Assembly (NCBI GenBank): GCA_024225395.1
Contig: JAAEMR010000061.1
Location: forward strand, 1 to 55,809
Direction of reading: 5' to 3'
Source of the DNA: Gammaproteobacteria bacterium
Lineage (GTDB): Bacteria; Pseudomonadota; Gammaproteobacteria; GCA-001735895
DNA length: 55,809 nucleotides
Shown here: piece after piece, positions 1 to 55,809 of the stretch
Position numbering within the stretch: the first letter of the stretch is position 1
How the letters are laid out: each line of letters begins with the position of its first letter
Made by a program: the position numbers and the translations under genes
The notes under the pieces: generated by a model
Database searches by the model: none
Seen by the model: only the letters and a program-made list of their open reading frames with translations
Told to the model about the DNA's origin: nothing

Positions 1-192
1 CTGTATTGCACGTTCTACAGGAACTTTCTTGCTTAATTTAGAGATGAAATAATTAGCTTCAGTCTCAGTAACAGGCACTCCATTGACGGTTACAATAGGA
101 GTAGGCGCTGTGACGGCAGGAGTGCTTTCAGCAAAACTAATAGCAGAGTAGCTAAGAACTAGAGCTGACAAAATTAATGTTCTTTTTTTCAT
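1..192 (-). CDS. PpiC-type peptidyl-prolyl isomerase, N-terminal part (partial)
   Basis: The gene starts at an ATG at 190-192 and runs off the left edge, so only 64 codons are visible. They encode a signal peptide (MKKRTLILSALVLSYSAISF then an AxA-like end near residue 22) followed by TVNGVPVTETEANYF. That is the usual opening of periplasmic parvulin-type isomerases, where a short strand precedes the SurA/PpiC helical N-domain. Parvulins help outer-membrane and periplasmic proteins fold. The catalytic domain lies outside the window. Upstream of yciI and yciB on the same strand, it is separated from yciI by a CACGAAG inverted element. Identity rests on the N-terminus alone, so another SurA-like chaperone is possible. 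Confidence 0.6.
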   Translation of the reverse strand, partial: MKKRTLILSALVLSYSAISFAESTPAVTAPTPIVTVNGVPVTETEANYFISKLSKKVPVERAIQ

Positions 193-230
193 ATTTATTT
201 CCGAAAGATTATTATTCAAATTAAAAATAT

Positions 231-328
231 TCACCACGAAGCTCAAGAAGAGCACGAAGGGGTGAAAATTAGAGTACCAGTGGTTTGATTCCGTTTTTTC
301 TTCGTGAACTTTGTGTTCTTCGTGGTAA
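231..328. repeat. CACGAAG inverted element, copy 1
   Basis: The left arm (231-260) begins TCACCACGAAG and continues with degenerate CACGAAG words. The right arm (299-328) is its complement and ends CTTCGTGGTAAA. The unique centre includes a run of T just before the right arm. It sits between the isomerase and yciI. This is one of eight such elements in the window. Confidence 0.8.
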
Positions 329-343
329 ATTGTTTTTTTAAGG

Positions 344-643
344 TTAAGGCAGTACTTTGTTAAAAGGCTTAACTTCAACTGACTTATAAACTGATGACTT
401 TATATAAGGGTCATCGTTAGCCCAGTTCTGTGCATCTTCTAAAGAGTCAAATTCAGCCACAATCAAACTACCTGTAAACCCGGCTTCACCGGGTTCTGAA
501 TTATCGATCGCAGGGTTAGGACCCGCTAATATGAGTCGGCCCTGGTTTTTAAGTTCAATTAAACGAGTCACATGATCAGGCCTGGCAGTGAGGCGGTCTG
601 ACAGACTATTTGGGTTATCGGTGCCGACAATACTATATAACAT
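344..643 (-). CDS. yciI: YciI family protein
   Basis: This 99-residue protein matches the YciI/YCII-related family (ferredoxin-like dimer, about 100 residues). It has the conserved His in RPDH (His24) and the DDPY segment (residues 77-80) expected around the putative active site. The molecular function of the family in most bacteria is unknown. Some YCII domains act in chlorinated-aromatic catabolism, but nothing here points that way. It ends the same-strand run with yciB; the two genes are 2 nt apart, so they are probably co-transcribed. The yciI-yciB pairing is common in gammaproteobacteria. Confidence 0.88.
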   Translation of the reverse strand: MLYSIVGTDNPNSLSDRLTARPDHVTRLIELKNQGRLILAGPNPAIDNSEPGEAGFTGSLIVAEFDSLEDAQNWANDDPYIKSSVYKSVEVKPFNKVLP

Positions 644-645
644 GG

Positions 646-1290
646 TTAAGTTTTCTCATTATTAGAAGTGCCTGGTTCATCCGAAGGGAGGAAACGGGCT
701 AGATAGAATGACTGGCCGATGACAAAAATAAGGGTTAACCCCATCAGACCAAATAATTTAAAGTCTACCCATATATCTTCACTGAAATTAAAAGCGACAA
801 CAAGGTTTGCAACACCTGAGAAAATAAAAAAACCAATCCAGGCAAGATTTAACTTTTTCCAGACCTGTGGATCATCTATGTCCAGAGCATGCCCCATCAT
901 TCGTTGAACCAGTGGCTTTTGGCCGATAAATTGACTGCCAAAAAAAACAGCTGCAAATAGCCAGTTTATTGCAGTCGGCTTCCATTTAATAAACAACGGG
1001 TCTTTAAAGTATAAAGTGGCTCCTCCAAATACCAGTAATAAAACCAGTGTGATGATATGCATCTTTTCCACCCGTTTTGTAAGAACTATGGTAATCATGA
1101 CTTGCACAAGGGTTGCCAGAATAGCGGTGAGTGTCGCCAGATAGATTGCATGTTTAGCCTCACCTGGTTGCATATTCATGAAAGGGAATAAGTTATTAAT
1201 TGAAATGATCAACTCATCTGGTAAATCCAGGAAGAATTTATAAACAATAAAGAATAGTAAAATGGGGAAAAAATCGAATAACTGTTTCAT
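646..1290 (-). CDS. yciB: YciB/IspZ family inner-membrane septation protein
   Basis: A 214-residue hydrophobic protein with about five or six membrane segments (for example residues 6-24, 50-70, 77-95 and 109-125) and the family-typical pattern of a WKPTAINWLFA segment followed by GQKPLVQRMMG. YciB proteins are inner-membrane proteins implicated in cell-envelope synthesis and septation. The family usually has about 180 residues; this one is longer mainly through a charged C-terminal tail ending near DEPGTSNNEKT. It is upstream of yciI in a probable two-gene operon. Function is by family. Confidence 0.88.
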   Translation of the reverse strand: MKQLFDFFPILLFFIVYKFFLDLPDELIISINNLFPFMNMQPGEAKHAIYLATLTAILATLVQVMITIVLTKRVEKMHIITLVLLLVFGGATLYFKDPLFIKWKPTAINWLFAAVFFGSQFIGQKPLVQRMMGHALDIDDPQVWKKLNLAWIGFFIFSGVANLVVAFNFSEDIWVDFKLFGLMGLTLIFVIGQSFYLARFLPSDEPGTSNNEKT

Positions 1291-1380
1291 TAATGAGAAG
1301 AGATAGTATTAGGGGGGCGCATAATAACATAACTGAACTAATCGTCGATATTTCAACATATAGTGACTCTTAAGAATTTT

Positions 1381-1499
1381 TACCACGAAGCACAAGAAGG
1401 ACACGAAGGCTCCTTATTATGTAGAGGCAAACTCTTTCAATATGGAAACACTTACAAATTTACCTAATTCCTTTTGATACAGTTTTTTCTTCGTGGTGA
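1381..1499. repeat. CACGAAG inverted element, copy 2
   Basis: The left arm starts TACCACGAAG with two further CACGAAG-like words (1381-1409). The right arm is short (CTTCGTGGTGAA, 1489-1500) and follows a T run. It lies in the 557-nt gap between divergent yciB and the porin. The rest of that gap is AT-rich and presumably holds the porin promoter; I could not fix the -35/-10. Confidence 0.75.
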
Positions 1500-1847
1500 A
1501 TAGGTTTTGTTATTTAATGTAGGGGCAATGCCTTACACATACTCATTCTGATTAAGGCAAAGTGTTAAAATGATACATGATAAATCGAAAATGACGGCTA
1601 TTTGGGAAACTTTAACCAATGATTTTGAATAAAACACTTGATTAGTTGTGAAAAAGCAACACATGAACAAAGATTTGTGAGGTTGTTCGCTTTTTATTTT
1701 CAACTATTTCCAATTAATTGTTGTTTTTTTGAAAATAACTGTTGCATAAAATATATTCAGGTGTATTATCGCTGCACATCTGAAGAGTTACATAGATCTT
1801 CAAATAACAATTTTTACTCTTTTAACTTACTTAAGGTATTTTTTAAT

Positions 1848-2726
1848 ATGAAAACATCTACAATTCTTGCTGCTGCAATCGCTTCTACTATCGCTGGTAC
1901 AGCCGTTGCTGATACTTCTCTATATGGAAATATTCGTCTTGAACTTGTTAACAAGACTGACCTGAACATGGACTCTTCAAAATTAGTTATTGGTTATAAA
2001 GCTTCTGAAGATATGGGTAATGGCATGACTGGTTTCATGCACTTAGAAATGGAGCATGATGATGCAAACAAAGAATCTGATGGTTCTTCAGCTAAAGGCT
2101 GGACTAATGATAAGTCATATGTTGGTCTGAAAGGCGATTTCGGTGCTGTTACTTTTGGTCGTCAAGGTGATGCAGCAAAATTTGCTTGTAGCGGAACTGA
2201 TATTTTCACTAAAAAATCTGGCCAGGCTTGTGGTGTTGGCGCGATTAACGGCGGAGTAAATAACGCTCTGATTTATACTGGTGGTACTGGTGACCTGACT
2301 TTCATCGTGGGTGCTACTATTAACGGTTCACAAAATGAAGGTGGCGACAATACAATGGTTGGTGCTCAGTATGCCGCTGATAACTTCAGCGTTGGCTTTC
2401 AACTGTCTGCATTTGATGATGTGACTCGTGGTGGTGAGAATCAAAGCGTTATTGGTGGTACTTACACAATCAATGATATCCAGATTGGTGCGACTCTGGC
2501 TGACAATGGTAACGACTCTGCAACTGCAATCGCTCTGAAAATGCCTTTAGCTGGTGGTTCATTTAGAGTTGGTATGGATACTGGTGAAGATGCTGGTGTA
2601 GCTGATACTACTCACCTTCAGTTCACTAAGAGCCTGTCTAAGTCTGTTTACACTGGTGTTGAATTCGCATCTGTTGATGGCGACGATGACGACATGATCG
2701 CAGCTTGGGTTGGTATGAAGTTCTAA
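1848..2726 (+). CDS. Small general porin-like outer-membrane protein
   Basis: This encodes 292 residues from the ATG at 1848, preceded by an AAGG ribosome-binding site. The reading frame stays open upstream to 1638, but that extension is AT-rich, Cys-rich and precedes a textbook signal peptide, so I reject it. Signal peptide: residues 1-21, cleaved after GTAVA. The mature chain starts DTSLYGNIRLEL, typical of Gram-negative trimeric porins. It shows alternating beta-strand composition, GFMHLEMEH and VTFGRQGDAAKF segments, and a C-terminal aromatic residue (WVGMKF) recognised by the BAM machinery. Two Cys residues flanking SGTDIFTKKSGQA could form a loop disulfide. The chain is shorter than classic 340-residue porins. 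A strong terminator follows, so it is monocistronic. Substrate unknown. Confidence 0.85.
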   Translation: MKTSTILAAAIASTIAGTAVADTSLYGNIRLELVNKTDLNMDSSKLVIGYKASEDMGNGMTGFMHLEMEHDDANKESDGSSAKGWTNDKSYVGLKGDFGAVTFGRQGDAAKFACSGTDIFTKKSGQACGVGAINGGVNNALIYTGGTGDLTFIVGATINGSQNEGGDNTMVGAQYAADNFSVGFQLSAFDDVTRGGENQSVIGGTYTINDIQIGATLADNGNDSATAIALKMPLAGGSFRVGMDTGEDAGVADTTHLQFTKSLSKSVYTGVEFASVDGDDDDMIAAWVGMKF

Positions 2727-2756
2727 TTTAGTTCTTAACTAAATTTTGAATAAGAA

Positions 2757-2782
2757 GGGCGCCTTTATGGCGCCCTTTTTTT
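2757..2782 (+). terminator. Rho-independent terminator of the porin gene
   Basis: A perfect 7-bp stem GGGCGCC/GGCGCCC with loop TTTAT is followed by seven T. It begins 30 nt after the porin stop. Confidence 0.93.
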
Positions 2783-2821
2783 ATGCCTGGAATCTTTGAT
2801 TATCATAAAAAATCAAAAGCT

Positions 2822-2958
2822 ATTCACCACGAAGGCACGAAGAACGCCAGGTTAATGATCATGTAGTAATGAGTTTTTAAAAACTTATGCAATGTCAGCT
2901 TTTCAAGAGAAACATAACCCTTATTTTTTTCTTCGTGTTCTTCGTGCCTTAGTGGTGT
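2822..2958. repeat. CACGAAG inverted element, copy 3
   Basis: Left arm TTCACCACGAAGGCACGAAG (2822-2841). The right arm (2930-2957) is complementary, with one interruption near the tip (CTTAGTGGTG) and a T run directly before it. It occupies the gap between the porin terminator and the next gene; the rest of the gap shows nothing else. Confidence 0.8.
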
Positions 2959-3067
2959 AACCTTTTGTAATATTAAGCATGCGATCAGCTATTTGTGAAG
3001 TAGATCGGGTTTGATATAGAATAAACAGTACATAATAAGAATAAATGAAGTAATCAGGAGACATGGT

Positions 3068-3538
3068 TTGAACTTGACCGAAGAAACCGGTTTACTTGGA
3101 AGTATCCCGATGTTTTCCAGCCTGGAGCCTTCTAAGCTAAAACTACTGGCATTTACCAGTGAAATGCTGAAATATGATGGCAAAGAAATATTGTTTCATA
3201 TCGGTGATAGCGCAGATTCTGCTTATGTCATCATGGAAGTGAATGTGGCTATCTTAATAGAAACCGACAACGGTACGATTGACTCCATTACGATGTATAA
3301 AAATCAATTGACTGGTAAAATGGCTTTATTTAATAACGCTACCAGGCTTGCGACTCTTATGGCGAATGGACCTCTCACCTTCTTAAAAATAACAGAAAAA
3401 GTGTTTAATACTTTATTGTTGGAGAATCCCGGGTTTGCAATGGATGTCATGCGCCAGTTAACTCGCAAACTTGTTCTAGCGCATGACAAGATTATATCTC
3501 TGGAATCCCGGTTATCCAGAATATCTCAGGCTTATTAA
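3068..3538 (+). CDS. Cyclic-nucleotide-binding-fold protein, degenerate pocket
   Basis: This 156-residue protein consists of one CRP-type cNMP-binding beta-barrel (about residues 12-125) plus a C-terminal helix (about 128-150). There is no DNA-binding winged helix, so it is not a CRP/FNR transcription factor. The start is a TTG, chosen because AGGAG lies 6 nt upstream and a nearby ATG (3063) hits a stop. The phosphate-binding cassette reads TGKMALFNNATRLATLMA. The Arg that contacts the cyclic phosphate is kept, but the usual Glu of G-E-L is Lys, which argues against normal cAMP binding. It precedes the HD-domain gene by 22 nt, probably co-transcribed. A related but intact cassette is found at 11673. 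Confidence 0.75.
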   Translation: MNLTEETGLLGSIPMFSSLEPSKLKLLAFTSEMLKYDGKEILFHIGDSADSAYVIMEVNVAILIETDNGTIDSITMYKNQLTGKMALFNNATRLATLMANGPLTFLKITEKVFNTLLLENPGFAMDVMRQLTRKLVLAHDKIISLESRLSRISQAY

Positions 3539-3560
3539 TCTGCAGGGTGTTTGAAATAGT

Positions 3561-4208
3561 GTGATGAAAGGTAAAACTAGTGATGTTTCTCGTTTTTATA
3601 ACCTTTGGCAACGTCATTTATTAACAAATTCATGCGTCAATGAAGCACAGTTAGACGCTAAATTTAAAGCACTAATTAATGCTTATACTGAGTCTCACCG
3701 TTACTATCATACGCTGGGACATATCGAACACTGTCTGGATCAGTTCGATCAGGTCTCTCATTTATTGCAGGAGCCTGATGCAGTCGAACTTTCAATCTGG
3801 TATCACGATATTATTTATCAACCCGGGGCAGTTGATAATGAACAACGTAGTGCCGATACATTCAAACGGCAAACTGACTCCCTTTTCCCGGTAGAATTTT
3901 GTAACGTGATTTATGCACAGATATTAGCCACCTTGCATGATCAGGTTGATATTTTTGACCATGACACCCGCTACATGGTCGATATTGATTTATCCGGGTT
4001 TGGTTTACCCTGGTCTGAATTTATACGAGATGGGGAAAATATAAGGCGTGAAATGAAATCACAGACGGATGCTGTTTATTATGCGAAGCAAAAGTCTTTT
4101 TATTTATACTTACTGGATAGACCCAGAATATATTTTAGTGAGTACTTTTTCGATAAATACGAAGTTAAAGCACGACAAAATATTCAACATAGTCTCAAAA
4201 ATTTCTGA
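3561..4208 (+). CDS. HD-superfamily metal-dependent phosphohydrolase
   Basis: A 215-residue protein resembling the COG4339 predicted HD-superfamily hydrolases. Metal-ligand signatures are YHTLGHI (about residues 50-56) and WYHDIIYQP (about 79-87, the HD pair). Acidic residues further on (ILATLHDQ, MVDIDLSGFG) are typical of the family. HD proteins of this group are assumed to cleave phosphate esters or nucleotides, but the substrate is unknown. Start is GTG at 3561 or ATG at 3564. It follows the cNMP-fold gene closely, so a nucleotide-related role is a reasonable guess only. Confidence 0.75.
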   Translation: MMKGKTSDVSRFYNLWQRHLLTNSCVNEAQLDAKFKALINAYTESHRYYHTLGHIEHCLDQFDQVSHLLQEPDAVELSIWYHDIIYQPGAVDNEQRSADTFKRQTDSLFPVEFCNVIYAQILATLHDQVDIFDHDTRYMVDIDLSGFGLPWSEFIRDGENIRREMKSQTDAVYYAKQKSFYLYLLDRPRIYFSEYFFDKYEVKARQNIQHSLKNF

Positions 4209-4235
4209 AATATCCGCTTTAAGAGTCAAAACAAG

Positions 4236-4411
4236 ATCACCACGAAGCGCACGAAGAAAGCAAATAGCAATCAACATAGCTGAATAAAGTAATCATTTTT
4301 ATTAATTTTATAAGCCTGTTGCTTTATCTTGATCTACCTTCGTGAGTTTTGTGCTCTCGACAATAGCTCCTGCATTGTTCTACCCGCGGGCATCCTGCCC
4401 CGGTTCGTGGT
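4236..4411. repeat. CACGAAG inverted element, copy 4, with interrupted right arm
   Basis: The left arm (4236-4258) is ATCACCACGAAGCGCACGAAG. The right arm starts at 4337 (CCTTCGTGAGTTTTGTGCTCT), then is broken by about 47 nt of GC-rich sequence before resuming as TTCGTGGTAAA at 4403-4413. The intruding segment contains a small CGGGCA/TGCCCCG hairpin. It fills the 361-nt gap before yciO; the remaining 150 nt are AT-rich and probably carry the yciO promoter. Confidence 0.7.
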
Positions 4412-4569
4412 AAAAATCTTGAAAGTGATCACAGTCTCATGATGTCAGGTGGTTTCAAATGATAATATAGCTAAAGATTGTTTATTTTAGATATATTCCA
4501 TACCCCGTTTTATGTTTCGGTTTATAATGACTTTTTAATATTTTAATAAAGTAGTATCCGGTTAAAGAA

Positions 4570-5193
4570 ATGGCACAGTTTTTTGAAATTCACCCTCAAA
4601 ATCCTCAGAAGCGACTCATCCAGCAGGCAGTTAAAATTATTGACCAGGGAGGTTTAATTGTTTATCCCACGGATTCAAGTTATGCACTGGGATGCCATAT
4701 CGGGGATAAAAATGCGATGGAGCGAATTCAGCGATTGCGTAAGCTGGATAATAAACATCACTTTACCCTGGTCTGTAGTGATTTATCTGAAATAGGAACC
4801 TATGCAAAAGTTGATAATTCATCATATCGTTTGATGAAGACTTTGACGCCCGGTCCCTATACGTTCTTATTAAAAGCGACATCTGAAGTTCCCCGGCGCC
4901 TGATGCACCCGAAACGTAAAACGATTGGTGTTCGTGTTCCCGACAATATTATTACCCATTCAATTCTGGATGAGTTAGGGCAGCCCATTATGAGTAGTAC
5001 GCTGATTTCAGCTGGAGAAAAAGATGCACTGGATGATGCCGAAGAAATTCGTGATAAATATCAGCATGCAGTCGACCTTGTAATCGATGGGGGTTCATGC
5101 GGCGTAGAGCCAACGACTGTTATTAACCTCATCGATGGAAACCCGGAAGTATTACGCTTTGGCAAAGGTAATGCCGAGTTTCTGGATTATTAG
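4570..5193 (+). CDS. yciO: YciO, Sua5/YciO/YrdC family protein
   Basis: This 207-residue protein follows the YciO pattern closely: MAQFFEIHPQNPQKRLIQQA at the start, PTDSSYALGC (about residues 34-43), RRLMHPKRKTIGVRVPDN and a C-terminal PTTVINLIDG. The family fold binds ATP and RNA. The relatives TsaC/Sua5 make threonylcarbamoyl-AMP for tRNA t6A. YciO itself is a paralogue with an uncertain physiological role, so I do not assign t6A synthesis. It lies upstream of trpS and scpA as in other gammaproteobacteria, separated from trpS by a CACGAAG element. Confidence 0.88.
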   Translation: MAQFFEIHPQNPQKRLIQQAVKIIDQGGLIVYPTDSSYALGCHIGDKNAMERIQRLRKLDNKHHFTLVCSDLSEIGTYAKVDNSSYRLMKTLTPGPYTFLLKATSEVPRRLMHPKRKTIGVRVPDNIITHSILDELGQPIMSSTLISAGEKDALDDAEEIRDKYQHAVDLVIDGGSCGVEPTTVINLIDGNPEVLRFGKGNAEFLDY

Positions 5194-5208
5194 GTATTAA
5201 AAAAATAT

Positions 5209-5361
5209 TTCACCACGAAGTACACGAAGAGCACGAAGGTTTAAAAGGGGTGAATAGCTTGAAGTAAATATTTGCTCAAACAGCAGTATGATGCTGAGCC
5301 TGTTAAAATCTAGCCATATACTTATTTTTACCCTTCGTGTGCTTCGTGCTCTTCGTGGTGA
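5209..5361. repeat. CACGAAG inverted element, copy 5
   Basis: One of the best-formed copies. The left arm (5209-5240) carries three CACGAAG words after TTCACCACGAAG. The right arm (5331-5361) is the matching complement ending CTTCGTGGTGA. The centre of about 90 nt is unrelated to the centres of other copies. Confidence 0.85.
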
Positions 5362-5442
5362 TTCATTTAAATATGTATCCCTTGTCGACCTTTGCGCGTT
5401 ACAATTCTATAATTACACTTCATTTTTCTCAGGAATATCTTT

Positions 5443-6660
5443 TTGAACACCTCAGTTAGTCAAAATCAACGTGTACTGTCAGGTATGCGTCCAACCGGTT
5501 TGTTACATCTTGGTCATTATCATGGTGTTTTAAAAAACTGGATAGAGTTACAGCATAGCTACGAATGTTTCTTCTTCGTTGCTGACTGGCATGCATTAAC
5601 AACTCATTATGAAAATCCATCTATTATTGCCAAGAGTAGTGTAGACCTGGTCATTGACTGGCTTGCAGCAGGTGTAAATCCCGGTAGCTCGACCATTTTT
5701 ATCCAGTCTCGAGTGCCCGAACATGCCGAACTGTTTACGCTGTTATCGATGATTACTCCATTGGGCTGGCTGGAGCGCGTTCCCAGTTATAAAGATCAGC
5801 AGGATAAATTGAAAGACCGTGATTTGAGTACTTTTGGTTTTCTGGGTTACCCACTGCTACAGTCTTCGGATATTCTGATGTATAAAGCGGGCCATGTTCC
5901 TGTCGGTGAAGACCAGGTAGCGCATGTCGAGTTAACCCGTGAAGTCGCTCGTCGCTTTAATCATCTGTATGGTAAAGAAATCGATTTTGAAGAAAAAGCC
6001 CATGTTGCTATCAAAAAGATGGGTAAGAAAAATGCCAAAATTTACAAAAACCTGTTAAAACGTTATCAGGAACAGGGGGATGGCGAGGCGCTTTCTGTGG
6101 GGCACGCATTGATCGATTCCCAGCAAAATATCAGTTTAGGTGATAAAGAGAGACTGGTTGGATACCTGGAAGGTGGCGGTCGAATTATTTTACCGGAACC
6201 CCAGTCTTTATTGACAGCCTCGCCTAAAATGCCCGGGCTGGATGGACAGAAAATGTCTAAATCCTACGGCAATACGATTGCGCTCAGAGAGTCGCCTGAA
6301 CAGATCGAAAAGAAAGTTAAAACCATGCCCACCGATCCTGCCCGTATTCGACGTACTGATGCGGGTGACCCTGATAAATGTCCGGTTTGGCAATTACATC
6401 AGGTTTATTCCAGTGATGACCTGAAAACTGAAGTCGAAGAAGGTTGCAAAACTGCAGGTATTGGCTGTGTCGACTGTAAGCGACATATCATCGATAGTAT
6501 TCTGCTTGAACTTAAACCCATTCAGCAGAGGGCTAAGGATTATCTGGATGATATCTCAACCGTTGAATATCATATCAATGAAGGTTGTGAAGCGGCTCGT
6601 GATGTTGCTCGTGACACGATGGAAGAAGTGCGCAAAGCCATGGGTATTACGCTTAGATAG
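5443..6660 (+). CDS. trpS: Tryptophanyl-tRNA synthetase
   Basis: This class I synthetase (405 residues) charges tRNA-Trp with tryptophan in the cytoplasm. The ATP-binding HIGH signature is HLGH at residues 22-25 and the KMSKS loop is intact at 270-274. The start is TTG at 5443 with AGGAA about 8 nt upstream; no ATG lies nearby in frame. It is longer than the E. coli enzyme (334 residues) because of an insertion around residues 175-245 (KKMGKKNAKIYKNLLKRYQ onward) found in the long TrpS group. A late CKTAGIGCVDCKR segment adds Cys residues. It is followed after 2 nt by scpA, so co-transcription is likely. Confidence 0.95.
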   Translation: MNTSVSQNQRVLSGMRPTGLLHLGHYHGVLKNWIELQHSYECFFFVADWHALTTHYENPSIIAKSSVDLVIDWLAAGVNPGSSTIFIQSRVPEHAELFTLLSMITPLGWLERVPSYKDQQDKLKDRDLSTFGFLGYPLLQSSDILMYKAGHVPVGEDQVAHVELTREVARRFNHLYGKEIDFEEKAHVAIKKMGKKNAKIYKNLLKRYQEQGDGEALSVGHALIDSQQNISLGDKERLVGYLEGGGRIILPEPQSLLTASPKMPGLDGQKMSKSYGNTIALRESPEQIEKKVKTMPTDPARIRRTDAGDPDKCPVWQLHQVYSSDDLKTEVEEGCKTAGIGCVDCKRHIIDSILLELKPIQQRAKDYLDDISTVEYHINEGCEAARDVARDTMEEVRKAMGITLR

Positions 6661-6662
6661 CC

Positions 6663-7469
6663 ATGACGGATTTATTCCAGGAAAATCAGGTTAATCAGTC
6701 GGAAATGCCTTTTGCACTGGTTGAAGGCGAACCGCTAACCGTTATTCCTCAGGATTTGTATATTCCACCGGATGCCTTGCAGGTTTTCCTTGAAGCCTTT
6801 GAAGGGCCGCTTGATTTATTACTGTATCTGATAAAACGACAGAATCTGGATATCCTAAATATCCCGGTGGCCATCATTACGAAGCAATACATGGATTATA
6901 TCCAGCTGATGGATCAACTGGCGCTTGAACTGGCGGCAGAATACCTGGTCATGGCTTCGATGCTGGCTGAAATTAAATCGCGTATGTTATTGCCGAGACC
7001 GGTGGGTGAAGATGACGAAGATGATCCGAGAGCCGAGTTAATTCGTCGGTTACAGGAGTATGAACAGTTTAAAAAAGCAGCTGAAGACCTGGATGCCTTA
7101 CCCCGGGAAGAGCGGGAAGTTTTTTTCACTCAGGCTGAGTTACCGGATATAAAAGAAGAAGTTCCCGTTGTTGAAGTGACGATCAATGATTTATTGATGG
7201 CTTTTCGCGATGTGGTTAATCGTGCAGAACAATTTGCCAGTCATCATATCGAACGTGAAACCTTATCAGTTAGAGAAAGAATGAGTATTGTTCTCGGTAA
7301 ACTGAAGTCTGATGACTATACTGAATTTAAAGATTTTTTTAATGTAGAAGAAGGACGCATGGGCGTTGTGGTCAGTTTTCTGGCAATCCTGGAATTGATC
7401 AAGGAATCAATGATTGATCTTGTGCAAAATGAACCTTATGCCCCAATTTATGTTAAGGCTCGAGGATAA
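6663..7469 (+). CDS. scpA: Segregation and condensation protein A (kleisin)
   Basis: ScpA is the kleisin subunit that, with ScpB, bridges SMC heads in the bacterial condensin-like complex for chromosome compaction. The 268 residues carry the family hallmark FEGPLDLLLYLIKRQNLDI (about residues 48-66), LAAEYLVMASMLAEIKSRML (about 91-110), and a C-terminal winged-helix half (VVVSFLAILELIKE). The start ATG lies 2 nt after the trpS stop. No smc gene is in the window. Confidence 0.95.
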   Translation: MTDLFQENQVNQSEMPFALVEGEPLTVIPQDLYIPPDALQVFLEAFEGPLDLLLYLIKRQNLDILNIPVAIITKQYMDYIQLMDQLALELAAEYLVMASMLAEIKSRMLLPRPVGEDDEDDPRAELIRRLQEYEQFKKAAEDLDALPREEREVFFTQAELPDIKEEVPVVEVTINDLLMAFRDVVNRAEQFASHHIERETLSVRERMSIVLGKLKSDDYTEFKDFFNVEEGRMGVVVSFLAILELIKESMIDLVQNEPYAPIYVKARG

Positions 7470-7476
7470 AAGACAA

Positions 7477-7571
7477 GTTGACAGTTATCAGTTAAAAGTC
7501 GAAGGTTCAGCTTTACACTTTTCTGCTAACTGCTAACTGCTAACTGCTAACTGCTAACTGCTAACTGCTAA
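7477..7571. repeat. Seven-copy CTGCTAA heptamer array with inverted flank
   Basis: Seven perfect tandem copies of CTGCTAA occupy 7523-7571. About 40 nt upstream, at 7477-7495, a short stretch with CAGTTATCAGTT is the imperfect reverse complement, so the transcript could fold into a hairpin. The array lies in the 117-nt gap between scpA and scpB and ends 15 nt before the scpB start. Confidence 0.85.
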
Positions 7572-7586
7572 TTTACGACTTAAATA

Positions 7587-8249
7587 ATGGAACTTCAAAC
7601 ACTAAAACCGATTATAGAAGCCCTGTTGTCTTCTGCTGATGGCCCATTAACCGTGAATCATCTGTATGACCTGTTTACAGGGGATCTCGATCAACCAGGC
7701 AAAGATGATATTCGCAAGGTATTGCACGAACTGGTCGATGAGTATCAGGGTAAGGGCATGCAAATAAAACAGGTTGCCAGTGGTTTTAGGTTGCAGGTGA
7801 ACCCTGAATATTCGACCTGGATAACGCGCCTGTTCCAGCAGAAACCACCCCGTTATTCACGCGCATTGCTTGAAACTCTTGCTCTCATTGCTTATCGGCA
7901 GCCGGTTACCCGGGGAGAAATTGAAGCCATTCGAGGGGTGAGTGTTAGTTCAAATATCATTAAAACTTTACAGGAAAGAGAGTGGGTTAAAACTCTGGGC
8001 CATAAAGATGTTCCCGGTAGACCCAGCCTGTATGGCACGACCAATGAATTTTTAGATTACTTTAATTTGAAGAGTTTGAATGAATTGCCAACGCTGTCTG
8101 AATTGAAAGATCTGGATCAGTTCCATCCGGAATTAGCATTAAACGATGATGATATTGCTGTCACTGCAGATGAGCCTGCTGCTGATAAAGAAGGTGATAC
8201 TGAAACTGCTCAGCAACAACCTGATGGGATAGACCAGGCTGCTTCATAA
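7587..8249 (+). CDS. scpB: Segregation and condensation protein B
   Basis: ScpB dimerises and binds ScpA in the SMC complex. The 220-residue protein has two winged-helix domains. The conserved core is RALLETLALIAYRQPVTRGE (about residues 92-111), then IRGVSVSSNIIKTLQERE and GRPSLYGTTNEFLDYF. A low-complexity acidic tail (residues 190-220) follows. Its stop overlaps the next start by one base (TAATG), showing translational coupling to the WD40 lipoprotein. The CTGCTAA array directly upstream may affect ribosome access, as no strong ribosome-binding site is visible. Confidence 0.95.
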   Translation: MELQTLKPIIEALLSSADGPLTVNHLYDLFTGDLDQPGKDDIRKVLHELVDEYQGKGMQIKQVASGFRLQVNPEYSTWITRLFQQKPPRYSRALLETLALIAYRQPVTRGEIEAIRGVSVSSNIIKTLQEREWVKTLGHKDVPGRPSLYGTTNEFLDYFNLKSLNELPTLSELKDLDQFHPELALNDDDIAVTADEPAADKEGDTETAQQQPDGIDQAAS

Positions 8250-9238
8250 TGTTTTTTTTTAACCCTCATTTTATAACCCGGCTGCTGAGCATAATGTTGT
8301 TCGTGAGCATTGCGGGATGTACAGATAAAGGGCAGGAAATACAACAGTGGATGCATGAAGACACGGGTTCTTATGGCGCGACGATCAGTGCTGATAATAA
8401 ATATCTGCTGACTGGCTCAATCGGTGGTTATGGCCGGGTCTGGGATGTCGATAAAAATGAAGTCATTTATAGCGTACAACATAAAGAAAATAATGAAGGT
8501 GGGTTAATAGCGGCTAAATTTTCTGATAATGGGAAATTTCTGGTTACCATCGAACAACAATCAATTGCCAGGTGGTTCATGTCTGATGGTCATCTGGTGG
8601 GCTACTGGTCCTGGCCTGATTTACGTGATGTGGCAGTTTCTGAAAGCGGTCGTTATGCGTTGCTTGGTATGAAAGCTAATCAGGCTATTTATTTTGATAT
8701 GCAGGATGGAAAAATGGTTTATGTTTTTCCTCATCATGAAAAAATCACCTCTGTAGCCTTATCCCGTGATGGGCGTTTTGCCTTAACCGGTTCAGATGAC
8801 TGGCATGCCAGTTTATGGAACCTGGCGACCGGGGAACATATCTGGTCAAAAAACATGGAGTATAAAATTTCTCGTGTGGAATTATCAGATGATGGTGAGT
8901 TTGCTATGGCCAATGCCTATGTTGGGCAGACAAAAATATTTTCTACAGATTCTAAAGGAACACTGGTCAGTCAACTTGAAGTAAAATCAAGGGGCATGAC
9001 AGTGGTGTCGGCTGATTTTTCGGATGATGCAGGCATTCTGGCAACAGGGCGTGCTGCTAAAGGGATTGATATCTGGGATGTAAAAACGGGCCTGTCTATT
9101 AGAAGCTGGCTACCTGAAGTTAAACACAAAATTCAGCCTGATTCTGCCACGATTCTCGATTTAAATATCAGTTCTGATAAAACACAGTTATTATCCGAAT
9201 CCTCTACTGGCATTGGTCAGCTTTGGTCTATCAAGTAA
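8249..9238 (+). CDS. WD40-repeat lipoprotein
   Basis: A 329-residue protein with a lipoprotein signal peptide whose lipobox is SIAGC (Cys about residue 24), followed by a beta-propeller of about six or seven WD40 blades. Blades are recognisable as a repeated SxDxxxxLTGSxxxxxxxWD pattern (for example GRVWDVDKNE, ASLWNLATGEH, IDIWDVKTGL, GQLWSIK). WD40 propellers are protein-interaction scaffolds; no enzymatic motif is visible. It overlaps scpB by one base and precedes rluB, so it is made with chromosome-segregation proteins. The context gives no clear role. Acidic Asp at +2 would suggest inner-membrane retention, but here +2 is Thr, so outer-membrane sorting is expected. Confidence 0.8.
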   Translation: MFFFNPHFITRLLSIMLFVSIAGCTDKGQEIQQWMHEDTGSYGATISADNKYLLTGSIGGYGRVWDVDKNEVIYSVQHKENNEGGLIAAKFSDNGKFLVTIEQQSIARWFMSDGHLVGYWSWPDLRDVAVSESGRYALLGMKANQAIYFDMQDGKMVYVFPHHEKITSVALSRDGRFALTGSDDWHASLWNLATGEHIWSKNMEYKISRVELSDDGEFAMANAYVGQTKIFSTDSKGTLVSQLEVKSRGMTVVSADFSDDAGILATGRAAKGIDIWDVKTGLSIRSWLPEVKHKIQPDSATILDLNISSDKTQLLSESSTGIGQLWSIK

Positions 9239-9242
9239 TTTA

Positions 9243-9270
9243 TTTACCACGGAGGACCTCTGTGGTGAAA
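9243..9270. repeat. Short inverted repeat related to the CACGAAG elements
   Basis: TTTACCACGGAGG is followed almost at once by its near-complement CCTCTGTGGTGAAA. The outer ACCACG/GTGGTGAAA ends match those of the larger elements, but the inner word is GGAGG rather than CACGAAG. It lies between the WD40 gene and rluB. Confidence 0.6.
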
Positions 9271-9300
9271 TGCTTTAAATTTTAAAAGGTTTTTCCAATT

Positions 9301-10107
9301 ATGGAACGCATTCAAAAAGTCCTGGCACATCATGGTGCAGGCTCTCGCCGTCAGATTGATAAATTACTCCAGGAAGGACGTATTAAGGTAAATGGTAAGG
9401 TAGCTAAACCTGGTGATCAGTTACAAGGTGGAGAAAAGGTCAGCATCGATGACAAACTGGTCAGGTTTCCGCGTCATATCATAAAGCCTAAACTGTTGAT
9501 GTATCACAAGCCGGTGGGATTAGTGAGTACACGTTCAGACCCGCAGGGTAGACCCACTGTTTATGGTCAGTTACCGAAATTACAACAGGGTCGCTGGATT
9601 GGTGTAGGTCGCCTCGATATTAATACCTCCGGCTTGTTGCTGTTCACGACCAATGGAGAACTGGCTAATCGTTTGATGCATCCTTCATTTGAAGTTGAAC
9701 GGGAATATGCGGTCAGGGTTAGAGGTGAAGTGACTGATGAAAAAGTAGCGAATCTAACCTCGGGTATAGAACTGGATGATGGTATGGCTAAATTTGATCT
9801 GATAACCGATGGTGGAGGGCAGGGTACTAATCACTGGTATCATGTAACGCTTCGTGAAGGAAAAAACAGGGAAGTTCGTCGACTCTGGGAAGCCGTGGAT
9901 GTTGAAGTCAGCCGGCTGGTGAGAGTGCGCTATTTTAATTTTACTTTACCTAAATGGTTAAAACCCGGTAAGACCCGGTTTTTTGATGATGATGTCGTGG
10001 TGAGGTTATTTGAATCTTTAGAGCTGGAATATCCGGCGGAGAACAAAAACAAGATTCTCAAAGCCGCAAAAGCACAGAGCAAAACTCGTCATGGACGAAG
10101 AAAGTAA
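9301..10107 (+). CDS. rluB: 23S rRNA pseudouridine synthase RluB
   Basis: RluB modifies uridine 2605 (E. coli numbering) in 23S rRNA. The 268-residue protein has an N-terminal S4 RNA-binding domain (about 1-60, ERIQKVLAHHGAGSRRQ) and an RsuA-type catalytic domain. The catalytic Asp106 is in GRLDINTSGLL, and LREGKNREVRRLWEAV lies nearby. A basic tail rich in Lys and Arg (about 245-268) probably contacts rRNA. Synteny with trpS-scpAB supports RluB over RluE/RluF/RsuA. Confidence 0.93.
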   Translation: MERIQKVLAHHGAGSRRQIDKLLQEGRIKVNGKVAKPGDQLQGGEKVSIDDKLVRFPRHIIKPKLLMYHKPVGLVSTRSDPQGRPTVYGQLPKLQQGRWIGVGRLDINTSGLLLFTTNGELANRLMHPSFEVEREYAVRVRGEVTDEKVANLTSGIELDDGMAKFDLITDGGGQGTNHWYHVTLREGKNREVRRLWEAVDVEVSRLVRVRYFNFTLPKWLKPGKTRFFDDDVVVRLFESLELEYPAENKNKILKAAKAQSKTRHGRRK

Positions 10108-10125
10108 TTACACCTCCAGGCTTTG

Positions 10126-10587
10126 ATGATGAAAAGGAGTAAAACTAAAAAACCTGTCCCTGTCTCTCAACTGTTCAAACGTTTATTGCCTGAGGGTTTT
10201 GCACAAAAACGCGCAGAAATTGAACAGTTCCAACATTTTTTTGATTTGCAGGAATCAGATGCCGTGTTTCAAATGGTGAAAGTAACGAATGTTACTGCTG
10301 AGTACCTGAATGTGACTTTACCCAATGCTGCATTGTCGTCATACCTCAGGTTACACAGTGATCAGATACGACAGTCAATTTTAGAAAATTTCGGGGTCGA
10401 CCTGATGCTAATAATTTCGACCAGACCTGAAGTTTCGGCGCAGGAAAAGCATTATCCGAAACATAAGCTGACTGCTGATTTTTCTCAGTCATCCGGTGAT
10501 CAAATGACAAATGCTGCGGAATATATTGAAGACGAAGAATTGAAACAAGCGATGAAATCTCTGTCTAAAACATTGTTAAAGAAGTAA
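10126..10587 (+). CDS. DUF721-like (DciA-like) small protein
   Basis: A basic, alpha/beta protein of about 153 residues. Residues 50-95 (NVTAEYLNVTLPNAALSSYL followed by RLHSDQIRQSIL) resemble the DUF721 core, where two strands are followed by a helix carrying a conserved Leu pattern. DUF721 includes DciA, the helicase loader found in bacteria lacking DnaC. DciA genes usually lie near lpxC/secA, and this location after rluB is different, so the link is tentative. Either of two adjacent ATGs (10126, 10129) may start it; a TTG at 10123 is also in frame. It converges on the permease gene, with 3 nt between stops. Confidence 0.5.
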   Translation: MMKRSKTKKPVPVSQLFKRLLPEGFAQKRAEIEQFQHFFDLQESDAVFQMVKVTNVTAEYLNVTLPNAALSSYLRLHSDQIRQSILENFGVDLMLIISTRPEVSAQEKHYPKHKLTADFSQSSGDQMTNAAEYIEDEELKQAMKSLSKTLLKK

Positions 10588-10590
10588 CTC

Positions 10591-11667
10591 TTAGGTAAAT
10601 CTATTTTGACTGGCATTGTAGATATCAGTATACAAATTGATGTAAATTATTTTTGCAGTGGCCATGGCAGGGATGGCTAAAATAACACCAATTGTTCCAA
10701 ATATATTTCCAAAAATCAAAATACCGACAATAACCAGTACCGGGTGTAAATCCACCGCATTAGCGATCACTGCCGGGATGACAATTGCATTATCGACTAT
10801 TTGTGCAACGATGATGACCCCCACCGCCAGGTAAATAATGGATGGATCAAATGGCATCATTGCTGAAGCAACGAGGACTGCTAATAACATCGAAATGAGA
10901 GGACCGATATAAGGTATCAGGTTTAATAATCCGGTTAATGAGCCTAGTAATATCGGGATGTCCAGTCCAATCAGGTAAAAACCCAGGCTGGCGACAATGG
11001 CCATGATAAAAGACTGAATCATCACTCCGCGAATATAAACCTGTAATTGAGAAGTCACGCCATAATAAATCATCCAGCCAAGTTCAAAGCTGGGGTTTGG
11101 TAACCAGTTCATCATTTTGTTACGTAACGATTTGAAATCTTTAAGAATAAAATATGTTAGTAGAGGGACCAGAATTAAGCCCAGAGTAATGGAAAAAATC
11201 TGTTCTGAAATACTGACTAATAGAGTATTTCCCAGAGATGTAGATTGTGACAAAAAGGAGACAAGGACTTCAGAATTATTTATTTCAATACCTATAAAAT
11301 CACCAAGCTTTTGACTATAAATATTCAGAAAAATTTCAAACTGAGAGATAATTGCGGGTAGTTTACTTTTCAGGATAGCGACTTGCCCGAATAATTGGGG
11401 CAGAGCGATACTGATTGCGAGTATACTGGCCACTAGCATTAAAATGAAAATTATTATTATAGCCAGAGAGTGGTTGATATCTTTTCTCACCAGGTAACTG
11501 GTAAGTGGTTGAATCAATGCATACAAGGTAAATGAAATAATGATCGGTAATAAAATTGACGAGAATAAATAAAAACAGGCTAGAATGAACCCTACAACAA
11601 AGACAAAAGTTTTAAATGTCTGAAAATAGGCTGAACCACTGGCGGCCTGATTATCTAAAAACTGCAT
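10591..11667 (-). CDS. AI-2E family transporter (permease)
   Basis: A 358-residue polytopic protein with about eight membrane segments: two pairs at the N-terminus (residues 20-60 and 68-90), a soluble region (about 95-150), and C-terminal pairs. The family signature is LLNLIPYIGPLISMLLAVLV (about residues 245-265), followed by a segment ending GNIFGTIGVILAIPAMA. The family is named for TqsA, reported to export autoinducer-2, but most members have other or unknown substrates, including Na+/H+ exchange. It ends an operon with the cNMP-binding gene 5 nt upstream, suggesting joint expression. Confidence 0.88.
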   Translation of the reverse strand: MQFLDNQAASGSAYFQTFKTFVFVVGFILACFYLFSSILLPIIISFTLYALIQPLTSYLVRKDINHSLAIIIIFILMLVASILAISIALPQLFGQVAILKSKLPAIISQFEIFLNIYSQKLGDFIGIEINNSEVLVSFLSQSTSLGNTLLVSISEQIFSITLGLILVPLLTYFILKDFKSLRNKMMNWLPNPSFELGWMIYYGVTSQLQVYIRGVMIQSFIMAIVASLGFYLIGLDIPILLGSLTGLLNLIPYIGPLISMLLAVLVASAMMPFDPSIIYLAVGVIIVAQIVDNAIVIPAVIANAVDLHPVLVIVGILIFGNIFGTIGVILAIPAMATAKIIYINLYTDIYNASQNRFT

Positions 11668-11672
11668 GGTTA

Positions 11673-12155
11673 TTATTCTTTTTCTGACAGCATTTTATTT
11701 GCCTGATGAAGGCGAAGAGCCAATATTGACGCTAAATTCATCAGGAATATCGTACCCAGCCGGGGTTCAATATCTATCCACTCTTCCAGATCCTGTTTGA
11801 GGAAATAGACCAGACGACTCTTTTTTACACAACTGGCATCAGCTGTTCTTTTCTCTGTTTCTGCCAGCGTAATTTCTCCGAAAAAATCACCTCTATTCAA
11901 CTCGGATAATAACGTATGTTTGGCATAAACCTTTACCTGACCGTCCAGTACCAGTATAGCGCCGGCACCCTGATCACCCTGACGAAAAACTACTTCATCG
12001 GGCTGGAAGTTGCGAATATGCATATTTTCAGTGAGTGCATGAATATGGCGGAAAGGGATATCCTTGAATAAAGGCGTTTTTTGCCAGAACTCTGCTATTA
12101 GTTCACATTCATCCCTGGATTTGTTAAATATGTTGCTCCAGTAAAAATTCTTCAT
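11673..12155 (-). CDS. Cyclic-nucleotide-binding domain protein
   Basis: From the ATG at 12153-12155 this encodes 160 residues, MKNFYWSNIFNKSRDE onward. The frame stays open to 12416, but the extra 87 codons have no family similarity, so I chose the internal start. It contains one CRP-type cNMP-binding barrel (about residues 28-140), with no DNA-binding domain. The phosphate-binding cassette is intact: FFGEITLAETEKRTADAS has the Gly-Glu pair and the Arg. Upstream is VFRQGDQGAGAILVLDGQVKVY, the typical strand-turn-strand. The C-terminal helix ends LRLHQANKMLSEKE. It is the first gene of a pair with the AI-2E-type permease, so a ligand-dependent partner of the permease is possible but unproven. 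Confidence 0.82.
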   Translation of the reverse strand: MKNFYWSNIFNKSRDECELIAEFWQKTPLFKDIPFRHIHALTENMHIRNFQPDEVVFRQGDQGAGAILVLDGQVKVYAKHTLLSELNRGDFFGEITLAETEKRTADASCVKKSRLVYFLKQDLEEWIDIEPRLGTIFLMNLASILALRLHQANKMLSEKE

Positions 12156-12781
12156 AGTTGCCTGAATTTTGTTTTTAGACAGAATAGCAGAGCCTTGATG
12201 TTTTATAAAATATAGAATTGAATATTTCAGGCAAAAAAAAGACTCACATCTCTGTAAGGCCTCGATTTTTTTGGCTCCCCATCGTAGACGTATATCGAAC
12301 CATGTGTTTGGCGCCTTCTCCGGCGATTCGGTCGGTTTTTGAAGGGGTTCGGGAAATCTGTGTACCAACTCTGTGACTGGTCTCATAATGTCAGTAAATG
12401 CGACAACAGCAGCCATTGGGGTATGCCAGGGATTTGTGAGCGTATATTAGGCAGCTGTCGACCCAATCCAGACAGTCCCTACACACTGTAGGGATCGGCT
12501 CCAGTGTTGATATTCCGGTCATTCCCTATAATTTAAACGTAAGTCTCTGATCGGTACAAAGTGGTAGTTATTTGAAACTCCAATAAACCTGTGTTTCCTA
12601 CAAAAAGCTGCCGGACGTATATGTGAAATGATGGGTGAATAGCTGGCCACAGTAGACGTTCAGCCGCATGCCTACATTTCTAAATATATAAATAAATTCA
12701 ACTATACTATTATGATATTAGCTACATTTGACGATTCATAATACTAAGAAATAATACTGAATATCTTAGAACTTAATTTCA
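12156..12781. other. Intergenic region with a palindrome and degenerate GC-richer segments
   Basis: This 626-nt gap separates two divergent genes. From 12240 to 12510 it is richer in GC than its surroundings and holds a perfect 8-bp palindrome, TCCCTACA/TGTAGGGA with loop CAC, at 12477-12495. Phrases such as CTGTCGACCC and CGGTCATTCCCTATA recur loosely at 14735-14810, 15950-16045 and 46850-46930, suggesting decayed dispersed repeats. The last 100 nt before 12782 are AT-rich and presumably carry the cyclase promoter. No gene is supported. Confidence 0.5.
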
Positions 12782-14611
12782 ATGAATCAATTACCTGATA
12801 ACTTTTCCTTTTCATACTTACTAGCAATTAGTGGTGGGATACTGTCATCATTTCTAGGTATGTCTGTTCTGCTCGGTTGGTATACGCATAATGAGACACT
12901 GATTCAGGTTTCTGCTGCATTTGTCCCCATGCAATATAATACGGCCCTGGGATTTCTGTTAAGTGGGCTAGGTCTTTTACTTATTATTATAGGTCGACAA
13001 CGTGCAGGATTTGTCTGTGCTATTATCGTATTGCTTATAGGGTTGCTCACACTCAGCGAATACATCCTAGTGATTGATTTCGGTATCGATCAACTCCTGA
13101 TGGAACACTACATCACGACTAAAACCTCACACCCGGGTCGCATGGCACCCAATACTGCTCTGAGTTTTTCATTGACCAGTCTTGCTTTAATATTGCTCAG
13201 CTACATATTCAATGTTCACAAATCCACCACAATCGTTGGCATCATAGGCTCGTTGATCTTCGCGCTGAGTATCGTTGCCTTAGCAGGTTACGCAGTCAGT
13301 GTTGAAGCTGCTTACGGTTGGGGGAAGCTAACCCGTATGGCAGTCCATACAGCAATCGGTTTCCTATTGCTTGGTGTGGCAATTACCAGCCTTGCTTGGT
13401 CTAAAAGCGACCTAGATTCATTACATTTGCCACCCTGGTTTCATTTACTAATTGGTATTAGTGTTTTGACGATCATGCTCAGTGTGTGGCATGTACTCAA
13501 TACACAAGAAATCATATTAATAAAGAAATACGGCGTCATTGAAGAGTATAAGTCACATATTGATATAATATTGCTTATTGGTATCTTGTTTGCATTTGCG
13601 CTTTCCATTGCGGCGTATCTCGCCCAGACCAACAAAAAACGAACTATTGAACTTTCCAAAGTTAATGAATATCTATCGGCAGAAATTACCGAACGCAAGC
13701 AGGTGGAGACAGAATTAAAAGGTAATAAACACTATCTGGAAAAAGCACAAGAGCTTGGCAAACTAGGGTCTTGGGAGATTGATATCAAAAGTAATAAAAT
13801 TCTCTGGACTGATGAAACCTATAGGATATTTAGTCTACCGCAAGGGACGCTTATTAATTACGAAACCTTTATAAATTGCGTGCATCCTGATGATAGGGAA
13901 TATGTGAATAAGGAATGGGAAAAAGCATTATCCGGGAAGCCTTACGATCTAGAGCATAGAGTGATTGCGAATGACATAGTCTGTTGGGTTCGAGAAAAGG
14001 CGGAATTATCGTTCGATGATGATGGGCAAGCTATACTTGCTACCGGATTTGTTCAGGATATTACTGAGAAAAAGAGGTATGAAGAGCAAATTAAACAAAT
14101 GGCTCTTTATGATAGCTTGACAGGATTAGCTAACCGGCATCAATTGAATCTTAGATTTGACGAATCCCTAGCCTATGCAAAACGTTACAAATTGAATACT
14201 GGTTTTTTAATGATCGATTTGGATAATTTTAAGCCCATTAATGATTTACTTGGACACCATATGGGAGATGAGACGCTCAAGAAAGTGGCGAATACTCTGA
14301 GTGATACCTGCCGCGAGACCGATTTGGTGATACGATTGGGTGGCGATGAATTTGCAGTATTAGTAACCACTATCAATGACGATAGCACCTTGGAATCGCT
14401 GGCCCAACGGATTGTTAGCAGCCTCTCGGCACCCCTGACTGTCATGGACCATAACGTTGAGATTAGTGTAAGTATTGGAGTAGCAAAATATCCAGAAGAT
14501 GGAGAAAGCCAGGATGTGTTGATGAGAAAAGCCGATGTCGCACTATATGCAGTTAAGAACAGTGGTCGCAATGGTTTTAAATTCTACCAGTCAGCAATGG
14601 ATGCTGAGTAG
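12782..14611 (+). CDS. Membrane-bound PAS-GGDEF diguanylate cyclase
   Basis: This 609-residue protein is predicted to make cyclic di-GMP from two GTP. Residues 1-285 form a membrane sensor region with about eight hydrophobic segments, the last near 258-277. A short coiled stretch (285-310) is followed by a PAS-3 fold domain (about 325-435, with LGSWEIDIKSNKILWTDETY and CVHPDDREYV). The GGDEF domain occupies about 438-605. The active-site motif GGDEF is intact at 520-524, and the inhibitory RxxD site (RETD, 511-514) sits exactly five residues upstream, so product inhibition is expected. No EAL domain is present. It is flanked by non-coding remnants on both sides and a terminator downstream. 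The sensed signal is unknown. Confidence 0.93.
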   Translation: MNQLPDNFSFSYLLAISGGILSSFLGMSVLLGWYTHNETLIQVSAAFVPMQYNTALGFLLSGLGLLLIIIGRQRAGFVCAIIVLLIGLLTLSEYILVIDFGIDQLLMEHYITTKTSHPGRMAPNTALSFSLTSLALILLSYIFNVHKSTTIVGIIGSLIFALSIVALAGYAVSVEAAYGWGKLTRMAVHTAIGFLLLGVAITSLAWSKSDLDSLHLPPWFHLLIGISVLTIMLSVWHVLNTQEIILIKKYGVIEEYKSHIDIILLIGILFAFALSIAAYLAQTNKKRTIELSKVNEYLSAEITERKQVETELKGNKHYLEKAQELGKLGSWEIDIKSNKILWTDETYRIFSLPQGTLINYETFINCVHPDDREYVNKEWEKALSGKPYDLEHRVIANDIVCWVREKAELSFDDDGQAILATGFVQDITEKKRYEEQIKQMALYDSLTGLANRHQLNLRFDESLAYAKRYKLNTGFLMIDLDNFKPINDLLGHHMGDETLKKVANTLSDTCRETDLVIRLGGDEFAVLVTTINDDSTLESLAQRIVSSLSAPLTVMDHNVEISVSIGVAKYPEDGESQDVLMRKADVALYAVKNSGRNGFKFYQSAMDAE

Positions 14612-14818
14612 TTTTCAGATTTGTTAGAAAGTCCCAAGGGTATAAGAGTCTTTTTATTTGATGTCTGGGATTGCAAGAGGCTATCACGAATGACTGCTCC
14701 TTTGACGAAGCTGTTATTGCCTACAACCTGTCAGGAGTGGCCGAAATTGGCACTAACTTGCCGGTTTAAAGACCTGTCGTAACAGGCTCTTCACGACCCA
14801 TTACTGACATTCAGACAT

Positions 14819-14850
14819 AAAAAAAGCCACTTCAAATGAAGCAGCTTTTT
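14819..14850. terminator. Bidirectional terminator between the GGDEF and PEP-CTERM genes
   Basis: AAAAAGC..CTTC, loop AAAT, GAAG..GCTTTTT forms a long stem with one internal mismatch. The A run and T run on opposite sides let it serve both converging genes. Confidence 0.85.
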
Positions 14851-14871
14851 AGATAAATTTTGAAATTAAGT

Positions 14872-15654
14872 TTATTTTTTCATCTTACGACGAGATAAAC
14901 CTAGGCCAAAGATACCTAACCCCATAAGAGCTAAAATGGAAGGTTCAGGAACTGTTACAGGATTTGTAGGATCTTCATTAATTCCTATCTTAATTCTGTA
15001 TGAGCCATCATTGTCATCAAATGCCCCTGGAGCACCATTAAAGCCAAATGCGTCTGTGATCCCCAAAAAGAGCCGTGTTGTATCAGTTGGAGCTATGAAC
15101 TCTTGAAAGATGTCACCTGAAGTTTTACCATCGCCAATAAAAAATATTTGACCTAAATCAGGTGTTAAGCTAAGAAAATCAATTCCTAGTCCGGATGTAG
15201 AAAAGTCAAGTCTTGCTGGGGCCGAGCCATCTGGAATATCATCATTTAAGAATAAACCTACTAGAGCACCTTGAGTACCGTAATACCCACTAATTCCACC
15301 GAATGATGAAATACTACTACTTCCTGGATTTCCGTTGCCATCTGGGCCATACATTGTTCCACCAAAGCCATTATAAAAACTTATTCCCCCATCAGCAGGA
15401 TCAAGAACTTTTATTACATCCCCAGCATTAACTGAAAAGCCTGGAGGAAGAGTTTCTTTAATTTCTTCTGGTGTAGGGCCAGAATGCCTCAATAGCCCTC
15501 CTGGCCAAGGTAGACTTGCATCTGGTATTGTTAAATCTGTTCTTCCTGCCAGCCATATAGCATCACTACCATCTAAAGTTGTTTGAATCACTGTCGAGAA
15601 AGAGGTTGTACTAAAAAAAATTAAAAAAAGTAAGAAATAACATTTAACATTCAT
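14872..15654 (-). CDS. PEP-CTERM sorting-domain exported protein
   Basis: A 260-residue secreted protein with an N-terminal signal peptide (about residues 1-20) and a Gly/Asp/Ser-rich middle with no recognisable enzyme motif. The textbook PEP-CTERM tail is VPEPSILALMGLGIFGLGLS from residue 235, followed by RRKMKK. The tail marks proteins for exosortase-type processing, usually linked to exopolysaccharide. No exosortase gene is in the window. Composition (FGGISGYYGTQGALVGLFLN and GLGIDFLSLTPDLGQIFFIG) suggests a beta-sandwich surface protein. A good GGAGG site lies 6-10 nt upstream of the ATG. A decayed relative of its tail is found at 16115-16193. Confidence 0.88.
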   Translation of the reverse strand: MNVKCYFLLFLIFFSTTSFSTVIQTTLDGSDAIWLAGRTDLTIPDASLPWPGGLLRHSGPTPEEIKETLPPGFSVNAGDVIKVLDPADGGISFYNGFGGTMYGPDGNGNPGSSSISSFGGISGYYGTQGALVGLFLNDDIPDGSAPARLDFSTSGLGIDFLSLTPDLGQIFFIGDGKTSGDIFQEFIAPTDTTRLFLGITDAFGFNGAPGAFDDNDGSYRIKIGINEDPTNPVTVPEPSILALMGLGIFGLGLSRRKMKK

Positions 15655-16049
15655 GATAAAACCTCCTTAAAATTTGTATAGAAATTACTAAATATTAAGC
15701 ATAATTTATACCTAAAATAATTTCTTTAATTGTTTCAATAATAATTTGTGCATGGTGAGATAAAGCAGGCTTAAACTGTAAAAATACCTGACAATATTTA
15801 AGGTTTATTGTTGAAATATTTTACAAGAATCAATCTTGAAAGTTCATTTTTTAGGGTTCTATCTCTGGCATCAGAGATAAACTCAGCAGAATAGTCATGT
15901 AGTGGCGTAAATAGGGAATAACTGGGATCAGGTACACATTAATCCTAATACACCAGTAATGACCGGTATGGCACACAGCTGCCTGCCAGGTGATTTAGTC
16001 AGGATTCCTGGTCTGACAGTCTCTTGTCGACCCTGAAGAGCCATTCATG

Positions 16050-16082
16050 AATAAAAAAAGCCAACCCCAAAGAGTTGGCTCC
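16050..16082 (-). terminator. Hairpin terminator, minus strand
   Basis: Read on the minus strand, AGCCAACTC pairs with the GGTTGGCT that follows, and a run of seven T comes next. It lies downstream of the PEP-CTERM remnant and so now serves the DUF3365 gene. Confidence 0.8.
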
Positions 16083-16114
16083 TGAATTGATATTGTTGTT
16101 GAAATAATGCTTTC

Positions 16115-16193
16115 AGTTTACGTCAAAAAGAAAAACTTGATCCGGCCAAACCTGCGCCCATAAGAGTAAGGATCGACGGCTCAGTGTTATACC
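16115..16193 (-). pseudogene. Remnant of a PEP-CTERM protein 3' end
   Basis: Translating the minus strand gives TEPSILTLMGAGLAGSSFSF and then a stop. That is the PEP-CTERM hydrophobic tail with the first Pro changed to Thr and the basic cluster cut off by a stop; out-of-register RKLK residues follow. It lies between the DUF3365 stop and the terminator, so an ancestral PEP-CTERM gene has apparently lost its body here. The similarity to the tail of the gene at 14872 (EPSILALMGLG) is strong. Confidence 0.7.
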
Positions 16194-16763
16194 CTAGAGT
16201 TTTTTCTTAAGGGTAAAGGCACCACGCACCTGACCGGCTTTATAGCCTCGTGCTTTGTCATCCGGATAAAGCTCATCAAGTTTGGTGGCAGTTTTTTGAT
16301 CTATCTTTTCGCCATGGCATTTAAGGCAGGGCATCTTGCTTAAAGGAGGCATAACAATACCCTTCATGAAGCGGAAGTATTTGTCGCCGTTCTCTTCAAC
16401 GATTTCGGCATGTGCCAGTGTATCGGGACTTTCGCCTTTGGCCCGTCGCACTTCAAACTGTTTTAATACCTGGCTTTCCCATGCATCCGGCGCATTGTTT
16501 TGATTGCGTAGCTTGAGGCTGGTACGCGCAACGTTCCATCCTGTTGCATTTGAATGTTTCATCGCAATTGCTGGAGCAATATTTTTACAGATGCCTATCG
16601 CATTGACGGGGCCACCAGCTTTAATGCCTTTGCCCAGTTCACCCTTTAATTCTTTAAAAAATGTACCCGTAATCTTTTTTGCTTCGGCCTTATGCTGATT
16701 CATGTCTGCATTAATTGGCATAGTAATAATACATATCGCAGCAGCAATGATTAACTTCTTCAT
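16194..16763 (-). CDS. DUF3365 (Tll0287-like) c-type haem protein
   Basis: The start ATG (16761-16763) has a perfect AGGAGG 6 nt upstream; a longer frame to 16838 lacks this and precedes the signal peptide. The 189-residue product has a signal peptide (about 1-19, ending MPINA) and the DUF3365 fold. It carries the haem-binding motif CLKCH at residues 146-150 within MPPLSKMPCLKCHG. Cys59 (IGICKN) is a second conserved position. Members are periplasmic single-haem proteins, often sensors or redox carriers. The C-terminal GYKAGQVRGAFTL is family-typical. It is probably monocistronic. Confidence 0.88.
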   Translation of the reverse strand: MKKLIIAAAICIITMPINADMNQHKAEAKKITGTFFKELKGELGKGIKAGGPVNAIGICKNIAPAIAMKHSNATGWNVARTSLKLRNQNNAPDAWESQVLKQFEVRRAKGESPDTLAHAEIVEENGDKYFRFMKGIVMPPLSKMPCLKCHGEKIDQKTATKLDELYPDDKARGYKAGQVRGAFTLKKKL

Positions 16764-16934
16764 ATATTCCTCCTGATGTGGATAGTCATTAGTTGTAATG
16801 TTAATTGTTATTTCTTTCCTGGAGATCTGATCACACACTTGGGGGGATACCGCTCAGATTATTGGAAAGATGTTAATAGCATAAGCAAATGCTGGAATTT
16901 AATCAAAAGTTAGTTTATTTCGCGGTATCAGTGA

Positions 16935-17255
16935 ATGTCTACTATCAAACAAATGCATGATTTGAATGATGCAAGGTATCAGTTTAAAGCTTTCCTGCTG
17001 CGCAACAATATACGATATGAAGGATCTGCCAACTGATCATTGAAACATTTACAAACGGTTATGGAACGTCAACACCGATTCGAGCGATTAGATAATGAGC
17101 TGGAGCATCACGTCAGAAACTGGCGTTACTATCCTGTGATTAAAGTCATACAGGCGATGCGAGCAGTACGCCTGAGAGTCGCTGTCGGCGTGATTGCTGA
17201 ACTGGGTGATCTAAGTAGATTCGACCATCCGCGAAAGTTGATGGCTTATATAATT
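16935..17255 (+). pseudogene. IS110-family transposase remnant
   Basis: The translation reads MSTIKQMHDLNDARYQFKAF, then LLRNNIRYEGSAN, a stop at about 17034 and KHLQTVMERQHRFERLDNEL. It continues through NWRYYPVIKVIQAMRAVRLR and ends DLSRFDHPRKLMAYI. This is the middle of an IS110-type transposase, from the end of the DEDD domain into the second, transposase-20 domain. It has an in-frame stop, lacks both ends and lacks the conserved Ser region that follows PRKLMAYLGL. Its 3' end abuts the next gene. Confidence 0.8.
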
Positions 17256-17568
17256 ATTTCTGTTTCAAGCCCTCTGTTGGCTTGGAACTCTCAGCCATCG
17301 TAGTGTGAGAAGTGTTGAATGATGATTCTTTTTGTTGCTCTCTCTTTTCTTCCTTCCATTGCTTCAATTGCGATTTGAAGTTGTTAAACTGAAAAAAAGG
17401 TTGTGGTTTTATCTCGGCCGATGTTTCCGGGTCTTTCTCGACAATATTTCCGAAAAGAGCCGTGGTATTAGAAGTAGAGTCATCATCTCCAAAAAAAATA
17501 CTATGAAATGCACAGGAAAATGCTGGTGAAGAAGCAAACAGAAAGAGTATTACAGTTAAAGATTTCAT
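17254..17568 (-). CDS. Small exported hypothetical protein
   Basis: A 104-residue product with a clear signal peptide (MKSLTVILFLFASSPAFS, cleavage about residue 18). The mature part starts CAFHSIFFGDDDSTSN and becomes hydrophilic and Lys/Gln/Glu-rich (QLKQWKEEKREQQKESS). There is no recognisable domain. If Cys19 is lipidated it would be a lipoprotein, but the PAFSC box is imperfect. The ribosome-binding site is weak and the C-terminus overlaps the IS110 remnant by two bases, so the end of the gene may have been replaced by the insertion. Confidence 0.45.
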   Translation of the reverse strand: MKSLTVILFLFASSPAFSCAFHSIFFGDDDSTSNTTALFGNIVEKDPETSAEIKPQPFFQFNNFKSQLKQWKEEKREQQKESSFNTSHTTMAESSKPTEGLKQK

Positions 17569-17795
17569 GATTTGCAGACTATCATATAATGGGAAAAACT
17601 ATAAGAAGAATAGATACAACTGTATCTATAAAGAAATAAATAACTGGACTATTTAATTGGACCACTTATAGACCAGTGTGAAAGAAAAAAGCTTCCCAAT
17701 GACTTTATTGTGAAGGGTTTATGGGTAAAGGAGAAAAGTGACAATGTTGCTAAGTGTTGCGACTGGCTGGACTAAATTTGGTGCTAAGTAGAAAT
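17569..17795. other. Non-coding gap before tRNA-Asn
   Basis: About 227 nt of AT-rich sequence with no supported gene or repeat. A promoter for the small exported protein (minus strand) could lie at its left end. Confidence 0.4.
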
Positions 17796-17828
17796 AAAAA
17801 AGGCCCTCATTACTGAAGGCCTTTTTTT
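17796..17828 (-). terminator. Terminator downstream of tRNA-Asn
   Basis: AAAAAAGGCC and GGCCTTTTTT flank a 12-nt loop. On the minus strand the T run follows directly after tRNA-Asn. Confidence 0.85.
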
Positions 17829-17831
17829 GTT

Positions 17832-17907
17832 TGGCTCCCCGACCCGGGCTCGAACCAGGGACCCAATGATTAACAGTCATTTGCTCTACCAACTGAGCTA
17901 TCGGGGA
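17832..17907 (-). tRNA. tRNA-Asn (anticodon GTT)
   Basis: On the minus strand the 76-nt cloverleaf starts TCCCCGATAGCTCAG, has anticodon loop CTGTTAA, T-arm GGTTCGAGCC and encoded CCA. The acceptor stem TCCCCGA/TCGGGGA is fully paired. Confidence 0.97.
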
Positions 17908-17965
17908 ATTGCGGAGCGTATGTTAATGGATAAGTTTTAAAACGGCAATAGGCTTTTTCTATTTT

Positions 17966-19150
17966 TTATGAAAAAACCTGACTTATTCTTTGCATAGCAC
18001 TTTGCAGATTTTGCATAGAGGTGGCAAATGATAATCTCATGTGTCCTGGTGAGCCAAAAGCTGAGCCTGGAACCAGTGCCACACCTACCTTATCGAGTAA
18101 TAGATTAGCCACTTCTACATCTGAATTGAGGTCGCTGCGTGAATCGATAAAGGGTTGTATATTAACGAAGCTATAAAATGTTCCGTCAGATGGCGTGCAA
18201 CTCATGTTTGGAATGGCGTCCACTGATTTAACCACAAAGTCATGCCTTTCTTTAAAGGCAGCTAACATGGTTTGAATGCAGGTTTGATCCCCGTTTAATG
18301 CTGCTACTGCGGCGGCCTGAGAAATAGAGCAGGGGTTTGAAGTACTTTGAGACTGGATCTTTTTCATTGCCTTGATGATATCTTCAGGACCCGCTGCATA
18401 CCCAATGCGCCAGCCCGTCATGGCATAGGCCTTGGAAACTCCATTTAACACCATGCAACGTCCGTACAGGTCACTACAGGCGTTTAAAATATTACTGAAA
18501 CCTTCATCATTCCAGATAATGTGTTCATACATATCATCGGTAACCACCAGAATGTCGGGGAATTCGAGTAAAACATCAGCAATGCTTTCAAGCTCTTTTT
18601 TGCTATACGCAACGCCGGAAGGGTTAGAGGGACTATTGATAACCAGCATGCGAGTTTTACTGGTTATAGCCTGCCTTAATGAATCGGCATCTATCTTGAA
18701 CTGTTGCTCTATTGTTGTTTGAATAATAACGGGTTTAGCTTCGGCCAGTATCACCATGTCGGGGTATGAAACCCAGTATGGAGCTGGGATTATGACTTCG
18801 TCACCTTTATTCAGTAATGCCTGGCACAAGTTATAAAAGCTTTGTTTGCCACCACTGGAAACGAGAATTTGTTCAGGTTTATATTGGAAACCGTTATCGC
18901 GTTCAAATTTATCGATAATTGCCTGTTTCATTTCGGCGGTACCATCAACAGCGGTATACTTCGTCTGGCCATTGTTAATAGCTTCTATGGCTGCCTGCTT
19001 GATATGTTCCGGCGTATCAAAATCGGGCTCTCCCGTTCCTAGTCCAATAATATCGCGACCCTGAGAGCGAAGTTGTGTGGCAAGTGCACTGACAGCCAGT
19101 GTAGGAGATGGTTTTATGGCATTAACTCGGTTTGATAAATCGTTAAACAC
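17966..19150 (-). CDS. Class I/II aminotransferase, aspartate aminotransferase type
   Basis: A 394-residue PLP enzyme of the subgroup Igamma aspartate/prephenate aminotransferases: [17 protein letters not shown] at 38-54, INSPSNPSG with Asn176, DDMYEH at 205-210, and the Schiff-base Lys240 in [16 protein letters not shown]. It transfers the amino group between aspartate (or similar) and 2-oxoglutarate in the cytoplasm. Family members may also act on prephenate, and sequence alone does not settle the substrate. It is divergent from uvrB, as in several gammaproteobacteria, with a shared promoter region of about 110 nt. Confidence 0.92.
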
Positions 19151-19264
19151 TGTAGAATCCTGTTGTTGTCGGTAAAATTTATTCCCCTAGAATACTGGCA
19201 GAATTATCGCTGTAAAGCGTTTAATATGATTCAAATCAATTTTTTGCTAATACGGTTAAACGCT

Positions 19265-21271
19265 ATGTCCAAAGCATTTCAGCTGGTAACAGAATATACA
19301 CCTTCCGGTGATCAGCCACAGGCGATTGCAGAATTAAAAGAAGGTATTAATGATGGTTTGATGCATCAGACATTATTAGGCGTAACCGGTTCAGGAAAGA
19401 CCTTTACGATTGCGAATGTAATTGCAGACCTGCAACGTCCAGCCATTATCATGGCGCATAATAAAACGTTGGCTGCTCAGTTATATGGAGAAATGAAAGA
19501 ATTTTTCCCGAATAACTCCGTGCAGTACTTTGTTTCTTATTATGATTATTATCAGCCCGAAGCCTATGTTGCAGCCTCGGATACTTTCATCGAAAAAGAT
19601 GCCTCGATAAACGAACATATTGAACAGATGAGATTGTCTGCGACAAAATCGTTAATCGAAAGAAAGGATACTATCCTGGTTGCATCCGTATCCGCAATCT
19701 ATGGTCTGGGCGACCCGGAATCCTATCTAAAAATGTTACTGCACATGGTGATTGGAGATCAGATAGATCAACGCAAAATTCTAAGACGGCTGGCTGAATT
19801 GCAATACACAAGAAATGATGTGGAGCTTAAACGGGGTACTTATCGAGTGCGCGGTGAAGTTATTGATATTCATCCTGCGGATTCTGAGAGAGAAGCCGTG
19901 CGCATTGAATTATTCGATAGTGAAGTCGAACAGTTAAGTCATTTTGATCCATTGACCGGTGAAATACTCAAGCGGGTCAAACGCATTACGGTTTACCCGA
20001 AAACGCATTACGTAACGCCGCGTGAAAAAATTCTCGAATCGCTAGAGGAAATTAAAGTTGAATTGCAGGTACGACTGGCTCAATTGACTGAACTGAATAA
20101 ACTGGTAGAGGCGCAGCGTCTAGAGCAACGTGTGAATTATGATATGGAAATGATGCTGGAACTGGGTTACTGCAGTGGTATCGAAAACTATTCGCGTTAC
20201 CTGTCCGGGCGAGAGCCGGGTGAAGCACCGCCGACCTTATTTGAATACTTGCCGGATGATGCGTTGTTATTCATCGATGAGAGCCATGTCAGTATTCCAC
20301 AAATTGGGGGCATGTACAAAGGAGATCGGTCGCGCAAGGAAACGCTGGTTGAATATGGCTTTAGGCTACCTTCTGCTCTGGATAACAGGCCGTTACGTTT
20401 TGAAGAATTTGAGGCGCTTGCTCCACAGGCGGTGTTTGTGTCGGCAACGCCTGGCAAGTATGAAGATGAGTATAGCGGAGCCGTAGTTGAACAGGTGGTG
20501 AGGCCGACAGGGCTTGTTGATCCGGTGATAGAAATTAAACCTGCAACGACCCAGGTTGATGATTTATTATCCGAAATAAATACACGGGTAGAGCTGCAGG
20601 AACGAGTTCTTGTGACAACGCTCACCAAGCGAATGTCAGAAGATTTGACCGAATATCTGGCGGAGCATGGGGTTAGGGTTAGATATTTGCACTCGGATAT
20701 CGACACCGTAGAACGTATGGAAATCATCAGGGATTTACGTCTTGGAGAGTTTGATGTGCTGGTTGGCATCAATTTACTCAGGGAGGGACTGGACATGCCC
20801 GAAGTTTCACTGGTTGCTATTCTTGATGCCGATAAAGAAGGCTTTCTGCGTTCAGACCGATCTTTGATTCAAACGATGGGGCGCGCAGCCAGAAACGTGA
20901 GTGGCAAGGCTATTTTGTATGCTGATAAGATCACTGGTTCTATGCAGCGTGCGATAGAAGAAACTGAAAGAAGGCGGGAAAAGCAGCTTGAATACAACAA
21001 GCGTCATGGAATAACGCCTAAGGGCATTGTTAAAAATATTACCGATGTAATGGATATGGGGCAGGGATCTGTGACTAGCAGAAAGTTTGCCAAAGTTGCT
21101 GAAGAGCAGGCTGATTACCATTCTTTATCCGCGAAGCAGTTAAAAGCCAAATTGAAGCAAATGGATAACAAAATGTATGAACATGCCCGTAACCTGGAGT
21201 TTGAAGAAGCGGCTGGAGTTAGAGATGAAATTGAAAATTTGAAAAAAATCCACTATTTAGAAGAAGCTTAA
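19265..21271 (+). CDS. uvrB: UvrABC excinuclease subunit B
   Basis: UvrB receives damaged DNA from UvrA, verifies the lesion and recruits UvrC in nucleotide excision repair. Starting at the ATG at 19265 gives 668 residues beginning [20 protein letters not shown], the family norm (E. coli 673). An upstream in-frame extension to 19163 is non-conserved. Walker A GVTGSGKT is at 39-46. The beta-hairpin region includes [13 protein letters not shown], helicase motifs include [10 protein letters not shown] and QTMGRAARN, and the C-terminal UVR domain includes [19 protein letters not shown]. The ribosome-binding site is weak. Confidence 0.97.
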
Positions 21272-21466
21272 GGCATCCTTTTGATCTCTTTTTGTGTAAA
21301 AAAAACCTATAAAAATTATTATAAAACAAAAAGATAAAAATATAAGCTGAAAAAATTATATCAAAATAATTATTCCTTACATAAAGTATAGAAAAATAAA
21401 ATTAAATGAATTAACATTCCGCTGATATTTATAACAATCTCAGCTGAATCTGTATAAAAGCTGACA

Positions 21467-21495
21467 TTGACATGGTCGATGTGCTTTGTTTTAAC
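21467..21495 (+). promoter_or_regulatory. Putative promoter of the SQR-like gene
   Basis: A perfect -35 hexamer TTGACA (21467-21472) is followed after 17 nt by TTTAAC (21490-21495), a 4/6 match to the -10 box. The downstream gene has an ideal AGGAGG site at 21554-21559. Sequence upstream in the gap (21272-21460) is very AT-rich with no other feature. Confidence 0.45.
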
Positions 21496-21554
21496 GATTC
21501 ATACTGAGAATAGACCCACATAACAATATTAAATAATCACTATCACTAACTTAG

Positions 21555-22835
<1,281 letters not shown>

Positions 22836-22860
22836 TCCTTAACCAGTCGCAGAATTTAAG

Positions 22861-22889
22861 GCAGTCTCAAATGAGGCTGCTTTTTTTTG
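22861..22889 (+). terminator. Terminator of the SQR-like gene
   Basis: GCAGTCTC pairs with GAGGCTGC (one G-T pair) around loop AAAT, followed by eight T. The 200 nt between this and tRNA-Val show no further feature. Confidence 0.9.
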
Positions 22890-23097
22890 CCCTGAACATA
22901 TGCCCCTGGTCTAATATTTTCACTGCACCAGAAACTCACCCTCATGATGAGGCTAAGATGTTAGAACTATATTTCTTCTAACCTCAGGGTTAGATCGGGA
23001 AGTGAAGGGAAGGAAGTGCTTGAAAGTCCTGTAATTAAAGGCTCAAAGCAGTGTTGATTAATGCGTTTTCTTCTATATAATACGCAGCCTGATTTAT

Positions 23098-23174
23098 AGG
23101 CACGTAGCTCAGTTGGTTAGAGCACCACCTTGACATGGTGGGGGTCGGTGGTTCGAATCCACTCGCGCCTACCA
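23098..23174 (+). tRNA. tRNA-Val (anticodon GAC)
   Basis: The 77-nt cloverleaf has D-arm GCTCAGTTGGTTAGAGC, anticodon loop TTGACAT, T-arm TGGTTCGAATCCA and encoded CCA. The acceptor stem AGGCACG/CGCGCCT has an A-C mismatch at the fifth pair, where a G-C pair would be expected. Confidence 0.95.
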
Positions 23175-23196
23175 ATTTTATATTGGTATGTAAATT

Positions 23197-23273
23197 TTCA
23201 CCACGAAGCACACGAAGCACACGAAGATGGTATCTGATTTCACTCCTTCGTGCACTTCGTGTGCTTCGTGGTT
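23197..23273. repeat. CACGAAG inverted element, copy 6 (compact)
   Basis: This is the shortest and most regular copy. TTCACCACGAAGCACACGAAG plus CACACGAAG (23197-23226) is followed after an 18-nt centre by CCTTCGTGCACTTCGTGTG and CTTCGTGG (23244-23272). It sits 22 nt after tRNA-Val and 86 nt before thrS. Confidence 0.88.
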
Positions 23274-23359
23274 AATAGACTTTAATTGAGTTCCCGGAAA
23301 CTCGATTTTGATTAAACATGTGGCCTTTGGTATTGGTCACCACTGATGCAGGAATCAAT

Positions 23360-25255
23360 ATGCCACAAATAACTCTCCCTGACGGTTCTGTCCGTAATTT
23401 CGATCAATCCGTTTCTGTAATGGATGTTGCAACTGATATTGGCCCCGGTCTTGCAAAAGCTACTTTAGCTGGCAAAGTTGACGGTAACCTGGTTGATGCC
23501 TCATTTATCATGGAATCTGATTCTGAACTGGCAATCATAACCAGTCGTGATGAAGAAGCGCTAGAGCTTATGCGTCATGATGCGGCTCATGTTATGGCTC
23601 AGGCGGTGCAGGAGCTGTTCCCGGGCACACAGGTGACTATCGGCCCATCCATAGAAAATGGCTTTTATTACGATTTTGCGCGTGAAGAAGCGTTCACTCC
23701 TGAAGACCTTATTAAAATCGAACAACGTATGCATGAAATTGTAAAACGTGATTTGCCTATCGTGCGTGAAGTGATGGACAGGGATAATGCAAAAAATGCA
23801 TTCGCTGATCTGGGTGAGAAATATAAAGTCGAAATTATCAATGACATTATTGCAGAGGGTGAAGAGGTTTCAATTTATCGGCAGGGCGACTGGTTTGATG
23901 TTTGTCGTGGCCCGCATTTACCTTCTACCGGTAAGCTGGGTAAAGGCTTTAAGTTAATGAAGCTGGCCGGAGCCTACTGGCGTGGTGATTCAAATAATGA
24001 AATGCTGCAGAGAATTTATGGCACCGCCTGGCCAGATAAAAAACAGTTAAATGCTTATCTGCATCGTCTGGAAGAAGCTGAGAAGCGTGACCATCGACGC
24101 ATTGGTAAGAAAATGGATTTATTCCATATTCAGGAAGAAGCGCCGGGTGAAATTTTCTGGCACGACAAGGGTTGGACTATTTACCAGACTATTCAACAGT
24201 ACATGCGTGAAAAGCAACGTGAGTACGGCTATCAGGAAATTAATACTCCCCAGGTTGTTGATTTTTCACTTTGGGAAAAGTCAGGTCATGCGGCCAAATT
24301 CAGTGATGATATGTTTACCCTGGAAGCTGAGGGCCGGCAATTTGCTATCAAACCGATGAACTGTCCCTGTCATATTCAGGTGTTTAATCAGGGCTTGAAA
24401 AGCTATCGTGATCTACCGCTAAGACTTGCCGAATTTGGATCCTGTCATCGAAATGAAATGTCAGGTGCGTTACATGGATTGATGCGTGTGCGTGCATTTG
24501 TTCAGGATGATGCGCATATTTTCTGTACTGAAGATCAAATTCAGAGCGAAGTTTCTGATTTCATGGATTTTCTACACGAAGTGTATGAGGCTTTTGGCTT
24601 TACAGAAATTATTTATCGTTTATCAACGCGTCCAGAAAATCGTGTGGGTACTGATGAAGACTGGGGTAAGGCTGAAAAAGCATTAGCGGAAGCGATGGAT
24701 GCAAAGCAACTTGACTGGGATGAGTTACCGGGTGAAGGGGCTTTTTATGGGCCTAAGATCGAGTTTACGTTAAAAGACTGTATTGGACGTGAATGGCAAT
24801 GTGGAACTATTCAGGTGGATTTTTCGATGCCCGGAAGACTGGATGCACAATATGTAGATGAAGATGGTTTGCGTCAGATTCCGGTTATGTTGCACCGGGC
24901 TATTCTGGGCTCATTCGAACGATTCATTGGAATTTTGATTGAGCAACACGAAGGCAAAATGCCGTTCTGGTTGGCACCTGTTCAGGCTGTTTTAATCAAT
25001 ATTACGGACAAACAGGCTGGATATTCGAAAAAAATTGAGAAAATGCTCAAAAAACAGGGCATTAGGGTCATTTCTGACTTGAGAAACGAAAAGATCGGCT
25101 TTAAAATTCGCGAGCACACTTTGCAGCGTATCCCTTTTCTTCTGGTAACAGGTGACAGGGAGATGGAAAATGGTGAAGTTTCGGTTCGAACTCAAAGTGG
25201 TGAAGACCTGGGTAGCATGACTATTGACAGTTTTATTGCCCTCGATAAAACCTGA
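23360..25255 (+). CDS. thrS: Threonyl-tRNA synthetase
   Basis: A class II synthetase (631 residues) that attaches threonine to tRNA-Thr and edits Ser-tRNA-Thr. The ATG at 23360 ([14 protein letters not shown]) has AGGA just upstream; the frame also opens at 23318 but that extension is not conserved. Domains: TGS (about 1-60), editing domain with [20 protein letters not shown] (from about residue 73), catalytic core with Zn-site NCPCH and motif 2 around [19 protein letters not shown], and a C-terminal anticodon-binding domain (about 535-631). It heads the translation cluster. Confidence 0.97.
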
Positions 25256-25304
25256 TTTGAGAAGTTCGAGTTAATTTTGTTGAAATTGTTGGAGGAGTAT
25301 TCCA

Positions 25305-25823
25305 ATCGCAGATGATAAACAAGCTCGTTTAAACGACGAGATACGAGTTCCTGAAGTCCGTTTGATCGATCAGGATGGTGAACAGCAGGGTATTGTTAAA
25401 ATACAGGAAGCACTACAGTTAGCTGTAGATGTAGATCTGGATCTGGTGGAAATCGTTCCAAACTCGAAGCCACCTGTGTGCCGTTTAATGGATTACGGTA
25501 AATTCAAGTTTCAGCAAAAGAAAAAGTTGCATGATCAGCGCAAAAAACAGCGCCAGGTTCAAATTAAGGAAATCAAGTTCAGGCCTGGTACTGAAAAAGG
25601 TGATTATGATGTGAAAATCAGAAAGCTTACCGAATTCCTGGAAGTTGGTGATAGAGCGAAAGTCACTGTTCGATTTCGTGGCCGGGAAATGGCCCATATG
25701 GAAATAGGACGTGATTTGCTTAAACGAGTTGGCGAAGATTTAAAAGAAATAGCAACTGTGGATCAGTATCCACAGTCACAGGGACGCCAGATGACTATGT
25801 TACTGGTGCCCAAAAAGAAATAA
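25305..25823 (+). CDS. infC: Translation initiation factor IF-3, non-AUG start
   Basis: IF-3 binds the 30S subunit and proofreads start-codon choice. The conserved N-terminus ADDKQARLNDEIRVPEVRLI lies entirely upstream of the first ATG/GTG/TTG in frame (a TTG at 25362), and an in-frame stop at 25281 closes the frame. The only possible starts are ATC at 25305, with GGAGGAG 7 nt upstream, or ATT at 25299, which is too close to that site. I choose 25305 (172 residues); 25299 would give 174. Rare AUU/AUC starts on infC allow autoregulation by IF-3 in other bacteria. The C-terminal domain includes DYGKFKFQQKKK and KEIKFRPGTEKGDYDVK. Confidence 0.9.
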   Translation: MADDKQARLNDEIRVPEVRLIDQDGEQQGIVKIQEALQLAVDVDLDLVEIVPNSKPPVCRLMDYGKFKFQQKKKLHDQRKKQRQVQIKEIKFRPGTEKGDYDVKIRKLTEFLEVGDRAKVTVRFRGREMAHMEIGRDLLKRVGEDLKEIATVDQYPQSQGRQMTMLLVPKKK

Positions 25824-25862
25824 CAGGTTCAATTGTTAAGTTCAATCTAAACAGTTGATTGT

Positions 25863-25931
25863 TATAATGTTAGCGAAATTTAGCTAACGACGTATACCCG
25901 AAGACGCAGACTCCGGCGTCCAGGGTTTTTT
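25863..25931 (+). promoter_or_regulatory. Candidate promoter and attenuator leader of rpmI-rplT
   Basis: A consensus TATAAT (25863-25868) is followed by a small hairpin GTTAGC/GCTAAC (25869-25888). A larger stem follows, CCC..GACGC and GCGTC..GGG (25897-25925), then six T. The last is a Rho-independent terminator shape located before, not after, the rpmI gene. The -35 box is unclear. The layout resembles ribosomal-protein leader attenuators; which protein would control it is unknown. Confidence 0.55.
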
Positions 25932-25965
25932 ATTGTGTTTTTTAATTATCGAACGGGAGTTTGAA

Positions 25966-26163
25966 ATGCCAAAAATTAAATCGTGTCGAGGTGCTTCCAA
26001 GCGCTTCAAACGTAATGCGGCGGGCAACTATAAAAGAGGCCAGTCTCATTTACGTCATATTCTCACTAAAAAGAGCAGTAAGCGTAAGCGCCAGTTAGGT
26101 GACATGCTTGAAGTTGATGCTAATGATGTACGTCAGGTACGTCGTCTTTTACCTTATTCATAG
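25966..26163 (+). CDS. rpmI: 50S ribosomal protein L35
   Basis: A 65-residue, very basic protein matching L35 from start to end: MPKIKSCRGASKRFKRNAAG, then LTKKSSKRKRQLG. The ATG at 25966 has GGGAG 7 nt upstream; the longer frame from 25933 is not conserved. It belongs to the infC-rpmI-rplT block and is separated from infC by the leader described above. rplT follows after 9 nt. Confidence 0.96.
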   Translation: MPKIKSCRGASKRFKRNAAGNYKRGQSHLRHILTKKSSKRKRQLGDMLEVDANDVRQVRRLLPYS

Positions 26164-26172
26164 GAGTGAGAA

Positions 26173-26541
26173 ATGCCTAGAGTAAAACGTGGTGTACAAG
26201 CACATGCCAGTCATAAAAAAGTGCTAGATAAAGCTAAAGGTTACCGTGGTGCCCGTAGCAGAGTATTTCGTGTAGCTAAACAGGCTGTTACTAAAGCCGG
26301 TCAATACCAGTATCGCGACCGCAAGCAGAGAAAACGTCAATTCCGTACTTTATGGATTGCCCGTATTAATGCGGCTGCGCGTGAAAATGGACTGTCTTAC
26401 AGTGTTTTCATGAATGGATTGAAAAAAGCAGGCATCGAAGTGGATCGTAAAGTACTGGCTGACATAGCTGTATTTGATAAGCCCGCCTTTACTGTTATGG
26501 TTGAAAAAGCCAAAGCAGGTCTGGAAGCCACTGCTGCTTAA
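26173..26541 (+). CDS. rplT: 50S ribosomal protein L20
   Basis: L20 is an early-assembly 23S rRNA-binding protein that in several bacteria also represses its own operon. The 122 residues carry [20 protein letters not shown] at the N-terminus, the [20 protein letters not shown] core and [20 protein letters not shown] at the C-terminal domain. The start has GGAGTGAGAA upstream. A hairpin follows before pheS. Confidence 0.97.
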
Positions 26542-26549
26542 TCAGTATC

Positions 26550-26579
26550 AATAACGGGCACTTTTCAGTGCCCGTTATT
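26550..26579 (+). terminator. Perfect hairpin between rplT and pheS
   Basis: AATAACGGGCAC pairs perfectly with GTGCCCGTTATT around loop TTTTCA. The downstream sequence is ACCCCCTTATTT rather than a T run, so it is a weak terminator, an RNA-processing signal or a pheST leader element. Confidence 0.6.
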
Positions 26580-26601
26580 ACCCCCTTATTTATCAACGTG
26601 A

Positions 26602-27630
<1,029 letters not shown>

Positions 27631-27645
27631 GTCAGGGCTCGTATT

Positions 27646-30015
27646 ATGAAAATTAGTGAAAACTGGTTAAGAGAATGGGCTAATCCCGAACTGAATACCG
27701 ACCAGCTGGTCTCTCAGTTGACCATGGCTGGCCTTGAAGTTGACTCGGTAGAGTCGGCAGCCCCTGAGTTTACAAATGTAGTGGTCGCTGAAGTTGTGAG
27801 CTGCGAACAGCACCCGGATGCTGATCGCTTAAATTTATGTCAGGTCAATGATGGTGGTGATCGGTCTGTCCAGGTGATCTGTGGAGCCAGTAATGTAAGG
27901 GCAGGGCTTAAGATAGCTTTTGCCCAGGTGGGTGCCGAGTTACCCGGGTTTACCATTAAAAAAGCCAGGCTACGCGGTGTAGAGTCTTTTGGCATGATTT
28001 GTTCTGAAAAGGAACTGGAATTATCTGATGATTCCAGTGGCATTATGGAATTACCCGATGATGCTCCGGTAGGAACGTCTGTTGCCGATTATTTACAGCT
28101 AAATGACACATTAATTGAAATCGATTTAACTCCCAATCGCGGTGACTGTTTAAGTGTTGCTGGCGTGGCCCGGGAAGTTTTTGCAAATAATGATATTAAT
28201 GCAGCACCTGTGGAATCCATTGACGTTGCCCCCGCTATCGATGATGTATTCCCTGTTGAACTTCAAAATAAAGCCGCCTGTCCTCGATATATTGGCCGAG
28301 TTATTAAGGGAATAAATGTTAATGCTGAAACACCTTTATGGATGAAAGAAAAATTGAGACGCTGTGGCTTAAGATCCATTAGCCCCGTTGTTGATGTCAC
28401 CAATTTTGTAATGATGGAACTGGGTCAACCCATGCACGGTTTCGATCTTGATAAGCTTAATGGTGGTATAAGAGTCAGAAACGCGACGGCCGGTGAAAAA
28501 ATAAGCCTGCTTGATGGTTCTGAAGTTGAATGTAGAGACGATACACTGGTTATTGCTGATCATCAGGTTCCGGTAGCAATTGCCGGAATTATGGGAGGGC
28601 AGGACTCTTCGGTGGATGATAATACTCAGAATATCTTTTTAGAGTCGGCCTTTTTTAGCCCTAGCCTTATTGCTGGTAAAGCAAGAAACTATGGTTTGCA
28701 TACAGATTCTTCGCATAGATTTGAGCGTGGTGTTGATGCTCACTTACAGATGCAGGCTATTCAACGTGCCAGTGGCTTGCTGCTCGACATAGTTGGTGGT
28801 CAGCCTGGTCCTGTTATTGAACAAACTTCAGCTGAAAATTTACCTGTAAACCCTGAAATTTTGTTGCGTCATAAACGTATTGAACGCTTATTAGGAATTA
28901 CTGTTTCTGTTCAACAGGTTGAAAGTATTCTTATTAAACTGGAAATGGCTGTCACGACAACCGAGGATGGCTGGTTGGTAACCGCTCCGTCCTATCGTTT
29001 CGATATTAATATTGAAGCTGATTTAATAGAAGAAATTGGCCGCATTATTGGTTACAACAATATTGCCGGAACAAAAGAATCGGCTCATGTATCTATGGCC
29101 AGTTTTTCTGAAAAAGAGATTCCTGAAAACCAGTTAAGAGATGCGCTGGTATCACATGGCTATTATGAAGCCATTACCTACTCTTTCGTCTCGCCTGAAT
29201 TGCAAGCAATATTGCATCCTGAGCAAGCGACGTTATCACTGGCAAACCCGATTTCATCGGATATGTCTGAAATGAGAACGAGGTTATTACCTGGTTTGAT
29301 CCAGGCTGTTCAACACAACCTGAATCGTCAGCAACCACGAATCAGGTTATTTGAAACGGGTTTATGTTTCATTCCTCAAGGTGATGAGCTAATTCAACGA
29401 TCCCATATTGCTGCTGTCATTACCGGTTTATCTGAAACTGAAAGTTGGGTTGGTTCAAAACAATCTGTGGATTTCTATGATATTAAAGGCCATTTGCAAA
29501 ATTTAATGAAGCTGGCTAATGAGCAGTCATTTGAGTTTAAAAAGAGTAGTAATACAATACTTCATCCCGGACAGTCTGCGGATGTTTACTTTAAGGGCGA
29601 ATTAATTGGTTTTGTTGGTGCATTACATCCTGCCGTGCTTAAAAGTTTAGATATCGATCAAAGTTTATTTGTATTTGAAGTGGAGACTGAAGGATTGACG
29701 CAATCTGCGTTAGCAGAATTCACTGAATTATCAAAATTTCCATCGATAAGAAGAGATTTGGCATTGATAGTTGACGAGGATATTCCTGTTCAACAGTTGA
29801 TAAATTCAGTAAATGAAATTAAATCTGAAATAATACAAGATGTTTTCGTGTTTGATGTCTATACTGGTAAGGAAGTTATAATTAATCGAAAAAGTATCGC
29901 TTTGGGCTTGATTTTACAGGGTTTTTCACGCACTCTTACTGATAAGGATGTGGATAAAGCGGTATCTCATGTCTTGCAAATACTAGAAAAAGAACATAAT
30001 GCAGTCTTGAGGTAA
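27646..30015 (+). CDS. pheT: Phenylalanyl-tRNA synthetase beta subunit
   Basis: The 789-residue partner of PheS carries the tRNA-binding B1 OB domain (about 40-150, EVVSCEQHPDADRLNLCQVN), the B3/B4 editing domain, the B5 domain and a C-terminal anticodon-binding ferredoxin-like FDX-ACB domain (about 695-789, ELSKFPSIRRDLALIVDED). It forms the heterotetramer and edits Tyr-tRNA-Phe. Length and order match the family. ihfA follows after 6 nt. Confidence 0.97.
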   Translation: MKISENWLREWANPELNTDQLVSQLTMAGLEVDSVESAAPEFTNVVVAEVVSCEQHPDADRLNLCQVNDGGDRSVQVICGASNVRAGLKIAFAQVGAELPGFTIKKARLRGVESFGMICSEKELELSDDSSGIMELPDDAPVGTSVADYLQLNDTLIEIDLTPNRGDCLSVAGVAREVFANNDINAAPVESIDVAPAIDDVFPVELQNKAACPRYIGRVIKGINVNAETPLWMKEKLRRCGLRSISPVVDVTNFVMMELGQPMHGFDLDKLNGGIRVRNATAGEKISLLDGSEVECRDDTLVIADHQVPVAIAGIMGGQDSSVDDNTQNIFLESAFFSPSLIAGKARNYGLHTDSSHRFERGVDAHLQMQAIQRASGLLLDIVGGQPGPVIEQTSAENLPVNPEILLRHKRIERLLGITVSVQQVESILIKLEMAVTTTEDGWLVTAPSYRFDINIEADLIEEIGRIIGYNNIAGTKESAHVSMASFSEKEIPENQLRDALVSHGYYEAITYSFVSPELQAILHPEQATLSLANPISSDMSEMRTRLLPGLIQAVQHNLNRQQPRIRLFETGLCFIPQGDELIQRSHIAAVITGLSETESWVGSKQSVDFYDIKGHLQNLMKLANEQSFEFKKSSNTILHPGQSADVYFKGELIGFVGALHPAVLKSLDIDQSLFVFEVETEGLTQSALAEFTELSKFPSIRRDLALIVDEDIPVQQLINSVNEIKSEIIQDVFVFDVYTGKEVIINRKSIALGLILQGFSRTLTDKDVDKAVSHVLQILEKEHNAVLR

Positions 30016-30021
30016 GTACAC

Positions 30022-30318
30022 ATGTCTTTGACCAAAGCGGATATGGCCGAAATGCTGTTCGACGAACTGGGTCTTAATAAACGTGAAGCCAAAGAGATTG
30101 TCGAGCACTTTTTTGAAGAAGTGAAAGTGGCGCTAGAAACAGGTCATCAGGTTAAGTTATCCGGTTTTGGAAATTTTCTGACCAGATCAAAAGCCGAGCG
30201 TCCTGGGCGTAATCCAAAAACGGGTGAAGAAATTCCAATTTCTGCTCGAAAGGTTGTCACTTTTAGACCCGGACAAAAACTAAAAATAAGAGTTGAGGCA
30301 TATGCTGGAAGCGAGTAA
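30022..30318 (+). CDS. ihfA: Integration host factor alpha subunit
   Basis: IHF is a DNA-bending nucleoid protein; IhfA pairs with IhfB. The 98-residue HU-fold protein has [20 protein letters not shown] with the beta-arm ([18 protein letters not shown]) that inserts into the minor groove. Its position after pheT is conserved in gammaproteobacteria and separates it from HU or IhfB. The stop overlaps the start of the MerR gene by 17 nt. Confidence 0.95.
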
Positions 30319-30658
30319 CAATAACGAATTACCTGTCATTCCTGGTAAACGTTACTTCACCATTGGTGAAGTCGCTGAACTGTGTGATGTTAAACCCCAT
30401 GTTTTACGATATTGGGAACAGGAGTTTCCTCAATTAAAACCGGTAAAGCGTCGAGGTAATCGTCGTTATTATCAGCGTCATGATGTGTTGCTTATCCGTC
30501 AGATTAGATCTTTGCTATATGATGAGGGTTTTACGATTGGCGGTGCCAGGCAACGTCTGGAAGGTGATGACGCCAAAGATGATATCAATCAGAGCCAGCA
30601 AATTATTAAACAAACTCTTGTAGAATTAGAAGAACTTCTTCATATCCTCAAGCGATAA
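30302..30658 (+). CDS. MerR-family transcriptional regulator
   Basis: A 118-residue protein from ATG 30302, within the ihfA 3' end, with GAGG just upstream; an earlier TTG at 30293 is also in frame. A MerR-type winged HTH spans about 17-80: [20 protein letters not shown], then the recognition wing [21 protein letters not shown] coiled dimerisation helix follows ([16 protein letters not shown]). There is no C-terminal effector domain or Cys metal site. The gene commonly follows ihfA in this phylum and its regulon is unknown. Confidence 0.9.
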
Positions 30659-30681
30659 ATTTCCTTTTGTAAAAAACTATT

Positions 30682-30758
30682 CGGGGCGTAGCGCAGTCTG
30701 GTAGCGTACTTGTCTGGGGGACAAGTGGTCGTCGGTTCAAATCCGGCCGCCCCGACCA
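30682..30758 (+). tRNA. tRNA-Pro (anticodon GGG)
   Basis: The 77-nt cloverleaf has acceptor CGGGGCG/CGCCCCG, anticodon loop CTGGGGG between CTTGT and ACAAG, T-arm CGGTTCAAATCCG and encoded CCA. Confidence 0.95.
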
Positions 30759-30881
30759 ATTTCAAACTTATAAAATATTATAAGGTAATCAATTTATATT
30801 TTGTGAACGAGCTTGATAAATTAATCTATGTTAATTATTATAATAAAGCTTAATCTACTTAAGTTGATGGATTTGTTATTT

Positions 30882-30913
30882 GGCCATAGAGTTTTCTCTA
30901 TGGCTTTTTTTTT
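30882..30913 (+). terminator. Strong terminator after tRNA-Pro
   Basis: GCCATAGAG and CTCTATGGC pair perfectly around TTTT and are followed by a run of at least nine T. It lies 124 nt after tRNA-Pro; the intervening AT-rich sequence shows nothing else. Confidence 0.92.
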
Positions 30914-30942
30914 GAAGATGATTACGCGTAGATCAATACAAC

Positions 30943-31005
30943 CTTAAGATAATCGCATGTAAACGAGCGCTAATCTTAAGATAATCGCATGTAAACGAGC
31001 GCTAA
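30943..31005. repeat. Perfect 31-bp tandem duplication
   Basis: Two identical 31-nt units (30943-30973 and 30975-31005), each CTTAAGATAATCGCATGTAA followed by ACGAGCGCTAA, are separated by one base. The second copy includes the stop codon of the small membrane gene on the minus strand, so one copy may be the original 3' end and the other a duplication. Confidence 0.95.
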
Positions 31006-31277
31006 GTATATAAAAAGATAGCTAGTGTCGTTGCTGCCATAAAACCCAGTACTATAATAATCCAGTCTGATATTGAATAACTACTCCAGAAAATTTCCTT
31101 TTTAATTTCCTTTTTTTGTTGTTGTTGTAAAAACTTAGAAAAATCATCATGAGCAAGCTCACCCTGGCGGGATAATTTATTCAGTAACTTTTTTCTTATT
31201 TCAAGATATTGATCTCTATCGAGCAGGCCATTGGCATAGCTTTTTACGAGTTGCCTCAGAGGTGTTTCGTTTTGCAT
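31002..31277 (-). CDS. Small C-tail-anchored protein of the kinase operon
   Basis: A 91-residue protein: an N-terminal helical segment LRQLVKSYANGLLDRDQYLE of SHOCT type (about 8-32), a charged Lys/Gln linker (residues 45-62) and one C-terminal membrane helix (about 70-90, WIIIVLGFMAATTLAIFLYT). The N-terminal pattern resembles the first 30 residues of the upstream kinase (FLSGSLDRADLEDGL). Its start shares a base with the kinase stop, so the genes are translationally coupled. The function is unknown; an accessory partner anchoring or tuning the kinase is an inference. Confidence 0.7.
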   Translation of the reverse strand: MQNETPLRQLVKSYANGLLDRDQYLEIRKKLLNKLSRQGELAHDDFSKFLQQQQKKEIKKEIFWSSYSISDWIIIVLGFMAATTLAIFLYT

Positions 31278-33304
31278 TATTTGCGAATATTTCCAGCATT
31301 AAACTGCTTGTTGAGGCTTTGCAGTCTTGAGTATTTCGGGAAAAACTTTAATCCAGTTTGTATATATGCAGCAGCCAGGTCAAAGTCCTTTGCAATTAAG
31401 TGTTTTTCAGCTTCTTCCAGGTACATGACAGCAACCGTTTGATCATGAAGCAGGTAGTGCTTCGGATCGACTTTTCTTAAAAGTGGTAATACGGTTGTAA
31501 GATCCTCACCAGAAGTTGACTTGACTAACTTTTTATCTTTTACATATTTTATATACAGAGAAACCAAACTCGACATAAGGCGATCTTTTTGTTCTTTAAC
31601 CTGGTCTTGTATAGTCGATAAGGCAACCGAATCTGGATAGTGTTGTTTGGCCTGATTTAGCAGACTATTTGCCTGAGGATAGTCGTATAAACCTTCTTTA
31701 GGGCGGAAAACAGTCTTAATTCTATCCTGGTAAAAGGTGATTATTTCTCTTCTTAAACCGACCGAGAGTATTTGTTGATGATCTTTGCTCAATTTGTCTA
31801 AACTCCAGATAGTTTCTATCATTAGAGCTTTATCACCAGCTTTTATCTTGCCAATTTTATCATACAGCTCCTGTTCTTCCTGAAATTTCAGAAAAGGCTG
31901 GTAGCCCACTCCCAATCCGATGACTAGCATGAAAAGTGCTCCCAACAGTAATTGCTTGGAATAAGACTTTCTTGATTGAATACCGTCTAAAAATTTTTCT
32001 ACAGTCGGGATTCTCTCTTCACGGTCTACCGTGAGTGCTTTTACCAGTGTTTTTTGCTGACGTCGATTGAGGCATTTTAAGGGTTTTGGTTTAATCCCCA
32101 GTTCTTTGATCTTGGGGGCTGCTACCTTATTATATGGATGTTTACCTTCGGCCAGTAGCTGGTAGGCAACACAGGCCAGGCCATAAATGTCATCGCGAGG
32201 ATCCGGGCTCATACCGGCAAACATTTCCGGGGTAGCATAAGCCGGTGTGACAGCACTAAGTTTGGAAGGATCAAACATAGTGTGTTCTTTTTCTTCTCCA
32301 GCACTGGTGCTTGCTCTCGCGATACCAAAATCCAGTAACTTGACAGCTCCATCATTTAGCATGAAGCAGTTTCCAGGTTTAAAATCGGAGTGAATTAACT
32401 TCTTTTCATGTGCATATGCAAGACCATGGCATAATTGCTCAATAATGAATAAAGACTGATCTTTTTTTAATGGCTTTTGGGGTAACTCTTTAATCAGGCG
32501 GTTGAGGGGTTTACCCTGAAGATATTCCATCGTCATGAACACCGTGTCACCATCGCGATCAAAATCATACACCGTTGCTATATTCGGATGTGCCAGGCGT
32601 TGGGCTTTACTGGCTTCTCTTTGAAGGGCAATAAAAGAGCCTGAATATTTTTTGAAGGCAGCGGTGAGTACTTTAATCGCTACATAGGGATCTTTATCCT
32701 GTGCTTCTACTTTGAGCAGGTCTTTAGCTTTAAAAACCACTCCCATTCCACCCTGGCCAAGTCGTTCCAGTAGCACGAACCTGTTTTTAAGTGTAACGCC
32801 GGGCCCAAGATTTTTATGTTTAGTTTTATTCGTTGGGCGAGCTTTTTTTGCAGGGACAACTATTTTTGCCTGTTTTATTTCAGCCTGGAGGTCGGTCATT
32901 TCACTGATATCGATGGATTTATCAGTATCATAATCAGTGACAGGAGCCGCGGTATCTGTTCTGATAATAACGGTCTGATCGGCTGTATTTGTACTGCCTT
33001 CATCAGCCTCTGATACATCAGTTAAATGTAATGTATTGTCTTCATTAAAGTAAGAAATATCAGTGGTTGCTTTATTACTACTTAGCGTCGTACTTATACT
33101 GATTTTAGAAACTATTTCTGAGATTTGCTTAAATTGATCATCAGTTATTTTGTTGTCCCTGAAAAGCTGCTGAAGATAATACTGTGCCTGAGTTCCTGTA
33201 ACGCTGGAAACCTGGAATATTGAAGTCAGGCCGTCTTCAAGGTCAGCACGGTCCAGGGAGCCAGACAGAAAATCATCGATTAACGATTCACATATCTCAG
33301 CCAT
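31277..33304 (-). CDS. Membrane-anchored Ser/Thr protein kinase
   Basis: A 675-residue eukaryotic-like kinase. Residues 1-70 are helical, partly SHOCT-like; 70-165 are low-complexity, rich in Thr, Asp and Lys. The kinase domain (about 172-435) has glycine loop LGQGGMGVV (182-190), Lys211, Glu230, catalytic HSDFKPGN (305-312) and DFG (325-327). The HRD Arg is replaced by Ser, as in non-RD kinases that need no activation-loop switch. A membrane helix follows (about 452-472), then a helical, TPR-like C-terminal region (about 480-675) probably outside the cytoplasm. It is translated with the PP2C gene (8-nt overlap). Targets are unknown. No type VI secretion gene is near, unlike PpkA loci. Confidence 0.92.
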   Translation of the reverse strand: MAEICESLIDDFLSGSLDRADLEDGLTSIFQVSSVTGTQAQYYLQQLFRDNKITDDQFKQISEIVSKISISTTLSSNKATTDISYFNEDNTLHLTDVSEADEGSTNTADQTVIIRTDTAAPVTDYDTDKSIDISEMTDLQAEIKQAKIVVPAKKARPTNKTKHKNLGPGVTLKNRFVLLERLGQGGMGVVFKAKDLLKVEAQDKDPYVAIKVLTAAFKKYSGSFIALQREASKAQRLAHPNIATVYDFDRDGDTVFMTMEYLQGKPLNRLIKELPQKPLKKDQSLFIIEQLCHGLAYAHEKKLIHSDFKPGNCFMLNDGAVKLLDFGIARASTSAGEEKEHTMFDPSKLSAVTPAYATPEMFAGMSPDPRDDIYGLACVAYQLLAEGKHPYNKVAAPKIKELGIKPKPLKCLNRRQQKTLVKALTVDREERIPTVEKFLDGIQSRKSYSKQLLLGALFMLVIGLGVGYQPFLKFQEEQELYDKIGKIKAGDKALMIETIWSLDKLSKDHQQILSVGLRREIITFYQDRIKTVFRPKEGLYDYPQANSLLNQAKQHYPDSVALSTIQDQVKEQKDRLMSSLVSLYIKYVKDKKLVKSTSGEDLTTVLPLLRKVDPKHYLLHDQTVAVMYLEEAEKHLIAKDFDLAAAYIQTGLKFFPKYSRLQSLNKQFNAGNIRK

Positions 33305-34073
33305 CAGTATTCTCTATGCTTGCTTTCACAAGTATCACTGTGCAGTTATCGCTGCCTCCGGCATCAAGAGCAGCTGAGATAAGGTTCTGATTAAGTTCTT
33401 CAAGAGATGCTTCATTGTTATCAATAATCTGGCTTATTTTATCTTCTGTTACATCTTTATATAGACCATCCGAGCAAAGAATGAACAGGTCATTGTCTTC
33501 AATTTCAGCATAATCCATATCAATAATAATATTGCTGTCTATACCAATGGCATTCAGTACTACATTCGCAGCGGGATGGCTTTCGGCTTCAGCGGCGGTG
33601 ATTTTTCCCATTCTGACGAGTTCTTCAACATAACTATGATCATCGGTCAGTCGTTCTAAAGTCTGATTTCTATAGCGGTAGGTTCTACTGTCTCCTGCCC
33701 ATAACAGGAAAGCCAGATTTTTCCAGGTGTAAAGGCAGGTAACTGTACTGCCGATGGTTAAATTCTTTCCAAGTGTTTCTGCTTTTTCTCTTATTATTTC
33801 ATTACTGTGCAACAGGTTTTCTTCTAGCAGTAGCAGAGATGTTTCGAGTTCTGGTTGCTGGATAAATTTTTCAGATTGTGTCGTGATTGTCCGACTGGCA
33901 AAATCGCCCGATTCATGCCCCCCCATACCATCAGCAACAACCCAGAGATTTTGATCTGGAACACAGGTGAAGCTATCTTCATTGCGTGAGCGCACTTTAC
34001 CGGTATCTGTTTGACCGAAAAAAGAAAACTTTAAAGAGGGTAAGGTAGATTTATTGTTATTGTAGAGTGACAA
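33297..34073 (-). CDS. PP2C-family Ser/Thr phosphatase
   Basis: A 258-residue metal-dependent phosphatase that would reverse the neighbouring kinase. Conserved metal ligands and motifs are NEDSF (31-35), VVADGMGGHESGDFAS with Asp48, WAGDSRTYRYR, LCSDGLYKDVTED and GGSDNCTVI. No membrane segment. It overlaps the kinase start by 8 nt. It is divergent from yggX; the shared gap of 184 nt holds AT-rich promoter sequence. Confidence 0.94.
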   Translation of the reverse strand: MSLYNNNKSTLPSLKFSFFGQTDTGKVRSRNEDSFTCVPDQNLWVVADGMGGHESGDFASRTITTQSEKFIQQPELETSLLLLEENLLHSNEIIREKAETLGKNLTIGSTVTCLYTWKNLAFLLWAGDSRTYRYRNQTLERLTDDHSYVEELVRMGKITAAEAESHPAANVVLNAIGIDSNIIIDMDYAEIEDNDLFILCSDGLYKDVTEDKISQIIDNNEASLEELNQNLISAALDAGGSDNCTVILVKASIENTDG

Positions 34074-34257
34074 ACTAAACCTTCATTGTTTTTTCAACCT
34101 GATAAAATGTTAACATGAATAGTAAAACAGAAAAACTATTATGCGTCATCTGTCAATTTTGTTACATAAAACTGGTTGAATTATTCTTTCTGGTTTTTAT
34201 TAATAAATGTTAGAATAACAGGCATTGTTAATATACTTCTTTTTTTGGTGATGATTT

Positions 34258-34536
34258 ATGTCTAGATTAGTTTCCTGTGTTGTTTTAAATCGTGAAGCTC
34301 CTGGCTTGAGTAGAGTTCCATACCCCGGCGAACTTGGACAAAGAATTTTTAATTCCGTCTCTGAAGAAGGGTGGAAGCAATGGGTTGAACACCAGACTAT
34401 GGTTATCAATGATAATGGCCTGTCCACTATGGACCCTACCAGTTTACAATTACTGGAAAAACATATGATGAGCTTCCTGTTTAAAGAAGGCGAGCTAGCT
34501 AATCAGGGTTTTACTCCACCGCCTGCTAAAAAGTAA
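34258..34536 (+). CDS. yggX: Fe(2+)-trafficking / oxidative damage protection protein YggX
   Basis: A 92-residue protein matching YggX end to end: SRLVSCVVLNREAPGLSR with the conserved Cys7, PYPGELGQRIFNSVSEEGW, MVINDNGLSTMDP and LEKHMMSFLF. YggX helps protect Fe-S enzymes against oxidative damage and buffers labile iron. It is usually beside mutY; here mutY is absent and it stands divergent from the phosphatase-kinase set. Confidence 0.95.
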   Translation: MSRLVSCVVLNREAPGLSRVPYPGELGQRIFNSVSEEGWKQWVEHQTMVINDNGLSTMDPTSLQLLEKHMMSFLFKEGELANQGFTPPPAKK

Positions 34537-34610
34537 TTTCAACGATTCATTGCCCCGAATATTAATCTTTAGCATTAAGTGGGGCAGTCTGACGGTTTAA
34601 CAGTATCCTT

Positions 34611-35912
34611 TCAGGCTGGTTCCAAAGACCAGCTATCGCTGGTAATAAATGTTAATTTTTGATGTGCTTTGCGTAAAGCAGTTAAAGTCTCGCTAAATGA
34701 TTCGGCACTGGCAAAGATAAACCCCAGGTAACTGGAGCCTTCTGGCAAGGGTACAAGCTCATATCCCGGTTGAATATGTATTTCGATGTTGCTGATGTGT
34801 TCTACTTGTTGCGCCTCAATCAAGCCTTCAACTCGTTTTAATATGCCCTTCCTGTGGATGGGTATCATCAATACACCGGCATGATTTTTCTTGAACTCAA
34901 GCTGTAGTGACTCGAAACACATTAATCGGATGATCACTTCTTCCAGTTTTAACCCCAGTACATACTCAATCAATTGAGCGCATTGTCCACCAATCGTTCT
35001 TGAAGCCATTTCAATGAGAAAGATACCCTGATCGGTAATGCGTGCTTCTGCATGTATTGGTCCATGCGTTAAACCATAGGCATGGCAGCATTTTTCGATT
35101 TCTTTTTTGATTTCCTGCTGAACTTCTACAGAGTGCCGGCTGGGCGTTATATAGAAACTCTCTTCAAAATAAGGGCCGTTTAGAGGGTCTGGTTTATCAA
35201 ACAGAGATAATGTAATGAATTGTCCGTTTTGTACGAAACCATCGATGGCGATCTCGTCTCCCTGTAAAAATTGCTCTATCAGAAAATGCTGGCTTTCGTA
35301 TTCGTGACAGACTTCTTTTGACAGTATTTTCTGGATTCTTTGTGCGGCGGCAATAAATTCCTTTGAATTGTTGGCTTTAATGATGCCTCGACTACCTGAT
35401 AACATTAATGGTTTCAACACGACCGGGTAGTGGCAGTTAGCGGATTTGACCAGGGTTTGATCAAAGTGACAGATATCGAATTCTGGGACATTGCACTGTC
35501 TTTCTTTTAATCGAATGCGCGCAAGATCTTTACGATAAGTTAAGCGGGTAGATTCAGGTTCGTTAAAGGCCAGGCCTAAAGCTTTTGCAATTTTACTGGA
35601 TAAAGTAACAACCAGGTCGTCGGTGGCGATGACGGCAAGTATATTTTTAAACTGAATAGAAGACAGGATGGTGTCCAGTGCCTGCTCGGGTTGAGTGAAA
35701 TCAATGGTAATGCCGCTGGCTATCGAAGAGACCAGGGAATGTTTACTGTCTGAGACTATAAGTAATTTATAGCCCAGCTTTTGAGCAGCGTTGATATAGC
35801 TGGCTACACGGTAACTTCGTGCAGGAGCTATTAATAAAATAAACCCTGATTTTAAATCAGGGTTTATTTTTGTTTTTTTGTTAACTATGGTTTTTGGTGG
35901 TTTTAAGAGCAA
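34611..35912 (-). CDS. ATP-grasp domain ligase-like protein
   Basis: This 433-residue protein has an N-terminal Rossmann-like pre-ATP-grasp domain (about 22-120, FILLIAPARSYRVASYINAA) and an ATP-grasp core with VVLKPLMLSGSRGIIKAN (P-loop-like), FLIEQFLQGDEIAIDGFVQ, and metal-binding IFLIEMASRTIGGQCAQLIE. The C-terminal lobe runs about 330-433. ATP-grasp enzymes join carboxylates to amines or thiols via acyl-phosphates; the substrate here is unknown. The start is a TTG at 35912 overlapping the upstream gene by 10 nt. The next 20 codons contain a terminator-like palindrome, and no ATG/GTG/TTG occurs nearer the conserved domain. Start confidence is low. Confidence 0.8.
   Translation of the reverse strand: MLLKPPKTIVNKKTKINPDLKSGFILLIAPARSYRVASYINAAQKLGYKLLIVSDSKHSLVSSIASGITIDFTQPEQALDTILSSIQFKNILAVIATDDLVVTLSSKIAKALGLAFNEPESTRLTYRKDLARIRLKERQCNVPEFDICHFDQTLVKSANCHYPVVLKPLMLSGSRGIIKANNSKEFIAAAQRIQKILSKEVCHEYESQHFLIEQFLQGDEIAIDGFVQNGQFITLSLFDKPDPLNGPYFEESFYITPSRHSVEVQQEIKKEIEKCCHAYGLTHGPIHAEARITDQGIFLIEMASRTIGGQCAQLIEYVLGLKLEEVIIRLMCFESLQLEFKKNHAGVLMIPIHRKGILKRVEGLIEAQQVEHISNIEIHIQPGYELVPLPEGSSYLGFIFASAESFSETLTALRKAHQKLTFITSDSWSLEPA
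35841..35865. terminator. Perfect palindrome, terminator-like, inside the ATP-grasp 5' coding region
   Basis: AAACCCTGATT and AATCAGGGTTT form an 11-bp perfect stem around TTA. The right side continues ATTTTTGTTTTTTT; the left side, as read on the minus strand, gives TATTTTATTAATA. On the minus strand it would cut transcription between the A-type carrier gene and the ATP-grasp gene. Confidence 0.7.
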
Positions 35913-36340
35913 CCGCCACCGGATGAACCACAGCCACCGCAGGTACCAGATCCGCCCGTTTCGGCAAATACATTATTAAATACGAAACGTTCACGACCCA
36001 CTTCCTGAATGTAATCGATTTGTGCGCCACGTAGATAATTGAGTGCGACAATATCAACCAGGACTTTGAAACTATCAAATGAAAGAACGGTATCAAATTC
36101 TGAAGTTTCGTCAGTAAACGTCATGCCATAAGTCATGCCGCCACAACCACCACCGCCGACATAAATACGAATGCCTGCAACATCGTCCTCACTTTGACTG
36201 ACAATTTCAGCCAGTTTTTGTTGTGCAGATTCGGTGACTTCAAGATCGGTTTGAGTAAGTTCGGCGCTATAAATGCCTGAAATGTCAGCTGAGTTCGCAG
36301 GATTTGCTGCCGGGGGTGTATATATTCCAACGTTTTCCAT
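35903..36340 (-). CDS. A-type Fe-S carrier (IscA/ErpA-like) with altered Cys tail
   Basis: From the ATG at 36338-36340 (AGGG upstream) the product has 145 residues; the longer frame to 36415 is not conserved. The HesB/IscA fold spans about 33-137. The first ligand is Cys66 in GGGGCGGMTYGM. The C-terminal pair is CGGC (Cys134, Cys137) instead of the usual C-G-C, followed by GSSGGGC with Cys144. A-type carriers pass Fe-S clusters to apoproteins. An N-terminal stretch of about 30 residues, Pro/Ala/Asn-rich, is longer than in ErpA. Which member of the family it replaces is unclear. It precedes the ATP-grasp gene. Confidence 0.8.
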   Translation of the reverse strand: MENVGIYTPPAANPANSADISGIYSAELTQTDLEVTESAQQKLAEIVSQSEDDVAGIRIYVGGGGCGGMTYGMTFTDETSEFDTVLSFDSFKVLVDIVALNYLRGAQIDYIQEVGRERFVFNNVFAETGGSGTCGGCGSSGGGCS

Positions 36341-36508
36341 GATAAATGCCCTGGTTAATATTAATAACTGTAATTCTAACACAGTCATAGTTATAGCCAA
36401 ACACCCTGAAATCAAGGTTATTTGTGATTTTCATAAAAGTATTGATGCGCGGCACTCCAGTGTTTTATACAATCCATAGCTTTTGTGGGATAGCCTGCGA
36501 GCCGTGAG

Positions 36509-36517
36509 TGGTATAAT
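36509..36517 (+). promoter_or_regulatory. Extended -10 promoter of nrdR-rib operon
   Basis: TGGTATAAT (36509-36517) is a perfect -10 box with the TGn extension. No good -35 is seen at 17 nt, which extended promoters often do without. It lies 69 nt before nrdR. Confidence 0.55.
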
Positions 36518-36585
36518 GCCGTTTTTGCATTTTAAAAATTGCCGGTTGAACGCTTTCCTTTGATGATAATTGTTGAAATCCTGTT

Positions 36586-37092
36586 ATGAAATGCCCCTTT
36601 TGTGGAATGCCAGATACCAAAGTAGTCGACTCCCGCCTGGCGAATGAATCTAGTCAGGTGCGCCGACGTCGTGAGTGTGTCTCTTGTGAAACCCGCTTTA
36701 CAACCTATGAAGCTCCCCTGTTGAACATGCCGATGGTCATTAAAAATGATGGTAGCAGGGATACCTTTGATGAGCAGCGGGTACGCAGTGGAATGATGCG
36801 GGCGTTGGAAAAGCGCCCCGTATCGATTGAACAAATTGAAAATGCGATGAGCCACATTAAAAAGCAACTGGTCGCACAGGATGCCCGGGAAATAGCTTCG
36901 CGGCGGATTGGAGAGATTGTGATGCGTGAACTGCAAACACTGGATCATGTCGCCTATATTCGTTTTGCATCGGTTTATTTGAGTTTCGAAGACCTGGCTT
37001 CTTTTGAAGAATTGATTAAACGGCTTGAATCAGAGCCAACGCCTGAAATGCAACGTCGCCAGGTCCCTCTTATTGATGATAAGGAAGAGTAG
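36586..37092 (+). CDS. nrdR: NrdR transcriptional repressor of ribonucleotide reductase
   Basis: The 168-residue NrdR has an N-terminal zinc ribbon (CPFCG at 3-7 and CVSCE at 31-35) and an ATP-cone (about 49-139), which senses ATP/dATP and controls ribonucleotide reductase genes through NrdR boxes. MKCPFCGMPDTKVVDSR and RRRRECVSCETRFTTYE match the family. It heads the rib operon as usual; ribD follows after 3 nt. Confidence 0.97.
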   Translation: MKCPFCGMPDTKVVDSRLANESSQVRRRRECVSCETRFTTYEAPLLNMPMVIKNDGSRDTFDEQRVRSGMMRALEKRPVSIEQIENAMSHIKKQLVAQDAREIASRRIGEIVMRELQTLDHVAYIRFASVYLSFEDLASFEELIKRLESEPTPEMQRRQVPLIDDKEE

Positions 37093-37095
37093 ATT

Positions 37096-38220
37096 ATGAA
37101 TAACCCTGCTGGCCATGAATTCTGGATGTCAAAGGCTTTGCAGCAAGCGAGAAAAGGATTTTATTCTACGCATCCTAATCCACGCGTTGGATGTGTGATT
37201 GTGCGGGATGGTGAGCTTTTGTCTGAAGGGTTTCATGAATTTTCCGGCGGCCCTCATGCAGAGGTTAATGCATTGAATAATCTTTATGGCGATGCTCTCG
37301 GAGCAACGGTGTATGTTACTCTTGAGCCCTGTTCGCATACCGGCAAAACACCTCCCTGTGTTGATGCTCTTATCAAGGCTGCACCCGATACAGTTGTGAT
37401 TGCGATGTTAGATCCCAATCCATTGGTGTCAGGGCAGGGTATTGAAAAACTAAAACAGCACGGCATTAATGTTGTCGTCAATGTGCTGGAACAACAGGCT
37501 ATGCAGTTAAATGCCGGGTTCATTAAGCGCATGACTCAACAGCTTCCTTTTGTCAGAGTGAAAATGGGCATGTCTTTAGATGGAGCTACTGCCCTGTCGA
37601 ATGGTTTAAGCCAATGGATTACCGGACCGGAAGCACGTCAGGATGTGCAATATTTAAGGGCGGGAAGTTCAGCTATCCTGAGTACAGTCGCAACTGTATT
37701 GAATGATGATGCCTCGCTGAATGTCAGGCTGAATACCCAACAGCTGAAGCAGCAGGTAGAGGTTCGTCAGCCGGTGCGGGTGATCATTGACAATCATTTA
37801 AAGCTAACAGGTAAGGAAAAACTATTTGAACTAGATGGTGAAATCTGGATTTTTACTACTCAACAGGATGAAGAAGTGCTGTCTCGTTTTAAACCATTAT
37901 ATGAAAATGTATCCATCTTTAACTCTACTTCTACTACAAAAAGAGTCGACCTTAAAAAGTTATTGCAAAAGCTTGCAAAAATGGAAATAAATGAAGTCCA
38001 TACAGAATGTGGTTCTACACTTGCAGGGGCTTTAATACAGCAGCAGCTGGTGGATGAACTGGTGCTTTATATGGCTCCGGATTTAATGGGAAACCAGGCA
38101 CGGGGCTTATTTGATCTGGGTGAAATAAGCATTATGTCGGATAAAATTCAGCTTTCAATCACTGATGTGCGTATGATTGGGCGCGATATCAAAATAGTGG
38201 CAAAACCATGTCAACCGTAG
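37096..38220 (+). CDS. ribD: Riboflavin biosynthesis bifunctional deaminase/reductase RibD
   Basis: RibD performs the second and third steps of riboflavin synthesis: deamination, then reduction of the ribosyl side chain. The N-terminal CDA-type deaminase (about 1-145) has the Zn site HAEVNAL and EPCSHTGKTPPC. The reductase domain (about 150-374) includes KMGMSLDGATAL and THTECGSTLAGALIQ-like sequence (HTECGSTLAGALIQ). The 374 residues fit the family. It overlaps the following Ntn-hydrolase-like gene by 13 nt. Confidence 0.96.
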   Translation: MNNPAGHEFWMSKALQQARKGFYSTHPNPRVGCVIVRDGELLSEGFHEFSGGPHAEVNALNNLYGDALGATVYVTLEPCSHTGKTPPCVDALIKAAPDTVVIAMLDPNPLVSGQGIEKLKQHGINVVVNVLEQQAMQLNAGFIKRMTQQLPFVRVKMGMSLDGATALSNGLSQWITGPEARQDVQYLRAGSSAILSTVATVLNDDASLNVRLNTQQLKQQVEVRQPVRVIIDNHLKLTGKEKLFELDGEIWIFTTQQDEEVLSRFKPLYENVSIFNSTSTTKRVDLKKLLQKLAKMEINEVHTECGSTLAGALIQQQLVDELVLYMAPDLMGNQARGLFDLGEISIMSDKIQLSITDVRMIGRDIKIVAKPCQP

Positions 38221-38780
38221 TTGTTGTAAGAAAAAATAAAACTGCCTGCATTGCGGCAGATAGCCTGACCAGTTTTGGTGATACCAAACAGGCTGCAGAA
38301 TTTATTGTAAATTCAGATAAAATCATACAGTTTGATGATTTTTATATGGGCATAGTGGGTAGTGCAGCGCATCAACTGGTGCTCAAATCACTGTTTAATA
38401 ATCACCCTAATAAAATCGATTTTACAAATCAAATGTCTATTTTTGATAGCTTGAAACAGGTTCACCCGATACTTAAAGAAGAATATTTTCTCAATAGTAA
38501 AGACGAGGATGATGATCCTTATGAGTCTTCCCGTGTTGATTCATTGATTATGACATCCAACGGTATTTATGGTTTGTATTCGTTACGGGAAGTTGATGAG
38601 TATACGCAATACTGGGCAGTAGGATCCGGTGCTGAATATGCATTGGGTGCCATGTTTTCAGTGTACGATCAGCTGGACTCAGCTGAACTTATTGCAAAAG
38701 CAGGTGTTGAAGCGGGAGCCAAGTTTGATAATGCATCAGATTTGCCCATGACTTCTTTCACGGTTGAATTAACACTCTAA
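38208..38780 (+). CDS. HslV/proteasome-beta-like Ntn hydrolase with N-terminal Ser
   Basis: A 190-residue protein of the proteasome-beta superfamily. After Met removal the chain starts STVVVVRKNKTACIAADSLT and aligns without gaps to the HslV start: residue 1 (catalytic Thr) is Ser, Asp17 is conserved, and a Lys at position 37 in NSDKII corresponds to HslV Lys33 after a four-residue insertion. GSGAEYALGAM matches the GSG segment that follows in HslV. It could be related to the stand-alone bacterial proteasome homologues (Anbu, BPH). An alternative is that Thr2 becomes the nucleophile after further trimming. It sits between ribD and ribE with a 13-nt overlap, an unusual place. No HslU or other unfoldase gene is in the window. 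Confidence 0.75.
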   Translation: MSTVVVVRKNKTACIAADSLTSFGDTKQAAEFIVNSDKIIQFDDFYMGIVGSAAHQLVLKSLFNNHPNKIDFTNQMSIFDSLKQVHPILKEEYFLNSKDEDDDPYESSRVDSLIMTSNGIYGLYSLREVDEYTQYWAVGSGAEYALGAMFSVYDQLDSAELIAKAGVEAGAKFDNASDLPMTSFTVELTL

Positions 38781-38795
38781 AGAGTAATAACGATT

Positions 38796-39449
38796 ATGTT
38801 TACAGGTATCATTCAGGCCATCGGCTATATTCAAAAACTTGAACAAAAAGGCGGCGATGTTCGCCTGACATTAAATACTGGAGATCTGCAATTATCCGGG
38901 TCTGATTTGGGTGATAGTATTGCGGTGAATGGCGTTTGCCTGACTGCTGTTGAATATACTGACAATGGATTCGTTGCCGATGTTTCCGGTGAAACACTGG
39001 AAACTACCAGCCTTGGCTTCCTCAAACAGGGCAGTCCGGTTAACCTGGAAAAGGCGTTAACCTTGAATACTGCACTAGGTGGCCATATTGTAAGCGGTCA
39101 TGTTGATGGTCTTGGCACTTTAGTCAGTCAGCGTAATGAGGGCCGATCGATCCGGTATGAGTTTTCGGTGCCACAAAAGTTTGCGCATTACATAGCAGAA
39201 AAAGGTTCTGTGACCATTGATGGCACCAGTTTGACGGTCAATCATGTTGATGGTAATCATTTCGGGGTCAATATTGTGCCCCATACCCGGGATAATACGG
39301 TTTTTAAAAATTATGAAATCAATACACAGGTCAACATAGAAGTTGATATAATCGCCCGTTATCTTGAGCGCCTGTTGACCGGTCAATCGGCAGCACAGGG
39401 CGACAGTCAACTGTTGAACACATTATCCGAATCCGGATTTATTAAGTAA
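38796..39449 (+). CDS. ribE: Riboflavin synthase alpha subunit
   Basis: Two tandem lumazine-binding domains (about 1-90 and 98-190) dismutate 6,7-dimethyl-8-ribityllumazine to riboflavin. The 217 residues carry MFTGIIQAIG, the paired ISGHVDG-like motif (IVSGHVDGLG), SIAVNGVCLTAV and VTIDGTSLTVN, all typical. The genes ribB(A) and ribH follow. Confidence 0.96.
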   Translation: MFTGIIQAIGYIQKLEQKGGDVRLTLNTGDLQLSGSDLGDSIAVNGVCLTAVEYTDNGFVADVSGETLETTSLGFLKQGSPVNLEKALTLNTALGGHIVSGHVDGLGTLVSQRNEGRSIRYEFSVPQKFAHYIAEKGSVTIDGTSLTVNHVDGNHFGVNIVPHTRDNTVFKNYEINTQVNIEVDIIARYLERLLTGQSAAQGDSQLLNTLSESGFIK

Positions 39450-39480
39450 ATATTTTAGAAATTATTGAGTAACGTGAAGT

Positions 39481-40593
39481 ATGGCATTAAATACCACTGA
39501 AGAAATTATAGAAGATATCAAAGCCGGAAAAATGGTCGTCATTATGGATGATGAAGACCGTGAAAATGAAGGTGACCTACTGATGGCCGCTGAAGCGGTA
39601 AAGCCGGATGATATTAACTTCATGGCTCGTTATGGACGGGGTTTAATCTGTTTAACCTTGTCCCAGCAACGTTGTCATCAATTACGCCTGCCATTAATGG
39701 TGGGTGATAATACGGCTGCGCTGGAAACTAACTTCACTGTATCTATTGAAGCTGCTGAAGGTGTTACTACCGGTATTTCTGCAGCTGATCGTGCAGTAAC
39801 CGTCCAGGCTGCTGTTAAAGGTGATGCAGTTCCACAAGATCTGGTTCAACCCGGGCATATCTTTCCATTAATGGCTAAACCGGGTGGAGTATTGACCCGT
39901 GCAGGACATACCGAAGCAGGATGTGATCTGGCGCGTCTGGCGGGGTATGAATCAGCGGCTGTTATCGTAGAAATACTGAATGAAGATGGCAGTATGGCCA
40001 GGCGCGAAGACCTGAAAGCTTTTGCTAAAGAGCATCAACTTAAAATGGGGACTATTGAAGATTTGATTCGATATCGCATTGAGAATGAAAAAACACTCGA
40101 GCGTATCGTTGAAACCAATTTTCCTACTGACTATGGTGATTTCAAGTTACTGGCTTATGAAGATGCGATCGACCAGGAACTACATCTGGCGATTGTCAAA
40201 GGTACTATTAATTCTGATGAGCCGGTTCCTGTTCGGGTGCATGTTCAAAATACGTTGCACGATTCTTTATGTGGTACGACAGGCAGAGGCTGGCCTTTAC
40301 AGGATGTAATGCAAAAAATCGATGGAATGGGTAATGGGGTCATTGTTTTCCTTAGACAATCTGAAACTCCAAGGCAGATGGTGTTGAATATTGAGACCAT
40401 AATGCGCGGGGAAGAGCATGAAGAGCATGAAAAGCATGATGACGCTCATGCCGAAGATTTAAGAACATTCGGAATCGGCGCTCAAATTCTGGCTGATCTG
40501 GGTATTCATAAAATGAAATTACTCAGTGCACCGAAGAAATTTCACGCACTGGCGGGTTTCGGGCTTGAAGTTGTCGAGTACATTTCAGATTAA
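39481..40593 (+). CDS. ribBA: 3,4-dihydroxy-2-butanone-4-phosphate synthase with degenerate GTP cyclohydrolase II-like domain
   Basis: The N-terminal domain (about 1-200) is a full DHBP synthase, with DDEDRENEGDL at 23-33 and HTEAGCDLARLAGY. It makes the four-carbon unit of riboflavin from ribulose 5-phosphate. The second domain (about 205-370) has the GCHII scaffold but only one Cys (LCGTTGRG) where the C-x10-C-x-C zinc site should be. GTP cyclohydrolase activity is therefore unlikely and a separate ribA should exist. An acidic/His insertion EEHEEHEKHDDAHAEDL lies about 310-328. 370 residues. Confidence 0.92.
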   Translation: MALNTTEEIIEDIKAGKMVVIMDDEDRENEGDLLMAAEAVKPDDINFMARYGRGLICLTLSQQRCHQLRLPLMVGDNTAALETNFTVSIEAAEGVTTGISAADRAVTVQAAVKGDAVPQDLVQPGHIFPLMAKPGGVLTRAGHTEAGCDLARLAGYESAAVIVEILNEDGSMARREDLKAFAKEHQLKMGTIEDLIRYRIENEKTLERIVETNFPTDYGDFKLLAYEDAIDQELHLAIVKGTINSDEPVPVRVHVQNTLHDSLCGTTGRGWPLQDVMQKIDGMGNGVIVFLRQSETPRQMVLNIETIMRGEEHEEHEKHDDAHAEDLRTFGIGAQILADLGIHKMKLLSAPKKFHALAGFGLEVVEYISD

Positions 40594-40634
40594 TATAAAG
40601 TAAAATTTCAGAGAAATTCAACAAGCACCAGATA

Positions 40635-40734
40635 TTCACCACTAACAGCACGAAGTTAAATTTTATGTGTAAATCTTTAACAGATTTGATAGCCATTTAA
40701 ACTTTTCCCTGGTGTACTTCGTGCCTTCGTGGTG
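40635..40734. repeat. CACGAAG inverted element, copy 7 (decayed)
   Basis: The left arm is TTCACCACTAACAGCACGAAG, with a mutation in the first word. The right arm (40711-40734) is GGTGTACTTCGTGCCTTCGT then GGTG. It lies in the middle of the riboflavin operon between ribB(A) and ribH. Confidence 0.75.
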
Positions 40735-40769
40735 CATAATGTCGCAAAAAATTAAGGTAGATAATAAAC

Positions 40770-41243
40770 ATGAGTGAAATACAAAATATTAACGGTGATA
40801 TCACTGTAAGCAATGCCAAAATTGCCATTGTCGTTGGTCGTTTTAACGGATTTATCGTCGATAGTCTGCTGTCAGGTGCCATCGATACATTAACTCGTTC
40901 AGGTATTAGCGCGGAAGATATCACGGTAAGTCATGTACCTGGTGCTTTTGAAATGCCTTTAGTCATTCAGCAATATGCTGCAAAAGGTCAGTTCGCCGCG
41001 ATTATTGGTCTGGGTGCGGTTATCCGCGGTTCAACGCCTCATTTTGATTTTGTAGCCGGCGAAAATGCCAAAGCACTGGCTGGACTGGCTCTAAAATATA
41101 ATTTGCCCGTAATTAATGGTGTTTTGACTACTGACACTATCGAACAGGCCATAGAGCGTGCTGGAACCAAAGCCGGTAACAAAGGTGCTGAAGCAGCCAT
41201 GGCTGCAATGGAAATGATTAGCCTGTTACAAAAGATCGGATAA
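40770..41243 (+). CDS. ribH: 6,7-dimethyl-8-ribityllumazine synthase
   Basis: This enzyme (157 residues) condenses the pyrimidine and the four-carbon unit, forming capsids of 60 subunits or smaller oligomers. Signatures: [44 protein letters not shown] and [26 protein letters not shown] element separates it from ribB(A) and nusB follows after 9 nt. Confidence 0.96.
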
Positions 41244-41252
41244 TTACTCATC

Positions 41253-41741
41253 ATGGGCCGTAAAAATTCGCCGGATGAGATCCAACATGCTCAGGCTATC
41301 AAAAAGCGTAAGCATGCTCGAGACAAGGCTTTACAAGCTCTGTATCAGTGGCAGCTTTCAGGTGAAGACCTTGACTGGATTCGTGACTTTTATGTAAAAG
41401 AGCAGGGTGTAGCTTCGGGAGATGAAGCTTATTTCCTGGAATTGCTGTATAAAATACCCTCTCAGGTAAGCCTGCTGGACGAGCAATTCAAACAATATGT
41501 CAGTAAGTTTGAAGATCATGTCGATCCAATTGAAGTGAATATTCTGCGCATAGCGACCTATGAATTTCAAAACCATCTTGAAATTCCCTTTAAGGTAGTG
41601 ATCAATGAAGCGGTGAAACTGGCGAAAACCTATGGTGCTGATGACAGCCACAAGTTTATTAACGGGGTTCTTGATCCATTATCAAAACAGTTGCGTGAAC
41701 TGGAAACTAATTCAATGGCTTCCAGCGACTCTGCAAACTGA
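41253..41741 (+). CDS. nusB: Transcription antitermination factor NusB
   Basis: NusB, with NusE, binds rRNA boxA for antitermination. The 162-residue helical protein has RDKALQALYQWQLSGEDLDW, NILRIATYEFQNHLEIPFKV and VINEAVKLAKTYGADDSHKF as its signatures. Its stop overlaps the thiL start (TGATG). Confidence 0.95.
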   Translation: MGRKNSPDEIQHAQAIKKRKHARDKALQALYQWQLSGEDLDWIRDFYVKEQGVASGDEAYFLELLYKIPSQVSLLDEQFKQYVSKFEDHVDPIEVNILRIATYEFQNHLEIPFKVVINEAVKLAKTYGADDSHKFINGVLDPLSKQLRELETNSMASSDSAN

Positions 41742-42709
41742 TGAGAGAATTCTCGCTCATCGAGAAATACTTTTCCAGCCAGACTCGACAACGAAAAAAT
41801 AATCACACAGCTCTAGGCATTGGAGATGATGCTGCCATCATAAATGTACCTGCTGATCAACAACTGGTGGTGACGATGGACACATTAATTGCTAATGTTC
41901 ATTTTCCAGCGGAAACCAGCCCTCATGACATTGCCTATAAAAGCCTTGCCGTGAATGTCAGTGATCTGGTCGCAATGGCGGCAACTCCTGCTTATTTCCT
42001 GTTATCTTTAAGTATGCCTGCAGCCGATGAATCATTTATGAAGGCCTTTTCGGCCGGACTTTTTGAGGCCGCAGATAAATTTAATATAGCCCTTGTCGGA
42101 GGGGATACCTGCAAAGGCCCTTTATCGATAAGCATCCAGGCTAGTGGCTTTGTCACAGAAAATAATTATGTAACCCGTTCAGGTGCCTCAATTGGCGATA
42201 AGATTTTTGTCAGCGGACAGCTTGGTGCTGCGGCATTAGGCCTGGCGATTATTCAGCAAAAAATTAATTTAACTGATGCTCAAACGACTCATTGTGTAAA
42301 CGCATTGAATAGACCGGAACCTCGCGTAGATTTAATCGATTTGCTGAAAAAGTTTGCCAGCTCTGCAATTGATTTATCTGACGGCCTGGTGGGAGATCTG
42401 GGACATATTCTAACCAGCAGTGATGTTGGAGCGGTCATTGACAGGAATAAAATTCCTGCCTGTCTGGGTTTGCAGGTTCATGGGCTATTTGAATATGCAT
42501 TGACGGGAGGTGATGATTATCAGATATTATTTACCGTTGCAGATGATGATTTGACTAATTTGATCATTGCTGCCGGGCAGCTCGGGCTGGAGCTTTTTGA
42601 AATTGGTGAAATTGTTGATCAGGGTTATGTGCTGCTTGATCAGGACAAGTCTATAGATCTGGCTATAGGTTATTCTACTTTAAGGGGGTTTGATCACTTT
42701 GACGCGTAA
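41741..42709 (+). CDS. thiL: Thiamine-monophosphate kinase
   Basis: ThiL phosphorylates thiamine phosphate to the active diphosphate. The 322 residues include GIGDDAAIINVPADQQLVVT, DIAYKSLAVNVSDLVAMAA, ALVGGDTCKGPLSISIQASG and ISTGGDD-like TGGDDYQILF, with SAIDLSDGLVGDLGHILTSS. It shares a base with nusB and overlaps the possible pgpA start. Confidence 0.96.
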   Translation: MREFSLIEKYFSSQTRQRKNNHTALGIGDDAAIINVPADQQLVVTMDTLIANVHFPAETSPHDIAYKSLAVNVSDLVAMAATPAYFLLSLSMPAADESFMKAFSAGLFEAADKFNIALVGGDTCKGPLSISIQASGFVTENNYVTRSGASIGDKIFVSGQLGAAALGLAIIQQKINLTDAQTTHCVNALNRPEPRVDLIDLLKKFASSAIDLSDGLVGDLGHILTSSDVGAVIDRNKIPACLGLQVHGLFEYALTGGDDYQILFTVADDDLTNLIIAAGQLGLELFEIGEIVDQGYVLLDQDKSIDLAIGYSTLRGFDHFDA

Positions 42710-43178
42710 TTATGTACCTGCAGGCTTACTCAAAAATCCAGTTCATTTTCTGTCCCTGGGCTTTGGCTCAGGTCTTTCACCCTATGCTCCAGGGACTTTT
42801 GGTACCTTAGCGGCAATTCCACTGTACCTGTTAATTCAACCTCTTTCCCTCACCATTTATCTGTTAATCACTTTTGTAGCTCTGGTTGCCGGTTTCTACC
42901 TGTGTCAACAAACTGCTAAAGCACTCGGTGTGCATGATCATGGTGGGATCGTGTGGGATGAAATTGTGGGTTATCTTATTACCATGATTGCTGTTCCCTT
43001 TGAGTGGAAATGGCTGTTACTCGGCTTTATTCTGTTTAGAATTTTTGATATCTGGAAACCCTGGCCAATAAAGTGGGTCGACACTAAAGTTTCTGGAGGT
43101 GTGGGAATTATGCTAGATGATGTATTAGCCGGAATTTTTGCGTTGATTGGACTACACTTGGTGATAATGTTTTATTAG
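42699..43178 (+). CDS. pgpA: Phosphatidylglycerophosphatase A
   Basis: PgpA removes the phosphate from phosphatidylglycerol phosphate at the inner membrane. The product has 159 residues from the TTG at 42699; a TTG at 42690 would leave only 2 nt to the AGGGGG site, so 42699 is preferred. Conserved segments: GFGSGLSPYAPGTFGTLAAI, HDHGGIVWDEIVGYLITMI and RIFDIWKPWPIKWVD. Four membrane helices are predicted. It overlaps the end of thiL. Confidence 0.93.
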   Translation: MTRNYVPAGLLKNPVHFLSLGFGSGLSPYAPGTFGTLAAIPLYLLIQPLSLTIYLLITFVALVAGFYLCQQTAKALGVHDHGGIVWDEIVGYLITMIAVPFEWKWLLLGFILFRIFDIWKPWPIKWVDTKVSGGVGIMLDDVLAGIFALIGLHLVIMFY

Positions 43179-43181
43179 AGA

Positions 43182-43829
43182 ATGTCATTGAAACCAGCCT
43201 TCATATTCATCCTTTTATTGGTTACAAGCCTGTCAGCTTTCGCGTCGCCTGATTCGGTTAAGGTGGTTGCCCTGTTTGCTAACAAGGCGATGCTGATGAT
43301 TAATGGGGAAAATATTATCATGAAAAAGGGAGATGTCATTCAGGGTGTCACTCTTGTTTCTGCACATGGCCGTGGAGCAGTGGTTCGATTTGAAAATGGA
43401 GTCGAGAAAGAGCTTGGTCTAAATCAATCTATTAACCAGGCGTTTAAAAAGCCGTCAAATAATAAATTGACGGTGTACTCTGACAGGTCGGGAATGTTTT
43501 TTATGCCGGGTAAAATTAATGGGCGACCTACTCGCTTTTTACTGGATACAGGAGCCACTTTTGTATCTCTAAGCAGTGTGGAAGCCGATACGCTCGGGTT
43601 ATCTTATCAATCAGCCCGGAAAGGTATGGTTCAAACCGCGAATGCAGTGGTTCCCGTATGGCATATTAAGCTGGATAACGTTAAAGTAGGCGGAATAAGC
43701 GTTTCTAATGTTGAAGCTGTAGTGTTAAAAGGCTCGAGTCCAAAACCAATACTGCTTGGCATGTCATTTTTAAAACATCTGAAGATGCAGCGTAATGGCG
43801 CAGCGATGTTAATCGAACAAAAATATTAA
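43182..43829 (+). CDS. Retropepsin-like clan AA aspartic protease, exported
   Basis: A 215-residue protein with a signal peptide (about 1-22). A small N-terminal beta domain (about 25-90) precedes a retropepsin-type domain (about 95-215) with the active-site motif LLDTGATFVSLS and a second-half ILLGMSFLKHLK. It matches the bacterial periplasmic aspartyl protease family often found beside central metabolic genes. Bacterial members typically act as dimers; the substrate is unknown. It follows pgpA after 3 nt, so it belongs to the end of this operon. Confidence 0.82.
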   Translation: MSLKPAFIFILLLVTSLSAFASPDSVKVVALFANKAMLMINGENIIMKKGDVIQGVTLVSAHGRGAVVRFENGVEKELGLNQSINQAFKKPSNNKLTVYSDRSGMFFMPGKINGRPTRFLLDTGATFVSLSSVEADTLGLSYQSARKGMVQTANAVVPVWHIKLDNVKVGGISVSNVEAVVLKGSSPKPILLGMSFLKHLKMQRNGAAMLIEQKY

Positions 43830-43845
43830 TAACCTGGTGGTAAGC

Positions 43846-44076
43846 ATGCTTGATTGGATAGATCCAATAATTTTAAACTTTGTATATGCCTCTTTAGGTG
43901 GTTTTCTCACTATCTGGTTCATGAAACTGGGTTGTGGCAGCTTTAATAAAATTGTTAATTTTAATATTAGTGACGAACTGGCCAAGGGGAATGTGGCTGT
44001 TGGGTTAATGATTTGTGGCATGTTTATAGGCATAGGTGTGGCTACCGGTCTCGTTATCGGGCTGGGGCTAAGCTAA
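43846..44076 (+). CDS. DUF350-like small membrane protein
   Basis: A 76-residue product starting at ATG 43846 (GTG at 43837 is an alternative). Two hydrophobic stretches (about 8-28 and 50-75) flank NIVNFNISDELAKGNVAVGL-like sequence (KIVNFNISDELAKGNVAVGL). Small two-helix DUF350 proteins are half-size membrane proteins of unknown role. A CACGAAG element follows. Confidence 0.65.
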   Translation: MLDWIDPIILNFVYASLGGFLTIWFMKLGCGSFNKIVNFNISDELAKGNVAVGLMICGMFIGIGVATGLVIGLGLS

Positions 44077-44107
44077 GGCCTCAATCTCAATACTGCTTAA
44101 AACCTTT

Positions 44108-44257
44108 TTCACCACGAAGGCACGAACAACACGAAGGTTAGATATTTAAATTACTAAAATGCTTATATTTTAAAATCAATTAAGCATGATCCTTTGAATT
44201 AATATAAGAATCAATTGTATGGTTTCTCCTCCGTGCGCTTCGTGCCTTCGTGGTGAG
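44108..44257. repeat. CACGAAG inverted element, copy 8
   Basis: The left arm TTCACCACGAAGGCACGAAC plus AACACGAAGG (44108-44138) is matched by CTCCGTGCGCTTCGTGCCTT and CGTGGTGAG at 44229-44256. Single-base differences in each arm show independent drift. It lies between the DUF350 gene and gltX. Confidence 0.82.
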
Positions 44258-44309
44258 AATCTTTTGATTTGTTAATTTCATTAAGATAGTTACAAATACC
44301 CTTTTATAG

Positions 44310-44350
44310 TGGCACGATATTTTTTAGAATATCGTGCCATTTTACTTTTT
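44310..44350 (+). terminator. Strong hairpin immediately upstream of gltX
   Basis: TGGCACGATAT and ATATCGTGCCA form a perfect 11-bp stem around an 8-nt loop (44310-44339), followed by TTTTACTTTTT. It ends 18 nt before the gltX start. It could end transcription from upstream or act as a gltX leader hairpin. Confidence 0.8.
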
Positions 44351-44367
44351 ATAAACCGGAAATAATC

Positions 44368-45774
44368 ATGATTCGAACTCGTTTTGCACCCAGCCCTACA
44401 GGATATTTGCACATAGGTGGTGCCCGGACAGCTTTGTTTAGCTGGTTGTTTAGTAAAAAAATGGGTGGGGACTTTGTACTTCGAGTGGAAGATACCGATA
44501 GAGAACGTTCAACTGATGAATCGGTACAGGCTATTCTACAGGCTATGGACTGGTTGAAGCTGGATTACGATGAAGGCCCTATCTACCAGACGCATCGATT
44601 TGATCGCTATGAAGAAGTGATTCAACAGTTAATCGATAATGATCAGGCTTATTATTGTACCTGTTCTAAAGAGAGGCTGGAGTCATTGCGTAATGAGCAA
44701 ATGAGCAATAAACAAAAGCCACGCTACGATGGTTGCTGCAGAGACAAAAGATTGAGCCCCGGCGATGCAGAAAATATGGTTGTTCGATTCAGGAATCCCC
44801 AGCAGGGAGTCGTTGTCTTTAATGACCTGGTAAAAGGCGAAATCACAGTTAGTAATAGTGAACTGGACGATTTGATTATTGCCCGATCTGATGGCACTCC
44901 GACATATAACATGACAGTCGTGGTCGATGATTCTGATATGAATATCACTCATGTTGTGCGTGGTGATGATCATGTCAATAATACGCCAAGGCAGATAAAT
45001 ATTTTTAAAGCTCTCGGTGTTTCCATACCGCAATATGCACATGTTCCTATGATTCTGGGTGAAGATGGCAAACGTTTATCTAAACGCCATGGTGCGGTTA
45101 GTGTGATGCAATATCTGGAGGACGGATATCTGCCTGAGGCACTGTTGAATTATCTGGTTCGTCTGGGCTGGTCACATGGTGATCAGGAAATATTCTCTGT
45201 AGATGAAATGCAACAATTATTTTCACTGGAAGCGATAAACAGGGCTCCCTCAACATTTAATCCGGATAAACTATCATGGATTAATCAGCAGTACCTGAAG
45301 ACTAAAGATTTATATGACATTGTAGATTTAGTAAAGCAGAGGTTACAAAAAGACGGAATATCTCTGGATAAAGATCTGGATATTTCATCCATAGTAGATC
45401 TTTATCGTGGGCGGGTTAAAACCATTAATGAACTGGCCGACAGTATTTTATACTTCTTTCAGGATTTTGGTGAATATGATGCTAAAGCGGCTAAAAAAGC
45501 TTTTAAGGCAGCAGCCCTGGAGCCGTTACAATTGCTTTATGGCAAGTTATCTGAGTTGAGCTCATGGAATACGGAAGATATTCATGCTGTCATCCAGGCT
45601 GTTACCGAAGAGCTTCAGGTAAATATGGGTAAGGTTGGACAGCCGTTGAGAGTTGCCGTTACCGGCGGGTCATTCTCTCCACCTATTGATCAAACGGTTG
45701 CGAAAATAGGAAGGCGTAACTCTCTGGCCAGAATTCAGCGTGCAATAGAGCTTATAAGCTCAACACAGCAGTGA
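44368..45774 (+). CDS. gltX: Glutamyl-tRNA synthetase
   Basis: A class I synthetase of 468 residues. HIGH-type HIGGARTALFSWLF (about 16-29) and KRLSKRHGA (about 236-244, equivalent to KMSKS). Zn-site Cys residues CTCSKERL and CCRD in YDGCCRDK are present. The C-terminal anticodon-binding cage (about 320-468) follows. Attaches glutamate to tRNA-Glu; a tRNA-Glu gene is at 55476. Confidence 0.97.
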   Translation: MIRTRFAPSPTGYLHIGGARTALFSWLFSKKMGGDFVLRVEDTDRERSTDESVQAILQAMDWLKLDYDEGPIYQTHRFDRYEEVIQQLIDNDQAYYCTCSKERLESLRNEQMSNKQKPRYDGCCRDKRLSPGDAENMVVRFRNPQQGVVVFNDLVKGEITVSNSELDDLIIARSDGTPTYNMTVVVDDSDMNITHVVRGDDHVNNTPRQINIFKALGVSIPQYAHVPMILGEDGKRLSKRHGAVSVMQYLEDGYLPEALLNYLVRLGWSHGDQEIFSVDEMQQLFSLEAINRAPSTFNPDKLSWINQQYLKTKDLYDIVDLVKQRLQKDGISLDKDLDISSIVDLYRGRVKTINELADSILYFFQDFGEYDAKAAKKAFKAAALEPLQLLYGKLSELSSWNTEDIHAVIQAVTEELQVNMGKVGQPLRVAVTGGSFSPPIDQTVAKIGRRNSLARIQRAIELISSTQQ

Positions 45775-45898
45775 TCTTAGTTAAGTTTTGAGTAAATAAT
45801 TGAAAGAAAATTGATAGTAATCTCAATAAGATGCTATAACACTGTAATCTAAATAATTATAAGTAAATATCAACAAACAGTTCATGATTCAGGAAGAT

Positions 45899-46801
45899 AT
45901 GAAAGAGCAATCTATTGAATGTGTTGTCATGTTTGCAGATGTGGCAGGAAGCACTGCCATGTATGAAAACCAGGGGGATAGTATTGCCCGTGAACGCATT
46001 TCAAAAGCATTGAATACCCTGATCGCTATTTGCAAGAGGCATAAAGGACGGCTTGTTAAAACCATTGGTGATGAAATTCTGGTTTATTTCCAGAATACTG
46101 ATCTGTCTCTACTTGCAGCGCAGGTTATACAGGAAACCATCGAGGATGACCGTTCGCCTGAAACCGTTGGTTTATCTATTCGTATAGGCATGCATTATGG
46201 CTCTGTTATTTTGGCTGATAATGATATTTTTGGCGACACGGTAAACGTAGCCGCTCGAGTTGTTGCGATGACTAAAGCGAGGCAGATTCTGTTTACAGGT
46301 GTACTTGCTGACATGGTTACTTCAGATGAAATTAACACCCGAATGAGGCAATATGATCGATTAGAAGTTAAGGGTAAAGAGAACATGCTGGATGTTTTTA
46401 TGTATGCCTGGGAAGAAGAGTCAGAAATAACTAATATGGCTACAGGTACTTTTACCAATCCTTTTAAAGCAATAAATGCAGGGGAGTTGATTCTGACTTA
46501 CAAGACAGAAACGACTCGTCTGAGTTTAGACAGTGATACAGTGCAAATTGGTCGAGGTAACAGTTGCGACATCATAATTTCAGGTGATCTTATTTCACGC
46601 TTCCATGCTAAAATTGGTTGCCGGCGAGAAAAGTTTATCTTAACGGACCAAAGTACTAATGGCACATTTGTAAGAACTCTCGATGGGCAAAATTATTTTC
46701 TGAGACAGGAAGAATTAGCACTTTTTGGTAGTGGTGTAATTAGTCTGGGGAAAAGTGTAGACAAGTCCAGAGAAAACCTGCTGTATTATGCTTTCAAATA
46801 A
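45899..46801 (+). CDS. Class III adenylate/guanylate cyclase fused to an FHA domain
   Basis: The product has 300 residues from the ATG at 45899, which has AGGAAG 4 nt upstream; an ATG at 45884 lacks such a site. The N-terminal class III cyclase domain (about 5-170) has metal Asp13 in MFADVAGSTAMYE, Asp58 in TIGDEILVYF, substrate Lys54 and the transition-state segment VNVAARV, all suggesting an active enzyme. The FHA domain (about 200-285), IGRGNSCDIIISG, then SRFHAKIGC and STNGTFV, binds phosphothreonine peptides. Cyclase and phospho-reader are thus in one soluble protein. It is flanked by gltX and a hypothetical gene. Confidence 0.88.
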   Translation: MKEQSIECVVMFADVAGSTAMYENQGDSIARERISKALNTLIAICKRHKGRLVKTIGDEILVYFQNTDLSLLAAQVIQETIEDDRSPETVGLSIRIGMHYGSVILADNDIFGDTVNVAARVVAMTKARQILFTGVLADMVTSDEINTRMRQYDRLEVKGKENMLDVFMYAWEEESEITNMATGTFTNPFKAINAGELILTYKTETTRLSLDSDTVQIGRGNSCDIIISGDLISRFHAKIGCRREKFILTDQSTNGTFVRTLDGQNYFLRQEELALFGSGVISLGKSVDKSRENLLYYAFK

Positions 46802-46957
46802 AACACCCTGATTTTCCGCACTCTTTTCTAACTGTTCCCTGCTATTTTATCCCTGTCGACTCTGAGGAACGTTTCCGTCATTACGCTATATATGGGTTTT
46901 GGTCATGCCAGTGATGGCACATCTGAACCAGTAAATTTTGCCCGGTAAGTATTGTTT

Positions 46958-47308
46958 TTATTGTTTTCCCATAGTGAATTTTGTACCGGGAGGTTTATGT
47001 TCTGTTATTTTTTGTCCTCTAATCGCAAGGATTCTATGTTGATCCAGTAACAATTGATATAGAAACATCAGTTCATCCTGAGCTTCTACAGGAAAACCAT
47101 CACGCCTTTTGCCGCCTTCAACTACAATCAGTTCTTCAAGATACTTTTGCCCTTCACTATAACGCCATAAACCAGTGATCGCTTTTATTACTCGTGGGAA
47201 AGACTCTAAAGCTGCTGGCTTTCCCGCACGCTGACGCTTCAACTGTTCGCTTTTGCGAAAAAGTTGCTGAGCAATTGCTGGATTCATGACTCTATTGTCG
47301 ATTGGCAT
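46958..47308 (-). CDS. Conserved-looking hypothetical protein
   Basis: A 116-residue, basic, soluble protein with no recognised domain. It has a Lys/Arg-rich N-terminal helix (QQLFRKSEQLKRQRAGKP) and two predicted helices (KYLEELIVVEGGKRRDGF; AQDELMFLYQLLLDQHRI). Alternative start at the second Met (MNPAIAQ). The ribosome-binding site is weak. The terminal GTKFTMGKQ looks like a disordered tail. Its coding potential is good, but I give no function. Confidence 0.5.
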   Translation of the reverse strand: MPIDNRVMNPAIAQQLFRKSEQLKRQRAGKPAALESFPRVIKAITGLWRYSEGQKYLEELIVVEGGKRRDGFPVEAQDELMFLYQLLLDQHRILAIRGQKITEHKPPGTKFTMGKQ

Positions 47309-47831
47309 TGGTGTAACTTTAGTTCTCTGTTGAGTTCATGTCGTGTTTCGACAAATATTATATTAGCGATTGACCGGATAATGAGAATGCATTCGCAAGC
47401 ATTCTAATAAATCATAATTGAAAAGTATATCTAAATATATGAAATTTCATACTGCTCAGGTTGTTATAGCTCATAATTTAAAAATAGCATTAAATAGTGG
47501 GTGTAACTTATTGTTTAATATATTTAAAATTAATTTATATATTTAAAAAAACTTTATCGGCAGCAGTGCTTAAAACTCTATTATTTTTTAATAAATATTC
47601 ATTGTAAACTTAAACTTCCTGGCATGGTTTTTAGCACTACTTTCTGAAAAAAGCAGTCGAACAATACTTCACATAATTTGCGCATAGTCAGCACATAATT
47701 ACTCAATAAATTAGCATAGCATCCAAAAATATTAGAGCTGTTTCCAACCAGTTGCTAATATTTTCAAAACCTTAGTTCGCCGGTTTTCTATAGTTTAAAT
47801 TATTCTAAATACTAATAAAAACAAACTCTTA
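47309..47831. other. AT-rich gap upstream of zapE
   Basis: This 523-nt stretch has no supported gene, tRNA or repeat family member. It is strongly AT-rich, with short A/T runs and no clear palindrome. It likely contains promoters of both divergent neighbours. Confidence 0.4.
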
Positions 47832-48923
47832 ATGAAACCTTCTACAAGATACAATGAATTCATGCAACAGTCAGGTTTTTACCCCGACCAGGCTCAACAG
47901 CATGCATTATATTTACTGGATAGACTGTATGAAAATGTGGTGGAAATTGAACAAACCGAACTTCGAGTAGCGACTAAATTTACCCGTATTCTGGGGCTGG
48001 CTACAAAACCGGTTCATGGATTATATTTCTGGGGAGGAGTGGGACGAGGCAAGACTTTTTTAATGGATATATTTTTTGAGGTTTTACCGGTTAAAAATAA
48101 ACAGCGGTTTCATTACCATCAATTTATGCAGCAAACTCATGATGAATTGAGTCAGGCCAGAAAAGGTAAAAACCCGGTAAAAGAAATTGCTAAAAAGCTG
48201 GCGAAAAATATAAAAGTTCTTTGCCTTGATGAATTTGTTGTTACCGACATAGGTGACGCCATGTTGATAGGGCGTTTACTGGAAGCATTGTTCGATGAAG
48301 GCATTATCTTAATCACAACATCTAATACACCTCCTGAAGAATTGTACAAAGATGGTTTACAGCGAGACAGTTTTCTACCGGCAATTAAGCTATTAGATGA
48401 ACATTGCCAGATTGCTAATCTGGATGGTGGTCAGGATTATCGTACGCTAGGGTTGAAACATACCCGGTTGTATCAGGTGCCTCATAATCGTGAAGCGATT
48501 GAGACTATCGAAAAATATCTTAATAACCACCTGGTATCGGTAAAACAACATGAAAGTCTGGTCATTAATGGGCGTAAAATCAATTTTGAATTTTGTGCTG
48601 AAGATACGGTCTGGTTTAGTTTTGATGAGCTATGTAAAACAACCCGTAGTCGTTTCGATTATCTGGAGATAGCCAGTTTATTTAATACCGTGATCATTAC
48701 CGGTATCGAAGCCATGAACGAAGGTACGATGGATGTGGCTCGACGTTTTATATCTCTAATTGATGTTTTTTATGATCGACGGATCAAATTGATCTGTACT
48801 GCTGATGTGGTGGTTGAAGAGTTGTACAAACATAACTTTCTGGCATTTGAATTCTCCAGAACAATCAGTCGACTGTTAGAAATGCAGAGCCCGGATTATA
48901 TTGGGCAGAGTCATTTTGTTTAG
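47832..48923 (+). CDS. zapE: Cell-division ATPase ZapE (AFG1-like)
   Basis: A 363-residue AAA-type ATPase of the AFG1/ZapE family. ZapE acts at the Z-ring under stress. Walker A: GGVGRGKTFLMD (about 68-79). Walker B: VLCLDEFVVTDIGDAMLIGR. The C-terminal part has RRFISLIDVFYDRRIKLICT and FSRTISRLLEMQSPDYIGQ, typical of AFG1. The start has no strong ribosome-binding site. Confidence 0.92.
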   Translation: MKPSTRYNEFMQQSGFYPDQAQQHALYLLDRLYENVVEIEQTELRVATKFTRILGLATKPVHGLYFWGGVGRGKTFLMDIFFEVLPVKNKQRFHYHQFMQQTHDELSQARKGKNPVKEIAKKLAKNIKVLCLDEFVVTDIGDAMLIGRLLEALFDEGIILITTSNTPPEELYKDGLQRDSFLPAIKLLDEHCQIANLDGGQDYRTLGLKHTRLYQVPHNREAIETIEKYLNNHLVSVKQHESLVINGRKINFEFCAEDTVWFSFDELCKTTRSRFDYLEIASLFNTVIITGIEAMNEGTMDVARRFISLIDVFYDRRIKLICTADVVVEELYKHNFLAFEFSRTISRLLEMQSPDYIGQSHFV

Positions 48924-48970
48924 AAAATTATCCTCTCAGATGAAGTGAAAATCTGCTCAATAGCTTGTGT

Positions 48971-49933
48971 TTAATCTAGTTCGATAACGGCTATCATGGC
49001 GGCATGATCAGAAAACTTATAATCGATACCGGTATATGAGATCGATTTTATTTTTTTCTTTAAATCTCTGCTGACTAACAGGTAATCCAGTAACTGTTTT
49101 CTTTTTCTGTATTGATAAGAATAGGGAGTCCCTGTTTTAACCATTATTGAAGTATCAACCAGGTCATTTTTAATAAGATCAGGACTCTTCCATTTTGGTC
49201 GTTGTTGATCAGGTTTGCCGATGAGTGTACCCAGGCAGTCAACATAAGCGTCAGAAGGCTTCAATGCATTAAAGTCACCAACTATCATCAACCTGGACTG
49301 CGGGTTCTCATACTGAAATTTATTTATCCACCTGGCCAGTATTTCAGCCTGTAAAAGACGTTTATGACTCACTCGTTTTCGCTTTTTATTAGAACTCAAT
49401 CCTCGCATTGACCTGAGGTGAATATTCACGATAGTGAAACATTCTGGGTGGCATAGCTCAATGAGTAGAGGAGGTCGGGAATAGAGTGGTTCACCTTTAG
49501 GATTAATAATTTTGTTCTGATAAAGAGAAGAAATAGACTTCAGTTTATATTTTTGTTTTACCAGAAAACCTGTATCGATACCGGATATATCATTACCCTC
49601 AATGAGTACGGGTCGGTACTTCACATTGTATCGTTGTTTAAGCTGGTTACTGACATCCTGTAATATGCCTATGTTTTCTACTTCCTGAAAAGCAATGACA
49701 TCGGCAAAGTTGTAAACGCTCCTTATTTTTTCAACCAGTTGCTGTACGCGTTGTCTGTATTTTCCGGTTGAAAGAGTTTTTGCTTTATTGCCATCATCTT
49801 TATCATCATAAAACTGGTTTAGGTTTTGAGACACAAGCTTTATTACTGGTGGCTCTGCTGAAACCGGTGAATTCAGAATAGCCAGAATAATAGCGATGAG
49901 TGAAAGCCGATAAAGTTTAGCTGTTGAGATCAT
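48971..49933 (-). CDS. Exported endonuclease/exonuclease/phosphatase-family protein
   Basis: A 320-residue protein with a signal peptide (about 1-27, ending PVSA) and an EEP/DNase I-like fold. Catalytic-site motifs: SQNLNQFYDD, AFQEVEN (catalytic Glu), VNIHLRSMRG, IVGDFNA (Asp, Asn) and SDHAAM (Asp, His). The active site appears complete. Extracellular or periplasmic nuclease is the natural reading, but sphingomyelinase or phosphatase activities share this fold. Converges on zapE; no terminator seen in the 47-nt gap. Confidence 0.85.
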   Translation of the reverse strand: MISTAKLYRLSLIAIILAILNSPVSAEPPVIKLVSQNLNQFYDDKDDGNKAKTLSTGKYRQRVQQLVEKIRSVYNFADVIAFQEVENIGILQDVSNQLKQRYNVKYRPVLIEGNDISGIDTGFLVKQKYKLKSISSLYQNKIINPKGEPLYSRPPLLIELCHPECFTIVNIHLRSMRGLSSNKKRKRVSHKRLLQAEILARWINKFQYENPQSRLMIVGDFNALKPSDAYVDCLGTLIGKPDQQRPKWKSPDLIKNDLVDTSIMVKTGTPYSYQYRKRKQLLDYLLVSRDLKKKIKSISYTGIDYKFSDHAAMIAVIELD

Positions 49934-49964
49934 GCTGTAGAATTAGTTTAAACCCGAAACAGGA

Positions 49965-50759
49965 TCAGGGCTTTATTAAAAAAGTTGACCATGCCTGGTG
50001 TAATGTGGCATTACTGGCGGCGATAATTGGACGGTTTTCCAGGCTGTTGTTAAAAATTGCCTGTAGAGTATCCGTTGTGCTGACTCCTTTAGCTTCTGAT
50101 AATAAAAGACAACCTGCCGCATAATCCCAGAATTTTTCTCCTCCATGAAGTAATAACTGGGTACGTCCTGCAGCCAGCCATGCCCATTCCAGCGCACAGG
50201 TCCCAATGTTTCGCTGAGACTTGAATGGCATTTTCTGACACAGTCGCTGCATCATTTCAGCATTAAGTCGCTTGAAGTCGATGGATGCCAGGCATTGATC
50301 GAGAGATTCCGGTTGTTCTGGGGAAATAAACTCAATGCTGTTAATGCGTAATCCGGAACCTTTTTCAGCAGAGAAAATTTCTTTTCTCACCGGGTCGTAA
50401 ATGATGCCCAGGGTTAATTCCTGATTATCTATAAGCGCTAGAGAAACGGCGAATAACGGCACTCCATGGTGAAAATTATTGGTTCCATCCACAGGGTCCA
50501 GGCACCAGTATGATTTATTGTTACTCATCACGTAAGCCTGTTGCTGAGGAGTCATTTCTTCACTTAGCATGTGTATATTGGGCGCTAATTTATGAAGTTC
50601 TTCTGTTAAAGCATTCTGCATTGCCAGGTCTGCTTCGGTCACTATGCTGCCATCAGATTTTTTTTTAGCCGTCGTTCGATGAAATAGCTCATTCAGTATT
50701 TTGTCACTGATTGCAGGAATGATTTGTTCAAGTTGCCTGAGTAAAGTCCGGTCTGCCAT
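49965..50759 (-). CDS. Inositol monophosphatase-family phosphatase
   Basis: A 264-residue Mg-dependent, Li-sensitive-fold phosphatase. Metal-site motifs: SEEM (residues 72-75), DPVDGTNNF (about 93-101) and WDYAAG near 215. Family members hydrolyse inositol phosphate, histidinol phosphate, PAP or other small phosphates. The histidinol-phosphatase subset (hisN-like) is possible; sequence does not decide. It is upstream of the EEP gene by 31 nt, same strand. Confidence 0.88.
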   Translation of the reverse strand: MADRTLLRQLEQIIPAISDKILNELFHRTTAKKKSDGSIVTEADLAMQNALTEELHKLAPNIHMLSEEMTPQQQAYVMSNNKSYWCLDPVDGTNNFHHGVPLFAVSLALIDNQELTLGIIYDPVRKEIFSAEKGSGLRINSIEFISPEQPESLDQCLASIDFKRLNAEMMQRLCQKMPFKSQRNIGTCALEWAWLAAGRTQLLLHGGEKFWDYAAGCLLLSEAKGVSTTDTLQAIFNNSLENRPIIAASNATLHQAWSTFLIKP

Positions 50760-50854
50760 AAATGAAATTGTTGAGCTTAAAGCCTTTGGTTGTAAAGATT
50801 TAATTGATATAGTTTATCATCCTAAAATAATACCACTCATGTTGCAAAATCCTT

Positions 50855-52285
50855 ATGCCGTTACAAAACCAAGATAGATTTTTTCTGACACGGCAAAGTG
50901 CAAATATTATGGAAGACCTGTCCCGGCGTTTAAATCAGGCCGGGTCTATCAGTTTATTATATGGGCCTGAAGGTATTGGAAAGTCGCGTCTGTTAGACCA
51001 GTTCGTTGAAACCAGGCTGACACCTGAAAATTCAATTTTTGTGAGGTTTAATGTTAATAATACTTATGTCGAAGTAACAGAGGGTAAAGATGAGTTTGAA
51101 TTTGATACTTTTTTTAACCGTGAAATAAGTCGCTTAAACAAGAATTTTACGCTGCTTATTGATCAGTTCGATAATGCTCCTGCTGACATGCAGCTTAATA
51201 TTCTTAAATTCTGGGATAAGGTTGCTCGTGAAAAAGACTTTAAACTGATTATTAGCATTCAATCCAACAGTTTGCACCTGTTGAATGAATTATCACAGCG
51301 ATATCAATTGCAAATTGATAGTGTAGAGCTCAAGCCGTTAAAACTGGAAGAGCAGATGGGGTATCTACGCTTAACAAGCTGTGCAGAATTAAGGCAGCTC
51401 GCTGTGATCCCTGCAGCGTTAAAAAAACCCCTCAAGTTAACCAATGGATTATTCTCACAGTTAGAAGCTTTTCGCTCCCAGTTTGGTGATCAAATAAGCT
51501 GTAAAGAAGTTGCACTCAATTCCCGGGGTAAATTTAAAAAAACACTGTTTTACTCTGTTTCAGGCTTATTTCTGGTGCTCTTATCGGTAATTATTGTGCA
51601 GCAGAAAGTGTTTAATAAAGATTTGTTACAACTACAGATTCCAGGTTCAATTTTTAAAAGTAGCTCCATACAGGGGAGTAAGTTAAAAATAGAACCTGAA
51701 CCTGAACCATTAATCGTTAGTGAACCGGAACCCGTTTTAATTGTTGAAGAAGAGGTGTCGGTTTCAAAGATCAATAGCAGCCTGTTTTCTGAAATGAAAC
51801 CGGTTGAACCTGATGTGACTACAGAATCTATATCACCAGGTGATATGACAAATTCTGTCAAACCAGAAGTTATCGTTGCCGATGAACCAGAGATAATTGA
51901 AGTTAAACCTGCAAAAGTGACTGTTAAACCCGGTCAGAAACAGACTGTTTTTGAACAGCGTCTACGTGCTACAGAAAAGTGGTTGGAAACGTCAGATAAC
52001 AAGCTGGCGAGTATTCAGATTATGACCTTGATCAGCGGTAAGAAACGATTGCAATCTTTAAACAGGTATCTTAATAAACTGAAATCTCAACAGATTAACC
52101 TGGAGGAAATCAAAATTTACTCTGCGGATAAAGAAGATAAGACAATTTATGGTGTCTTGTATGGTGAATATGAAACGATCAGTATGGCATACAGGGGCAT
52201 CAAACATTTGCCCGATGCATTAAATGCCAATCATCCTATCCTCAGGACTGTAAAAGGTATTAAAGATGAAATTCATGGTCGCTAA
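50855..52285 (+). CDS. DamX-like AAA ATPase with SPOR domain
   Basis: A 476-residue protein. An N-terminal P-loop ATPase domain (GPEGIGKS, 37-44) has Walker B LLIDQFDN (about 98-105). A membrane helix lies about 230-250. A long acidic Pro/Glu linker (about 275-370) leads to a C-terminal SPOR domain (about 385-470, SIQIMTLISGKKRLQSLNRY). SPOR domains bind denuded septal peptidoglycan. The architecture (ExeA-like ATPase, helix, linker, SPOR) matches the DamX/ExeA-SPOR group at division sites. It is divergent from the inositol-phosphatase gene. Confidence 0.8.
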   Translation: MPLQNQDRFFLTRQSANIMEDLSRRLNQAGSISLLYGPEGIGKSRLLDQFVETRLTPENSIFVRFNVNNTYVEVTEGKDEFEFDTFFNREISRLNKNFTLLIDQFDNAPADMQLNILKFWDKVAREKDFKLIISIQSNSLHLLNELSQRYQLQIDSVELKPLKLEEQMGYLRLTSCAELRQLAVIPAALKKPLKLTNGLFSQLEAFRSQFGDQISCKEVALNSRGKFKKTLFYSVSGLFLVLLSVIIVQQKVFNKDLLQLQIPGSIFKSSSIQGSKLKIEPEPEPLIVSEPEPVLIVEEEVSVSKINSSLFSEMKPVEPDVTTESISPGDMTNSVKPEVIVADEPEIIEVKPAKVTVKPGQKQTVFEQRLRATEKWLETSDNKLASIQIMTLISGKKRLQSLNRYLNKLKSQQINLEEIKIYSADKEDKTIYGVLYGEYETISMAYRGIKHLPDALNANHPILRTVKGIKDEIHGR

Positions 52286-52421
52286 ATAATCCCGGGCTTG
52301 CCTGGATATGAAATTGCTATCATGCAAAATTTTTAATGAAAAAATGGATGTTGTCTCACCTTTAGTATGCAGCGATCTACTATCGGGGATCTAAATAAGT
52401 TAAGGACTTTAAAGTTCAGGA

Positions 52422-52435
52422 TTGATTCAGATCAA
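52422..52435 (+). promoter_or_regulatory. Perfect FNR/ANR-type box
   Basis: TTGATTCAGATCAA is an exact match to the TTGAT-N4-ATCAA consensus of the oxygen-sensing FNR/ANR family. It is the only perfect match I found in the window. It lies 106 nt before the start of the secreted Gly/Pro-rich protein; -10-like hexamers at 52456 (TTAAAT) and 52478 (TTATAT) would place it near -41.5 or -61.5. Confidence 0.7.
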
Positions 52436-52527
52436 CATTGTTTATTCATTTTTTATTAAATGTTTATTAGTAACTCATTATATAGCATAATGGGGCCACT
52501 TTATTTAAATCAAAGAAGGGTATAGAT

Positions 52528-53004
52528 ATGCAAAAAATAGTTCGTGCGTTTTTTATTAGTATTTTTTTGATGCTTTCATATAACACAAATGTGAATGCAG
52601 ACTGGTTCGGTGGCAGTGATTGTCCTCCGTGGGCTTACGATTGTAATGACTGGCCTGAATGGACTCCAATGTACTGGATGGAAGAAATGTCAGATGAATT
52701 TGACGATAACAACTGGGGCGGTAATAACTGGGGTGGCAACAACTGGGGGCCTTTCGGTGGAAATAACGGTCCATATGGTTATGGTCGTCCTCCAATGCCT
52801 TACGGTGGTCCTGCTCCTTATGGCGCACCCAGGGGGCCTATGGGTGCTCCAGCTCCTTACGGAATGCCTCCAATGGGTGCTCCAGCTCCTTACGGAATGC
52901 CTCCTATGGGTCGTCCAGCACCTTACGGTCGTCCTCCTATGCCTTTTGGTGGTCAACCAGCGCCTTTCGCTCCACCAGCGCCAGCGCCTGCTCCTGTAAG
53001 ATAG
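52528..53004 (+). CDS. Secreted Gly/Pro/Asn/Tyr-rich protein, sulfur-globule-envelope-like
   Basis: A 158-residue product with a signal peptide (MQKIVRAFFISIFLMLSYNT then NVNA, cleavage about 24). The mature part starts DWFGGSDCPPWAYDCNDWPE and becomes repetitive: three WGGNN-type repeats, then PYG and (A/P)PYG(M/A)PPMG(A/R) units. The composition (Gly, Pro, Asn, Tyr, Trp) is like the small envelope proteins of periplasmic sulfur globules in purple and colourless sulfur bacteria. Two Cys are near the N-terminus. Such low-complexity proteins cannot be assigned by homology alone; the SQR-like gene in the window adds support. An FNR-type box lies upstream. Confidence 0.6.
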   Translation: MQKIVRAFFISIFLMLSYNTNVNADWFGGSDCPPWAYDCNDWPEWTPMYWMEEMSDEFDDNNWGGNNWGGNNWGPFGGNNGPYGYGRPPMPYGGPAPYGAPRGPMGAPAPYGMPPMGAPAPYGMPPMGRPAPYGRPPMPFGGQPAPFAPPAPAPAPVR

Positions 53005-53076
53005 TCAGTAGTAGCAAGTTTTTCTGTAACTCTATAATTTCAGAGTTACAAAAAACTTGAACAGGTCTGCTTTGGG

Positions 53077-53505
53077 TCAGCATTGCTCCCAGGGCAGACC
53101 ATCATATCTCCAGCCACCTAAAGTGCTGCGATGATGTGTCTCATCAAGATCTCCCTCAAAGCCTGTGCTGATGTTGTAAACACGGTTGAAATTATCTCCT
53201 ATCAGTAATTGGCCAGCCTCGGCTGAACGTTTCCCGCTTCGGCATATCAATACAATGGGTGCGCATTGGCTATCAACGTTGCAGATAACACCTCCTAAAA
53301 TCAACTTACGAATATCTCTGGCAAAGTGAGGATTAATTTCCCAGTCAGGTTCATCAATCCATGGAATATTGACGGCCCCTACAGGATGTCCGATAAACAA
53401 AAACTCCATGCTTGATCGAACGTCCACAAAAAGTACATTCGCCTCCTCGTGAATCATATCGGCGGCCTGTTTGGGTGAAATATGTTGTAACTGTGCTTTG
53501 CTCAT
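53077..53505 (-). CDS. Single-domain rhodanese-like sulfurtransferase
   Basis: A 142-residue protein with one rhodanese domain. The active-site loop is CRSGKRS with catalytic Cys88, preceded by APIVLI. Upstream VLFVDVRSSMEFLFIGHPVG is the typical start. Two more Cys (ICNVDSQC) form a short CxxxxxC. Such proteins carry sulfane sulfur as a persulfide, fitting sulfur oxidation. The ribosome-binding site GGAGG is excellent. It ends 73 nt from the sulfur-globule-like gene, facing it. Confidence 0.9.
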   Translation of the reverse strand: MSKAQLQHISPKQAADMIHEEANVLFVDVRSSMEFLFIGHPVGAVNIPWIDEPDWEINPHFARDIRKLILGGVICNVDSQCAPIVLICRSGKRSAEAGQLLIGDNFNRVYNISTGFEGDLDETHHRSTLGGWRYDGLPWEQC

Positions 53506-53587
53506 GATTTTCCTCCGCTATTTTTATTTTACTGTTATAGCGTAAAAAAGAATTCAGTTTCTAAACAGTTAATTACAAGGATATAAA

Positions 53588-54124
53588 TTAGTGAAAGGTC
53601 GTTGATGAATAGAACCACTGCCAGTGGAGATTAGTGAATTTATGTAAAGCGTTTAAAAGCTTGTCAGAGGGCACGGCTTCTTTTGGAAAAATCTGACTGA
53701 TTTCGATAAAAATTGTGGAAAATCCCGCTGATTTTCGCCACTGAATTTGTTCCGTTTTACCCTCATTTCCGCACACGGGGCATTTCCATTTTTCAACTTC
53801 AGGGTAGCTTGTTACTAGGTTTTCAGGTTCATGAACAGGGTGTTTACAGCCGGGGTAACGGATAGTTTGAATGGATTTTCCACCCACTCCGGTTAATTGA
53901 TTAAAGTGATGAATATTTATACCAGATTCAATTTCTCCTCGCTGGAGGGCGGGCGAACAACCCAGAAAAGTAATATAATCCATTAGTTTGCTACCAACAG
54001 GCAACTGCTGTGAACCGGTTTGAATGGAAATAAAATCTATTTCATCCAGGAAACCGATTAGTTGAGCATTGGATAAATGAAAATCTCTGGAATTTTCAGC
54101 ATACAGAAATAATGAAAAACTCAT
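53588..54124 (-). CDS. Hypothetical protein with a zinc-ribbon-like motif
   Basis: A 178-residue soluble protein. Residues about 100-130 hold a C-x2-H-like stretch (YPGCKHPVHEP) and a CPVCGNEG knuckle, plausible zinc ligands in pairs. The N-terminal half (MSFSLFLYAENSRDF, IGFLDEIDFISIQTGSQQLP) has an alpha/beta look. No family name is recognised with certainty. It is upstream of the rhodanese gene on the same strand, 82 nt away. Composition matches the neighbourhood, so it looks native. Confidence 0.6.
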   Translation of the reverse strand: MSFSLFLYAENSRDFHLSNAQLIGFLDEIDFISIQTGSQQLPVGSKLMDYITFLGCSPALQRGEIESGINIHHFNQLTGVGGKSIQTIRYPGCKHPVHEPENLVTSYPEVEKWKCPVCGNEGKTEQIQWRKSAGFSTIFIEISQIFPKEAVPSDKLLNALHKFTNLHWQWFYSSTTFH

Positions 54125-54300
54125 GTTAGCCCGAACATTTCATAAATGTGCTCGCGCACTTGCCTGTCTTTGGTTCTACAGGAAACTATCCTCAATCGAC
54201 CGGAGCAATAAGACCGGTTCTGAATCGGGTAATTGCCAGTAAAAATAAAGTCCAGCGCAATTATCACGGCAGATTATGAATTATCCGGGCTAGAAAAAAA

Positions 54301-55224
54301 TTAATGTTCACTGGCTATTAACTTCTCCAGTCCCTGTTTGAGACTGGTTTGAGCCACAGTCTCTAAATCTTCATTCATTTTTTTAGTGATAGCCAGTGAA
54401 TGCACGATGTCGCCTTCACGAGGTTGGTCAAAAGAGATCTCAGAATTTTGTCCGGTAATTTCAGATAAAACTCGAACAAGATCCAGTAAGGATGTTTTTA
54501 AACCTGTGCCAATGTTGCAGGCACCTTCAACTTCAATATGTTGTAAAGCAGCCACATTAGCACGAGCAACATCTTCTACATAAATGAAATCCCGGGTTTG
54601 TTCACCATCACCAAAAATGGTTAAAGGCTTGCTTTCTGATATTCGATCAACGAACAGGGCGATAACACCGGCATATGGTGATTTAGGATCCTGTCGGGGC
54701 CCAAATACGTTAAAAAAACGTTGCCCCAGTGAAGAGGTTTTATAGAGAGTCTTATATAAAGCAGCATATTGTTCATTCACCTGCTTTTCCACGCCATAAG
54801 GGGAAAGCTGTGTTTTTTCGATATCCTCCGGTAATGGTATGACTTTGGGAGTACCATAGATTGCCGCAGAAGAGGCATACACCAGACGTTTGACGTTATG
54901 TTTCCTGACGGCTTCTATTACATTTACAAAACCGACAATATTCTGTTGCGCTGAAAACTCCGGATCTTCCAGAGATGCAACCACGGATACCTGTGCTGCC
55001 AGGTGCAGGCAATGAGATGCACCTTGCATACAGTGATTGACCAGGTCTTTATCCCTGATATCTCCTTCAACAAATTCAAGTAACTCATGGTTAAAGGGTA
55101 AGTTACTTCTAAAGCCGGAACTTAAGTTATCCAGAACTGTGACAGCTATGCCTCCTTGTAATAAAAGATCCGCAGTATGTGATCCGATAAAACCGGCACC
55201 ACCGGTAATTAAAACTTTTTTCAT
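54301..55224 (-). CDS. NAD-dependent epimerase (UDP-sugar 4-epimerase type)
   Basis: A 307-residue extended SDR enzyme. NAD-binding GGAGFIGSH at 8-16, LDNLSSG at about 32-38, Ser/Tyr/Lys triad in VYASSAAIYG and SPYGVEKQVNEQY (YxxxK). The family converts UDP-glucose/UDP-galactose or UDP-GlcNAc/GalNAc for surface polysaccharide; the substrate is not resolved. It is monocistronic by context; the preceding 176-nt gap (54125-54300) shows only a weak palindrome. Confidence 0.92.
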   Translation of the reverse strand: MKKVLITGGAGFIGSHTADLLLQGGIAVTVLDNLSSGFRSNLPFNHELLEFVEGDIRDKDLVNHCMQGASHCLHLAAQVSVVASLEDPEFSAQQNIVGFVNVIEAVRKHNVKRLVYASSAAIYGTPKVIPLPEDIEKTQLSPYGVEKQVNEQYAALYKTLYKTSSLGQRFFNVFGPRQDPKSPYAGVIALFVDRISESKPLTIFGDGEQTRDFIYVEDVARANVAALQHIEVEGACNIGTGLKTSLLDLVRVLSEITGQNSEISFDQPREGDIVHSLAITKKMNEDLETVAQTSLKQGLEKLIASEH

Positions 55225-55377
55225 GTGTAAGTATTATTTATATAAATTAAGCCTTAATAATAGCAATTTTTCAGCAGGTTTTAGTGGACATTAAAAATAT
55301 ATTTAAAAACTGTCAAATACACTGGTTTTTTGCTTGACAGTTGCGGGAGTCACCATTAAAGTACGCGCTCTCTCGAG

Positions 55378-55453
55378 GGGGCCATAGCTCAGTTGGGAGA
55401 GCGCAACACTGGCAGTGTTGAGGTCGGCGGTTCGATCCCGCCTGGCTCCACCA
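55378..55453 (+). tRNA. tRNA-Ala (anticodon GGC)
   Basis: 76-nt cloverleaf: acceptor GGGGCCA/TGGCTCC (one G-T pair), D-arm GCTCAGTTGGGAGAGC, anticodon loop CTGGCAG, T-arm GCGGTTCGATCCCGC, encoded CCA. Confidence 0.97.
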
Positions 55454-55475
55454 AACCTCTTGAGGTTTACACAGT

Positions 55476-55552
55476 GTCCCCATCGTCTAGTCGGCCTAGG
55501 ACACCGCCCTTTCACGGCGGTAACAGGGGTTCGAATCCCCTTGGGGACGCCA
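55476..55552 (+). tRNA. tRNA-Glu (anticodon TTC)
   Basis: 77-nt cloverleaf: acceptor GTCCCCA/TGGGGAC, anticodon loop CTTTCAC, T-arm AGGGGTTCGAATCCCCT, encoded CCA. It is 22 nt after tRNA-Ala, probably in the same transcript. Confidence 0.97.
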
Positions 55553-55560
55553 TTTCCATA

Positions 55561-55588
55561 AAAAGGGACCCGCCAAGGGTCCTTTTTT
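55561..55588 (+). terminator. Terminator of the tRNA pair
   Basis: AAAAGGGACCC and GGGTCCTTTTTT form a stem around a short loop, followed by T. Confidence 0.88.
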
Positions 55589-55606
55589 ATGGGAATTGTG
55601 TTCCCA

Positions 55607-55809
55607 CGGTCCGGATGAGAACCCGGGCGCAATCATCACTCTTCCAAATTCAATTCGACATCAACGCGCCCGGTTCGACCAGTTCGCCCGGAGCGAACTG
55701 GCGGCGCAGGCGCAGCATGCGGTCCGGATGAGAACCCGGGCGCAATCATCACTCTTCCAAATTCAATTCGACATCAACGCGCCCGGTTCGACCCGTTCGC
55801 CCGGAGCGA
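55607..55809. repeat. GC-rich direct repeat, 113-bp period, running off the window
   Basis: A unit starting CGGTCCGGATGAGAACCCGG (55607) recurs at 55720 with one difference over 90 nt (GACCAG versus GACCCG). The period is 113 bp. Each unit contains a palindrome, CCAGTTCGC..GCGAACTGG in the first. The GC content is much higher than in the rest of the window. The window ends inside the second unit. Confidence 0.93.

Follow-up and report, generated by a model that had tools for sequence, protein, structure and literature searches.

A proteasome homologue of the BPH family with a predicted serine nucleophile, encoded between ribD and ribE in Gammaproteobacteria

The window analysed here, a stretch of 55,809 nucleotides from a gammaproteobacterial genome, carries between ribD and ribE an open reading frame that encodes a BPH (Betaproteobacteria proteasome homologue), an assignment based on its sequence, its predicted fold and its catalytic residues. 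Fuchs et al. (2017, PMC5777263) name three prevailing genomic contexts of BPH, with argG, pyruvate dehydrogenase or hsp33; the arrangement seen here recurs within the class and adds a fourth. The gene and its neighbours are located as follows.

36586..37092, + strand: nrdR, first gene of the cluster (Pfam)
37096..38220, + strand: ribD, upstream neighbour, overlapping the BPH gene by 13 nt (Pfam)
38208..38780, + strand: BPH (proteasome homologue) gene, Ser-1 type; 190 aa, ATG start, intact
38796..39449, + strand: ribE (riboflavin synthase), downstream neighbour (Pfam)
39481..40593, + strand: ribBA (Pfam)
40770..41243, + strand: ribH (Pfam)

Identity and active site of the encoded protein

Judged from a sequence similarity well above chance, the reading frame at 38208-38780 is a real gene for a protein of the proteasome family (Ntn hydrolases). 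It is under purifying selection, with a dN/dS of 0.025-0.11 against the close relatives for which dS could be computed, a rough range as dS was near saturation. The match to the Pfam Proteasome family (E 2.7e-4) fell just under the family cut-off; phosphoribulokinase, the other Pfam candidate, was rejected with an E value of 0.031, below cut-off. When solved structures (PDB) were searched, the best matches were the BPHs of Cupriavidus (5ovu, E 3.6e-45) and Thiobacillus (5ovs, E 4.1e-39), HslV coming next with an E value of about 1. A profile built from 20 sequences gave 7.5e-65 and 1.4e-56 for the BPHs against 1e-5 for HslV, and in both the sequence and the profile searches the full-length similarity to BPH exceeded that to any other proteasome family. 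The phage peptidase HslV profile phrog_1040 (PHROG) matched at E 6.4e-16, much more weakly than BPH.

The fold was predicted with AlphaFold2 (pLDDT 82.9, loop 97-107 unsure) and compared by Foldseek. The six best matches were all BPH chains, with TM scores of 0.88/0.91 for 5ovs_A and 0.84/0.86 for 5ovu_A, against about 0.7 for HslV. Profile search and structure prediction, the checks proposed in a preliminary description made from the sequence alone, thus both place the protein in the proteasome family with BPH first. That description had called it an HslV-like, proteasome-type Ntn hydrolase. The Pfam and PDB matches bear out the fold family; 'HslV-like' can be made more precise, as the best match is BPH and the NCBIfam HslV models reached only 23.3 bits, far below their cut-offs of 157.75 and 137.

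The translation opens Met-Ser-Thr, so that serine becomes residue 1 once the methionine is removed. This residue, already singled out as the predicted nucleophile, aligns with residue 1 of the solved BPHs. Conservation was scored over 94 relatives which are by definition the Ser-1 group, that is, the rib-operon clade and a few members outside the operon.

38211..38213, + strand: codon of the predicted nucleophile Ser1 (mature numbering), aligned with residue 1 of 5ovs and 5ovu
38259..38261, + strand: codon of Asp17, an Asp in 93/94 clade members
38319..38321, + strand: codon of Lys37 (equivalent to proteasome Lys33), invariant (94/94) and also present in 16/16 Thr-type copies
38499..38516, + strand: acidic pore loop KDEDDD, typical of BPH, recognised in the sequence (loop described in PMC5777263)

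The whole BPH catalytic set is kept, namely Ser1, Asp17, Lys37, Gly50 and Ser139 (Thiobacillus BPH positions, mature numbering), with a GSG motif at mature positions 138-140. The ungapped alignment to the HslV N-terminus first described holds for Asp17, the GSG segment and the presence of a Lys33 equivalent; it is not fully ungapped up to the lysine, because this equivalent is mature Lys37, as in the BPH of Thiobacillus denitrificans. Gly50 is invariant in the 94 relatives. At position 139, where the solved BPHs have a serine hydrogen-bonded to residue 1, 83/94 have Ser and 11/94 have Ala, and position 173 is Asn in some members and Asp in others; some Ser-1 copies may therefore differ in catalysis. 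The pore loop contains DEDDD in the window, and carries 6.3 acidic residues on average in the Ser-1 clade.

Conservation of the riboflavin operon context

In the window the gene order is nrdR-ribD-BPH-ribE-ribBA-ribH-nusB-thiL. Pfam confirmed the neighbours, and with them the embedding in a riboflavin operon that had been noticed at first sight. The coordinates likewise agree with the 13-nt overlap and the place ahead of ribE already described: the 5' end of the BPH frame overlaps ribD up to its stop at 38220, and 15 nt separate its end from the ribE ATG at 38796. An Rfam search of the window for riboswitch control gave tRNAs only, and a search for an internal promoter ahead of the BPH gene found 12 promoter-like sites, not above the 10.7 found in shuffled sequences.

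A survey of rib operons had been suggested from the window alone. We searched an even sample of 370 genomes from the class (Gammaproteobacteria) and obtained a BPH match in 45. The gene stands immediately between an upstream ribD and a downstream ribE in 29 of these 45, the junctions often showing an overlap or a spacer of a few bases; going by the group codes of the sample, the copies so placed come from at least 13 families of the class. Four further copies are linked to rib genes or nrdR: in one the contig ends before ribE, another is frameshifted and two keep only nrdR upstream. Nine matches are located elsewhere, and three are weak matches left outside the context count. The frameshifted copy (L123, 2523-3100, genome G211) lies in a rib operon as three frame pieces within a one-contig genome, and may be a pseudogene or reflect sequencing errors. 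In a sample of 397 genomes from the phylum, all 13 BPH matches belonged to the same class.

Residue 1 is Ser in every rib-operon copy with a readable start, and the 16 distinct Thr-1 copies all have contexts other than a rib operon. Two of the latter stand beside Hsp33 (L100) and a pyruvate dehydrogenase subunit (L101), neighbours recognised by eye from translations that match published BPH contexts. In two loci, whose genes were also named by eye from translations, the order is nrdR-BPH-ndk-rlmN (L129) and nrdR-ribD-BPH-rlmN (L024); here the link of BPH to nrdR outlasts that to ribE.

The persistence of a Ser-1 BPH between ribD and ribE across many families seems to be unreported. The word 'riboflavin' is absent from the main text of PMC5777263 and from a 2021 survey of proteasome homologues (PMC8665760), and a literature search combining BPH with the rib operon returned nothing relevant; Valas and Bourne 2008 may mention it.

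Losses, transfer and the origin of Ser-1

Within the family of the window, several in-place losses of the BPH gene have left ribD and ribE intact. In relatives without it, the two genes are joined by TAATG, TGATG, TGAATG or 13 nt. Two members of the family (L135 and L136) have a 95-nt remnant between ribD and ribE, at about 2598-2694, that still encodes the BPH start. Having retained the opening codons while the remainder is deleted, these remnants look like decay caught in progress.

Conversely, BPH persists in L129 and L130, where ribD no longer follows nrdR. Two Desulfobacterales records (L025 and L034) carry at 5001-5564 a Ser-1 BPH with a TTG or GTG start and without rib neighbours, which may reflect horizontal transfer or mis-binned contigs; in one of them the gene lies beside one resembling kdsB.

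In the phylogeny, a moderately supported branch (68/82) sets the rib-operon Ser-1 group apart, and its support was 93 in a quick tree that used a distantly related HslV as outgroup. The AU test rejected a single origin of all Ser-1 BPHs (p 2.9e-6), so that residue 1 has changed on more than one occasion; some caution is needed, as the stray Ser-1 sequences are on long branches. Among these, two copies outside the rib context (L119 and L121) group with the Thr types.

Possible function and relation to known proteasome homologues

BPH was reportedly first described by Valas and Bourne in 2008. Although its structure has been available since 2017, we know of no substrate or function for it.

The solved BPH is a 14-mer double ring that binds epoxomicin and MG132 and has no unfoldase, and published tests of a role in clearing carbonylated protein were negative (PMC5777263). 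By analogy with these structures, the product of the window's gene is likely an ATP-independent compartmentalised peptidase, in keeping with the self-compartmentalised peptidase proposed at first. Removal of Met would expose Ser1 without a propeptide, subunits would assemble into a double heptameric ring with the active sites inside (e.g. 5ovs), and Ser1, activated through Lys37 and Asp17, would cut peptides without an unfoldase. The rib operon would supply steady, housekeeping expression, and the substrate would be general, such as proteins that are damaged or have unfolded, and not an enzyme of riboflavin synthesis. We regard this reading as a whole, a Ser-1 ring peptidase steadily expressed from the rib operon and acting on a general substrate, as quite probable.

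Peptidase activity of any BPH is a prediction, inhibitor binding apart, because the purified Thr-type BPHs were inert on all standard substrates (PMC5777263). This result, and the reported lower efficiency of Ser-1 than Thr-1 in the 20S proteasome (PMC5777263), would fit a Ser-1 protein that is catalytically weak or non-proteolytic, whether an amidase, a connectase-like ligase or a scaffold. We consider that unlikely, as the invariance of Lys37 and Gly50 and the near invariance of Asp17 in the clade are unexpected for a dead enzyme.

The adjacency of ribD, BPH and ribE over at least 13 families exceeds what housekeeping expression needs, and so leaves room for a link to flavin synthesis. BPH could act on riboflavin biosynthesis, for instance as a peptidase in the quality control of RibD or RibE; the tight junctions, and the 13-nt overlap in the window, would fit a translational coupling that ties its amount to ribD. 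That role is rather improbable, since relatives in the same family lost the gene with the operon intact, the nrdR-BPH-ndk-rlmN locus and the two Desulfobacterales records keep BPH without these neighbours, and Thr-type relatives stand beside pyruvate dehydrogenase or hsp33 (our survey; PMC5777263). To judge from the losses in place, riboflavin synthesis can do without BPH, and these losses together with the copies lacking rib neighbours argue against a role that the pathway requires. A substrate specific to the rib pathway is unlikely, and the earlier suggestion that the protein processes a rib enzyme is not supported. It is similarly improbable that the Ser-1 clade is tied functionally to flavin synthesis, with a serine-type ring that evolved together with its site between ribD and ribE and that regulates or shields the riboflavin pathway, or flavoproteins, in many members of the Gammaproteobacteria.

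That the frame is a second HslV working with HslU is very improbable: the NCBIfam HslV models do match, weakly, but far below their cut-offs (137 and 158 bits), BPH has reportedly lost the residues that contact HslU (PMC5777263), Pfam found rib genes and no hslU beside the BPH gene, and the genome has its own hslV, above the HslV cut-off, side by side with hslU on another contig (C20).

The protein is a BPH subunit of the Ser-1 type. It is ordinary as a protein, and its modest interest lies in the conserved, seemingly unreported context: the Ser-1 branch has a conserved operon and close relatives have lost the gene naturally, which offers a comparative and genetic handle on BPH. HslV (ClpQ) shares the fold family and the N-terminal nucleophile with it at about 18% identity, but has a short pore loop and a 6-fold ring and needs HslU. 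The kind of protein and its serine nucleophile are not new: Ser-1 is reported in all BPHs outside Betaproteobacteria, in subfamilies with the same residue 1 and an otherwise standard active site (PMC5777263). The BPHs of Thiobacillus denitrificans (5ovs, 5ovt) and Cupriavidus metallidurans (5ovu) match over the full length with ~40-44% identity (structural alignment) and have in common with it the fold, Asp17, Lys37, Gly50 and Ser139, the acidic pore loop and the absence of a propeptide. Residue 1 is Thr in both of them and Ser in the window, and their operons contain argG or pyruvate dehydrogenase, whereas the gene described here lies between ribD and ribE.
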